NCBI RefSeq assembly: GCF_019059575.1 | Contig: NW_024881709.1 | Span: forward strand, 186,001 to 250,000 | DNA: 64,000 bases | DNA from: Amphibalanus amphitrite | Taxonomy: Eukaryota; Arthropoda; Thecostraca; Balanomorpha; Balanidae | Direction of reading: 5' to 3' | Shown here: positions 1 to 64,000 of the stretch, piece after piece | Layout of the letters: each line of letters starts with the position of its first letter | Position numbering within the stretch: position 1 is the first letter of the stretch | Notes under the pieces: model-generated | Seen by the model: only the letters and a program-made list of their open reading frames with translations | Databases searched by the model: none | What the model was told of the DNA's origin: nothing | Program-made: the position numbers and the translations under genes

Positions 1-1004
1 CAGGTCGTATAATAATTGGATTCAATGAGTATTTTAAAAAAAACATACTTTAAAAGTGCTTTTGGCACTGCTCCTATTCGTGCCTTTCCATTACCCTCAA
101 TCGTATTTGTCGGAAATGGCGCTTACGCGCTTTGTGACAAATGTGGCGCATCGCAGCAAACGTGGCGCATTTTCACCCGGTGATTGAGCATGCATCTTTG
201 CACCAAATTGCTCCCATATCGGACCATATTTAACAAAACTGTTCGATTTGCGGCAAAAATGACGCCCTGAGATAATTGTGGCGCATTGCGGCAAACGCGG
301 TGAATTTGTAAAATCGTATCACAAACTGTTCCCATCGAACGAAAATCAACACATTCTCTCGCCACTTTTTATTCAAATTAAAAACTTGCCCATCCGCCAA
401 TGCGAGGCACCCGCCACCGATCGGCATGCATTTAGTCCACAAAGTTTGTCGACCCCGGCTCTCAATGAAGATCTACGAACCGATCAAAATTTCATTGGCG
501 TTCTTCCAGCGCGCCCCACGCGCGAACCGTGCACCCCAGCGAGTCGGAACCTAGAAAAGGCGCTGACCCGTTCTGTCACCTATAAGGTGTGCAAATTTCA
601 GCCCCCTACGTCGTACCGTCTGCCCTGTAGCCGTAACAAATTGAACCCACTACACGATGTGCGGACACACACACACACACTCACAGACGGATTCTGTTTG
701 AATAGTAAGTTACAAGCGGCTGCGCCACTTGCTTTGCTGCGTGGTAGGAAAAAATTGCGGCACCAGCCAATTTGCTTTCGAATGGTGGTCGATTCAAATC
801 GATGTGTCGTCTAGGAGCATAGATATGGAGGGAAATGTGAAGAGAATTTAAAAAAGAACTGTTCTGAGGGCTTTGTTGGATACCATTTGGCTGATACGGG
901 GTCAAGACGGGTCAAAGGGGTCAGCCCCGGTCACTTTGGGTCAGGCCAGGTCACATAGGTCACCTCTCGTCCGATGGGATCAGCCCGGGCCGCTGTTCAA
1001 CTTT

Positions 1005-1445
1005 TGCCTCCACCACTACCCCTACCCCTACCACTACCACTACCCCTACCACTACCCCTACCACTACCACTACCACTACCCCTACCACTACTACTACCCA
1101 TACTCCTACCCCTACCACTACCCCTACCACTACCCCTACCACTGCCCCTACCGGCTACCACTACCCCTACCACTGCATCTACCACTACCACTACCACTAC
1201 CCCTACCCTACCACTACTACTACCCATGTTCCTACCCATACCACTACCCCTACCGCTACCCCTACTACTACCCCTACCACTACTACCCCTACCACTACCC
1301 CTACCACTACCCCTACCCCTACCCCTACTACTACTCCTACCACTACCCCTACCCCTACCCCTACTACTACTCCTACCACTACCCCTACCCCTACCCCTAC
1401 CCCTACCTCCTAGCACTACTACTACCCCTACCACTACCACTACCT
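1005..1445. repeat. CCCTAC/CACTAC hexanucleotide-type array
   Basis: About 440 bp are built almost only from the trinucleotide pairs CCC-TAC and CAC-TAC, with occasional CCTACTACTAC variants. All three plus-strand frames stay open because the array has almost no stop codons, giving spurious Tyr/His/Pro, Leu/Pro and Thr/Pro proteins. It separates repeat copies A and B. It is not the arthropod TTAGG or vertebrate TTAGGG telomere repeat. Confidence 0.9.
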
Positions 1446-2310
1446 ACCACTGGGTCATGTCAGGTCACATACTAATTGGATCCAATAAATGTTTTTAAAA
1501 AATCAGAATTTAAAAGATCTTCTAGCACCGCTCCTATTCGTTCCATTCCATTACCCTTAATCGATTTTGTCGGGAATAGCGCTTTGTGACAAATGTGGCG
1601 TGTTACGGCAAACGCGGTGCATATTCACCCGGTGATTGAGCATGCATCTTTGCACCAAATTACACCCATATCGGACCATATTTGACAAAACTGTGCGATT
1701 TGCGGCAAAAATGACGCCCTGAGATAATTGTTGCGCATTCCGGCAAACGCGGCGCATCTGTACCTGTTGGTTGAGCATGCATCCTGGCACCAAGTTGTAC
1801 CCTTATTGCAGCATATTAGATAAAGTTGTGCAATTTGCGGCAAAAATGACGCCTTGTGACCAATGTGACGCATTGCGGCAAACGCGGTGCGTTTTTATAC
1901 TTGTATCACAAACTCTTCCCATTGAACGAAAATCAACACATTCTCTCGCCACTTTTTATTCAAATTAAAAACCTGCCCATCCGCCAATGCGAGGCACCCG
2001 CCACCGATCGGCATGCATTTAGTTCACAAAGTTTGTCGATCTCGGCTCTCAATGAAGATCTACGAAACGATCAAAATTTCATTGGCGTCCTTCCAGCGCG
2101 CGCCACGTGCCAACCGAGCACCCCAGCGAGTCGAAACCTAGAAAAGGCGTTGACCCGCTCTGTCACCTAGAAGGTGTGCAAATTCCAACCTCCTACCCCG
2201 TACCGTCTGCCCAGTAGCCGTAACAAATTGAACTCACTACACGGCGTGGCGGACACACACACTCACACACTCACAGACAGACGGATTCTGTTGGAATAGT
2301 AAGTTAGACG

Positions 2311-2425
2311 AGGACTTGCGCAGCAACGACGCAGTGGCGACCCTGGGGGCCGCCTTCGTCTCCCTCCAGAGCCGACTGGCTACGCCCTAGGGCTGGAGGG
2401 AGACAACAACAACAACAACAACAGG
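2311..2425 (+). repeat. Short element tail ending in (CAA)n
   Basis: A non-repetitive GC-rich segment containing GACGCAGTGGCGACCCTGG runs into a (CAA)n tract at 2404-2423, just before repeat copy C. A simple 3' tail like this is typical of LINE or SINE 3' ends, but no promoter boxes or reverse transcriptase are visible. Weak call. Confidence 0.3.
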
Positions 2426-2770
2426 TACTCGCCGCCGATCGGCATGCATTTAGTCCCCAAAGTTTGTCGACCCCGGCTCTCAATGAAGATCTACGAACCG
2501 ATCAAAATTTCATTGGCGTTCTTCCAGCGCGCCCCACGCGCGAACCGTGCACCCCAGCGAGTCGGAACCTAGAAAAGGCGCTGACCCGGTCTATCACCTA
2601 TAAGGTGTGCAAATTTCAACCCCCTACGATATACCGTCTGCCCTGTAGGCGAGTGGAATTGAACCCACTACCCATCCAGGATGATGCGCCTGGATATATT
2701 GCACACGGTGCGAACTGCAATATATTGGGGAGACCAAGTGCGGACAGACAAACAGATGGATCCTGTTCAA

Positions 2771-4990
2771 ATAGTAGTATAGATAATAAGTTCACGAATA
2801 ATATCTAAAAGTGAAGGATAAATAAAGGTATACCTAGCTATTATTGATATCAATATCTGAAAACATTATGCCTAGGTACTAGGTATACCTACCATCGATC
2901 GACTCATGTAACATTTCTTTTTAAACATAGCTCATAATCTTACATTAACATAGCAGTTTTTTTTTGCGGATAAAGTTATCTGGGTAAAAAGAGCAGCCTA
3001 CGCTCATGTCCTATTTGTTTCCGGCTCAGTTTCTTCAACCAACACTAATGGAATGACCATGCACCTTCTCTTCAAGATGTAGCCCATTTCCTTTCACGCA
3101 GTAGGAAAGCTTGTATTTTTATTAGTTTTCACCCCGTCTCCTGGGTGGCTCCAGCCTCCATCTATTTGCTTCTCGCTTCGTCACAATGCTCTTGCATTTT
3201 GATTTTGGCATTTGATTCGCTGGCTTTCTTGTTGCTTCTTGCTTCACAAGGCTGCATTACTTATCAAATATTCAAGGCTCAAAGCAATTTGAGGTCACAT
3301 AGCTCGTCGCTAGGTAATATGACGGTCAACAATATCCATAATAACCACTCTTATAACTCGGATAGGCTTAAAGGAAATAGTTCACTTTCACGAAATTATT
3401 TTTTTTGCAACGATTTATTATTTTTTATGTTCAAAATAATCAGCAAAGAAAATAAAACCTTTTTATAACAAAAGATTTTTTTTTCTATATTTTGATATAG
3501 GAAGAACTTTTCAGTTTCTGTAAGGCACACGCGATCCAGTATGAAAAGAGCATGGGTCCCGAAAATTCTTCAGAAACAGAGAAATTATCGCAGCCACCGG
3601 CATTTGGGCGATCTGCTCGATCTGATAATGTTCCCCTGAATGTCCTAATTGATCAGTACGAGAATTTCTCTAGAGTTCTCGTAGATAATTTCTCTAGTTC
3701 CTGAAGAATTTTCGGGACCCATGCTCTTTTCATACTGGATGGAAATATATGCAAGGCACACATCCTCAACGCAAGACACCTTTTTCGGGACGAGAAATAG
3801 AATATCTTTGCCTAGGGTGATCGTTGGGCTGTAAAAGCTCCTGATTTATGCTCGTCTCAGCCCAAGCTACGGAACTGCTATTCCAGTTCAAAACCCATGT
3901 TAAAAAGTGAACTATTTCCTTTAACCTAATACTTTTTCAGCCATTTTTGCATTATTGTCTGAATAATTCATGAAGCAGTCTTTCAAGAAACTAATGACTT
4001 GTTGGACTTACCCAGATACCAAATCTCGAAACAAGCACATCTTGAAATGATTGCAATGTTGAAAATGTTAACACTTTCAGCATAAAAGTTCTAGCTATGC
4101 ATGTGCAAAGCGATGGCTGATCCCTAAAAGCAATTCAAGTTCTTTATCAATAATTATTTCTTTTAAAAATTGCAAAAAACTGTCAGCACACAATACGCAA
4201 TTTGCAACACAACATCGAAAACTGTTGCAGAAGTTTTTGCTTACTCCGTTGCCATGGAGACGAAGCCCCGCAAAACTACGCTCCCGGATCGAAAGTACAA
4301 TTCTATTGACGCCGCATGTCCAGGCTTTATGAAAAGTAGTAGTTTGTAAAATTGTACTTTGAAAACTACAAATGTACAAACTACAATCGGATTGTAGAAT
4401 CTTTATGAAAAAGGACACTGGTGTGCTTTGAAAGGGCATACCTAATGAGTAATGCAGGTCAACACAGGTCATCCGAGGCCATGAGCTCGCTCAAAGGTCA
4501 GGTCAGGTGACAGGTCTCTATCCTCCAAGGGCTACCGTCTGTTCAAATGCTGATAAATGAGCTCTAGTCCCTTGTTTGGTAACTAAGGGCCAGCGGACCA
4601 ACGGCGGACCGGAACATATCAACTTCGTGGATGCTCCTGCCACCTAGCGTCAATTGAATGTGGTAGAGCTTGCTGTCGCTGCCACTAGGAATCAAGGAAT
4701 AGAGATGGATAATTTTGTAACACTTATAAAATTACATTTGAGATTGAGCCTTGATAACAAAGCTTTACAACAAGTTGTACAATCAAACCTTTGTTTTATT
4801 TAATGCACTGAAATAAATTTGTTTTGCAGATGATATATGTAAAGAATACAGCGCGCAAAACTTTGCTCCTCTAATCTATCACAAACACATTTTTGAAAGG
4901 AGTTTTTAAAACAGCTTCTTTTTTACCATCGTCTTATTTACTTTTGAGTAGGCGTGGAAAAACGTAAAAACGGCAGTGGAAAAAATGATC
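2771..4990. other. Intergenic DNA, no gene seen
   Basis: AT-rich sequence with only short, unconvincing open frames. The recognisable structure is the foldback MITE at 3522-3761. A near X-box motif (RFX-type, GTTGCCATGGAGAC) sits at 4248-4261, and GGTCA-rich runs lie near 4455-4515. Confidence 0.5.
3522..3761. mobile_element. Foldback MITE, about 210 bp
   Basis: A 40-bp arm at 3534-3573 is repeated in perfect inverted orientation at 3701-3740, and weaker pairing continues inward for about 25 bp (AGAAATTATC opposite GATAATTTCT). The 9-bp word AAGGCACAC occurs on both sides (3522-3530 and 3753-3761) and may be the target-site duplication. If so, the termini extend slightly beyond the arms and are uneven. 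There is no coding capacity. The superfamily is unknown; an 8-9 bp duplication would suit hAT or MULE types. Confidence 0.75.
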
Positions 4991-5450
4991 AGAAATGTGC
5001 ACGCGGATGACGCATGCTGATGTCACGGACATGCCTTATTTGGCTGACCAATCAACGTCGAGGTCTCAAACAGTGAACCAATCACAGAGCTTCTTTTCAT
5101 CCACGATCAATGCGTCACGAACCGGATGACGAAGCAGTGGCCCTCTGACGTGTTACGGGATCGTCCAGTGAGATCGCGGCAAGCTGGTGACGAGAAATAC
5201 GTAACTGGGTAAGTGCTCAGCTGGGGCGGTGTGGCAGATAATCAAAATGTGACACTCAGGCAGTACCTGGATGTTATACCGTGTTGTGTGTGTGCTGTGA
5301 AGTAGCGTTGCTTCTAACGGAATGCCGGGCAAGATGGCGTACGTACGAAGCCTTTCGCAGGTGCATTGCATATTTTGTTCGTCTTAGCTTGTCTTGTCAA
5401 CTAACATCAAACATCAACATCAGTGTCGATCAATAATCATGACGTCAATG
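4990..5450 (+). promoter_or_regulatory. Candidate upstream control region of CREB
   Basis: Several half or near CRE sites cluster here (GATGACGC, TGATGTCACG, GCGTCACG, GATGACGA, TGACGTG), and a full palindromic TGACGTCA lies at 5440-5447. The first coding exon of CREB is 1.3 kb downstream. No TATA box or transcription start can be fixed by eye, so the call rests on motif clustering and position only. Confidence 0.35.
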
Positions 5451-6652
5451 GGCACGCCGAGAATTTCGGAGAGGATTTTTTCATTAGCGTTATGTTTTAT
5501 CAAATATCAATATCTATTTTACATTTAAATCCATCATATCATAGTATTCTAAGCAGTATGAAACAGGATTAGGATTCCAAATGAAGTAAATCTGAATTCA
5601 AATTTAGATTTGACATGGTTTGGATTCACAATTTAGAGGAAGTTTTAGCCAAATTTAGCTCTTAGAGTAATCCTACTGGACTGGGACTATCACTGCAAGC
5701 TAGGGTGAAAAATGCCAATGCAATACTTGGCTGAAACAGCTTGCTGGTAGGCCTGTTAAAACACATCCTGCGGCTTGAATTGGATGTGGCAATGGAGCTC
5801 AGGCTTTTCAGGAACTCAGATTTTGATTTCAGGCTTTCTTACTTGGTTCAAATTAATCAGGCTCAGCTAAAATGGGATGAGCATTTAGCTTATTTTTGGT
5901 TGGCTATAATGTTCACTTTCCTAGTTTCCATGTGCTGAATCTTCTGTTATCAGATGATATTTATCACTGATTTGTAAGTGACTTGTATTAGTCACTTCTT
6001 GCTGGTAGATCCTTTTAGTGTTTTGTATAAACATTTTCTTCTGTTAATATTTTTCAGCACTTCATATTGTAGGTGTGTTGGGCTTTCCTGGTCATTTTGC
6101 ATGACACCTACCTATCATTTATGTCCACTATTGAGCAGTTGGTATTCAGCTGGAACCCAGATATTTTGCATTCACACCAAATGCCCTCCTATTGTGCATA
6201 GTTGGGTTCCTACCTATAATGTGTGATTCACTGAGTGGGAAGGCCTTGTATTCATTTCAGCTCTATGCTCTTGGTTTTTGTAGCTGCTTTAAGGCCTATA
6301 GGTATACACATAATGTAGAATGCACAGCTAACATGCTGAAAAGCATGTCCAGATCCATCCATGCTAGATACCTATTCCTTGAGCAGGAGCTAACATCACA
6401 TGGTACCAGTTGCCCTGCCCAACCACCTCAATTCTAGGGTTGTTTTTAGATACCCAGAAATCAGGATTTTCCCATTCTTTTAACTTAAGATGTTCAGTTT
6501 TTGTTGATGTAGTCTGCTAACAAATGACATGTGAAGGTAAATGTGAAACTTGCACTGTTATAAGGACAGGTGAAGGGAAAGCAAGTGTCCCATTTTGATG
6601 AGCAGATGTTATAGGCATCCTACTGTCCTTCATTACTGGCCTGTGTAGTGAG
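5451..6652. other. Leader intron or upstream DNA of CREB, nothing seen
   Basis: AT-rich DNA with no convincing exon, repeat or RNA gene. It probably contains 5' untranslated sequence or a leader intron of CREB, because the first coding exon is preceded by a splice acceptor at 6769-6770. Confidence 0.4.
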
Positions 6653-6772
6653 ATGGGTGTCGGTTCCCCTGGCGCCGTCACGGGGCCACGCACTGTGGGA
6701 GGGGGAGGGGGAGGCGCCGGCCGGTGCCGGGCTACCACCGACGCCTGTGCCCCGCTGCCCCTGCCGCTAGGT

Positions 6773-9700
6773 ATGGACTCCGCCGCAGCCGACGGACTGA
6801 GCATCGCGCCGGACACGCCCAAGGACGCGCTCGACGGCCAGGCGGACGCAAACAGTCCATCTGTTAGTAGACCACCCAATGTGCGGCTCATTCACGTGTC
6901 AATACCCAGTGTCGCCGGCGGACAGGTAGACGACACCGGCCGGCCCGGCCGTAGGGCACCCCTCGTCTCTCGGCTCGGCTTGCACTGGCATGACTAGCGG
7001 ACACACCTGTCCCGTAGCGAACCGGCTTGGCCGCTAGAAACAACAGCATGTCTTCTCCGTTGATTTATCGGTAAAGGGATGCAGGCGGTAGCCCGCACTG
7101 TACTCTCCGGATTCTGGGTAGTGGTATTCTGTCGCTCTGAGTTGATTTGATTTAACACCCGCTATACGAAAACTATTTTGCCTAGTCACTCGCTGCCTTT
7201 TTTTCTAAGTATTTTCTGTTTTAAGCAGATACCCGCCTGCCTGATCGCTTTACTTCAAGTACCCAGTCCAAATGATCTCCCCTCCTTCATGGATTACAAA
7301 GTCACCAGAAAACGTCTGTTAAACATTCCGCTGAGAGCTTAAGAGTTACATCATGCATCAGTGTAATCTGTCACATAATCTGTTCCGTTTTCTGCCTCGA
7401 TGAAACCCGAGATTTGGCAATTCCCGTGCAGTCCCGGAGATATTTAACTTATACCGTGCATACCAAACTATGACGCGATTTTGCCCTGCTTTGCCATTGT
7501 GCGATGGTTCGAACGCGGACGCCCCCCCCCCTTCCCGCGATGTGCCGTGTGTCCAGTGTGCGTGCAGAGATACTGACGGCACCCTGGCGGCGACCGCCGT
7601 CTTTTACAGAACCAGCCTTCGGTCATTCAGTCAACGCAGCCGGTCCAGTTCAGCAAGAATAACGTGATTCTGTTGAACAAGGCCGGCGTCATACAAACAG
7701 CACCCAACTCGAGCGTGCAGAGTCTTCAGGTAGGCAGCGGTGGTAATGCTGTGCCTGTTTCGGTCGCTATGCTAGTCCCTGGTCTCTGTACCGTATGTAT
7801 GCAGGCCGCTGTGTGTGTACTGCGCGATATTGCGTCACTCCTGACAATGTGAAGTGTAAACCCGCCGGGCCGGGCAGCCGGAGGGACGGGTGGGGGTGGG
7901 GTGGGGTGGTTAAACTCGTCGGCGGACTACCCGACATTGAGTGGCAGTGGTCGGTGTGAGTGGAGTGGAGCGGACAGCTGCGCCGTCTCTGTCGGATCGC
8001 ACACACACAGTTGTAATCCGGTGATCAGTGATTGCGGTACAGACTACCGTGATCCTTCGTAGGGACCGTAACCTACACCTCCGCCCACCTCGCTCCCCCT
8101 CCCGCCCCTGTCGCTGCGCGCCCCTCCCCCTCCCCGCCCCCTCCGACGGTAGTCCCCGACACGTGCGTCAGCGTCGCAGCCGACGGTGACGTCACGAGCG
8201 CCGCCGCCGGCAGGTGGTGGACGCCGAGTCGCTGCCGGCACAGTACGAGGACGAGGCGGCGCGTCGGCGGCGCGAGATCCTCACCCGGCGACCCTCCTAC
8301 CGCAAGATACTCAACGAGCTCGGCGGCGGCGAGATCTCCGAGGACAAGGGCGACGGGGACGTGGACACGCAGGGCGCGGCCAACTACCAGGGCAACGGCA
8401 TCATCAAGGGTGAGTCCGAGCCGGAGTCGGTGTTGGAGTTGGTGTTTCAGAATTGAGTAGGGCTCTTTGTGCATTTGTGGACCTATGCAGGGAAGGATTA
8501 GTGTTTGGTTTTGTCGCTACGACTGGGAAGTTAAATCCGACTTGATATTATGCCTTCTAAATTCTAGGCAGGTTTATGCGATTTATTATAGTGTTTTATA
8601 TTTCAGTCACAGAAATATGTAGGAATTTCGTTAGTAACTTCGGTTTACACGGGCAGATTCGTTGCGTTTTTTCGTCGTTGCTCCAGTGACTGAACGGACC
8701 GACCGCCCCCTCGTGTAACCCGTACCGTGTTCGATCTGTACCGCCCCACTTACCGCCCCTCTCCGCCCGCGTCTGCCGCAGTGATCCCGGCCAACACCAT
8801 TCAGATCTCGGGCGCCGACGGTGTTCAGGGCCTCCAGACGCTCAGCATGAGCAGCGCAGGCACCGGCGGCGGCAACACCATCGTCCAGTATACGCAGGGC
8901 GATGGACAGTTCTTCGTGCCCGGTGAGAGACTGGCGAGGCTGGGAGAGCGGGGTAGAGGAGGGAGTGAGGTGGCCTGCCGGGAAATGTCAGGTTTGTTAG
9001 GTTGGACGGGCCGTCACCGTTGCGCAGCAGGGACTGGTATTCACCTGTCGGGGCGGACCGGCCGGCCGGAAGTCCCAGTGACGTCACCACTGCTCGTTAA
9101 CACGATGTGATGACGTCACTGGCGACCCGGCTGGGCGCTACTGGCTGGCGACTGCCGCGCCGACCGATCCCCGCGGCCCTAATGGACCCGCTTCCCGGAG
9201 TGGTCCGCCCCGATCTGCGGGGACCGCTTGGCATCATACGAGCCGCCAGTTTCATTAATTCATACCGGTGTCCGTCTATTCATGCGACACTGGATGTCCT
9301 CCCATTGGCTATGTGTGTGGGTGTTGGTGGTAGCCGTAAGTAGCAAACGGCTTGGCGTAGGTTTTTTATGATCATCCCCCTGGGACCTGTTTCCGTCCTC
9401 TATTTTCTGTGATCTGTTTTCCGAAGTGACGCGTCTGTTCCTCCGCTCCGCAGTGTCAATCCCGGTGACCGGCAGTCTGAAGCTGGACCAGGGCAGCAGC
9501 CAGCACATGGTCCTCACCTCCTCCGGCGAGGTGGTCGGAGAAGAGGTCACCAAGAAGCGCGAGGTGCGGCTCTTCAAGAACCGGTGAGTGCCGCGGCCGG
9601 CCGGCCAGGGGACGGGACGGCTGAGATCGTTACCCATTCGAACTCTGACATTCAGTAGTGGATGGTGTTTGAGCTGCACGGCGACCGCGGCTGGGGAGGT

Positions 9701-12441
9701 CTGACATTTAACTCGGCTCAGCTTCCGGAGGGATTTACGCCAACTGTTGCGTGGTTTCTACCATTACCGATGCACACGCTTCACTTGGCAGCTGAACTTT
9801 CCGAATACCATGAGAGGTATTACAATATTATTTTTAATGCTGGGGCGACTGGTTGAATGCGTCACCGCTTGTAGTTCTGGCTTTTCCTGCCAAAATCGAC
9901 TTTCAATCCTGACGCTTGTTTGCCTCAAACACGAGGACCGAGTTTTATATCTATTTGTGGCGCTAGCGCAGTGGACAGTTAAGGTTGACGTTGTCAAGGC
10001 ACAGGTTCTTTATTTAATGAAAGTGTCCTTACTGGTTTATTGCTGCTTGGCGTTCAGATGTAACGTGACGAGTTGTGAGCTGGCGATGATCTGTGTTGCT
10101 TTCTTGTACGTTGTGCTGTGTTGTGTCCGGTGTGCTATGCTGTCGTGTGCGATGTGCTGTGTTGTGTGCTTTGTTGTGTGCTGTGTTATGTGCTGTGTTG
10201 TGTGCTGTGTTGTGTGTTGTGTTGTGTGTTGTGTTGTGTGGCGAGTGTGGAGGTGGGGTCGCTAGGGACACGCCGAGGTAGCAGCGCACTGAAGACCCAG
10301 CAATGCCAAGCCGTTCTCCGCTGGCTAGTGGCTTCTGTCGCTCCGAGCTGTAACTAGCTGGGTCTGGTCCGTTATACTATTGTGCTCGGCTCGGTTATAG
10401 TTATGTGCTGCATTTTTTCTGTGCTCCTTTGTGGGTAGTCGTTTGATACATTGTCCTTTGTTCTGTAGTCGTGTGTTCCGTAGTCCTGTGTTTCATAATT
10501 CCATGATGTGTAGTATAGGTAGTAGTCCATTGACTAAGAAGACTGCGGCGCAGACTGCCGGACGGCCGCTCGGGTCACACTACGACCTGTGTCGCGATAG
10601 GACGCTCTGGCTTCCGGCCCTTCCGACCGACCGGCCGGCCGGCCGACCGAGCTGGGAGCTGGTTACGCAATAGCCGGTCGGTCCGGCGTGTCGGGCTGGC
10701 TGCGCGGCTGTCAGGGAGGGCTGCGCTGCAGTCTGACTTCCCCCGGCTGGCGCGAGCTCAGCAAGGGGGAGGTTGGGTGTGGAGCTGTTTCGAGTCGAGG
10801 CTGTCTGGGGGTTAATTGGTGCCTAGTTATGGGACTGTTTGGTTGTTGTGTGTCGCTGTGGCGTGTCGTTTGTTGTGGGAAGACGTCATTGTTTATCAGC
10901 TGCCAGGCAGTTACGCTGCCGTTCGTAATGTTCGTGCTCAGTTTTCGGGTTGTTCGGTTATTTGCTCTACAGTTCTTCGACATAACTTGGTTTCGGAAGC
11001 GTCCGACACACACCCACACTGCCTTTTAGCACACGGTCTAGTGAATAGTAGATCGACCCCATTGACTGCACCCATCCCACCGTCGACGGAACATTTGGCC
11101 GGCTGCCAACTGGCGCAGCCAGCCCACACACTGGCGCCTGCCGGTCAGCGGATAACTGGTGCGTTTCCACTCGGCTGGACTGGCGCTGGGTGGGTCAAAG
11201 GGTCAGTGTCACGGGCGGTAACCCCGCGGTCAGCTGCCGTCCCGCCCGCTCGGTCCATGGCCCGATGTCGGCTTTCTGCCCGGTTCAGTCCGGTGCAATA
11301 CGTGCCGTGCCGTGTTTCATGTTCACCGAGCGAGCGACGAGGGTACACGTCACGCCTCCGGCTGATTTCACGGGCTGACGTCATGGCACCACCGCCGGGG
11401 AGGGGGGGGGGGCGCTGTGTTCACCGGGCTGCCGACCAGTGACGTCACTGGTCGTCCTGCACAGCCCCCAGGATCGACCCCCTCCCCCCTCCTGTGGTGG
11501 CTGACGTCACCTGCCGTGGAATGCCGGCCCAAATTTGCCGGTGGTTGGGATCGACGGAGACGGTGTTGGTTGGGCAGACCGGGCGGGCACGGCCGCTCCA
11601 ACATCCCGGCGCACCGCTGACTGAGCGAATACCCGTAGTTTTCGATCTCTGTGACCCTGAACGGCTCACCGATACTCGACCTCAGGCTCCGTGGCTGGGC
11701 GGACTCTGGCTCCGTGGCTAGGCGGACTCTGGCTCCGTGACTCGCCATAGGACACCCGAAATAGTTAAGTGGGCCTCGGAAGGAGTACTAAGGACGCGCG
11801 GCGGCGGCGGCAATGGAGCCGGGTGGGAGGGGACGTGACGGACTTGGGGACCGTTCAGAGTTCAGACCCACCGACCCTATCCGGTCCAATCGGCTGAGCT
11901 GCCGCGGCCCGGGACGATCCGCCGGTTTACGACCGACTCTCGGCCGGCGGCTACTGATAGGCTAGCCATCAGACGACCGGTTTAGGGGCCTATCTTCACG
12001 TTCGATGATGATCGAAGTCTGGGCTGAGATTTGTTTACGCCTGGTTTTGGGGTGTATGACTATGGACAGTCTGTGCGTTTGTCGTGTTAACATTGAGTGG
12101 GCGATTTTGACCATCTTTTCGTAGTATTTGAACGAACGCTTTGACCATTTACCCTCTCGAATTATGCAGCACGCGTGTCCGACCCTAATTTCGGCCTTTT
12201 GGCCGTCGTTTCCTATTGACCAGCTAAATATCGCTTTGTCTGTGCTGCGCTTTCCACCGGCCGTGTCTGACCGTATATCTCTTCTTTCAACAGGGAGGCG
12301 GCGCGCGAGTGTCGTCGGAAGAAGAAGGAGTACATCAAGTGTCTGGAGAACCGAGTGGCCGTCCTGGAGAATCAGAACAAGGCACTCATCGAGGAGCTCA
12401 AGTCGCTCAAGGAGCTCTACTGTCAGAAGAAGCTGCCGTGA
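6773..12441 (+). CDS. CREB1: cAMP-response element-binding protein (CREB), bZIP factor
   Basis: A complete six-exon coding region: 6773-6925, 7610-7729, 8214-8409, 8782-8922, 9454-9583, 12294-12441. All junctions are GT-AG with consistent phase, giving 295 residues. CREB is a nuclear dimer that binds TGACGTCA and recruits CBP/p300 when its kinase-inducible domain is phosphorylated. The KID is in exon 3 with RRPSYRKIL; its target serine is residue 119 here (Ser133 in mammals). Exon 4 carries the constitutive activation region (GADGVQGLQTL). The basic region KREVRLFKNREAARECRRKK and the leucine zipper (Leu264, 271, 278, 285) end the protein. The linker before the basic region is shorter than in mammals. 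ATG 6773 follows a good acceptor; an in-frame ATG at 6653 is possible if that acceptor is skipped. Identification is secure. Confidence 0.95.
8187..8194. promoter_or_regulatory. CRE palindrome just before CREB exon 3
   Basis: A perfect TGACGTCA lies 19 bp upstream of the exon 3 acceptor, on the edge of the polypyrimidine region. It is one of about fifteen such palindromes between 5440 and 17190. Confidence 0.4.
10101..10245 (+). repeat. TGTGCTGTGT low-complexity array in CREB intron 5
   Basis: About 145 bp of TGTGTTGTGTGCTGTG-type repeats, with no coding meaning. Overlapping open frames rich in Cys, Val and Leu come from the repeat. Confidence 0.8.
11376..11509. promoter_or_regulatory. Three evenly spaced CRE palindromes in CREB intron 5
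   Basis: TGACGTCA occurs at 11376-11383, 11440-11447 and 11502-11509, so the starts are 64 and 62 bp apart. The middle site is the centre of a 22-bp perfect palindrome (11433-11454). Even spacing close to a whole number of helical turns suits cooperative binding of the gene's own product; this is inference from sequence only. Confidence 0.5.
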
Positions 12442-13861
12442 GCGGTCGCCGGTAGACGGGCACCTGATTGACGTAATGTGGCGGTGACTGTGTGGCTTCG
12501 CGCGCTGGGAGGACCGGCCTGCGAGGCCCGCTCACCGTACCTGAACTGCGAGAGCCGGCCAGCGGCGACCCGGCCGCACGCGCCGCTCGGAATGCCTTGA
12601 GAGCCGCTGTGCCGCGCCGGACCGCCGCGAGTCCGGTGTTGAGTGTGATAGCCCGCGGCCGAGCGGCCCGGGTGACCGGTATGTGTGTGCATGTGAGGCC
12701 CGCGGTGGAGACGCGTTCCAGCCCACCCCGCGGGGGCATTACCTTCCTGGGGTCCACGCCGGCCGCCGACCGCCCGGCCAGGCCGCAATCAAAACGAGCG
12801 AGCGAGCGCGGCCGTGCCATCGCCGACCGGGCGGCCCGCGCGGCGGCGCCCGCCCCGCCCCTCATCATCGGCGAGCCATCCGTTCTTCAGAGTGTTCGTG
12901 TATTTTGTATCATCAGCTGCGTGTGTTCACAATACAGGGGGCGGCCCGGCCGGCCGCCGAGGTGGAGACTGCCACTGACGCTGGGTGACGACAGACGTGC
13001 TATCGGCAGACGCCGCGGCTGCCCCCCCCCCCCCCCGGACGGTAGATAGGCGAACAGGGACTCGTGGAGCCGCAACCCTCAGGCTGGCGGCAGACGTTGT
13101 GGGAGCCAATACACAAATACTGTCATGTTAAACAGCACTTGTTCATTTTTTATAAGTTTATTTTAAGCCGTAAACAATACATGTAACACTCATAACAGCA
13201 ATATCGCAAATTATTGCTGGTGCGCCACTCGGCTACTGCCTCGGTCTCGCCCCAGCAACTCGGCACAGCCGTTGTTCTCACAAGCCGCGTATCGGCGCGA
13301 CGATAATGGCAAACACAGAACGGCACAGTCCGACACGGGGGAGGGGAGGGGGGCGTCCACAGGGAAACCATCTGATGTATCACAGGAAACGGGCTCCAGG
13401 AAAACCACACACACACGTCACGCCGGCACACATTATCCTTTTTACTTTTCCTTGGCACCCCGGTTTAAGTATTCGTAGGCTCGCTGATCCAGCTTTGTAG
13501 CATAGGCCCACGACAGGCATTGCATCAGCCGAACATTCTTAGCTGGAACTGCAGCTCTGCTACATAACGAACTCAACCCAACGGTATGTGTCGGGCAAAT
13601 CTCCGAGCACGCCAGCATTTGGTTAATGCACCCACTGCTGGGTTAGCCAGCACACGGCAATACGGCTCAACTGAAACTCGGACCGGCCACGTCACGGCAA
13701 CAGCCGTGTCTAGCACACGAAACTGACTGCTTTGGCAGGCCGTATACCGACCATTTCCAGCCTGTAACGCCATTCGACCGACCGCCACCGTACACAAAGG
13801 ACCTGCTCGATACACTCTACCGCCGCCGCGTTTCGCAGTAAACCGTGCACTCTGGGCGTGC

Positions 13862-13912
13862 TGACGTCACGCCGAGGACTGCTGACGTCACGGTCCGGGC
13901 GTGCTGACGTCA
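13862..13912. promoter_or_regulatory. Triple CRE cluster downstream of CREB
   Basis: TGACGTCA occurs at 13862-13869, 13883-13890 and 13905-13912. The spacings of 21 and 22 bp are two DNA turns each, which would place all three sites on the same face of the helix. Confidence 0.5.
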
Positions 13913-15085
13913 TCAGTATCGGTGCAGTGCATGGGTTTCCTCTGCGCGGAGCCGGAGCGCTTTCTCATACAGAGCGGCTCCGACCGATAGGCGGCGGAGG
14001 GCGGAAGTCGGTGGAAAATCAATTGCTGGGCTGAGTGGCGATACCTGCGTCAACAGGGCATTCAGCTTATGACGTAGACACTCGACAAATGCTGACGGCG
14101 AGGGGCGGGCGGGAGAGGGGGCGGGGACAGGGGGCGATACTTGGCGAGATCATCGGTCATACCACACTGGGAATATCTGTCTATCTGTATCTGTCTATCA
14201 AGCTCCAGTCCCTTCCCAAGGCAATTCTCTGAGGAGGCAGAGGCCAGCAGACTGCGCACTAGGGTCGGCGGTGTCGCGACCTCTGCCCTTCTCAGCCCGT
14301 ACTGCAACACCTTCCTGCAATATCTCCGCACCTGGTCCGACCCCGGAACTACCCAGGAAGTGGGGACAGGCGGCCGAGCGTTATCGGGAAGTGGAAGTTC
14401 CCACACCATGTCCCCTCCCCACACGAGCATTGCAGCGATGACGTCAGCATTGTTGAAACATTCTGTGTGCGCAGTGGGTGTGGGGATTGGGGGGGGGGGT
14501 TATGTTATGGGAGTAGGGAGCTGGTGGATGGGGAGGGGGAGGGTGCGGGTGGCGGGCGAGGGCTGTATCGAACGGGAAACTACGTCAGGAAACAGGACGG
14601 CACAATCCGTGGGAAAAAGTTGGTTCAGTTGATCCAATACAGCGTCAATCGCGGAAAAAAGCAATCTATCACTCACAAACCGGACAGCATACACAGCTAC
14701 GCAATACACAATGGCTATCACAGGACCCTTCTCAGCATTATCTCCACTCTCGGGGAGAACAGCTTGGGCGCAACCGCGGTGGTTGGGCGGCAGTGACGAC
14801 ACGGATCTCCCTCTGGTAGCTCCGCGTCACCCATGTTATCCCTCCGACCCCCAGCCGGGAGCTACCCTAGGCACTCGTGTCAGTCTTACCCATCTCTCCT
14901 GACTTGTAACCTGACCTGTGTCCACTCGGCTTGTCGACTGCGGCTGCCCTCTCCTCAGTCCTCAGTAGCCGCTCCTCAGAAGCAGAAGGTGGGGAAGCGG
15001 ACAGTGTCCGGCCGCTGCATGTCGGCCAGAAAGCACACGGTGCCGGCCACGCCTGAAAATAGAGGCCCGTCGGATTACACGCTGC

Positions 15086-15125
15086 TGACGTCACCGGTGA
15101 CGTCACGCCGACGCGGCTGACGTCA
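15086..15125. promoter_or_regulatory. Second triple CRE cluster downstream of CREB
   Basis: TGACGTCA occurs at 15086-15093, 15098-15105 and 15118-15125. The first two are separated by only CCGG, so they form one larger palindrome. Confidence 0.5.
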
Positions 15126-15221
15126 TCGTCGGTAGCCGGAGGGAGCGGAGGGGTGACAGGTCTAGGAGCCGGGCCGCTGCACTGTGCAGACGCCAGATGC
15201 TGTGGTCAGCCACAGCTCATC

Positions 15222-15222
15222 T

Positions 15223-15277
<55 letters not shown>

Positions 15278-15305
15278 GTCTGTCTATCTGACTGACCGTC
15301 TGTCT
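15222..15305 (+). repeat. (TCTG)n microsatellite
   Basis: A tetranucleotide tract, mostly pure TCTG with a few TCTA interruptions, decaying into related words up to about 15370. Confidence 0.9.
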
Positions 15306-16077
15306 CAAGGTCCCATGTCTGTCTTATGCCAGTCCATCTGTCAGTCTGCATCTATCTGTCCTCAATCCGTCACAACACAACCCGTCATCCGTCTGTCCGT
15401 CACGTCGTCACGAACCGTCTTCCCGTCCATCCGACACCACGGTAATGTTTGGCCAGGTCAGACCGTCCGCAGTCGCCACCGCCCACAGTTGTTGCAGGGC
15501 GAGCTCGGCTGTTGCAGGCCGGCTCCAGCTCCGTGTCAGGGACGGGCCGTGCACGCCGCTGTTGCGGCCGTGTCAGCCGTGACCCACAAACCACCGGCCG
15601 GACGCGGCGCGGGGACGGTACCCTGTTCCGGGACGTGCACAGTGCAGAACCGACGAAAAATCAGACTGAACACCCAGCTCTTTACGAGCGACAGGTTCGG
15701 CGTTTTAAACTTACTACGCTTTGCATGGATATATTTTTATGATGTTAAGTGTTTTTTTTTTTTTTTTTGTTAACGTGGCGCTGTTCCTACCCCTGACAAT
15801 AAATCCGTTTCTCCAATGCCCTGCTATGGTATCCCTCACGTTTCACATCCCGTCCACCCAGCCCGGCGTCCCATACCCCGGCACCTAGCCGAGTTACCCG
15901 AGACGGACCCGCCGAGAGCGGGACCGGCTATCGGTCCGGCGGGCCCGCTCCGCCGCGGCTGGTGCACCAACCGACGTCCTTCCCCCACCCCTCAGTCCCT
16001 CCCCGCCCCCAACCCACAGCCCCAGAGCAGCAGAGGCCCGCCAAGGACACTGCTCGCCGCCGCTGCTCCGGCAGGAG

Positions 16078-16380
16078 ACGGCATCTCGGTAAAGGGGAGT
16101 AACGCCAGCCGACGGCACCTCGGCGCAGGGAGGTAATACCAATACCCGCTGACGACGGCTGTGAGAGGGAGTAACGCTATCTGACGGCCGCTTGGTGCAG
16201 GGGAGTAATGCCAGCTGACGGAACCCCGGCACAGGGAAATAACGCCAGCTTACGGCCGCTCGGTGCAGGGGAGAAACGTAAGGTGATGACGACTCGATGA
16301 GGGAGAGAAACACCAGATGATATAAGCTGGAAAGGGGGCGGAATGCGAGCCGACGACTGTTTGACAGAAGGGAGAAACTA
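16078..16380. repeat. Degenerate tandem repeat, about 45-bp period
   Basis: About six diverged units resembling GACGGCNNCTCGGTGCAGGG followed by GAGTAACGCCAGCT. The rest of 15804-17263 shows no gene, apart from a lone CRE at 17183-17190. Confidence 0.65.
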
Positions 16381-17310
16381 AACTTGACGGCTCTCGATAG
16401 ATGGTAAGCCCATGTAACGAAAAGGAGTGGAGGGGCTATAAGAAAACCGAAAAATGAAGAGGTAGACACTAACGGCAGATAAGGAAGCGGACAGCAACGC
16501 AAAAATAACTGAAAGACGAAAGGAACAGCACGCCTCTTGCTAAGGCCAGACTCGCCCCCAAGAATTATATCATGCCATTTAGAACAACAAGATCACTACC
16601 GTCGAGGCGACGATAACGCCCGCCTATTGACCGATGAAGCCGACCACATCCAGTGCAGACCACCCATCGACAATAATAGGCACAGCTAGCCGCCAGAGGC
16701 CGCCCTGCCAGCGCCGAGCAACAAGCTCCAATTGCGCCGACCATCCGACATTTCCGCATTGGCGGTGGGAAATTCCGGCGCGGACGAGCGTCCAATGTCC
16801 ATTCCCCTCGTGGATCAGTGCTAATACGCCACGCCACAGGGAGTCAGCTATCTTCGAAAGACCGGATAATCTCTGTAAGTGGCTGCTAGTTCCTGTGGGC
16901 AGTCAGGCATGTCAACAAAACATCATACTGACCAAAGTCCCATATGCATAGCGTCAGCCAGTCGTCATATACGGATTGCGGAACTCAAAAATCGACACTG
17001 CAAAACATTACGATCAAGTCACGATAGCTTATGTGATGGACGCCGTCGTCGCAAATGTGTTTTTCCCGGCATATCGTCCGCTAGCCGATATATTATTTAC
17101 CCCACATTTACCCCGCTGCCCAACAGGGTAATAAATGCTGTCGACAGTCTCGGACCGGTCACCGGCGTCTGGTTACCCTCGATGACGTCAGCGTCGTGTC
17201 AGCTGGCGCCGGTGGACGGCGTGATGTCATCAGGGGGAGCGGTGGACTCGGAAAGTAAACGGCTGGCGTCATAATGTTGATCAAGACAGCCCATATTCAG
17301 CCCAGATTCA

Positions 17311-20229
17311 GCCCGGATTCAGCCCAGATTCGGGACACCTCCGATCAAGCTGAAACTCGCACACAATGTAGGCCATGACATGCCCAATCCACAGTCCAAG
17401 TCATTCGGTGGCACTCCCAGCCGTTTGACCTACAGAGGTCAGCAAAGGTCACGTGGCCCAAATTTGCACAGCAGATTGTGGCCCACCCAGTAGAGCTAGA
17501 GCGCTAAAAATGGCACCAATCGACTCGCCAGCATCTAATCTTACTTTCCCAACACTCATTTGACCTCTCAAGGTCATGCGATGACCTAAGGTCATTTGTG
17601 GGCTATGTCGAAAATACACTTGCACACATAGGTGGAGAATTGTGACCAGCTGGGGGTGCTCGGGCGCAGCAAATCCGCCGCCGCCTAGCGGTGACCTTGA
17701 CCCGCGCCGCCCGGCCGCGGCTCCAAAGCCAAGCCGGCGTGGCCGGCGTGGAATTGGGAGAGCTCGAGCACCCCCAGTCCAGCACAATTCTCCACCCGTG
17801 CTTGCACAGCAGTTTTCGAGTAGATGGATTGACCGAATTCCAAATCAAAGCACATCATCGGGTAGCCCAAAGGCCGTAGTAACTTTCCTTGAAAACTGCT
17901 TTTCGATATGTGACCCCGTTTGACCTCGGCAGGTCAAAATAAGCAAATAAACGACACTCAATACGTCGCAGCCCGGATTCAGCCCAGATTCGGGACACCT
18001 CCGATCAAGCTGAAACTCGCACACAATGTAGGCCATGACATGCCCAATCCACAGTACAAGTCATTCGGTGGCACTCCCAGCCGTTTGACCTACAGAGGTC
18101 AGCAAAGGTCACGTGGCCCAAATTTGCACAGCAGATTGTGGCCCACCCAGTAGAGCTAGAGCGCTAAAAATGGCACCAATCGACTCGCCAGCATCTAATC
18201 TTACTTTCCCAACACTCATTTGACCTCTCAAGGTCATGCGATGACCTAAGGTCATTTGTGGGCTATGTCGAAAATACACTTGCACAGCATTTTTCGAGTA
18301 GATGGATTGACCGAATTCTAAATCAAAGCACATCATCGGGTAGCCCATAGGCCGTAGTAACTTTCCTTGAAAACCGCTTTTCGATATGTGACCCCGTTTG
18401 ACCTCGGCAGGTCAAAATGTGCAAATAAACGACACTCAATACGTCGCAGCCCGGATTCAGCCCAGATTCGGGACACCTCCGATCAAGCTGAAACTCGCAC
18501 AAAATGTAGGCCATGACATGCCCAATCCACAGTCCAAGTCATTCGGTGGCACTCCCAGCCGTTTGACCTACAGAGGTCAGCAAAGGTCACGTGGCCCAAA
18601 TTTGCACAGCAGATTGTGGCCCACCCAGTAGAGCTAGAGCGCTAAAAATGGCACCAATCGACTCGCCAGCATCTAATCTTACTTTCCCAACACTCATTTG
18701 ACCTCTCAAGGTCATGCGATGACCTAAGGTCATTTGTGGGCTATGTCGAAAATACACTTGCACAGCAGTTTTTGAGTAGATGGATTGACCAAATTCCAAA
18801 TCAAAGCACATCATCGGGTAGCCCATAGGCCGTAGTAACTTTCCTTGAAAACTGCTTTTCGATATGTGACCCTGTTTGACCTCGGCAGGTCAAAATGTGC
18901 AAATAAACGACACTCAATACGTCGCAGCCCGGATTCAGCCCAGATTCGGGACACCTCCGATCAAGCTGACACTCGCACACAATGTAGGCCATGACATGCC
19001 CAATCCACAGTACAAGTCATTCGGTGGCACTCCCAGCCGTTTGACCTACAGAGGTCAGCAAAGGTCACGTGGCCCAAATTTGCACAGCAGATTGTGGCCC
19101 ACCCAGTAGAGCTAGAGCGCTAAAAATGGCACCAATCGACTCGCCAGCATCTAATCTTACTTTCTCATTACTCATTTGACCTCTCAAGGTCATGCGATGA
19201 CCTAAGGTCATTTGTGGGCTATGTCGAAAATACACTTGCACAGCAGTTTTCGTGTAGATAGATTGACCGAATTCCAAATCAAAGCACATCATCGGGTAGC
19301 CCATAGGCCGTAGTAACTTTCCTTGAAAACCGCTTTTCGATATGTGACCCCGTTTGACCTCGGCAGGTCAAAATGTGCAAATAAACGACACTCAATACGT
19401 CGCAGCCCGGATTCAGCCCAGATTCGGGACACCTCCGATCAAGCTGAAACTCGCACACAATGTAGGCCATGACATGCCCAATCCACAGTCCAAGTCATTC
19501 GGTGGCACTCCCAGCCGTTTGACCTACAGAGGTCAGCAAAGGTCACGTGGCCCAAATTTGCACAGCAGATTGTGGCCCACCCAGTAGAGCTAGAGCGCTA
19601 TAAATGGCCCCAATCGACTCGCCAACATCTAATCTTACTTTCCCAACACTCATTTGACCTCTCAAGGTCATGCGATGACCTAAGGTCATTTGTGGGCTAT
19701 GTCGAAAATACACTTGCACAGCAGTTTTCGAGTAGATGGATTGACCGAATTCCAAATCAAAGCACATCATCGGGTAGCCCATACGCCGTAGTAACTTTCT
19801 TTGAAAACCGCTTTTCGATATGTGACCCCGTTTGACCTCGGCAGGTCAAAATGTGCAAATAAACGACACTCAATACGTCGCAGCCCGGATTCAGCCCAGA
19901 TTCGGGACACCTCCGATCAAGCTGACACTCGCACACAATGTAGGCCATGACATGCCCAATCCACAGTACAAGTCATTCGGTGGCACTCCCAGCCGTTTGA
20001 CCTACAGAGGTCAGCAAAGGTCACGTGGCCCAAATTTGCACAGCAGATTGTGGCCCACCCAGTAGAGCTAGAGCGCTAAAAATGGCACCAATCGACTCGC
20101 CAGCATCTAATCTTACTTTCCCAACACTCATTTGACCTCTCAAGGTCATGCGATGACCTAAGGTCATTTGTGGGCTATGTCGAAAATACATTTGCACAGC
20201 AGTTTTCGAGTAGATGGATTGACCGAATT
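17311..20229 (+). repeat. 478-bp satellite array, direct arm
   Basis: Units begin (GCCCGGATTC) at 17311, 17971, 18449, 18927, 19405 and 19883, with the last cut at 20229. The period is exactly 478 bp except for the first unit, which is 182 bp longer because of a nested insertion. Units differ by only a few bases. Each has nine AGGTCA/TGACCT half-sites. Open frames of 63, 77 and 79 codons recur in every unit on both strands but are by-products of near-identity, not genes. Confidence 0.95.
17618..17807. mobile_element. Nested 174-bp MITE inside the first satellite unit
   Basis: Comparison with the other units shows an insertion of 174 bp (17626-17799) plus an 8-bp duplication: ACTTGCAC at 17618-17625 and GCTTGCAC at 17800-17807, one mismatch. 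The inverted ends share GGTGGAGAATTGTG and CTGGGGGTGCTCG. The 660-bp length of this unit equals 478 + 174 + 8, which confirms the limits. An 8-bp duplication suits hAT-like elements. The insert is GC-rich, unlike the satellite around it. Confidence 0.9.
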
Positions 20230-20232
20230 ATA

Positions 20233-22168
20233 GTATTGAGTGTCGTTTATTTGCACATTTTGACCTGCCGAGGTCAAACGGGGTCACATATCGAAAAGCA
20301 GTTTTTAAGGAAAGTTACTACGGCCTATGGGCTACCCGATGATGTGCTTTGATTTGGAATTCGGTCAATCCATCTACTCGAAAACTGCTGTGCAAGTGTA
20401 TTTTCGACATAGCCCACAAATGACCTTAGGTCATCGCATGACCTTGAGAGGTCAAATGAGTGTTGGGAAAGTAAGATTAGATGCTGGCGAGTCGATTGGT
20501 GCCATTTTTAGCGCTCTAGCTCTACTGGGTGGGCCACAATCTGCTGTGCAAATTTGGGCCACGTGACCTTTGCTGACCTCTGTAGGTCAAACGGCTGGGA
20601 GTGCCACCGAATGACTTGGACTGTGGATTGGGCATGTCATGGCCTACATTGTGTGCGAGTTTCAGCTTGATCGGAGGTGTCCCGAATCTGGGCTGAATCC
20701 GGGCTGCGACGTATTGAGTGTCGTTTATTTGCACATTTTGACCTGCCGAGGTCAAACGGGGTCACATATCGAAAAGCGGTTTTTAAGGAAAGTTACTACG
20801 GTCTATGGGCTACCGGATGATGTGCTTTAATTTGGAATTCGGTCAATCCATCTACTCGAAAACTGCTGTGCAAGTGTATTTTCGACATAGCCCACAAATG
20901 ACCTTAGGTCATCGCATGACCTTGAGAGGTCAAATGAGTGTTGGGAAAGTAAGACTAGATGCTGGCGAGTCGATTGGTGCCATTTTTAGCGCTCTAGCTC
21001 TACTGGGTGGGCCGCAATCTGCTGTGCAAATTTGGGCCACGTGACTTTTCCTGACCTCTGTAGGTCAAACGGCTGGGAGTGCCACCGAATGACTTGTACT
21101 GTGGATTGGGCATGTCATGGCCTTCATTGTATGCGAGTTTTAGCTTGATCGGAGGTGTCCCGAATCTGGGCTGAATCCGGGCTGCGACGTATTGAGTGTC
21201 GTTTATTTGCACATTTTGACCTGCCGAGGTCAAACGGGGTCACATATCGAAAAGCGGTTTTCAAGGAAAGTTACTACGGCCTATGGGCTACCCGATGATG
21301 TGCTTTGATTTGGAATTCGGTCAATCCATCTACACGAAAACTGCTGTGCAAGTGTATTTTCGACATAGCCCACAAATGACCTAAGGTCATCGCATGACCT
21401 TGAGAGGTCAAATGAGTGTTGGGAAAGTAAGATTAGATGCTGGCGAGTCGATTGTTGCCATTTTTAGCGCTCTAGCTCTACTGGGTGGGCCACAATCTGC
21501 TGTGCAAATTTGGGCCACGTGACCTTTGCTGACCTCTGTAGGTCAAACGGCTGGGAGTGCCACCGAATGACTTGGACTGTGGATTGGGCATGTCATGGCC
21601 TACATTGTGTGCGAGTTTCAGCTTGATCGGAGGTGTCCCGAATCTGGGCTGAATCCGGGCTGCGACGTATTGAGTGTCGTTTATTTGCACATTTTGACCT
21701 GCCGAGGTCAAACGGGGTCACATATCGAAAAGTGGTTTTTAAGGAAAGTTACTACGGCCTATGGGCTACCCGATGATGTGCTTTGATTTGGAATTCAGTC
21801 AATCCATCTACTCGAAAACTGCTGTGCAAGTGTATTTTCGACATAGCCCACAAATGACCTTAGGTCATCGCATGACCTTGAGAGGTCAAATGAGTGTTGG
21901 GAAAGTAAGATTAGATGCTGGCGAGTCGATTGGTGCCATTTTTAGCGCTCTAGCTCTACTGGGTGGGCCACAATCTGCTGTGCAAATTTGGGCCACGTGA
22001 CCTTTGCTGACCTCTGTAGGTCAAACGGCTGGGAGTGCCACCGAATGACTTGTACTGTGGATTGGGCATGTCATGGCCTACATTGTGTGCGAGTTTCAGC
22101 TTGATCGGAGGTGTCCCGAATCTGGGCTGAATCCGGGCTGAATCTGGGCTGAATATGGGCTGTCTTGA
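20233..22168 (-). repeat. 478-bp satellite array, inverted arm
   Basis: Four copies of the same 478-bp unit in reverse orientation, ending with the right terminus of the foldback element. It is close to identical to the direct arm, so single-stranded DNA or RNA from this region could form a very long hairpin. Confidence 0.95.
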
Positions 22169-22184
22169 CGGACATGGCGTCATA

Positions 22185-25100
22185 CGTCGGCCAAAGCCGG
22201 CCACTTCTCTGTGATCGCCGCACTTTTTCTGGCCCGTAATACCATATGAAGGACGAGCGGTGATGACTTGTAAGTGAAACTACGTCATCGGAGTGTATCA
22301 ACACGGTTCATTACCGCAGAGAGCCGACCGTCTCCCTGCGCCAGATGATGGTAACTGTCGAGGAATGTGGTGAGTGATGTGATGGTACTTGTGTTGTTAC
22401 ACTCCCAGTAAGGGAGGCCACACGCCAAAGACTGAGCTGAGGATTGCAGAGTGCAGACTTCACGCCAAAGATTACAGACAACGAACGAAGCGAAACTTTC
22501 CACCCACAAGTCAGCTTTAGAACATAAAATACAAAACACAAAATAGACCCCGGTCCCTGGATTATCCTGTCCTGAGGTCTGATGAGACTAGGAACAACAC
22601 ACGGTGCTAAACCATGGGTTGTATCGCCATAAGAAGGATAACTCAAAGGAGCGCTCCTCCCTCGTCCATTAGCCACATGACTGTAACTGTTTGTCCCGAG
22701 CGCGCAGGTGCACTGGTAAAATAAGCAGCCAGCTGCGTAAAACTCACCCAGCTCCGAGCTCACGGAAAACTCATTCAACTGCATATCTGACTCAAGAAAT
22801 TCAAAAATAGCACACGTAACTGCTGGAACAAAGAACAAAAGCTGCATGTCAGTGAGTCAACAACCTAAGCCATCCAATTCCCTCCAGCATAACAATGGGA
22901 TTTGCCATACCTCCATGGCAACCAACTCGTGCAACCATCCGCCATGTCTGCCACTAAGAAACAGCTTGATACCGTTTTACCGTATCACGCCGTGACAGTG
23001 TCCCACAGTATCACGATGTCAACTAGCTCGGCGCATTGGAAGTTCATCTCGGCATGAGCGCCTCAGCGAGTTCCATTGCCATATTCGAGACAACAGAACG
23101 GGGAGCAAAGCAGCAGCACAACGTTATACCGCTGTGACGGAGTAACATCCGCGTTGTTACCAATGCCACTAAGGGACCACAGTTGTACCAATGCAACAGT
23201 AGTGACACCAGCTCAGTACCTAATAACCCCTCTCCCAACGTCGCGGCTATCGTGGCTCAGGGCCTGTTGCCAGGCTGTGATCCGCCCGATAACGGCACCA
23301 AGTCCGTCCCGTCACCGACTCCAGGGGCCGATTCGAGATGGCGCACTAGGAAGCTAGTAAGACTAGGCGGCCAAGTGACACTTTAATGTAGTGACACTAA
23401 GCGGTATTTTACACCAATCGGCTAGTGGCTCAGCGCGAACCGAAATTGCATAGTGACGCTTGAAATCAAGTGTCACTAGGGCCTTAGTGCGCCAACGCGA
23501 ATCGGTCCCAGGCCGTGAAGACAGCACTGATGACGGTGGAGATACGGAGAAAGCCCGCTCGAATTAGCGTCCGGGCGAATAATGGTGATGTAAGCCCGTC
23601 TCGGAGAGAAGGAGATCGCCTCATCACGACCTGGAGATATTAAATCGGAGTGCAAGTCCCAGTTAAGTTGTAAGGACATCGGACATTGAGCGTTATCTTG
23701 GAGCACGGATAGACGAGCCAAGAGATCACACACACTGCTGTGAAGATCAGCTATTGAGATGAATTCCACGATTCCTATTTCCTATGCATGACGCTAAGCC
23801 TGTCACCTGCATATCGATCACATTCAAAGATCACATTTCCGGGCTAGTCCTGCGGTCAACTTCGAGCCAATTCCATCTTCAGTTGTAGAGGAAAATGTCG
23901 GGACCTGAGCCTGTCGCGCAAGCAGCGGCACGCAAAGGCAGCTGTGAATATGGACATTGGACGGGCCGAGCTTGGTGTGGTATTGTAAAACAAGTCTAAA
24001 GCTCTGCATATCAGTCTTGGATTAGACGCCCGTAAGCTGCTTTTGCAAGAAAAAAAAAAGACATGAAGGGACAGACCTACGAGTACTTGGTATAAGCGAG
24101 CGATCCCTGGCCTCGGTCCAGACACGCCCTAGGTCAGAGCGATCAGCCGACAACGCAGCTCGGGATATCCCAGACCGGAAAACAAAACCCAAATCACCTA
24201 ATCATACAGCAAGTGCGCCCATGGTAAAAGTAAAAACCCGTCTGGGATCCAAAACCCATGCAAAATGTGATTAGAGATTGTGCTTAGTGTCCACAGACAG
24301 CACCCAGCAATCACCAATGGCATTTCGCAGTCGCCACCGGCCACCATTCACTCGTGTGTGTGTGTGTGTGTGGTGCATCTACCGACAGGACAGTGCGCTC
24401 TCTCAGCCCCGTACACCACCGAGCCCGTTTGTTTACCACTGCAGTCCACCCGATCCGGCCTGAGCCAGCCCCTAACCGGCGTCAGAGTTCATGGTCATTG
24501 GCGGCTTCTGAGGTCCAGTGGACACCCGACCAACATACATAAATGATACAGCGCAATACGGCATATTACAACACATAAATACAAAAACGATACAGTGCAC
24601 TAACTAGGTACTACACACACACAGCATAGATAAATGACAAAACGCATTACAGCACACAGACGAGACAGGCGGACCTGGCATGAGGGCGGTTTTGGAGATG
24701 ACATCACTGAAAAGACTCGCTCGTGATACGACCAGCTCAGACATGTCGGACTTTGGGCGCCGAAAGCTGATCTTCCGGGCTCAGGAGCCGTTCATAAGTA
24801 TCTGAACATTGAGCAGCCCAAATATTTCAGATATCGGGAGTTTGAGGTAATTGCATAAGTACGACCTTGACGTAGAGCAACATCGCCTGCACTTCGCAGT
24901 AAATACATATTATGCTTAAATAGTTAGATTCATTGGCACAGACATGAGCTTATCCCAATGAGCTATTCCTCATCTCAAGATAAGAATCAGCATAAGCTCC
25001 TCAATGCTCAAGTACCGATACGCACCAATAAGCGTCATTACGCTGGCAATGGTGATAGTTGTGTTCGTAGAAGTCGTAAAAGTATCGATAACTGCCACCG

Positions 25101-25522
25101 AAGCGAAACCGAACTTGTTCGTTATTACACTAATCTAATCAATATCTTAGACGTGAACGGTGACGTCAACGATTATAACTAGCCTTTGGTCACATCATAA
25201 TGATGATACACGATAGGGTCTTACGCAAATCACACATACCATTCGCTGCGATGATAAGCAATGTATACTAGGAAAAGCGATATCGCAGTGTCAAATAAGA
25301 ATGTCATCGATTACGTTGACGTCAATATTGCACCATCGAAAGTGTTAGATATCGAAATTCGTCTGCTTCATCATTTCTTGGATGATATATACGCAGTAGT
25401 TACCTACCGCACACGTATACGCATAGACCCACGAATACGATGTACAAATGTTATGTCATAAATGTTGCAAATGCCAGATCCACAAATACTCGGTCTCCTT
25501 GATGAAGAGTCATGAGACATAC
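22185..25522. other. Region between the foldback element and LANCL, no gene seen
   Basis: No convincing exon. The last LANCL exon would be expected here on the minus strand (it should encode a short end beginning like GMAGTIYFL), but I could not find it. A foldback MITE lies at 23325-23509, a short (TG)n tract near 24355-24373, and two CRE palindromes at 25161-25168 and 25317-25324. Confidence 0.4.
23325..23509. mobile_element. 185-bp MITE with imperfect terminal inverted repeats
   Basis: The left end GGGCCGATTCGAGATGGCGC and the reverse complement of the right end GGGACCGATTCGCGTTGGCG match over at least 26 bp with a few mismatches, and both continue into CACTA. Internal words AGTGACACT and AGTGTCACT also pair. 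No target duplication is clear and there is no coding sequence. Confidence 0.7.
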
Positions 25523-28500
25523 CTTCAAACAGTGACAGCGGACGGTCCGGAGTACGACAGCCGTGCTTCCCATACTGGGAGCACCATTCAGCAAAGCGCG
25601 CCGCCCAGTACAGGTACTTGGCGTCCTGAGTCGAACATCCACAAATTCCATCAGGTCAGGGAAGGGTGAGGTGCCAACACTTTGGAAGAGCATCGGCGTA
25701 TGGTGAGAGCGAAAGGTTAAACACAACCGTGCATTGTTGACTAATGCCACAATGCTAAGGCACAACACAAGGAGCTTGCCGAATAGCTGGTCACATAAAA
25801 CACAGTATATTAGAAACAAAACTTAAAAACACAGACCAAGTCCAATTGGTAACCGACATTTTCTCTCCTGCCTCCCTAAGAACTAGCCATATCGGTACCA
25901 CAGATTGCTTGAGGGTGCCACCACCAGAGAGCCGAACGACCCAGGGTCAAACGGCGGAGCGCAGACGGTGCCTCACCAGTCACCTTGGTCAGCTGATACA
26001 CGTGTAGAAAGGTGTAGGCGTTGCCGGCGGCGCCGTGACACAGACCGTAGCCCTTCTTCAGAAGGCCGCGCCGCCAGACCACCTCCGCCGCCTCCTGGGC
26101 CAGCTGCAGGTACCGGTCGTCGCCGAACACCTGCCGACAGACGGACGTAGGATCAGATGAGGAGAGGATCGCCAGGGAAGTCTGGTTGTGGAGTCAGCCG
26201 ACGAAAGGGTCAACAAGGTGTCTAAGCTCCTGGTACGGCCACTGCCAGCCGACGAAAAGAGGAAGTAAGCTACTGGCAGGGTCGACTGATTGCGCATGCG
26301 CGTAAAATGGTCCGTGACCCAGAAAAAATAAATTTTTCTTCTGGGTCACGCATTATCAAACCAGATACGTTCACTCACCTCATGCGCGATATAACCCCCC
26401 TTATCGGCAATGACCTTCTCCACACGTAGGCGGAAAGACTTGCATGTCTTGATGATGTATGTGGGCAGAATTTCTCTTCTGGGTCACGATTTTTTTCCTG
26501 GGTCACGCTAAAATTCGTGACCCAGAAGAAAAAATGCGTGACCCAGGGGAATGGTTTTTACAGTTTTCCGAATATGGCAAGTTTGTTATCGAATACTAAT
26601 CTCCAAGTACATCTTATCTGGAGTACCTGAGCACGCAGCAACACGACACTGTGATTCTTTTCGACACTTACCAGCCACAAGTCACAAGGGCGTGTGACCC
26701 AGAATAAAGAAATCTTATGGCACGCAGGAAATGATTTCCCCTGGGTTCGCCCAGCCCAACTGACAGTTTTCAGTTTCCGCCCCCGCTCTCTGCGCCTTCG
26801 CGGGATAGGACCATATGCAAGTCTGCAGACCCTGCTTACCCGGTCCGTAATGCTTTGAATGAGGAGCTAAGTACCGTGACCCAGAAACAAACATGACCCA
26901 GAAAAAAAGTTTGCCAAAAACCGTGGGACAGACGTTTTTGCGTTGTGCAGTTTTGCTAAATTGTATAACCAAAAAATAAGAACCATGAAGAGAAATTTCA
27001 ATGTTTTTGCTATTCACAACGCTCCCTCGCGCTCAATTATCTCTAAAAATAACTACACAGCAGCTCTGTAGATTTTTTCGCAGGTTGTGGGACAAGCTAA
27101 AATACATAGGCACACAAAAGCACGGTTTTGGAAAGATGTCTAATTTTTTTTTTGCCACTTTGCTGTTGCCTTTTCAATGATTTTTTTTCTTCAATCAAAC
27201 GTCCAAATCTCGCGTACGAACCCGTGTTACGCTAAAATAAGCTCATTTATTGACGTGAGGCATTATTGAAATCGTGGGACAGCATATCTCCACGAATTTT
27301 GACGGACACCCATATACACACAGCAAAACAGGTTATGAGTTGATGGCAAACCAGGCAAAGTCATAAAAAATCATAACCATCTGTGGTGTGACTGAAAACA
27401 TCTATACACGAAGCCACCACCGTCCATCCACCATCCGCACCTTATATGCCAGGCAGAGCATGTGTGAGAAGCCGGGCGCACCGTGACACCAGTGGACCAG
27501 CCGGTCGGACAGGACGCTCTCCAGGGAGGACGGGTAGTTACCCGAGGCCAGCCGCAGAGACACCAGGTAGTCCACGGTGGGTCGGACCAGGTCAGACAGA
27601 GCCGACTGGCCCACCAGCTCCGGAACCTGCCGAGGGGGAGGGGCTAGTCAGAGGACTGCGGGGGAGGGGCTGGTCAAAGGACCTTAGTGGGACAACAGGT
27701 GAGTGGCCATCGCCGTTTTACAGCCGGTAACGCCAGTTCGTTGTTGGAGACAGAGGACGTTTCACCGCAGCAGCATCTGCTCGGAACCACAGTAATTCGT
27801 ATAACAGTGCCTGATGGCAATGTCATCTACCATTAATTACTAAGATCACGGTAGGAGCACTTAGATCACAATTTCACAGTAACAGCGGACCACGGGCGAG
27901 CGACCTATGCACTCTGACACGTTGGGGAGAACAACAGCACTCAGCAGCCGGCTAGAATATCACCACTAGATGGCAGCACTAACAGCTCGCACCAGTACCA
28001 TTTCACCCACCGCCGCCCACCGGGAACGGTCCTTACCTGCATCAATAGCGCCATGATGCCGCTGATACCGTGCGCGGCGCCCAGGTAGTGTTTCTCGTGC
28101 CACACGAACATCAGTGGACAGGGAGAGCGCTCCTCGACCGCCAGCTCCCTGCCCCGGGACAGAATCGCCGACACCGTCTGTGGGAAAAACGCACATCATG
28201 GACTATCACCGAGCTTAAGAACGGTGCTCCCTGCGACTCCGATCCCCGAGAAGAGAACAAATTTTAATCAGAAAACAATCCTAAGGCCGCATAATATGTC
28301 ATCATCAGCTGCTGTTCAACGATGGTTCGATGAGATATCTCCCACGTAAACAAAGTGAAGGATCGACTTTGGTCACTCAAATATTCTGAAGGCTAGGTTA
28401 ACGAGGCGGGTATTTCTTATGCGAGCATCACCAATCCCCGTACATTCTACGTAACAAGACATCAACTCAACTCTTATCCTCCTCGAAGCTCGATAACACC

Positions 28501-30547
28501 GTTCCGTCCCCCTTCTCCGCAATTACCTTCTGTATAGCGTCGGTAAGTGTTCCATAATCCGTTACCTTCTGCATAGCGTCAGTGATCCCGGCCGCTGTGT
28601 GTTCTGTAACCATTACCTTTTGCATAGCGTCGGTGAGCCCGGCCGGAGCGTGTTCTCCCAGCTGGGAGTGGAGGTAGAGCAGCGCAGCCAGGTAGCCGGA
28701 GCGGCCGTACAATAGCTCGTCGGGCATGGAGCGGGACGTCTGCACCGTGCCCACCATACTCAGCACCCTGGGACAGACAGAAGGGTAGAAGTAAGACAGA
28801 CTATCACTGACTTACCACACCCAGCACCATGAGGCACAGAGAGAAGTCAGCCGGACACTTGCGCCACATGTGACGCCCGACGTCACCTTGGGACAAATTG
28901 ATGCGTCGGTGCATCGGTCACACTAACTCACATATGATAGTCACATCGGAACGCACGTGATATTCACTGACAGTTCGTTAGCAGCATGCTCCCTAAGTCT
29001 AGCTTCATATGACAATTTGATTCAAGCAACTACATACAAAAAGAAAAAAAGAAAAAAAGCTTCTGTTAGACGTTTATGCCTGATGCCTCACACTATGCAC
29101 CACCTTTTTATGTTTCGCCGCGTCCGTTTCACGCGCACCTCTGTGCATAGTCGGCGGCGCGGTCGGTCCGTCCCATCCTGTGTTCCAGTGCCGCCGTGAC
29201 CGCCAGGGCTCCGGCCTCCCCGCAATGCAGCGAGACGCGGCGGGTGCGGCCGGCGGCGCCGGCAGAGGCGCGCTCCAGCTTCTTCACCAGACCGGCAGCC
29301 GACTGGCAGGAGAAGGGATGATTCAGTTAATGTTATCGTCACCATCAATGTCATGGGTCATGGACAGGCTGTGAATTCTACAGGAGAGCACAACTACAGC
29401 TGAGCAATGTCCAATAATGATGATCAAAGTCCAAAATGATTGTTTCTCCCAGTATTCATCATTTTATGAATCACAAGAAGGGTATTCATTATGCAAGATA
29501 TTTGTAAGAAACTGCAACCAGTTACCACTGCATCTGTGACTGTCACTGTCTACACAGTTCCCACACTTCAAACTGATTTCTGTAATATCATAAGATTCAC
29601 AGGAAGTTCAGGGGTCTTGGAGGGATGAAACAAGTTATCAAGGTAATCAGAAAACACCAAACCATACCCAGTTTGCTCCACCATCACTCACAGCCAGGAA
29701 ACCCAGACATTCCATTCCTGACCTGCAGCAGGTGCTGATCTCCAGAGATGGAGTGCAGATGGAGATACATCAGTGCTATTCCAGCCGTCCCTGTGTACAC
29801 ACTGGAGTCACCCTCATCTGGAGAGCTGGGCAGCGACCTCTCCAGCCTCTCCAAGAGATGCTGCTGCCACTGCTGCAGGGTATGCTGAAACTCTGGTCCC
29901 AGCTGAGGGTGGAAAACAATTCAGATGAGGTCATACAACACAAAAAAACTGCCAAATACTGGGGTATTCTTATAACAGGCATCTCAGGATACAGGCGCTG
30001 CCACCTGTTTTTGCAATACTGGTTCTGCTGAAAACTGCCTCAAAATGGATGACAGTGAAAACGGTAGGAGTATGGTAGGAGGCCCGGGGCGATTTGATCA
30101 TGGCTCTTGAAATTCACTCGCACAAACAATCACTGTATAAGGCATTGAGAGGGAGAGAGCTTCTCAATAGACAAGTGACCAAATATGCCCTCTGGCGCCG
30201 TTTTCACTGGCGTCCTTCAAAATGACTTGCTAGGAGGTGCACAGTAGGAATTAGCAAGTCATTTTTTACCTTAAAATCGGAATGCTGCTCACAGCTTCAG
30301 GCTTACGGCCATGACTGATGACACCGACCCTAACAACACTGCTTGTGAGATGTACTCGTAGCTATGCCTATGCATCATAACAATATCAATACGAGCATTA
30401 TTAATGCTAAGGCATTTAGTCGCTCACCTTCCACAAGCCTCCAGCCTCACTATATTGCATCATATCCAGCTTCTTGTGAAGCTTTGAAGCTGGATTTGAT
30501 TCCCAATCTTCATAAGAATTTTTAAACTCTCGGCTTTCTGCACTCAT
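25523..30547 (-). CDS. LANCL: LanC-like protein (LANCL family), 3' end not found
   Basis: Eight coding exons on the minus strand: 30547-30428, 29902-29723, 29302-29139, 28767-28617, 28177-28037, 27626-27441, 26130-25984, 25625-25523. Phases agree and give 397 residues, against 399 for the whole human LANCL1, so only a short last exon is missing. LANCLs are eukaryotic relatives of bacterial lantibiotic cyclases; they bind glutathione and zinc, and are reported to add glutathione to dehydroamino acids formed at phosphorylation sites. Visible motifs are YTGTAGIALMYLHL, LHCGEAGALAV, LGAAHGISG, HWCHGAPG and GYGLCHGAAGN. The zinc ligands are Cys299, Cys345 and His346, with the same 46-residue Cys-Cys spacing as human Cys276 and Cys322. 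Which paralogue (1, 2 or 3) is unclear. Start ATG 30547 gives a LANCL-like N-terminus and faces PSMB3 across about 600 bp. Confidence 0.93.
26131..27440 (-). other. LANCL intron 6 with GTGACCCAG motif cluster
   Basis: The intron is AT-rich. Within 26314-26902 the 9-mer GTGACCCAG or its reverse complement occurs eight times, plus one copy with A for G. The first two copies form a 12-bp perfect stem (26313-26324 with 26339-26350). This looks like part of an unidentified mobile element. No terminal repeats or open frame were found. Confidence 0.6.
28490..28680 (-). repeat. Triplicated 3' end of LANCL exon 4
   Basis: The exon end encoding LTDAMQK and its splice donor is repeated three times, 51 and 39 nt apart. 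Each copy ends AAG followed by GTAA, so donors at 28616, 28565 and 28526 are all plausible. Use of the first joins smoothly to exon 5 in phase 0; the other two also stay in frame and would add 17 or 30 residues. Confidence 0.75.
30219..30265. repeat. Perfect 14-bp inverted repeat in LANCL intron 1
   Basis: AAAATGACTTGCTA at 30219-30232 pairs with 30252-30265 across a 19-nt loop. It is too short for a typical microRNA precursor and no promoter is seen. Confidence 0.5.
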
Positions 30548-31161
30548 TTTGAAAGAAGGGCAGCACTGAACTAATGTCTGATCAGGGGTACAAACTTCGG
30601 GAAAAGCTTACAGACAGGGATGTCAAAATTTTTTTATCGTCGATCAAACTTCAAAGGAATCTGCTACTCACATGCGTACACAAACACGGTCATAGATACT
30701 AATGTTTTCACTAACACGCGCGTGCCCGTCGTGTTATTGTTTACATGCGTCGCGTACGTAACAACTGCGTAACAAAACCTTTGCTGCGCAGTGTCGATTT
30801 CTTTCCAAGAGCTAAATGAATGAATAATTTTAATTTTGTGAACAGTTTTAATAACCTGACTTAAAGATTCAGAATAGGATATGAATGAGTATTTTGAGTG
30901 AATTTTTTTTTTGATAATTCATCCGAGGGATATCGAAATCATCTAGCCATTTGTTTTCTTGATAGGTAGACAAATATTACGCACAACGAATAAATTGCGG
31001 TGTCATTGATGCGGCAGCGGCGGGCGCGCTGTGAGATATTGGACGACGATCAGTTTCATTTTAAATATAATTTAAATTAAGTAAACTGGTTCATTACTGG
31101 TGCATCTACTATACAACGGAAGAAAAGTTATATTTGTCACTTTTGTTGACAACAGGAAACC
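30548..31161. promoter_or_regulatory. Shared bidirectional promoter of LANCL and PSMB3
   Basis: The two start codons diverge with 614 bp between them, so both promoters and 5' UTRs must fit here unless further leader exons exist. I saw no TATA box, no CRE palindrome and no clear Nrf1-type ARE known from proteasome genes. Confidence 0.6.
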
Positions 31162-34100
31162 ATGGTAAGAAGAAATATACGTGAACATGAAGGACGAACC
31201 GGAACCGCAAGGCGCAACGATAAACACAGTTTCAGTTTTAGCAACAATTGTACCTACCTATAAGCTAATTTGTGGCAAATTAAAATTATTGAAATGTCGT
31301 GACCTTTGAATAACCTGTGGTTTCAACTTTAAACTGATAAAAACGATTCTATGTCAGTAGGCGGAACTATGGTCATGAGTACCCAAATATAGGAACGTTC
31401 CCATTTTTGGGAACGGAGTTCCCAAATATGGGAACGGGCGTTCCCATTTATGGGAACGGAAGGTAATTTTTCGGCCGTTCGCCCACTAAAACTCATTAGT
31501 GCATCACGTCTCAAAAAAGTGCACGCTAATTTAAGTATCTACTAAGTCTCTATAAAATTATCTTTAATCTGACCGTTGCACAAGGAAATTGACCGTCGAA
31601 TGATATTTTTAATGATTTTTTGAAATGACGGAATGGTGAAAACATGGGTTATACTACATTTAACTTGCAATTTTAAGGAAAATGAAGCGTTTTTACATTT
31701 TGAGGTTAATTATAATAATTTTCGCCTGGTTATGAAGTTTCATACTAGCGACACCAGATGCTGACATATGCAAGCGAACACGCGGACAGTCCGGGGGTAA
31801 TATTGGTGACATTTGGTGTCGGGGCGCACGACCGCATGGAACGTCAGTGATTTTACCGAACTACTGTTGTAAACTCAGTTTCAGTGGTTTAAAATTATTC
31901 AGCTGTATTATATCATCCCAGATAGACATATTTTATTTGGATGCTAGCTGTTTAGAGTTGTTTTATAAGGAGCGTCATGTGCGTGGTTTTTGTCTTCCGT
32001 GTTTCTAAGCGTGATCGTTTCGGGGGAATTTCTCTTATATAGGTCGCTCTGTGTGGCTTATTTATAATTTTTATGCTGATTTCGATCATTCCTCGTGCCC
32101 ATCCTACCAGGCCTTTTGCCACTTACACTCATCAAGAAAGGAAAAAACTAGATTTTCATTGGGACTAGGTGTTTTGAGGGTGTAACATATTCAGCGTTCC
32201 CATTTTTGGATACTTCCTTGTGCTCGTCAACTATCGGTGATAAACAGACAGGTGCTTGACATGTCTCCACCCTCGGCGCGAACGGTGGATATAGGTATGG
32301 AAGACCTTGTTGAACATCGCTGAGCGTTGTGAATTACGTAATCCTGCAGAGGGGGGCGTGCCCGCTGCGAGATCGACGGGAATAAAAGCGCAGAAGACCG
32401 GGCGAAACATGCGACGGTCTTGCCGGAAAGGTCATCTGATGATTGTTGCGTTAACAATAATTTGCGGCGTTGGACGTGATGCTTGTTAATGAAAAGAGCC
32501 CCTTAAAGGCGTCGGTGAAATCGTTCCCACTTTTGGGTACGCCGTTCCCATAATAAGGGACGCTTGCAGCGCCAGTGTACGAGAGCGTTCCCAAATTTAG
32601 GCTCGCGGCCCGGATGATGGACTGCTTTAGAAATAGGGAAACGATTTGAAACTACGATGGGCCTTACAATATCAAACTCTTTCGCAACAATATTGAGACA
32701 AATATCAGGTGGTTCACGATCGTTTTATATTTTTTGGACGTCATTTAACGGTTCTTTTTCTTGTTTTAAATAATGCCTACATGGCGTTCCCATATTTGGG
32801 TTTATCGTTCCCAAACATGGGAACGAAAATGCGTTCCCGAAAATGGGTACGCTTGACCATAGTTCCGCCTACTGATGTGTACCGCAACTTGAACTGGCCC
32901 CGACTCCGCTCGCCTTATACACAACATCCTTACACAGAAGTTGACACCCCTTTCGACCTATCCCAACTATTTTTTCCAATCAAACAACCAACTAACCTTA
33001 CTTAACTTATAGGAGCCAATTATTACAAGCTTATTGTGTGAACAAGGCTCTGAATCATGTGCCTTTTGATCACTATTGGATCCAGAAAATGATAGTTACC
33101 TACCTAGGTATGATTTAGACTTTTAAGGGAAATGCTTCCTTAAATGACTCTTAAATGAAAAATAGGTTTTGTTTTATATGTTTTTCAAAACTCTTACTTC
33201 CAAGCATCATGTATTAACATAAAAGCACTTCTTTGTAGGAAACCAAAATTTTGAACACCATGGAAAAAATTGTTAAATGCCCCTTTAGATATCCCAGTAC
33301 TTTTGAATTTATATTGAACAGATATTAATCCACCACCTTACTTAAGTGATCATCAGGCAAGCAAGGCATTGATACTTATTGCTAGTGTTCACTTGAAACA
33401 CTGGTAGTTTCAGTTTACCTAGTTACTTACCTAGTGCATTCAGCATTGACTTAATTGATAACCAGTATTTAACTTTTTATAAATTGAGTTAGTTTGAAGT
33501 TGACACTGCTTCATAATTCAGTAAATAATATGTACAGCATCATATAACAATATATCTCTCTCTTACATCCCACACTGAACATTCACCACCTGTCCCATTA
33601 TTTACAGAGTATCCTGGAGTACAATGGTGGTGCGGTGATTGCCATGAAGGGCAAGGACTGCGTGGCGATCGCCAGCGATCTGCGCTACGGCATCCGGCTG
33701 CACACGCACGGCACCAACTTCCCGGTCAGTGGTCATCGCTCCCGGGTCTGCCGGATACCGATCTTTTTACAATTCACAGTGGAAACGTAGTGATCAAAAC
33801 TGGTGTGGTCGTCTCCTGAGGGGTTGGTGTTGATGAGTTTTGCCATCCCACCAGACATTCTTTCGATATTGATCTGCTGCCTGTGTTCTCCTACTGACTG
33901 ATATGTGTCATCCCCGTCCGCAGAAAGTGTTTGAGATGGGCCCTCGGCTGTACCTGGGTCTTCCCGGCCTCCTCACCGACACACAGACCGTTCACGAGCG
34001 ACTCAAGTTCCGTCTGAACCTGTTCGAACTGCGTGAGAACCGGCCCGTCTCGCCGAAAACGTTCGGCGCCATGGTCTCAAACTTCCTGTACGAACGCAGG

Positions 34101-34918
34101 TGAGTTCGCTGAGCCGCTCGCTTCTCCTGCGAAGATGAGTGAACATTCCCACACACTCCCTGATCTGGCGTCACGAGTGGGGTACAGCTTTAGTTTCCTA
34201 CGCCGTCTGTGTCAACCTACACGACTCTACCCGAGCTGCATGAAGTCACGTCCAACGTCGTTATGAGCGTTCCGTCTGAGTTAGGCCGTGCTGTCCATCA
34301 TGCGACTCTGCTGACTGTCCCGTCTCACCCCACCCCCACCAGGTTCGGCCCGTACTTCGTTGAGCCGGTCGTGGCGGGTCTAGACGAGGATGGCAAGCCC
34401 TACCTCAACGTCATGGACCTGATCGGCTGCGAGACCGAGACGGACGACTTTGTCGTCTCCGGCGTCTGTAACGAGCAGATGTACGGCATGTGCGAGTCGC
34501 TCTGGGAGCCCGATCTCGAGCCGGCCGATCTGTTCGAGACCATCGCTCAGGCGCTCATCAACGGCTTCGACCGTAACGCCGGCACCGGATGGGGCGCCAT
34601 TGTGCACGTCATGTGAGTGAAACTCAACCTTATTAGCGCAAGTTTCAAGGATTGTTTGGTTCATGCTTTGCCGCATGGACGGGGGGGGGGGGCATTTTGC
34701 TTTGTTCGGTATAAGACGCATAGTGCGTACCATGCAGCCTACGGCAAATGAGGGGCCTTACAGCTCAAGTGATGATCAAAAGGCATACTTATTTACCATA
34801 TGTGCTTTGTTTCCATGATAAGTGTCCCATATGCACGTGAGCTGACACTGTGCGTCTGTTCCGTTTCAGTGAGAAGGATAAGGTGACCACCCGCACTGTG
34901 AAGACTCGGATGGACTGA
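31162..34918 (+). CDS. PSMB3: Proteasome subunit beta type-3
   Basis: A complete gene of 204 residues (human PSMB3 has 205) in five coding exons: 31162-31164, 33608-33724, 33924-34099, 34343-34612, 34870-34918. The first coding exon contributes only the ATG, followed directly by GTAAGA; exon 2 continues [24 protein letters not shown]3 is one of the catalytically inactive beta subunits of the 20S core particle and helps form the beta rings. It lacks a processed N-terminal threonine, as seen here. Family landmarks are [52 protein letters not shown] and the C-terminus [21 protein letters not shown] at 35033-35038 lies 115 bp after the stop. The first intron (2.4 kb) carries a transposon. Tail-to-tail with MED24. 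Confidence 0.97.
31351..32878. mobile_element. 1.52 kb non-autonomous DNA transposon with 18-bp boxes, in PSMB3 intron 1
   Basis: The termini at 31355 and 32874 are perfect inverted repeats for 21 bp (starting CAGTAGGCGGAACTAT) and similar for about 20 bp more. The 4-bp word ATGT flanks both ends (31351-31354 and 32875-32878) as a likely target duplication. Inside are eleven copies of an 18-bp box with the form GTTCCCA-N4-TGGGAAC, four of them perfect, grouped next to both ends and in the middle. Repeats close to the ends are where many transposases bind. No transposase frame is present. A 4-bp duplication fits Sola or Chapaev types, but the family is not established. Confidence 0.85.
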
Positions 34919-35779
34919 GAACCTCCGCCGTCCGTCCTCCAGCTCCTTTCCCCCAGTGATCGCGTTCGCTCGTTCGCCGCCGCCAGCCGTGTCTCCGCGG
35001 CGATTCTCACTGTGTGCGCCGCTTGGCGCGCTAATAAAACATGTGAACAAACTGGCTGTCTGCTGCGGGAAGGGACCGATTTACCGCTGGAGTTCGTTCT
35101 GTCCCAATGGATCGCGAGTGGACGACGGCTCATAACCGTCAACAAAACGAGCGGACAAGAGGAAACCGTCGACATGTGGAGGGGCGCGAGAAATGACCCT
35201 GCCCGCTGCCAATGGCATGCAACTCTGCAACGGAAGTACAATCATGGGCGCCGATGACCACCGCAGCCTGGGCGCCCTGGACCTTCAAATCACCATTATC
35301 ACAAAGCACGATAAGAGTCGCGACTATATTCATTACGACACACGTAATCGACAAGTAACAAAGAGACATCGATAAAAAAGAAACATCGATTTAGTGGTCA
35401 AGTACCGACACATCGACAAATATTCCCCCTTTCCCCAGTATGAAACAAACTGCGACATCCCTGCGCACGACACTCAAATCTCTCACCGCGGCACTGCAAC
35501 GCCGTCTCAAAGTTCCCAGACGAGATCATCGTCCATTGCTCCCGAGGGAGGCTCCTGCGCAGTGCCCAACTGCCCATCCTCCCTGCCACAGGTTAGACCG
35601 GGCGAGGCACCAACCGCGGTCGGCCCCGCTGCGAAGTCGACCCTGCTCCGGGTCAGGTTCGGTCGTCGGCCACCATTCCGGCGGAATCTGCCAGGCCTCC
35701 CAGGTCAGGTGAAGTCACCGTCGACCACCTCAGTGATATCCTCACTCCTCAACCCTAGATCAGGTCATCTCAGGTCAGG
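34919..35779. other. PSMB3 3' UTR and convergent spacer to MED24
   Basis: The PSMB3 polyadenylation signal is at 35033-35038. No clear minus-strand polyadenylation signal for MED24 was seen between there and its stop codon. A GGTCA-rich stretch lies at 35700-35785, overlapping the MED24 end. Confidence 0.5.
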
Positions 35780-38700
35780 TCAGCGGCACTCGTCGCGTTC
35801 GTCGACCTGCATCGAGTGCAGCTGACAGAGCACCTTGGCCGCCACCTTGCGTCCCTGTCCCTCCCGGACATCCATCAGCCGAACCACCATGTCCGGAGAG
35901 AACGACGAGGGCGACAGACAGAGCAGGTGCCAGATCTGAAAACACGGGGGGTGAGCGGTCACACGACAGAACAATCACAGAGTAAAGATGGAAACAGAGA
36001 GCCAGTTTTGAAAACACATGACAGGGCGCGGTCACATGGCTGCAATTACAGAATAGCGACATCAGAGCACTGCGAAACTCACAGAAAGTAAGTTCAGATG
36101 ACAATAAAAAAACATAACTCTCTAAGAACAGGAAACGCCTGTTTAGATATATTAACATCCCCTCTGCATTGTCAAGGGCCCTCAATGATACCGTGGATAC
36201 TCCCCTAACATTTCCCCGATCACCCAGTCCCCGCGGTTAGCCACCTACCGCGGAGAGAGTGAGCGATCCGAGCAGGACGTGCATCCGCGGTCCGCCGCGA
36301 CGCGCCGCCTCTGTGATGTATTGGACTGAGAAGTGCGTCCATACTGTCATCTGCCGACGAGAGAGGATGAAGGTCAGACCAGGGGAGGAATATCAGTGAC
36401 TAACGAGGGATGAGTTGACAGTCAAAAGGGGAACAACGTATGATCGCCTGCAGCTGCTCTGCTGGCGCAGAGCAGCTGACTGGATAAGAAACTACCGCAC
36501 TCGCACTGTCCAGATAAGAATGTAATACATCGACACATAATAGAAGTACGGAAGAAACAACAGCGAACGGAAAAGTTACAGCGGACTATCCACTACATAG
36601 CAGTCGTCGCCTCCATCCTCACGCACCACTATTCCCTTCCTACGTCCTCTCCACCACGCCGCACGCACCCTGCTATCATAGGCGACCGCGGCGATCTGTG
36701 CGGCGATGAGTCGGACGGCGCGGGCCACGGCCGGCACCGCCGCCTCGGCCGCCGGCGCCAGCGGCCGCTCGTACTCGTCGGCCGAGATGAGGTCGGGGGT
36801 GGGCGGCGTGGCCGGCGCCGGCTGCATCAGCAGCTGGAACCGCAGTCGCTGGTACTCGGGCGACACGCCGGTCACAGGCTCCGGGCCGTCGGCGGCCAGC
36901 AGGAGAACTGTGACAGTCATGCGGGCCAGACACGCCAGCTTGGGCTCCGAGGCGGCCGCGTGGCTGAGGGCGGGGAGAAAGGTCGCAGTTAGGCGTAAAG
37001 CGAGGAGACTGCGATTTTAGTTATGCTGGAAGATAATGGTACACTGTCATTTAACGGTCAGCGACAGGCCACCGGTCGGTACTCACCCGTGTCCGTTACC
37101 GAAGAAGTCGACCAGCACGTGCGAGGCGAGTGCCAGCGCGCACAGCGGCAGGTCCAGGTGGAACACCGCCAGGGCCATCTCCTCCGCACGCTGCCGCTCG
37201 CGCTCGAATGGGAAGTCCAGCACCATCTGTGGGACAGAGGGGATCTCAGTGAACAGGAGATGGTATGGTGATGACAGACAGAAGAGACAGAAGAGCTCAC
37301 GATCAGTGAGCTCGGAATCCCACAACTGTGACCCCGGCTACCTAGAGTGATTTATGAATCATTGCTGACAAACATATTACCACCGATACCAGACAGCGTG
37401 AAAAAGTGAATTTCACTTCACAAATAAAAATTCCAACCAATGAACCAAAGCGGGGTTCGGTACAATGAAGGCGACACCTCATAATAAAGACCGGAGCCCA
37501 GCCTTCTGTGAATTAATTTATTTATCCGTTGTCCAGCGAGCAGCTCTGTCCCTATCCTCTCTTCCACCGTTTCTTTCACATCCACAGTTGTCCCTCATCC
37601 TCCCCTCCGCATATATCTAAGCCTCGACTCTAATTACGTCTGTCCTAGCTTCGAATCTCCCCTCTACACCGCTAGGATCCCCTCCTCTCGCCACTCACGC
37701 TGACAGTGGAGCTGACGAACCAGGCGGCGCCGCCGCGCGCCAGAAGCCGCCGGAACTCGGTAATGTCACTGTCCGACAGCGAGCCCGCCGACACCACAGA
37801 GTCCCAGAGCTGGCGAAGTTGCACTAAGAGGGCGGCCGGCTCCTCACCGCCGGACTGGATACTGTGGGAGGGCAGGTCACAGGTTAGATCACAGGTCACA
37901 GGTCACAGCTGCACCAGGAGGGCGGCCGACTCCTCACCGCCAGACTGGATACTGCATAACTGAGGTCACAGCTCAGGTCACAGTCTCAAGTCACAAGCCA
38001 GGGCAAAGGTGCACTAACATAATGAAAGACACGCCATCAATGGCTGTCTTCGAGGCAGCACACTAGCTGAATATCCAAATTATTTCCCTGAACTCTTGAT
38101 CACATAAAGCACACAATTCTGCCCCTCCTACACATCAACCCCTCTCCCCCTCCACGATCTCTTACCGCACTGCACCGTCTCGTGGCAGGAAGTCATCCAG
38201 CACGTGGTGCATGATGCTCTGGGCCAGGGCGAGCCTCTCGTGGGCCTGGTCGCCGGTGGGCAGGCAGTCGGCAGGCACCGGCGCAAGGTACATGTTCACC
38301 AGCACCCGCGCCTTCTGGGCCAGACGCTCGTCGGAGCTCTGAGAATGAGAGGGAGAATCAGAACACAGCTGGGATGAGCAACAGCTGGGTCAGAACAAGG
38401 AGGTAGACTTACAAAAAAAAAAAATATTAAGCCAGGGAGAAGGAAGGTTGGTGGAGTATTTGGTTCGTTGACTATCCGCTCGCTAAGCAGATAAGACCGC
38501 CGTGAGATGGCCGATGGATGGCGAAATCACACAATTATTGGAATGAATACCGGCACCGTCTAGCAAATAAGTGACTCAAGTGTAAAGCAAGTGAGGTACG
38601 AAACCCCGCATCCCTGAAAGTGTGTCGGTACTCAGACACACCAGCCGATATAAAACAGCTAACCACCAAACCGGCCAGCAGCGGGGGCCGGCCCTCACCT

Positions 38701-41700
38701 GAAGAACCGACTTGAGAAAGACGACCACGCAGACGGAGAGGCAGGCCCACTGCCGGTTCATGTTGTCGACCACCGTCTGAACCTGCTCCTGAGAGACCTG
38801 TCCGTCCGACCAGGCCAGCAGCAGCCAGTAGATGAAGGCGGGGACCGAGAGACAGACCTCGTCCCAACGGACAGCGCTGAGGACACGTAAACGCATTCAG
38901 TCAGTTAGTCAGACACAGCGCTGAGAGGGACAGAGACAATCAAACTCAAAGCCAGATAGTACAGTGCCTCGTCCCAGCAGACAGCGCTGAGAGGGACACA
39001 GAGACAATCAGACTCAAAGCCAGACACAGAGTCAGACGCAATGAAGTACCTCGTCCCAGCAAATCCCTAACCAATCCGAAACTGATCAATAAATCAGTTA
39101 ATATATCATCGAAACTCTCAAACAGCCGACTCACCTGGCCAGCAAATCATATCATACGCAACTATCCCGACCACCTACCCATACTCCATCCACACCCCGC
39201 GAGCCTGCCCGCTCCACGTCGTCCACATCTGGCTCACCTGACGAGCAGGTTGGCTCCGGGTGTCATCAGCTGCTCGTACAGCTGAGTGAAGCGGGACGGC
39301 TCGCCGAGCTCCGTCAGGCTCAGCACGCTGCGTCCGTCGGCAGGCCGGTAGAACAGACGAATCCACCGCTGGATGAATGGCTCTGTGCCCGTGTCGGGGC
39401 ACGTCAGAGAGCCGGCCGGTGGCAGCGCCTGGGGGCGCGACAGGGCACATGTTAGATGGGAGATATCGCCGGAGGCATTAGTGGTTAGGTCAGCACGCAG
39501 CGAAGCGCATGGGGCCTGGACAGCTCGCGGGTCAGAGAGCCGAATATGAAAGAGACATTACTGTAAACATTGTCAGCATACGATTGAAATTTGAAGCAAC
39601 ATGAGTGAGCTCTGTAAATATAAGTCCAACGTTTGTCCAAGGCTACAGGACCACAGGAAACAGAACTACAAGAAACAGAACTACTGGGAAACAGAGCTAC
39701 AGGGAAACAGAACTACATGAAACAGAACTACATGAAACAGAACTACATGAAACAGAACTACAGGAAACAGGACTACAGGAAACAGAACTATACGAAACAG
39801 AACTACAGAAAACAGAACTAAAGGAAACAGAGCTACAGGAAACCTAACTACACGAAACGGCAGTCAAATGTGTGCAGACTCGCATCATCCTGTGGTAGAC
39901 GTACCTCCAGGCCGTAGTTTTTGACGGTAGTCATGACGATGAGGAAAGTGACCTCGAAGAGGATCGCCTGGTTCTTGATGGACGGCGACTCGGCCGATGA
40001 CGACGTCCGCAGGCTGTTCAGCATGATGAGATGCTGCGAAAACATAGCATGGGTGTGATAGAGGAACGATAGCGACCGTACTAGATGGGTGTCCAGTGAT
40101 CTCGGACCTATCTCGATCCCGGTCCATAAAACGAGCCTAGATCACGCCGAGTAAGCACGCACAACACAGTCATGCAGCAGCTTACACCATGATGGGATGT
40201 AAACGCAAGTTTACATTTTCATATAGGTCATGCCACTTCCAAGTTTGAGCTAAATTAAACCAGAAGTGTGACAGACGCAATTTCAAAAGAAAATAAAGAA
40301 CACCGCTGCACCATTCCCGGGATCCATGACCGCACTGTTGACGTCCTCACCTTCATCAGCTGCTGGACCTTGCCGATGCCGACGGCTGCGCCGATGACCA
40401 GATGCTGGGACGGCCCGAGCATGTGGAAGAGCACGGTGGTGATCTTGGAGATGCCAGCCTCCTGCTGCTGCACCTCCATCGTGTTCAGGATGCTCTTGAC
40501 GGTCGGATCGGCGCGGAGGATGCTGCCGGGGCTGTCACCGGGACAGTCCTGGGAGAGGGTGGACTGGAGCTGGCGCAGACGGGACGCACGGCTCACCGAT
40601 ACCCTGTGGACAGGATACGCTCATGTCACTGAGCACGACAGTCATAACGTAGAATCACGTCATGAGCATGGGCAATGGGCCTGGTAATCTGTCATTGTCA
40701 CCGGACAGTATTGATGATAGGGCCGAAAAAGTCAAAACCATCGTGTCACTGCCCGACGTCCCCGAGAATACATCCGAACTCCGAAAGCTCAAAAGCAGAC
40801 AGCCGACGCAAAGCCATCACAGTTTTACACACTCAGTAACAAACATTTGGAATCTCAGGGGTATCTGCACCGTTTTCAAGTACTCCCTGCAGTTGCCAGT
40901 TCTCACCTGAGTTTCATGATGCTCTGCAGGTCCTCCTCGGTGATGACCTCCGCCTTCAGCATCTCTCGCAGCAGCAGCTCCAGAGTGTCCTGGCCGGCGT
41001 GTCCGTCCCGGTTGTAGAGCAGCTCCACGAGGTCCAGCTGACCACCGGCCGACACCAGACGGTGGAACGCGGCGGCCAGGGCCGCGGAAGGTGCTCCGGA
41101 GCCTGTCGGAGAATGAGGCGAAATGAGGAAACGCACCCAAGGTCACAGTTCGGGAAATGTTGGGGTCGGGACTGGGAGACAGCAATGAGAAACACTATCA
41201 TGTAGTAGTCCGCAGATATCGGCTAAAAATAGGTAGTTCGTCCCCGAAAAAAAAAATGAGAACATGGCGACCCGAAATTGCATTACCTGCTGCAAATCAC
41301 TGACTCGATGACTGTAGCTGAACTTCCGACTTGGTGTCAGTCCACACCAGCACTTACCTGCGAGTCCGTTGTTGAGACAGACCATCAGCTTGGGCAGCCG
41401 GTGGTACGTGAACTGGACCCAGTAGCGGCCCATGTCCGTGCCCACCGCCTGGGAGAGACCCTCGCAGCAGGTGCGCACGATGTTGAAGTACAGATCCTCG
41501 GCTGATATCCCCTGAGAAACGAGCAAACGAGGCTGGTTAGGTTGGTTTCAGTACGACTACAGTCTACAGCTGCATCTAATTCAATTAAGAAAATGGACAA
41601 CACTAGCTGAATATAGATTCTCGCGTCCATCACCACCACCATGACAGGTAGGTACCTGAGTTATGACCCATATCAACATTGCCTAATTAACCATCAAGCA

Positions 41701-44262
41701 GCTTTTGCCACACTCAAGGCTCCAGCAGTCAATCTTCCCCCTGTCCTTCAGCAGTACTGCGGCAGCCACAGAATCCCACCCGGCCCTCTGACCTGCGTCT
41801 CCTTCAGCCTGATGAGCCGATCCGCCAGTGCCTGCGGCGGCCGGACCCGGAAGCAGCTCAGCTCCACCTGCACCAGGCAGTGCACGGCGCGGATGATGGG
41901 GTGCTCGCGGGCCGGCGCCGGCACCGGCCACAGACCCGACGATGGGTCGTACTCCAGCAGCGAGCTGACGGGCAGACGCGGTCAGATAAGGTCAGGTGGA
42001 GGCGGTCAGGCGAATGTGTGGTCAGATGGAGGCGATCAGAATGTGCGGATGGTTTGATGGAGGCGGCAATATGCAGGCTTTCAGAAAAAAAAAACAGATG
42101 AGTGCGGCTGCTGGGGAGAACGACCAGCTAGACAGAGACAAGGAAACGGTCGATCCACAGATACCAGGAGTGGATAGAAGAGAAAAGGTGGTCGAATACC
42201 GGATACACTCAACGTCTATTTGATTACCAGATAAGCAAGCAGGCATGACAGAAAGACAGCCAGAGCACAGCGCACATGTGTGCCACAAGAAGACGTAATG
42301 TGAACGGCACACGAACGGGTCTTGCGACAGTAGTATAACAAGCCAAGCGAGCGTTTATTCCAAAATACACAGGCTGGTAGTACGTGACTTTCTGGTTAAT
42401 CATTTTCACCGCAGCTGTTTGACGACACTGAGGTGGTCGCTGGTCGGTTCCAGTTCCTGCTCCAGCCGTCCCAGCAGCTTGGTGACGGCCAGCACCTTGC
42501 CTGGCAACACACAGCACGGAGTGCCGATTCAATAACATGAGTGAATAAATGAATGAATGAATGAATGAATGAATGAATGAATGAATGAATGAATGAACAA
42601 ATTGTTAGATAAATGAATGACACAAAGTTATATGCAAAATAAAAGCATGATAAATAAGTGAATGCGCGACCCTAAAAAGGCACGATATACGATGACTGAG
42701 TCACGAGAAAAAAAATGCGCCGTACAGAGCTATAAAAAAATGCAGCCTTTTACCACCCATCAACTTCCACCTACCCTGATCCTCGAGCCTGCCGAGGTAC
42801 AGCAGCGCGGCCAGGAACCTGTTCCTGGCCACCAGCTCGGCGAGCGCGGCCAGCTTCAGATTGAGCGCCTGACGGGCGGGGTCGGCGGCGGCGGCAGGGT
42901 CAACGCCAGCCTCCAGCAGGGCAGAGAGCCACTCCACCAGCGAGAGGACCGAGCGAGCCAGGTCCATACACTCCTCCTGCTTACCGCGACACTGCACCTG
43001 AGACTGGGGAGAAAAGGTCCTAGTCAGGACACCGGAGCGGGCCATATCTTACCACACTGCGCCTCAACGAAAGGGGACAAAGGGGGTAGGGAGGACTAGG
43101 GGCGCTAGTTATAACACAGAACGGGGATCAGGTTATACCACGCTATGGCTGTAACTGGAGGCAACCACGAACACTATGTAACAGCAGCATACTCACACAA
43201 GTAATTTGATATAAATATCCACAGCGATACTTCAGTTCAGAGCACTGGAAACATTATCAGAATGAGTTGAATGTGCCTTTGAGCGCTACCGTAGCTCGCA
43301 TATCGCTGACGTTCGTATATACGTGAGACCGTTTACTGGTAGCTGAAGCTCCATAGAGCTCCTATGAAGTAGCTGAGGCTAGAGCAGCTGTAGCTCGTCC
43401 ATGCGCTGTAGTTACCTCGACCATGGAGACAATATCCAGACAGGCGGAGAGACAGTGGATCTTTTCGAAGCTGCGGAACCCGGCCACCGCTTCCAGTACC
43501 GCCTGATGGGAGATGATCTGCAGACAACAGAACAACTGGATTAGGTTTCACACATAGGATCGACAAACATTGCTTGCATTGAATGATGTGATCATTTTAG
43601 GAACAAACAAGCAAAACAGAGAAATGAGCAGCGACGCAACAAAAAAGACCATTCTTTATTCAGTCAAGTCGCATAGTAGGTAGTTCAAAAAACGTACTCC
43701 CGAGCAGAGCGAGTGTTTGATGTATTTGAAGATGATTGTCTTCATGGTGGGTCCCACAGTGGAGAGTTGCAGCATCGTCGGAGCCAGATCGTATACGTCA
43801 CCGCTGACACCACGCGGCAAAATCTGAAACATAATCATCAATTATGATCTGATAAGGCTTCGTCACTTTCAACTAGACATGGTAAATGAATTTCTAACAA
43901 GAAAGAAAACAAACTGTGATTAGATACGATAGCAAACGATAATAGAAATTACGCAGAGGAGACTGCGATCATGGATTACGGGATCGTATAAGATCGCCTA
44001 GGGATCGTATATGGATTGTATACGATCGTCCAGGGATCGTAAATAGATCTATAAGATCGCCTATATATCCTCTCACACGGTGAGTTACAGCCCATCGGCC
44101 TGATGTCGAGCTCAACCCAGAAACGCGTCTCCACCGCCCCGCCACCGAGCAGCGATCGGACCGCTAACGTACCTGTTTGATGGCGATGCCCCAGACCTGT
44201 TCATCCCAGCGCTCCCGCCAGGCCCTCAGCAGCAGCGACCGCAGCGAATCCTTCTTCCCCAT
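35780..44262 (-). CDS. MED24: Mediator of RNA polymerase II transcription subunit 24
   Basis: Eighteen coding exons, all GT-AG with matching phase, give 979 residues (human 989): 44262-44173, 43823-43698, 43517-43416, 43003-42775, 42500-42410, 41964-41793, 41511-41358, 41102-40907, 40603-40351, 40033-39905, 39428-39238, 38876-38699, 38338-38166, 37861-37699, 37226-37087, 36963-36669, 36350-36249, 35935-35780. MED24 belongs to the Mediator tail and links activators, including nuclear receptors, to polymerase II. Landmarks against the human protein are the N-terminal LLRAWRERWDEQVWGIAIK, ILRADPTVKSILNTME, WDEVCLSVPAFIYWLL and the C-terminal GRKVAAKVLCQL. LXXLL motifs are present, for example LRSLL (7-11), LSALL (132-136) and LAALL (170-174). 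An acceptor at 44302-44303 implies an upstream leader exon; an in-frame ATG at 44295 would add 11 residues. Confidence 0.96.
37906..37957 (-). pseudogene. Partial duplicate of the MED24 exon 14 start
   Basis: About 45 bp in the intron upstream of exon 14 repeat the first bases of that exon (the part encoding IQSGGEEPAALLVQ), with a few changes. The copy has no donor, and AGGTCA-rich DNA surrounds it. It is most likely a small tandem duplication, not a used exon. Confidence 0.6.
39642..39858 (+). repeat. Minisatellite of about 14-15 bp in MED24 intron 10
   Basis: About fourteen copies of AACAGAACTACAGGA and variants. An open frame across it reads as repeated ETELQ/ETELH, which is an artefact of the repeat. 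Confidence 0.9.
42546..42597 (+). repeat. (TGAA)n microsatellite in MED24 intron 4
   Basis: Thirteen clean copies of ATGA/TGAA. Confidence 0.95.
43965..44075. repeat. Degenerate GGATCGTATA tandem repeat in MED24 intron 1
   Basis: Four or five diverged units of about 25 bp resembling GGGATCGTATAAGATCGCCTA. Many sub-words are self-complementary (GTATAC, GATC), so the stretch can form local hairpins. Confidence 0.6.
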
Positions 44263-44301
44263 GGTGACGCCGCAGCCGGGACGTAGAGTCAGCATCCCAG
44301 C

Positions 44302-46340
44302 CTGCAGGCAAATGCAGATTGCAGTGTCAGATAAAATCCGGAGCTTAAGTTGTAAAGTGTTGAGATAGGTTCGCCACAGTAACGTTAGCTTTTCGATGTC
44401 CAAATGTTCTAAGCATCTTCTGGACAAATTTTATTCACATTTCTTCATCTTCACAAATATTTGTTTATGAATCCCAGATCCTCACTAGGCACCACCTTGT
44501 CCCATGGGAAAATGTAACTAAAAGACCCTGAAAAAGCATTTTGATAGCCCAACTACTGAGTGTGAGACTCTCACCAAGCCCCACAGGACCTCACCCACAG
44601 CAAAATACTGTGATATGTCAGGCTGAGATTGAGCCACATCAGATTTCAGCTTTGCTCCTGAACTCACCATAGGCATTTTCCCAAACTGAGGTTTAATGTG
44701 GGCTGCCTGGCCCTGATCCACAACCCAATACTGATACTTAGTATTTACACAGTGCTGAGTGCTGATATAAAGTCTAGGGAATAATAATTCAGTCCAATTC
44801 AATCCAATGTCAGCCTGCCTTGCCAAGGCAATCCTCAACTTGAACTACTAGCTCTGCAGCACTGGCCACTAAAGAACTAAAGCTGAGATGCTGACTGCTG
44901 ACAACATTTTATGACTGCATAACAGTGACATATACATTTCCCTATTGGGGGTGCAGGCCCAGGGCTTTATTCTATTCACTTTTGACTTTTGACAACATCA
45001 GGTCAATTCTCATGCTGTCAGAAATATTTTTGGTAAATATCAACATAAAACCAGAAATGATAGATGTAGCCCTCATGTTACACAAGCCAGTCACAGATTG
45101 ACACAAACCACTGGCACGAGCACAGCAGTCTCAGAGCCGATTCCTCGCCTTCACCACATGGCACACCACACAGCACAGCCAGCCTCATACGACACAGGTG
45201 ACAGATGACGGGTGGCACAGGTCATGTGGCCAGCTGGCCCCAGGGCTGTGCAGTGGTGCACTTAGCACCTCACAGCTCAGCAAGTGGACAAAATGGTGCA
45301 TATCAAGCGACCCAAAGTCCCCGCTGGTTGCGCAGGTTTAAATAGCCCAAAGCCCCCTGTCAGCAGGCGACAACCTGCTGGATATAAGCTGATGCCGAGA
45401 CAAAAATAAGCAGCAGTCTGCAGTACAGTAGGTTATTTTTTTATTTTATAGATCTGACACAGTCACGTGCATTCGGTAATTGTACTTCTAAAAACGTTTC
45501 CATGACAATAAGTGTTCATTTTAAATGCTCAATGCTTGGTCACGTTTCCCCAACACTTGCATGGCCCAATATGAATAATATTCACTCACCAACAGCCGCC
45601 AGATGGAGGTCAAAATGCAATGTATTTACACCACTGAACTCTATAATGATTTACACGCACAATTTCCTACTTGTAAATCTTCTCAGGGTGAGTATTCGAC
45701 TGGTATGACCCGAACGAACTGCAGTAAGTTGTTGCCTAGCAACATGCAAAATAAAGGCTCGCTGGTCTGTAGTTGCTAGGAAACCCCCGGCTATTTCATA
45801 AGCAAAAGCTGCTATTAGTGCCACTGAACACTAGACATTTTGAAGTAGACGCACTCAATTTGGGACGTAATTGACGCAGCTTTTCAGCTGATTCCCTTTC
45901 TTCGTCACTGTAGTAGTCAAATCACGTTAATTTTCTAAAATTAGGTTACAAATATTTTTACAATAGTACAATAAATACATATCATTCATATAAAAATGTT
46001 TGTCGCTAAACATCCGAAGGAAAACATCAAAATTTAAAGCAAAATGAAGTCCAATAAAAATTTGCCTACGTCAAACTGACGTCAAAGGGCTTCAACTTTT
46101 GACGAAATGAAAAATCAAAGAACATAGGGAAAGGCACACCTCGGAATACTTGGCATCTTGTTGCGTTTATCTATCAGTTTCGTCAGTTCGTTGGGAGGTT
46201 GAGGGCGTTGCGCCGGGTGCTTGTGGTAATACTTGCGATTGGTAGATTCGTGTGGACGTGATATATGTGAAGTTTCTGAAGGCAGTTTTTGGGCTTGGAA
46301 CAAGTGTTTTATCGTATAAGCTCCAAGTAGCGTGGCAATC
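44302..46340. promoter_or_regulatory. MED24 leader region and shared MED24/PLXDC control region
   Basis: The coding starts diverge with 2.1 kb between them. No exon is recognisable. A perfect RFX-type X-box, GTTGCCTAGCAAC, lies at 45731-45743, with a weaker copy GTTGCTAGGAAAC starting near 45771. A CRE palindrome lies at 46077-46084. At least one MED24 leader exon must be within or beyond this stretch. Confidence 0.4.
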
Positions 46341-49300
46341 ATGGTCAATCGACAGAGAATATTTGTTTGCTCTCTATGGCGGATCGTCCTGCTTGCATTT
46401 GCTACCGTCCAGATTGTGCCTTTAGCATTTGCTTCACCACATGGTAAGCCGACCTTTTCATGTGCATCTCATCCGTTAAAAAAGATGTATAAAAAGTGTA
46501 AAAGCTGCTATATTGATATGTAAGAGGGTTCCATCTATTACACAGTGCGCTTTGTTCAGACCACCTATGATAGAACTGGGGAATTGGAATGGTTGCAGGT
46601 AGTGAAGTGTGAGAATTCAACAACACTTTGTTACCAAAGGTTAGGCATTTTTACATTGACAATTATATTTCTAGCTTTACCACTGGGAATGCTGCCTCTG
46701 GATGGTATCAGATCCATTTGTCATAAGCTTAGTGATGTATGATCCATTATTATCACTTGAAATTTGATTAAAAGAGACTTAGCAGCTTTGCTGCTGGCTA
46801 TGTTCTTGTAGGTACCTTTTGACTTGTTTTAGACATAGATGGTGACAGATGGTCCAATTATCAGTTGCTGTCTGATAACTCAAACTGGTCTTCAGTGTTT
46901 AATTGTCATAGTGTGCTTGCTCAGGAAACATCTTACTTATCAAGAGCAGATTAGTGCTTACCTGTACCTACCTTCTTTCTTTCAATGCCCATCTCATGAT
47001 AGCCCAGCTGATAGACTGTTTGGCTCACTCAAGAAGTGATATTTTTGTGAAATATTCTTGAATATTGTTTGCTTGGCCACTCCTTTTCTGTTTCTTACAG
47101 TAGAATTAAGTATTACCCAAGCTTAATTCAAAGTTATCTTTGGAAGCTACCTACTTAATCTGTTCATTTGCAGTCAGTTCTAGAGGACTATTTTCTACCT
47201 TCCATCAGCCATTCCATATGAGCCTGCCTGCAAGGCTTTGGGGAAGAGCCACATACTGTGTGAACTCCATCCAGTCTGTGACGCTGTGCGCGACAGCGAG
47301 GCGATATTCGTGTCGTGTCGTAACCACGCACCGGTTCCACGCTCACTGTGTCCGCGTCGTGATGCAACCGCTCACCGGCGCTCATTTCTCGAGAGTCTGA
47401 GTCAGAGTCAGAGTCGCCGCCGACCGTCACGCATGTCGTGATGCCGCCGAGTCGTAACGACACGTGACGCTCGGCGGGTTCGGCGTAACGTCCGAGCTGC
47501 CGGCGGCCAAGCAGCGCTAGGTCGGTGGAGTGCTGCGTTACACCGACTATTGTGAACGGCAGGTTATGCGCGCTGTGCTGCCTTATCGTTGGCTCATTGT
47601 AGCTTCAGCTTTGCGATGAGCTGTCAGCTGGGCTATGGTTAGATTGCTTCTCTCGTGATCCTGTCTCTAGACCCGTCTTCTCCGCCTTCAGTTGTGTCGT
47701 GTGTACTGTATATTCCTGTAATCGGGACTGTCTCTTATCGTGTCGTCCATCCCCGAAATGGGAGCATCAGCACCTCACACCTCGAAGGTCGCCCTCCCCC
47801 TCCCCCATCTCGCCGCTACCGTCCAGTTCGCGGCCACTGCCGGCGCGGTCAGCAGGTCGCTCTTCTCTCGCCGGCGGACCCTGCTCTGTCTGACGAGCTG
47901 ACCTTGACAGGGAGCCACCAGTAATGTATAGACATCCATAATGCATCGACACGTCGTCACAGCTGCTGGCTGCTCAATGTTCCCTCTCGGGGCCGTCGTT
48001 ATTAGCAATGCTCGCTGTCTAGGAACGGTTTCCCAGCTGTCCAGGGAAAGGTTTCGTCATTGCCCAGTGATAGTTTCCTCACTGCCAAGGGAACACTTTC
48101 TCGACTGCAGGGAACATTGTCTCCGCTGTCTAGGGAACAGTTGTCTCGCTTTTTAGGGAACAGTTTCTCCACTGTCCAGAGAATAGTTCCCCGCTATCCA
48201 GAATTCAGAGAATCTGTTGCGCTGCAGCTCTGCTTGATATCACGGGAAGTTGTGCATGTCATGAGCGCGGCTAGCTGTTCTGACTGAGACATGTTGGGGC
48301 GCTGACTATGTAATGTGCTTTGATATACCTCGTTACGGCAACGCAGATCCACAGATTCTGTTTCCATTCCACTCCAGGGATCTCTGTTTATTATCGTTCT
48401 CCATTTACTTTTGCGCATTTGGGTAATCGTTCCAGGCTTACTTGCCTGTGTTACGATAACCTAATTTTGTCAAATTAAATAAACATTACATGTCTACGCA
48501 TTACTTCGACATGCATAAATGACTGTGCACTGTGCATAGGCTTCTGTCATCAGTGTTTCGTTCTCATTCGTTCCGCATCTTGCCCTATTCTCTCTTTGTC
48601 TCCGGCCTCTGCAGCATCTGCGCTCTTTGTCTCGCCAGCGAACCGAGCATGGAAAGAAAAACGCTTCTGGCCGTCTCTCTCCCTGTGCGTGCAGGCCTCG
48701 TTATTCCCTTCACGTTGGAAGGCCGTCGGGGTTGCCACTCTCTCTCCCTCTCCTCGCGTGTAGTTGCTACCATGTTGCTACGCGACTAGAGCGATTTCTG
48801 CTGCACTCTACCATTAGCCGTCAGCTCCGAACACCGACGCGGTGACGTCCGATGTGTAATACCGCTTGTTCCTTTCCCGTTCGTTTCCGGCGCACCGGGC
48901 GACGGTGCGGGCGAACAGCTCCACTTTCACTCGGTGTCTTTGTGTTTGCCGTGTCAGCTGTGTGGCTGGTTGGTCGGTCGGTAGAGCCCGGTCCTAGCGC
49001 CGCTACCGTTCTTAGACCGGCATCGTTCCGTGTCGCTGTGACGGCACGGTGAGCGCTCCTGGCTGCCCGTGCCGCCCGTCTGTCCACCGTATATCGACCC
49101 CGCCACCTCACCCCTCCCAGCAGCAGTAGCAGCTCAAACGACCGCCGCGGCCCGGTCGATCCACCGCCGAGCGCGTGTGCTGGAGCGTGGCGCGATTCGA
49201 CCGCCCCCGCCCCCGCCCCCGCCCCCGGCCCGGCCCGGAGGCCAATTCGGCACAGCGGGTGGCAGCTTTGTGCGCCGCCGCTCGCCGTCTGTCAGTTGGC

Positions 49301-52300
49301 AGCGAGATTGGGTCGCTCGGCGAGACGGGTCGGGTTGGTCGTCGGTGCCACGCTATGGTGTTTGTCAGCCTGGCTGGTCTGCAGAGATAGGCGGCCTGAG
49401 GAAGAGGTGGCCGGAGGTGGTACCGATAGGAGCGTGCAGCTCTGGGGATGGCCCGGGGTCTGACAGGAAGGAGCGAGGGGGCTCCGCGGGGGTGTGTGGT
49501 TCCCTCTGAGATAGGCGAGTCGTTGCAGAAACAGCATGTGACGGACATGTCACAGTAGTAGGGCTGTGAGGGCTGAGTTCTGCCCGGCTGTAGACTAGCG
49601 TCTGGCTTTAGAGTTGCATTGCTCCTGTTGTTTCTGCCCCTGCAGTTTGTTTGTCGGTTCCTGGCCGCCGCTCGGCCCGGGGGCTGGGAAGTCCCGACCG
49701 CCTCTGTCGGTCCGCCGACGGCCGGGGAGGCTCTGCTCGGCCGCCGCTGGCGGTGCCGGCGCGCCTGGCAAGGTCGCCAGTCTGCCGAGCCCCGCCAGCC
49801 GGCCGGTCCGGACGGCTCGGACAGCTCGACAGAGACCGGTCCGGAACGATCGGACAGCGCCGAGCAGCGGCCGGCGCGCCGCCGCTCAGACAGATACGGC
49901 GCGCTGCGCCACTATCTGCCGCCGCGCGCCGGCGCCGCCGACAGACCGTGGAACGTTCCCACCCTCACACGCATACGTGTCCGCGCAGTCCCACGCACTT
50001 GGGACAGGCTGGTGCACCAGCCAGTACTCGAGCGTTCCAACTCGTCGGCTGCCAAGTTTCACACCTGTGCATGCATTTAATGGCGGCGTGGCGCTGCTCA
50101 CGCGCGGTCGTGTGACCTTCGTAGTCTGATCTGCAAACATCATCCTTCATCGATGCCGTGCGGGGAAGGGAGGCGCGAGTCATTGATTAGCCCTTCGTGT
50201 GTCGAATGAGCGGACTACCGGCCACTTTTGGCTGGCGCCAAAGCGTGGTGTTACACCGGCTTTGGAAGGGGTGGTCTCTGTAGCTAAGCAGAGACAGCTG
50301 CCAAGGGACGATGTCGGACTGCGCCGCCGCTGGAGAGGTGTGGAGGAACGATGGGTCGGTGGGGAGGATTAGGTGGTTTGGCGCCCCGGGGGCCGGCTAT
50401 GCCGAGTCAGCACGACACAGCGTCGGCTGGCTGGAGTAGCTGCCTAGGTTGGCCGTCTGCTGGCTGTGGCAGCGGGCTGGGCTGGTCGGGACAGCTGTAG
50501 CAGCGGGCTGGCCGCGGGATGACTGCAAGCTGCAGCATTGGACGGGTCGTCTGCTGGCTGTGGCAGCGGGCTGGGCTGGCTGTTGACTGGCTGTGGCAGC
50601 GGGCTGGGCTGATCGGGACAGCTGTAGCAGCGGGCTGGCCGCGGGATGACTGCGGAAGCTCTAGCAGCGAGCTGGCCGCGGGCTGGCCCGGTACTACAGC
50701 GATTCGAGCTGGCCTCGGGCCAGAACTGCCATGCTGTGCATTGGGTATCGGCCACCTGACCGTACCATAGACCTACGGCGGAGCAGAGATTAATCAGATC
50801 ATGACAATGTATCTTATCGTTGATCAATCTGGTGGGTTTGATCACGGCACAATTTGTTATCGGTGGACATCATTTACTGGCTGAAAGGGTGCGATGAGAT
50901 CCCTCCTAGCTGTTCGGCGTTCTTGACACTATCTCTTGCACCAGCTGATCGCTGAGCAGATCACCAGTTCACTCAAGTAACTGAATGTATCTCTTGTTTG
51001 ATCTGCTCACGAGCGCATTGGTCACTGTCTGCCGACTTGACTTTTTCTCGCATGGTTTCTTTGATCTAAGAACTGAGATCATTGCCCGCTCTGATCACCA
51101 GAGAATGGAGATGACTGCCTATGGTCTTATGGCCACAGAGGCCGCTTTGTCCTTTCTGTTTTGAACCGTGCGTACCGGATGTATGGCGAACGCTGGCACG
51201 GTAGACTGGCTCGAATCGGCAGTTTTTTCATTGGCTGAAGGTCAGTTATGTGGAGATGGCTGGGCTGAACTCGGGGGATGGGTCAATGCCCTTAGAGACA
51301 GGCCAGTTCACAAGCAGTGCAAGGCTAGGTGGGACTTGATGGTTTACAAAAATATCTATCTTACACTTCGGTATGCTGGTTGGTTTGTTCCGTATGATGT
51401 TCGAAGGTGACACTCCCTGCGTAGGTCAGACATCGCCGTGCACTGGGTTTCGGCGCTGTGATAAGTGGCTCCTTTGCTTCCCCTTTTTCAACCCCCATTT
51501 TCATCGCCTCACTAGCAGGACTTGTTTCATAATCATCCCTCCGTATACCTATTTCGTGGAGCTTTGTCAGGACGTCATTGTTTGCGTGTCCTGCTGAGTT
51601 GCATAACTAGTTCGTTCGTTAGGTTGACAAGCAAGTGCAATAAACCCAAATACCTGCTGTTGAACTGTTTGACATGAATGTCCAATGTCTGATGCCGGGT
51701 TAGGTAAGCCTTTTCCATCCTTTTACATAACTCGCCTACGTTTGCATGCGCTGTCCGTGAAGTATGAAGCGCCTTGTAAGGCTGCCGGGCCTTATTTGTA
51801 TGCGCCATCAATATGTGAGCTCTCGTTTGCAATTTAAATCGGCGCGAGTTTCCCGTGGAACGCCGCGTCGGTGCGGAGCGACTGGTAAAGGATGTGAGGT
51901 GCTCTGCACTGGAACTGACGGCCCGTGCCCCGGGGCGGTCAGAGTACCGGCTGCTGCCTGTCTGAGGCGCCCAGCCCTGCAGTGGAGACTGGCCTGGCGA
52001 ATGACTGTACTCCGCCGAGCTGTGCTGTGGCGTGCGGCAGGTCCGGGCCGTGGGTGTTGGAGGGGGCGGCTCACCGGCGTTATACCGGCGCCGCCCGGTG
52101 CCCAGGCCGCCCCACCCCGACCAGTCCAGCCAGGCCGCCGCGGCCGCCCTCCACCGTGAGATCAACAGGCGGCGGCCGGTGCAGCGTTCGCCGCGCACTG
52201 TCTGTGGCGACGACCGGGAAAGTGCCGGCTTCGAGCACGGCGGCGCGGCACGACGCGGTGCCGTATGAGTCACCAGGTGCTGCGCTGCTCTGTCAGACAG

Positions 52301-55300
52301 TGTACCTGTGCCCGGGTCTGCTGTCAGAGGCCGGACTCCATCAGCTGGTCCGTCTGTTGATCGGGGAGTTTTGGCCTTCCCACCGGGTCTGCGACCGCCC
52401 GGGCGCGGCAGCCAAACAGAGGGTTGGTGGAGGGTCTGTTCCCCGCCCCTGTGGCGGTCCCGTCGGGGCTTCTGGTCAGCTGGCCACGGATGTAAGCCGT
52501 AGTCGAACTAGTGGGCTTCTTGTTAGGCATCAATCTTGTCGGTCGGGGTAGCAAGTAGTCCAGTGCACCGGTCGAACAACAATGCACCAGTTAGAGCAAT
52601 AAACAAACCAGTACAAAGAAGACCGGGCGAGGTCGTGTCAGGTCTACCAAGGCCTTCGATAGACCAGCCTTTGATAGGGAAGCCAGGGAAGATCGACGAT
52701 TGATTTGTTGAGCTGTCTACTGCTTAGTGTGGGTTCCCGTTGGCCGTGTCGCACCCCGCGGCCCGCCGCACGCGCTGGGTCACAGCCAGGAAGTGGTCCA
52801 CCCACACACAGGAAACAGCACACTGGCTGGTGCCGCTCCAGTATCCGCCGCCACCCGCCACCACGGGCGTTGACCGTGTCGTGCTGTGGTGTGATGGCGG
52901 TCATTAGCGTCACGTAATCGGCTCCTGTCTGTCGCTTGTGCCAGTGGGGCTGTGGGGGTGTTATCCTGGAGCAATGTGCTGTCTGTAGCTCCTGTCCTGG
53001 CTGTGCACTGTACCGAACTCGCTGTAATATCTAGCCCCACCGCCACGCTGCCGCCAGCCCTTGCCCGCCCGTCTGTTCGGCTAGCCCGTCCGTCTGCTCG
53101 TCCGGCCGTTGGCGGTGGGTTCCCTCTGTGACGTCACAGTCAGCTGGCCTTGCCGACGGCGGTTTCAAGGGCGGTGCCCTGGCGGATGGCGGCTGGCGGC
53201 CCGTGCAGACTGGCGGCGCAAGCACGTGGTGCCCCCAGACGACATTGGCGGACGGCAGGGAATTGGGAGTGTAATGGTGCCACTATGGGAGTCACCGAGG
53301 CCGTTCAGCGCGTGCTATGTGGACTGTGATGGATGCCGCTCACGTGACCCGTCTGCCGCGGCTCACAATGGAGCTCGAAGGACGCGGTGGGTCTCGGATG
53401 TTTACAGCTGTCCGCCCCGACTGAGATTGATTCGATTCGGGGACTTGGTCGGACGGTAGTAAACGGATGAGTCCGGGTTTCAAAATCTGATACGGCGTTT
53501 ATATTTCTTGCCCGAATATTTTAGCCTAGCAAGAGTCCACTTTCCTCTTGAATGAACTAAACGCGCTCAGTCGTCTTGCTGAGAGGATGCATGGAAACTT
53601 CAGTGCCGGTGTCAACAACTTCCTTAACTCAGCCTTCGAATATTGACTTCAAATCGGAGCAATGCGTTAAACTGCGAACCCTTTTTGAGTTGTAAGAAGT
53701 TTATGTCAGCAAAGTATCCGCCACGGACCAACGAGTCGAATCAGACCGTTCTTCTATTGAGCTGCGCCACTGAATATGCATGGATGTTTGTAGGGCATTT
53801 AATGCCTTCTTTGAACTCTGCGACCTCATCCGAGTCAGCCCGTAGCATGTTGCAAAGCCCCATGACAAGTGTGTCGCACCATGGATTGAAATCCACTAAG
53901 CTCCACGAGCTCAGAAGTGTACCGACAAGTGACGCGAGCATTTTCCTGCTCATAGTCTTTCTCTTCCCGTTGTGTATCTATCAACGATGCCGACCCTTTG
54001 GCCTAATTTCTTTTGTACTTGCCCGACGCACTCTGGTATCCCCTTCTCAGATCTGTGACCACTCCCACTCCACTCCCTAGCTCTCCTTCTCCTGCGTCCG
54101 CTCCGCTGACTCCCGCTATCCTCTCTCGCCTGTCCTCGCCGTCTGTCGCTGCCTACCTGTTTCCCTATCCCCGTGTTTGCTCGCGTCGCCGAGCCCGCGA
54201 CTGGTCGCGGCACCGGGCCCAGATTGCCTATCGGCCGGTGTTATCTCTGCGGACGGTTCCACCGGCGTGCTGTGGCTGGTGCTGTGATTAGGGTGTCCGG
54301 TGAGGCGTTACCACGGGACGGTACAGCGGGATGGACGTACTGGATTTGCCGTGTGCTCCCCTTTTTTGGTGTCGAGGATGGATGCACAGGAGGTTTTGTC
54401 GTCGGTTGGGGGGGGGGACGGACTCGGTGGCGATATTCATGCACCTCAGCGGGACTCTTCCTGTCGTGTCGGACCGCTTAGACGGCTCACGGTATTGACA
54501 CCGGGTGACGCTTCCTCGTCCTCGTCATGTTGATATCAGATCACTTTCATCCAATCATGATGGCCATTCTGATGATCGTATGATCCAATCTCACCACGAT
54601 GGTGCGGTCCGCACTCTTCACCTTACCTAATTCTCTCTCCTTGTTGGACTGTTGGTGGTCGATATGTCTGAGCACTCCCACAGTCTGAATATGACCTTTG
54701 ATGGTGTTCATCTACTGACTGACGCCTCTGGGGTCATCTGTCAGTCGTCAGATCTTGTAGTGTCTGGCTCCTGTCTGATCCAGACAGCCTCAGTCCGTGT
54801 TTGGCGTCACATGGCATGTTTCTGACCAAACGTGATGTGAGACTATAATGGCTCAACTGGATATATCTGGGCACATTCATCAGCATTCTTGACCACGCCC
54901 TGATTAGTTAGTGATCAGTGTTTTTTTTTTTTTTTGCCCTTTGTCTCACGTCTTCTGTCAACGCCTTAGCCATGTTTCGTTTATTTCGGCGGTCTGAGCC
55001 ATCTATATCTTTCTCATCGCACTCGTTAGTTAAATAATCTCATCGCACTCTTTAAATAAGGTTTTCTGCGTTGGTTTTTTTTTTTTTAGCTCGTTTGTTA
55101 AATTGGATTTCATCAGTTGTGACTACTTTGCTTCTCTTAAACTACTATATTAAAGGGACTGTCCCACCTTTGCATTAGTTCTGAGTTGAGATAGCCAAGT
55201 TGGCGTCCAGGTTCAGAAACCACTATTTATCCTGGTCGCAATATCCTCAGTTTCGTGGTGTTACAGAAATTCGTTCCCTTCATTTGAAAAGTGGGCCTTA

Positions 55301-58300
55301 GCTAAGGCCCTATCTCTTAACTATCAACGGCCATTTGATGACGTCATTTGCATTTTGAACGCCTGTCACGCATGTGAAGTTTCACTTGATTTACGAATAA
55401 GCTAATCAGAGACACTTGTTATTGTATGAGCCGCGTCATATTTGAGAGCAATTACCTATATTTGCTGCCAAATTTCCCCCACATTGACATGAAGTAAATC
55501 CTTCATTACGTCACAGATCCGATCTAAGTGACGTCACGATGAAATATAAAAGTCGCAATATCTCAAAAAGTATACAATGAAAACGCGTAAAAACTTGCAG
55601 AATTCGTCACAATATCATGAGTAACATTTCCGAATCCTAAATTGTACTTTTTTGAAGGTGGGATAGTCCCTTTAACAGCATGCATACTCCACTGATATTT
55701 CTCCCGTTTTTTGCATTTTTTGTTTTTTCCTTACTCTTAGCTGGGAGTGCCGCGACTTATCATTTTAAGTTCACTGGTGTTAACGTAAGGTTCTGTGTGT
55801 CGCTGGGATAGAGGGAGGGGGCACTCCTGGTCACCTGTTCATGGGTGGCGGTGTAGAAAAAAATAAATCCTTTATATTACCCAATTGTTTAATATATTCC
55901 TGCCCGGGGCCGGGATGATTCAATAAATGTCACCGAGGCTTTTTTTAGCGAAAACTCCGAGGGCCGTTAGGCCCGAGGTGATTTTGCTAAAAAAAGCGAG
56001 GTGACATTTATTGAATATCCGGCCTAACGGCTGGAAGGTGTTTCCCATACCTGCCAAAAGCTCACAACTATATGATAGTGACGTCAGCAGCCGTGTGGTT
56101 CAACATGTTGAACCACACCCCTTGAACCACACGGCTGGTAATATTAAAGCATTGCATTAAGCTTTGAAAAGTGTGGTACAGTGCACGTGCCGTTTAAATG
56201 CCTGGATGTCTCGATTTAATCATGCAATGTAGCAGGTATGGGAAAATTGGATTCCATCAATCCTTTATGTTGCCCAATAGTGACGGATAGGCACCCAACA
56301 AAAGTACTACGTACGAAAAAATACAGCTTGTATATCTCGCAGATGCGGCACAATGTGACATTAACATCTGTCGTACCTGATAACCCAACGGCCAACATAC
56401 ACCTTTCCCCGTCCATTCCTCAGTATCTCTCGGCTCGACATGACCCGTATCTGACCGTTGCCTCTCCCGTTTCAGGTGTTCCGTCGCTGCTGCAGTATGA
56501 TGAGCGGCCGTCGCACAGTGTCCAGTTCGTGGAACTGCACAGAGCAAGGCGACAGGCCACCCCGGAATCCAATGGAATTAACACCGCCAGCCAGAATAAT
56601 GTGGCGCCGTCCACCGGCTCCAGGTGAGTAAGGGCTGAATCCCGGCTCTTGCTTTAGGAAACGAGGGTGTGAGAGAGTTTCGGATAGTGATCGGCGCCGG
56701 CTAAGGCTCGTCTTGTGTCTTGGTAGGTTGTGTAGAATTGTGGGTTGATGACGCTCAAGTCAGTGCGGATTGAGTTCTGTTTTGAACAGACCGAATATTT
56801 TTCCGAAGTTCGGTTACGTGTAGTTGGCGTCAGACAGGGCACATCCCGTGAATGGGATCGTGTGGAATGGTGTTCCGGTTACTGGTAGGTCAATCTCTGG
56901 ATAGAGTTGAGATTTAACCAGACTGAGGATGTTTTTAAAGTTTGGTTGAGAGTGAACCCCATCGCCAGATGTTCATCCCGTGAAATCGTACGGCATTTTC
57001 GGTCACTGCTGCACAGGGCTCGGCGACAGGCGACCCCGAGACCAATGGAAAGTCGGGACGGCTGTGAGTGTGGAATGCCTGGCGTTCACCCGTTGTCGGG
57101 TCAGTGGCGATGCTTGATGCTTGATTCTTACCATGTTCTGTCCAGCCGATGCCGGTCGCTCAAGCGGTGATGTCTATGCCTATATTTGACTGGGCAGAGG
57201 CCAATGGAACTGGCTGCCGGTATATTCTGCTGCGTTGCCTGCCGATTATAATTATCAGGCTAATGTCCAATTGTTTTGAAGGCAATCATTCTCATCACTA
57301 TCGCTATTCAGCTTTCGTTGTTTAAATCCCTGCTCATTAGCAGGGCTATTCGGTTTCGTTCGCGCCGGGAAATGGAAGATTATCTTTCCTGTATAAGGGA
57401 ATAGGTTCCTAGAAATCCAATTGATATGGGGAACGCCTTTCGAATAAAATAATAACTATCGTAATCGTATTGCTCGTTCAGCTGAGCTTTTCTTTAAGAA
57501 GTAACTTGAGTTTTGCGACATTCATGTCGGATTTAATTTCGTACAGTTTCACCCATTCCGGTGGCGTGACTTCATTATGAGTCCATTAATAGTCTTTAAT
57601 TGATAATCGATTTAATTACGACTTGCGTAACGCTAAATCTCTTGTAGGGTCGACGACTTATTGCTTAGTTTAAGCATAGTGAAATATTATAACTTATTTA
57701 CACCTTATATCACTATATTATAACTTATTTTAAAACCATAGTGTAAGTTATTTATTACACTATGGTTTAAGTTACGACGCCATATGTCGCGCCAGTCAAT
57801 AATGGACAATCCTATCGATATCACCTCGGGCAGATAGAGTCCACTTCATAGACTAAATACACATAACTGAGTGGCCAAGCACACTTCCGGCACTGATCCT
57901 CAGGCATGCCACCAATGCATGCTTACATTCATTTCATATCAGACTGTGCACATATCGGCTCTTTCCTTTCCTGATAGTTGCATAACGTTACCATGACTGA
58001 CCCTCCCCCTCCCTCTCCCTCCCCTTCCCCCTCCCTTCCCCTCCCCTCCCCTCTCGGTCGGGTGACGTGGCATCCCACCCAGTTGCGGCCGCGGTCACCG
58101 TGACCCGCCATGCAGAGCCAGATGCGTAGATAACGCTCTGGAGAGCTCCATGGCGGCCCGACACGCAGCGCTGCTCATCTGACGTCACTGGGGTCTTTAC
58201 GGGAACCAGTGACGTCATGGTGGTGTGTCACGCTCTGTGGATGTTGGCGGGTGTATTGCGTCGTTACCTGCCGTCTTCTGATCACCAACTGGGGTGTCTG

Positions 58301-61143
58301 ACTAATAACTACACGGACTGACAGTAGACAATAGATGTTGTTTTCATGTGAATTTTGTTGGAGGGGGTTTACCAGTTGCAATGCGTCATAACCTGTTGTT
58401 TCGACCACCATAAGTCATTTGCTAACGCCGCGTTTATTTTCAGCTCATCAACCACAACCACCACGACAACGACAACCACCACCACTACCGCTGCCACCAC
58501 CGCTGCTTCTGCGGCTGGAGCCGGTGGAGCGGCGGCTGTGACTACCACGGCGGCTCCGGAGGCAACCACGGCCGCTCCGGCAGCGACTACAGCTGCTCCG
58601 GCCGCCACCACTGCTGCGCCGCCGCCAGCTGCGCCCACAGAGGCCAGCTATGATGATCTGGACAGCTTCCAGCCCGGAACGAACCATACGTACCACATCA
58701 ACGGCACGGAGGTTCAGCAGGCGCAGATTGTGAGTACCACGCGCCGCATGCAGTAAGCTGAGAGGGTCCGCCTCATAAGGTCACCGATAGAAGGTGGATT
58801 TGTATAAGAGCGCCATGTTTGTATAACTTAGACAGCGCATACCGTCAGGCCGCACTGGACATGTGATCTGCTAGGAAGCGATGTCCACCGAATACCTAAG
58901 TCCTCAGAGTTCGTTTTACGGTGATAAACAGAGGCTGTGTGTTTATGTGATTGGTCTGCCTGTACCGATGTCAGTGTCACGGGCTGGTGGTATCAGATCC
59001 GCGCAGGGCCTTGGACGGGCTCTGGAGGCCATCAGTGGACGGCTGACAGCTCGGAGAACGGGGGCTGGCGCAGCTCGCTATTTTCCCCCTCTCCCGTCCC
59101 CGCCGCGAGCTTGATGGCCATAAAGAGCCGGCTAGACACGGGCTAATTGATTGGTTGATGCTGCCAGTAGCCTCTGCCAGCAGAAATGAGCATTGGTCAT
59201 AGTCTGTAAGATCCTGATAAATGGAACCGTCCGCTGAGCAGTGTAATGATTAGCGAGGCGAGTCCTGCTTTTATGTCTCAGCTCAGAGTTGAAGACTCGG
59301 GTCCACCCGGCCCACCGCTCACCAGTCCTCATCAGTTGGGATTTAGTACGAGGCACCCACACATCTGTCAGATATTATCCCCTTCATCAGTGTGCTCCCT
59401 GCTTCGACCCTTGCCGGCTGTTTTCTACGGTCTGAGGATGTGACTCGTGCACCCCGCGCAGGGCGCTGTGGTGCTCGCTTCCTGTCCGTGTGGCGTGCAC
59501 ACGGACAGCTGTCGACAGCTGCGGCAAAGACGATCATAACTCAGTCACACGGCGCACTCGCCTGGCGAATGAAATGCACGTCTGGGTAATATCACCTGGT
59601 TTTGATTGAATGGGCCCCGGAAGAAAATGTCCTAGCTTTGGCAGCGGTTGATCTGTTATTAGCGGGGAATGCTAGATGCGAAAACCATGCAAAGCTTATG
59701 TCAAAGGGGAAGGAAGAGAAAGCACGATAAACCCGCAATAGCGCTCGAACTGATTCAACTCTCACGTTGTGCATTGCAGGAAATTTCATGCATGAAAGCT
59801 CGGTGTGCTTAATTATTTTCCTGCAGTGAAGTGAATTTGAATGTTGTGCTTTCGCGTGCGGATTGACATTGGTATAGACCACTTTCTAGTTTCCAAATCA
59901 GTTTATGACAGTGGATGCACGCATGCAAGTGGCACGCGTAATATGTGGCTATCAATGGTCCGATCCTCGTGTAATTGTCAGGGTTTTTCGACTGTCATGT
60001 ATCGGTTACCTGTCACTGCAGTGGATGGAGCGCACCGTTAGATGTGCGTGCGTGTAACGGAAAAGTGTTACGGAATCTTTGCACCGACTCAGCGGGAAGT
60101 GACAGCTGAGAATATCACAGCTCACAAGCAGTGCGTGAAGGTCAGGGTGCAGGAGCTTTGACGATATAAGTCTGGTATATGACGCGGATATGCTGGAAAG
60201 GAGGCGACTGGTCGACTGGTTTGAACACTCATGTTTTACCTTCACTAGGACGTTATCGTTGTCTGTCATCGGCGGCGATGATTTCAATTCGAATAGCAAG
60301 GTCGGGTCATACCGGCAACTCGGGTCCAAATTTTCACCCGGCGACTCCAGACCATACGAGCAAGGTCTCAGATCCCGAGCTCGGTGCACTGTTAGCCGAT
60401 CTCTAAAACCCTCGGCCTCTGCTGGTCTCAAATTCATCGATCCAACCAAGGCATATCATGGAAACTACCTGCCGACCCGTCGGTATCAGCAGGCTGCTGA
60501 CTGCGGCTGTTGACGCCTCGTCTGATGATCCGGTGCCGACGCTGAGCTGAGATGAACTGATAAGCGCCGGTGCTGTCTCAGATGTCACCGGTGCAGTGTG
60601 GTTATCTGTGATACTGTCTGAGACGCTTCCTGTCCACCCGTCTGCTGCCCAGATCAAACCAGACACTGGACACTGACGGTGGAGCAGTGGATTGTAATGT
60701 ATCCCTGAAGCTGCGTCGTGTATTGCTGGGACGTATCAGTTGCTGGTACCTGTCTAAGACGATACGGTGACAGGAGTGATGAGCCAGGTGTCATTTGTCC
60801 AAGATAGGTGGTGTTGGTTTGCTCATCATAGCGGAAGTGCAGTTGACGTTGTTTACCCCGGCGCTACGGCTACGGAATGGTAACCGCCGACCATTTTCCA
60901 CCGCTTGCCGTCCAACGTCCACCGTCCACCAACCACTCTCCACCTTCAAGTCGTAAAAATGTCAAATGTCACCGCCCACTGATTTTAACCACCTACTTTC
61001 CCTCTCGCCAACAGGACGACCACAAGTACTACGAGTCCAAGTTCGTGCCTCAGGGCAAGGACTACTGGGTGGATCTGGATAAGCGGCCTGCCAGCAGCGT
61101 GGTACAGCACGACATGCTGTCAGAGGCACATCGACGCGCCGCG
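46341..61143 (+). CDS. PLXDC: Plexin domain-containing protein (PLXDC/TEM7-like), 5' part
   Basis: Four in-phase coding exons are visible: 46341-46443, 56476-56623, 58444-58729, 61015-61143 (222 residues); the rest lies beyond the window. PLXDC proteins are single-pass membrane receptors with a PSI/plexin-like ectodomain; PLXDC1 and 2 are reported receptors for PEDF. Exon 1 encodes a signal peptide (LWRIVLLAFATVQIVPLAFA). Exon 2 has RARR followed by Q, a furin-type site. Exon 3 is a Thr/Ala/Pro-rich mucin-like stretch, then two N-glycosylation sequons (NHT, NGT). Exon 4, KYYESKFVPQGKDYWVDLDK and HDMLSEAHRRAA, aligns with the PLXDC segment ending in LSNTHRQA, just before the conserved FPFYGH block. 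The long mucin-like segment is not in human PLXDC at this place. Exon 4 gives the family call; exons 1-3 are linked by phase and order. Confidence 0.8.
48015..48205 (+). repeat. Degenerate minisatellite, about 21-bp period
   Basis: About nine diverged units of CTGTCTAGGGAACAGTTTCT, in PLXDC intron 1. Confidence 0.7.
48840..50120 (+). other. GC- and CpG-rich island in PLXDC intron 1
   Basis: Strongly GC-rich with many CG dinucleotides. It includes a (CCCCCG)n-like run at 49201-49232 and long stretches without stops in more than one frame. It could be an internal promoter or a leader exon region. A possible acceptor at 49646-49647 opens into a stop-free segment, but no frame is favoured. Confidence 0.35.
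50447..50690 (+). repeat. CAGCGGGCTGG minisatellite, about 100-bp higher-order unit
   Basis: The word GGCAGCGGGCTGGGCTG and neighbours recur five or six times, and a larger block (GGGACAGCTGTAGCAGCGGG onward) is duplicated. The repeat also gives Pro/Gln/Ser-rich frames, which are artefacts. Confidence 0.75.
55150..55675. mobile_element. 526-bp MITE bounded by TTAA
   Basis: The left end AAAGGGACTGTCCCACCTT and right end AAGGTGGGATAGTCCCTTT are inverted repeats with one mismatch. TTAA forms the outer edge on both sides (55150-55153 and 55672-55675). TTAA duplications are the hallmark of piggyBac-like and Kolobok-like elements. There is no open frame of note. CRE palindromes at 55339-55346 and 55529-55536 lie inside. 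Confidence 0.75.
55919..56015. repeat. Foldback hairpin with 30-bp arms
   Basis: The arm 55919-55949 pairs with 55986-56015 apart from a small mismatch (TTCAATAAATGTCACC opposite GGTGACATTTATTGAA). The loop contains a second palindrome, GGGCCGTTAGGCCC. Confidence 0.75.
56041..56245. mobile_element. 205-bp foldback with 14-bp terminal inverted repeats
   Basis: TTTCCCATACCTGC at 56041-56054 is matched by GCAGGTATGGGAAA at 56232-56245. Inside is a 26-bp perfect palindrome (56093-56118), followed by a further partial copy of its arm, and a CRE at 56079-56086. Probably a MITE; no target duplication was confirmed. Confidence 0.55.
56624..58443 (+). other. PLXDC intron 2
   Basis: Besides the exon 2 copy, it holds a perfect 14-bp stem with an 8-nt loop (57733-57746 with 57755-57768) in AT-rich sequence, a pyrimidine-only tract (58002-58055), and two CRE palindromes 30 bp apart (58180-58187 and 58210-58217). 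Confidence 0.5.
56985..57060 (+). pseudogene. Degenerate copy of PLXDC exon 2 core
   Basis: The stretch encoding LHRARRQATP recurs about 480 bp downstream of exon 2, with synonymous and non-synonymous changes. It lacks a good donor right after the match. It looks like a diverged tandem duplication of part of the exon. Confidence 0.6.
58730..61014 (+). other. PLXDC intron 3, nothing notable
   Basis: No additional exon, RNA gene or mobile element was recognised in these 2.3 kb. Confidence 0.4.
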
Positions 61144-61835
61144 GTAAGTCGAGTGACATTTTTACCCGGAGCGGACACGAACACGAGTCCGTAGTGTTTA
61201 TGGAGAGCTGCCGCAGATACATGAGCAAGTGAATATGGATTACAGACGTATGGTAATGAGTTTTGAAATCATATTATGTGACTGTCGCATTATTTTCTTC
61301 TTCTCCCTATCTTCTATTTAAATATAAAATCCTTCTGAATAGCTCGCCAAATTACCACACATCCGTCTGAAGATTAGTGTGGCATGATTTGAGCCTTACT
61401 CCTAGAGGTCTTTCACCTTTCCCTCTCTACCCGTAACTACATGAACCAGTGAACTTTTCGCTGAGCCCTCCCCTTTACTGGGTGTGGGGCAGTGTCCCAA
61501 AATATTTCGATTTGGGTGGGAAACGACATCCAAATAAAAATCATTTTGCACTCTCATCTCAAATATCAAAGAGCAATTTTCCACTCCCAGCCTTTCTGAA
61601 AATAAGAATTTACATTGTCATTTTACATATTACATTTTACCTCATTATATAGAAATGTATGCCATTGATATTCTCTTTTTAACTACTTTTGGCCTTATCT
61701 GACTGGGAAATTTTCCACTCTTATCCCCCTTTTTGGAGAGGAATTTTCCCTCTGACACCCAAGCCAAAACACAATTTTGGGACACTGGTGTGGGGTAAAC
61801 GCCCAGACCACTAACTCTCCTTCCCGTGGACACAG

Positions 61836-61874
61836 GCCGACCACCCAGCGGCCATGTATCTCCAGCCGGTGGCC
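61836..61874 (+). CDS. Candidate 39-nt PLXDC microexon
   Basis: A pyrimidine-rich tract and CACAG precede 39 nt encoding ADHPAAMYLQPVA, followed by GTGAGT. The exon would start and end in phase 0, as required after exon 4, so it could be included or skipped without a frame change. No known family segment matches it, so it may be a chance pair of splice-like sites. Confidence 0.3.
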
Positions 61875-62305
61875 GTGAGTATTTCCCCGGCAAATAGGAC
61901 TCTTTTAGCACACTGCGTGCCGCTGCCAGACTATCATGATTTGATCTCGTGACCTGCCTGGTGTGCCCCAGAATGTGGCCCCGATTTCTACTCTCCCAAA
62001 GAAATCAGGGGCTGTTCATTGCTATTGATGTAGGTTTGGTTTCAGTTAGCGAGTGAAGCATTAGTTTTGACACGATCCGGGTCCCACTATGTATAACACT
62101 TAATGCAAAGTGACGATAAGTCATTTGCGTCAAATCCGCATGCTGATACATTCTTTCTGACGTGGCTAATGGGCACTATAGGGACATGTCAGACTGGAGG
62201 AGTTTCGGCCAGTCAAATGGGATTGGTCAGAATTGTTATCGGAAAATGCTGTCTGTGGTTATCTATCGCTTTTGAGAGGGATGAATTACTGCTGGCAGCA
62301 TGCTC

Positions 62306-63300
62306 TACAGGGTGGGCCAAAAAAAGTGTGTCACTTTTCAGCAACTATTTCTCGAAAGTGGTAAGAGATATCAAAAAGAAACTTTCACAACTTAAAGAAA
62401 ATCGTTTGACAAATTATATGATACCCATTTTATGAAAAAGTTTCAGTCGAACTGATGTTGCCATCACCATTTCAAAAATGGGATATGTGCGTCTTTTATG
62501 TTTGCGCATGTGCTCGAAGTGGGCACCTCAACGCTCAAGGCACGTCTGAACACGCTCCAGGAAACTGGCGCCCACCCTCTCCACGGTGGCTGCTGTCACT
62601 TCACGCACGTACTGCTCGACGCTGAGACGCAGCTCCTTCAGGTTACCGGGCTTGTTGCGATAGACGCTGTCCTTGCAGGCTCCCCAAAACCAGTAGTCCA
62701 GCGGGTTGAGGTCAGGACTGTGAGGAGCCCACTGCTTTTCGCTTCCCTTGGTGATCACGCTACAAGCTTTGTTCATGCAAGATGTAGCGCCACCGCACAC
62801 GGCCCGAGAGACACTGCAACTGCTCCAAGAGCTCTTCGGTTGCCGCGTGATCTCCAAGGGAAGCGAAAAGCAGTGGGCTCCTCACAGTCCTGACCTCAAC
62901 CCGCTGGACTACTGGTTTTGGGGAGCCTGCAAGGACAGCGTCTATCGCAACAAGCCCGGTAGCCTGGAGAAGCTGCGTGTCAGCGTCGATCATGGTACGT
63001 GCGTGAAGTGACAGCAGCCACCGCGGAGTGAGCGTCAGCTTCCTGGAGCGCGTTTCCGGATGGCCTTCAGCTTGGCGGTGCCCACTTCGACCACATGGCG
63101 CAAATAAAGAGATGCATAGATCCCGTTCTTTGAAATGATGATGGCAACGTCAGTTCGATTTGAACTTTTCCATTAAAATTGATATCATATAATTTGTCAA
63201 ACGATTTTCTTTAACCTGTGAAAGTTTCTTTTCCGTATCTCTTACTACTTTCGAGAAATTACTGCTGAAAAGTGACACACTTTTTTTGGCCCACCCTGTA
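62306..63300. mobile_element. Tc1/mariner-derived inverted dimer, 991 bp
   Basis: The element at 62308-63298 is bounded by TA on both sides. The ends CAGGGTGGGCCAAAAAAAGT and its exact complement are the tips of inverted repeats that stay alignable for over 200 bp. Each half carries the 3' part of a mariner-type transposase: the left half reads outward on the minus strand, the right half on the plus strand. The right half has MQDVAPPHTA and HSPDLNPLDYWFWG, containing the second and third acidic residues of the DD(D/E) triad, 36 residues apart. The N-terminal DNA-binding part is missing, so the element cannot make a transposase. It looks like two transposon 3' ends joined head-to-head. Confidence 0.88.
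62528..63011. pseudogene. Two broken mariner-type transposase fragments
   Basis: Minus-strand fragment 62857-62528 (ending in RVQTCLER) and plus-strand fragment 62748-63011 overlap in the centre of the inverted dimer. Both contain GSEKQWAPHSPDLNPLDYW. The plus copy loses the family C-terminus after KLRVSVD. Neither has a start domain. Confidence 0.8.
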
Positions 63301-64000
63301 AGCAAGCAAGTCACACGAGATCACTGTAAATATGCATGCCGGGTTGATGTTGAAAATTATTGGTTTGGACATGGTGTTCGTCTTTGAATCTTTGTGTCCT
63401 GATGTGCTGCGTGAGGTGGGTTTTCGTGTTGCTCAATAGCGTGGAGTGTATTCAATTATCGCGGTATTTATCTCTTGCTCTGCTACAGCTGATCTCTCAA
63501 TCAGAATTGTCATGGGCTGTGATTATGCGTTGAACTTAACGAGATCGAGGAGGTAACGCCCCCGTTCCTCCTCAATGATCACATAGAGAAACACCAGAGT
63601 GTTACTGCTACTGCCACGAATTTGTTTATAGTGGCTGACGCTGTGAGTGAGGCCTGCCCGTCAGAATGGGATCCCGTTACTGCCCAGTCCTGGGTTTAGG
63701 AAAGGGACGATCACGAAAGGAGAGGGCTTACACAGTCGCCAGCCGCAAAGGGACGGTCATGAGGGGGGGGGGGGGACTTACACAGTCGCCGCTCGGTCGC
63801 GATCTTCCGCCCTTAGGCTGTCCTCACGTGATCTTCGCTCTCCTAAATCCTCCTCACTTGTATGTTTTCTCCCTCCCTTCATTTTTCTCCCTCCCTCCCA
63901 ATGTATCTTGTCGTAGTCTGTGAGCGTTCTGTATTTATCTTTCCCATTTTTTAATGCTCCTGTTCTTAGTCCCAAGTTGTCTTATCCTGCCCTCCCCTGT

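What the first reader, a model, noticed from the sequence alone, without database searches (positions are those of the whole stretch)
17971..18448. Satellite unit built around everted AGGTCA pairs with constant 4-bp spacing
Each 478-bp unit has nine AGGTCA or TGACCT half-sites, against about 0.2 expected by chance. Three pairs are TGACCT-N4-AGGTCA (spacers ACAG, CTCA, CGGC), one pair has spacing 1, and one direct repeat has spacing 4 followed by an E-box CACGTG. For example, pairs start at 18086, 18221, 18242 and 18399. AGGTCA is the nuclear-receptor half-site, and everted or direct repeats are known receptor elements. About ten units place nearly ninety half-sites in under 5 kb.
Basis: partly seen in the sequence, partly recalled or inferred. 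Interest (0 to 1): 0.85.

Follow-up and report, generated by a model that had tools for sequence, protein, structure and literature searches.

The report
Jumping DNA packed with receptor motifs
The "satellite" is a jumping DNA element (a foldback transposon) present in many copies in this animal's genome; its repeated AGGTCA motifs are real and tend to be preserved when the element spreads, and another abundant transposon group in the same genome carries them too, but which protein reads them is unknown.

Summary
In detail: each 478-bp unit has nine AGGTCA/TGACCT half-sites in the stated geometry. It is not a plain satellite. Units run 5.7 forward then 4 reversed, forming one 4,902-bp foldback DNA transposon (17274-22175) with a 9-bp target duplication. 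Of 14 copies read with both ends, 13 have exact 9-10 bp duplications (0 of 182 mismatched flank pairs). Singleton changes are not reduced; changes shared between insertions are (12 against 23.8 expected). So the sites seem to matter for spreading, not at this one place. A TTAA-inserting repeat group without detectable similarity carries such clusters too, more strongly conserved (202 of 222 kept, against 210 of 441 control hexamers), with clusters in the copies read often about 160 bp apart. Everted pairs number 224,523 genome-wide against 1,274 for the reversed control. I favour a host AGGTCA-binding protein of nuclear-receptor class, exploited by transposons; transposase binding is the main rival. 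No binding or hormone response could be tested; the transposase and the species are unidentified.

The parts
17265..17273 (.). left copy of the 9-bp target-site duplication GGCGTCATA
17274..17308 (+). left tip, type A (ATGTTGATCAAGACAG...), followed by the outer 11-bp CAGCCCAGATT repeats
   Evidence: the tip pattern ATGTNNRTCAAGACAGCC has 187 + 173 genome matches, reversed control 0
17309..20229 (+). left arm: 5.7 forward 478-bp units
17619..17626 (.). left 8-bp duplication CTTGCACA of the nested insertion
17627..17800 (.). nested 174-bp MITE-like insertion in the first unit, imperfect inverted ends CATAGGTGGAGAATTGTG / CACGGGTGGAGAATTGTG
17801..17808 (.). right 8-bp duplication CTTGCACA of the nested insertion
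18086..18115 (.). half-site cluster 1: everted pair (4-bp spacer) plus direct repeat (4-bp spacer), overlapping CACGTG at 18110-18115
18221..18254 (.). half-site cluster 2: everted pair with 4-bp spacer and everted pair with 1-bp spacer
18399..18414 (.). half-site cluster 3: everted pair with 4-bp spacer; its second half-site is AGGGCA in 10 of 15 units of the more diverged CCA-tip subfamily
20230..20232 (.). centre of the foldback, 3 bp between arms; arm phases 349/474 of the unit, so a 125-128 nt loop if folded
20233..22140 (-). right arm: 4 reversed 478-bp units (the innermost lacks 4 bp)
22141..22175 (-). right tip, type B (ATGTCCGTCAAGACAG... on the minus strand)
22176..22184 (.). right copy of the 9-bp target-site duplication GGCGTCATA

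Best explanation
SHOWN: 17274-22175 is one insertion of a foldback DNA transposon family whose arms are arrays of 478-bp units and whose insertion duplicates 9-10 bp; no coding member was found. SHOWN, modest effect: the AGGTCA half-sites are constrained, and the constraint is visible in variants shared between insertions, not in singleton changes. SHOWN in the copies read: a group of TTAA-inserting elements without detectable sequence similarity to the unit carries half-site clusters at a similar spacing (often about 160 bp), much more strongly conserved. INFERRED: the half-sites bind a protein the elements need in order to spread. INFERRED, less certain: because elements with two different kinds of target duplication use the same hexamer, that protein is a host AGGTCA-binding factor of the nuclear-receptor class acting in germ cells (for transcription, accessibility or nucleosome phasing of the element), rather than either element's own transposase. 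My split: foldback transposon 0.97; sites serve propagation 0.75; the reader of the sites is a host nuclear-receptor-class protein 0.45.
For: Foldback: arms 17969-19876 and 20233-22140 are 98% complementary; 13 of 14 copies read with both ends have exact 9-10 bp duplications at the ATGT tips, 0 of 182 mismatched flank pairs; a paralogous empty site for the L034 copy has CCTGACCCA once. Multicopy: 360 tip matches, reversed control 0. Constraint in the 478 family: 0.58% against 1.30%; shared variants 12 against 23.8 expected, p 0.0024, singletons 36 against 31.6; with the L024/L031 haplotig pair reduced to one, 12 against 23.3, p 0.0038. Second group: half-sites kept 202 of 222 against 210 of 441 permuted hexamers, 14 of 14 pairs among 10 loci. 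Its 4-bp TTAA duplication is read at three insertions into 478 units. Cluster spacing: 68 of 100 spacings within 130-185 bp, random-placement mean 17%, maximum 28%; in the window element the clusters lie 139, 169 and 170 bp apart. Genome-wide everted pairs within 30 bp 224,523 against 1,274 reversed control. The genome has zf-C4 receptor domains.
Against: No binding, expression or chromatin data. The autonomous partner of the 478 family was not found, so its transposase's site is unknown. The 478 arrays may be a very diverged homologue of the TTAA-group arrays, in which case the two groups are not independent witnesses. The effect in the 478 family is modest (12 against about 24 variants); a circular shift of the nine-site pattern does as well in 3.8% of 477 shifts; for variants in 5 or more loci the deficit is not significant (2 in half-sites, 31 elsewhere, p 0.20); one half-site (position 138) varies at 6.2% at one base. 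Singletons may include assembly errors, which would weaken the singleton contrast. Only copies found by the best-scoring matches were fetched. 49 of the 100 spacings come from 12 homologous 1-kb loci; without them it is 30 of 51. At two of the three TTAA insertions the unit consensus does not read TTAA at the target (CCAA, CTAA), so the targets must have been variants. AGGTCA in the rest of the window is unremarkable (50 sites, tied fourth among 120 permuted hexamers).
Confidence: 0.5

Rival explanations
1. The half-sites are subterminal binding sites of the family's own transposase (MULE type), multiplied by the tandem units as in Galileo.
For: Foldback-like elements with repeated transposase sites are known: Galileo THAP sites in tandem TIR repeats (PMC3688188, passages). 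The 9-10 bp duplication fits MULEs, and the genome has at least 111 MULE-domain matches, several in uninterrupted frames of 457-514 aa. Depletion of shared but not singleton variants is what transposase sites should show. The less diverged subfamily completes the third 4-bp everted pair (AGGGCA to AGGTCA), and it is the commoner one (CCA tips are 11 of the 100 tips listed out of 360).
Against: Similar motif clusters fill TTAA-inserting elements, which should need a different transposase. Of four MULE loci read, two were poor in half-sites (1 and 4 sites); the two rich ones share sequence with the TTAA group, so their richness is not evidence. No close 478-type tip was seen in the four 4.3-kb stretches, only partial matches with up to 3 substitutions in two of them.
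Confidence: 0.3
2. Neutral: the motifs are inherited passengers of repeats that happened to be rich in AGGTCA.
For: Clustering in both everted and inverted orientation could follow from repeat amplification alone; the 478-family effect is modest. Two of the nine sites (118 and 431) also share the flank AAACGG, so some internal duplication is possible.
Against: Half-sites are nearly invariant between TTAA-group copies 80-88% alike and depleted of shared variants in the 478 family. Most of the nine sites of a unit share only the hexamer, not their flanks.
Confidence: 0.12
3. A hormone-response satellite that regulates nearby host genes at this locus.
For: AGGTCA is a receptor half-site (recalled; PMC1785376, start of abstract in the listing, gives RGKTCA motifs); host receptor domains exist.
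Against: The array is a mobile element with many copies; singletons in half-sites are not depleted (36 against 31.6), so the sites as a group are not kept after insertion.
Confidence: 0.05

Closest known systems
Tm1, Mutator/Foldback family of root-knot nematodes (PMC3169594, abstract and passages)
   Different: Tm1 repeats are about 14 bp and a transposase-coding member is known; here units are 478 bp, the copies read are units and tips only apart from nested insertions, and no autonomous member was found.
Tetris of Drosophila virilis (PMC4079207, abstract, section 10 and section 16 part 1)
   Same: Foldback whose arms carry long tandem units (about 220 bp) that look like satellite DNA; 8-10 bp duplications; apparently non-autonomous; unit number varies.
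   Different: Tetris has flanking, inner and middle domains and has seeded long satellite arrays; AGGTCA arrays are not mentioned in the parts read.
Galileo (PMC3688188, passages)
   Same: Long internally repeated arms carrying several DNA-binding sites of one protein.
   Different: P-element superfamily with a THAP domain; Galileo's duplication length was not checked here.
Alu-borne DR2 retinoic acid response elements (PMC1785376, title and start of abstract in a search listing)
   Same: Transposable elements spreading nuclear-receptor-type half-sites.
   Different: Alu is a retrotransposon (recalled); here two DNA-transposon groups carry clusters, often about 160 bp apart.

Membership tests
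Foldback transposon (structural class) | long, internally repeated inverted arms | tested here: met
Foldback transposon (structural class) | target-site duplication and dispersed copies | tested here: met
   13 of 14 exact, paralogous empty site, 360 tips
Mutator (MULE) superfamily | 8-10 bp, most often 9-bp, duplication (as in the papers) | tested here: met
   9 bp in 9, 10 bp in 4, none in 1 of 14 copies
Mutator (MULE) superfamily | mobilised by a MULE-domain transposase | tested here: inconclusive
   MULE genes exist in the genome but none was linked to these tips (four loci)
Satellite DNA | head-to-tail array not bounded as a mobile element | tested here: not met
   arms inverted, tips and duplications at both ends
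Nuclear-receptor response element | paired AGGTCA half-sites in direct, inverted or everted arrangement | tested here: met
   direct repeat with 4-bp spacer and everted pairs present; whether a 4-bp everted pair is a preferred receptor geometry was not tested
Nuclear-receptor response element | bound by a receptor in vivo and hormone-responsive | not testable with these tools
   needs CUT&RUN, gel shift and RNA-seq
piggyBac-like (the TTAA group) | TTAA duplication | tested here: met
   TTAA on both sides of three insertions into 478 units, L024, L026, L047; the unit consensus at those spots reads CCAA, CTAA and TTGA (TTAA in the common 401A variant)
piggyBac-like (the TTAA group) | piggyBac-type transposase | not tested
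   not searched

The most novel reading that the evidence does not exclude
One host AGGTCA-binding protein has been exploited by unrelated DNA transposons, which carry its sites in clusters at about one-nucleosome spacing; hundreds of thousands of sites now make a genome-wide platform (or sink) for that protein, phasing nucleosomes over transposons and helping them spread in germ cells.
Probability: 0.3. Interest if true: 0.87.

Novelty: new variant of a known kind. Interest (0 to 1): 0.62.

Why it matters
If a host receptor reads these sites, transposons have rewired where a hormone-type regulator sits across a whole genome, and the shared half-site clusters in two element groups give a direct test of host-factor exploitation by DNA transposons. 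If a transposase reads them, it would help explain what the very long repeated arms of foldback elements are for, a question the Galileo authors raise (passages).

Tried and rejected
Plain satellite: rejected. Association of AGGTCA with MULE genes: at first taken as support for transposase sites, then dropped, because the rich blocks at two of four MULE loci are related to the abundant TTAA group. Autonomous partner: not found; only the first 100 of 360 tips are listed, so most could not be held against the MULE list. Motif in viral contigs: two scans, no hits. Rfam at gathering scores and ARAGORN on the window: nothing. Species: a barnacle was guessed and looked up; the papers held give 609 and 613 Mb for Amphibalanus amphitrite (PMC8270832, PMC8917513, passages) against 807.6 Mb here, and passages of PMC8416341 and PMC11331182 did not help, so the species is left unnamed. 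Literature: ten searches. Of those with AGGTCA (25, 26, 101, 112), none listed a report of AGGTCA arrays in DNA transposons: 25 found none, 26 and 101 one paper each, 112 listed 15 of 171; most subscription journals are not held.

Rows dropped: L033 (mirror of L029, same flanks); L024 and L031 are the same insertion and both stayed, corrected; of 32 loci scanned, 28 showed a junction and 26 were used (L033 and L048, with a 286-bp centre gap, left out); matches under 150 bp. CCA-tip loci L045-L048 and L049 are not among the 312 units.

Full report
OBSERVATION. The window holds 138 AGGTCA sites on both strands against 32.5 in shuffles.

WHAT IT IS. The units do not make one tandem array. They run forward for 5.7 copies and then reversed for 4 copies, with arms 98% complementary. 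The outer tips are ATGTTGATCAAGACAG on the left and ATGTCCGTCAAGACAG on the right (read inward), flanked on both sides by GGCGTCATA. The element is therefore 17274-22175, 4,902 bp. The window's genome is held as 807,550,619 bases in 2,644 contigs; a search with the unit gave 196 matches, a lower bound, and the tip pattern 187 + 173 matches, reversed control 0. I fetched 28 regions and later 5 more. Apart from nested insertions, the copies read consist of units and tips (part of the listing was cut). Of 14 copies with both tips in the fetched DNA, 9 have exact 9-bp and 4 exact 10-bp duplications and one (L017) has none; none of 182 mismatched flank pairs has 8 or more. Four of the later copies with both tips, read by eye, show 9 of 9, 8 of 9, 8 of 9 and 10 of 10. 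The L034 copy sits in a repeat whose relative on contig C1813 shows the target CCTGACCCA once. This is a foldback DNA transposon, non-autonomous as far as seen. The duplication length and the asymmetric tips match the Mutator/Foldback family Tm1 (passages).

HOW THE ARRAYS BEHAVE. Of 26 junctions between arms used, I count 20 distinct classes; one (349/474) is shared by the window copy, L013, L014 and L030, which differ in unit number and target site. Each junction leaves an offset of at least 47 nt, which random phases would give in all 26 with probability about 0.004; taking only 20 classes as independent it is about 0.013 (0.806 to the power 20). Sampled pairs of units are hardly more alike within an element (2.0%, 323 pairs) than between elements (2.3%, 7,677 pairs), so arrays seem to be inherited as blocks.

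ARE THE HALF-SITES CONSTRAINED? The ten window units alone do not decide it (1 of 38 variable columns, 4.3 expected, p 0.061). Over 312 units of at least 150 bp from 26 loci, half-site columns differ from consensus at 0.58% and other non-CpG columns at 1.30%; nine random hexamers do as well in 0.67% of 20,000 trials, a circular shift of the whole pattern in 3.8%; the everted-pair spacers are ordinary (1.28%). Variants seen once are not depleted (36, expected 31.6). Variants shared by two or more loci are (12, expected 23.8, p 0.0024). For three or more loci it is 4 in half-sites and 85 elsewhere (p 0.010), for five or more 2 and 31 (p 0.20). The share of shared variants among shared plus single ones is 0.25 in half-sites against 0.43 in random sets (p 0.012). 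Dropping the duplicate haplotig leaves 12 against 23.3, p 0.0038; dropping two more loci 11 against 20.4, p 0.011. New changes thus seem to hit half-sites freely, but few pass on. In the more diverged CCA-tip subfamily the ninth half-site is AGGGCA in 10 of 15 units, while the commoner subfamily has AGGTCA; within that subfamily half-sites differ at 2.4% and other positions at 3.6%. The direction of the AGGGCA/AGGTCA change is inferred from divergence.

THE SAME MOTIF ELSEWHERE. TGACCT-N4-AGGTCA occurs 25,793 times in the genome, reversed control 36. Everted pairs within 30 bp: 224,523 against 1,274. Inverted pairs: 184,365 against 1,875. Several starts can share one partner, and the assembly holds both haplotypes in places, so these are counts of matches, not of independent sites. 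All 12 everted-pair sites that I fetched on contig C1 (chosen for the spacers TTTCA and TTTCG) and the 6 loci of three other recurring contexts are related by similarity to a dispersed group with TTAACCC...GGGTTAA ends; one exact tip has 2,062 + 2,155 copies, control 0. Three members inserted into 478 units show TTAA on both sides, replacing four unit bases that read CCAA, CTAA and TTGA (or TTAA in a common variant) in the consensus. The 478 unit shows only short matches to this group, mostly centred on the motif (best E 0.002 over 19 bp, 0.013 over 17 bp). In 14 pairs among 10 loci aligned over 700 bp or more and under 90% alike, 202 of 222 half-sites are kept against 210 of 441 non-overlapping permuted hexamers, and base identity is higher in half-sites in 14 of 14. 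A looser set of local alignments gave 240 of 248 directed pairs in the same direction and 6 in the other, but seeds may favour conserved motifs there. In the flanks of the fetched 478 elements AGGTCA is the commonest of its permuted hexamers (197 in 50.9 kb), whereas in the rest of the window it is ordinary (50 in 59.1 kb).

SPACING. In this group 68 of 100 distances between cluster centres fall within 130-185 bp (random mean 17%, maximum 28% of 300 trials), with pair distances peaking near 160, 330 and 500 bp; in the window element clusters lie 139, 169 and 170 bp apart. 49 of the 100 distances come from 12 homologous loci and are not independent; the rest give 30 of 51, and contig C49 only 6 of 16. 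The spacing is close to a nucleosome repeat (recalled), but no chromatin data exist here.

MECHANISM. Constraint that shows between insertions means the half-sites help the element to spread. A transposase site would explain the 478 family alone. The same hexamer in a group with TTAA duplications is more simply explained by a host protein, and AGGTCA is the half-site of nuclear receptors (recalled), of which the genome has 77 zf-C4 matches, many in pairs of equal score as expected of two haplotypes. The weak point is independence: since half-sites outlast other sequence in the TTAA group, the 478 arrays could be its distant relatives. I could not test binding.

VERDICT. A real and well-described motif array, misread as a satellite: it is a foldback transposon, a new variant of a known kind. 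The wider finding, two transposon groups carrying constrained half-site clusters at similar spacing, is the more interesting result.

Noticed in passing
window 17619-17808: A 174-bp MITE-like insertion with an 8-bp duplication CTTGCACA sits in the first unit; the 8-bp duplication and CA...TG ends suggest a hAT-type element (recalled).
   Followed up: partly
L034:1462-3601: A second foldback-like array: 153-bp units, forward then reversed, rich in half-sites, next to TTAA-group sequence.
   Followed up: partly
L021:1-620, L019:5947-7001, L036:about 575-1640: Other tandem or inverted arrays with periods of about 133-154 bp carrying one to six half-sites per unit.
   Followed up: no
L062:3284-3517: AGGTCA direct repeats at a 10-bp period, about one helical turn, beside a TTAA-group copy.
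   Followed up: no
L065, L066, L069, L070 (contig C1): TGACGTCA (CRE-like) palindromes lie between half-sites in these TTAA-group loci.
   Followed up: no
window 1012-1444: Degenerate ACCCCT/ACCACT simple repeat giving a tyrosine/proline-rich open frame; probably not a gene.
   Followed up: no
contigs C945/C94 and C1565/C359: Mirror-image copies with identical flanks (L029/L033, L024/L031) show that the assembly holds both haplotypes in places, so copy numbers are inflated.
   Followed up: partly
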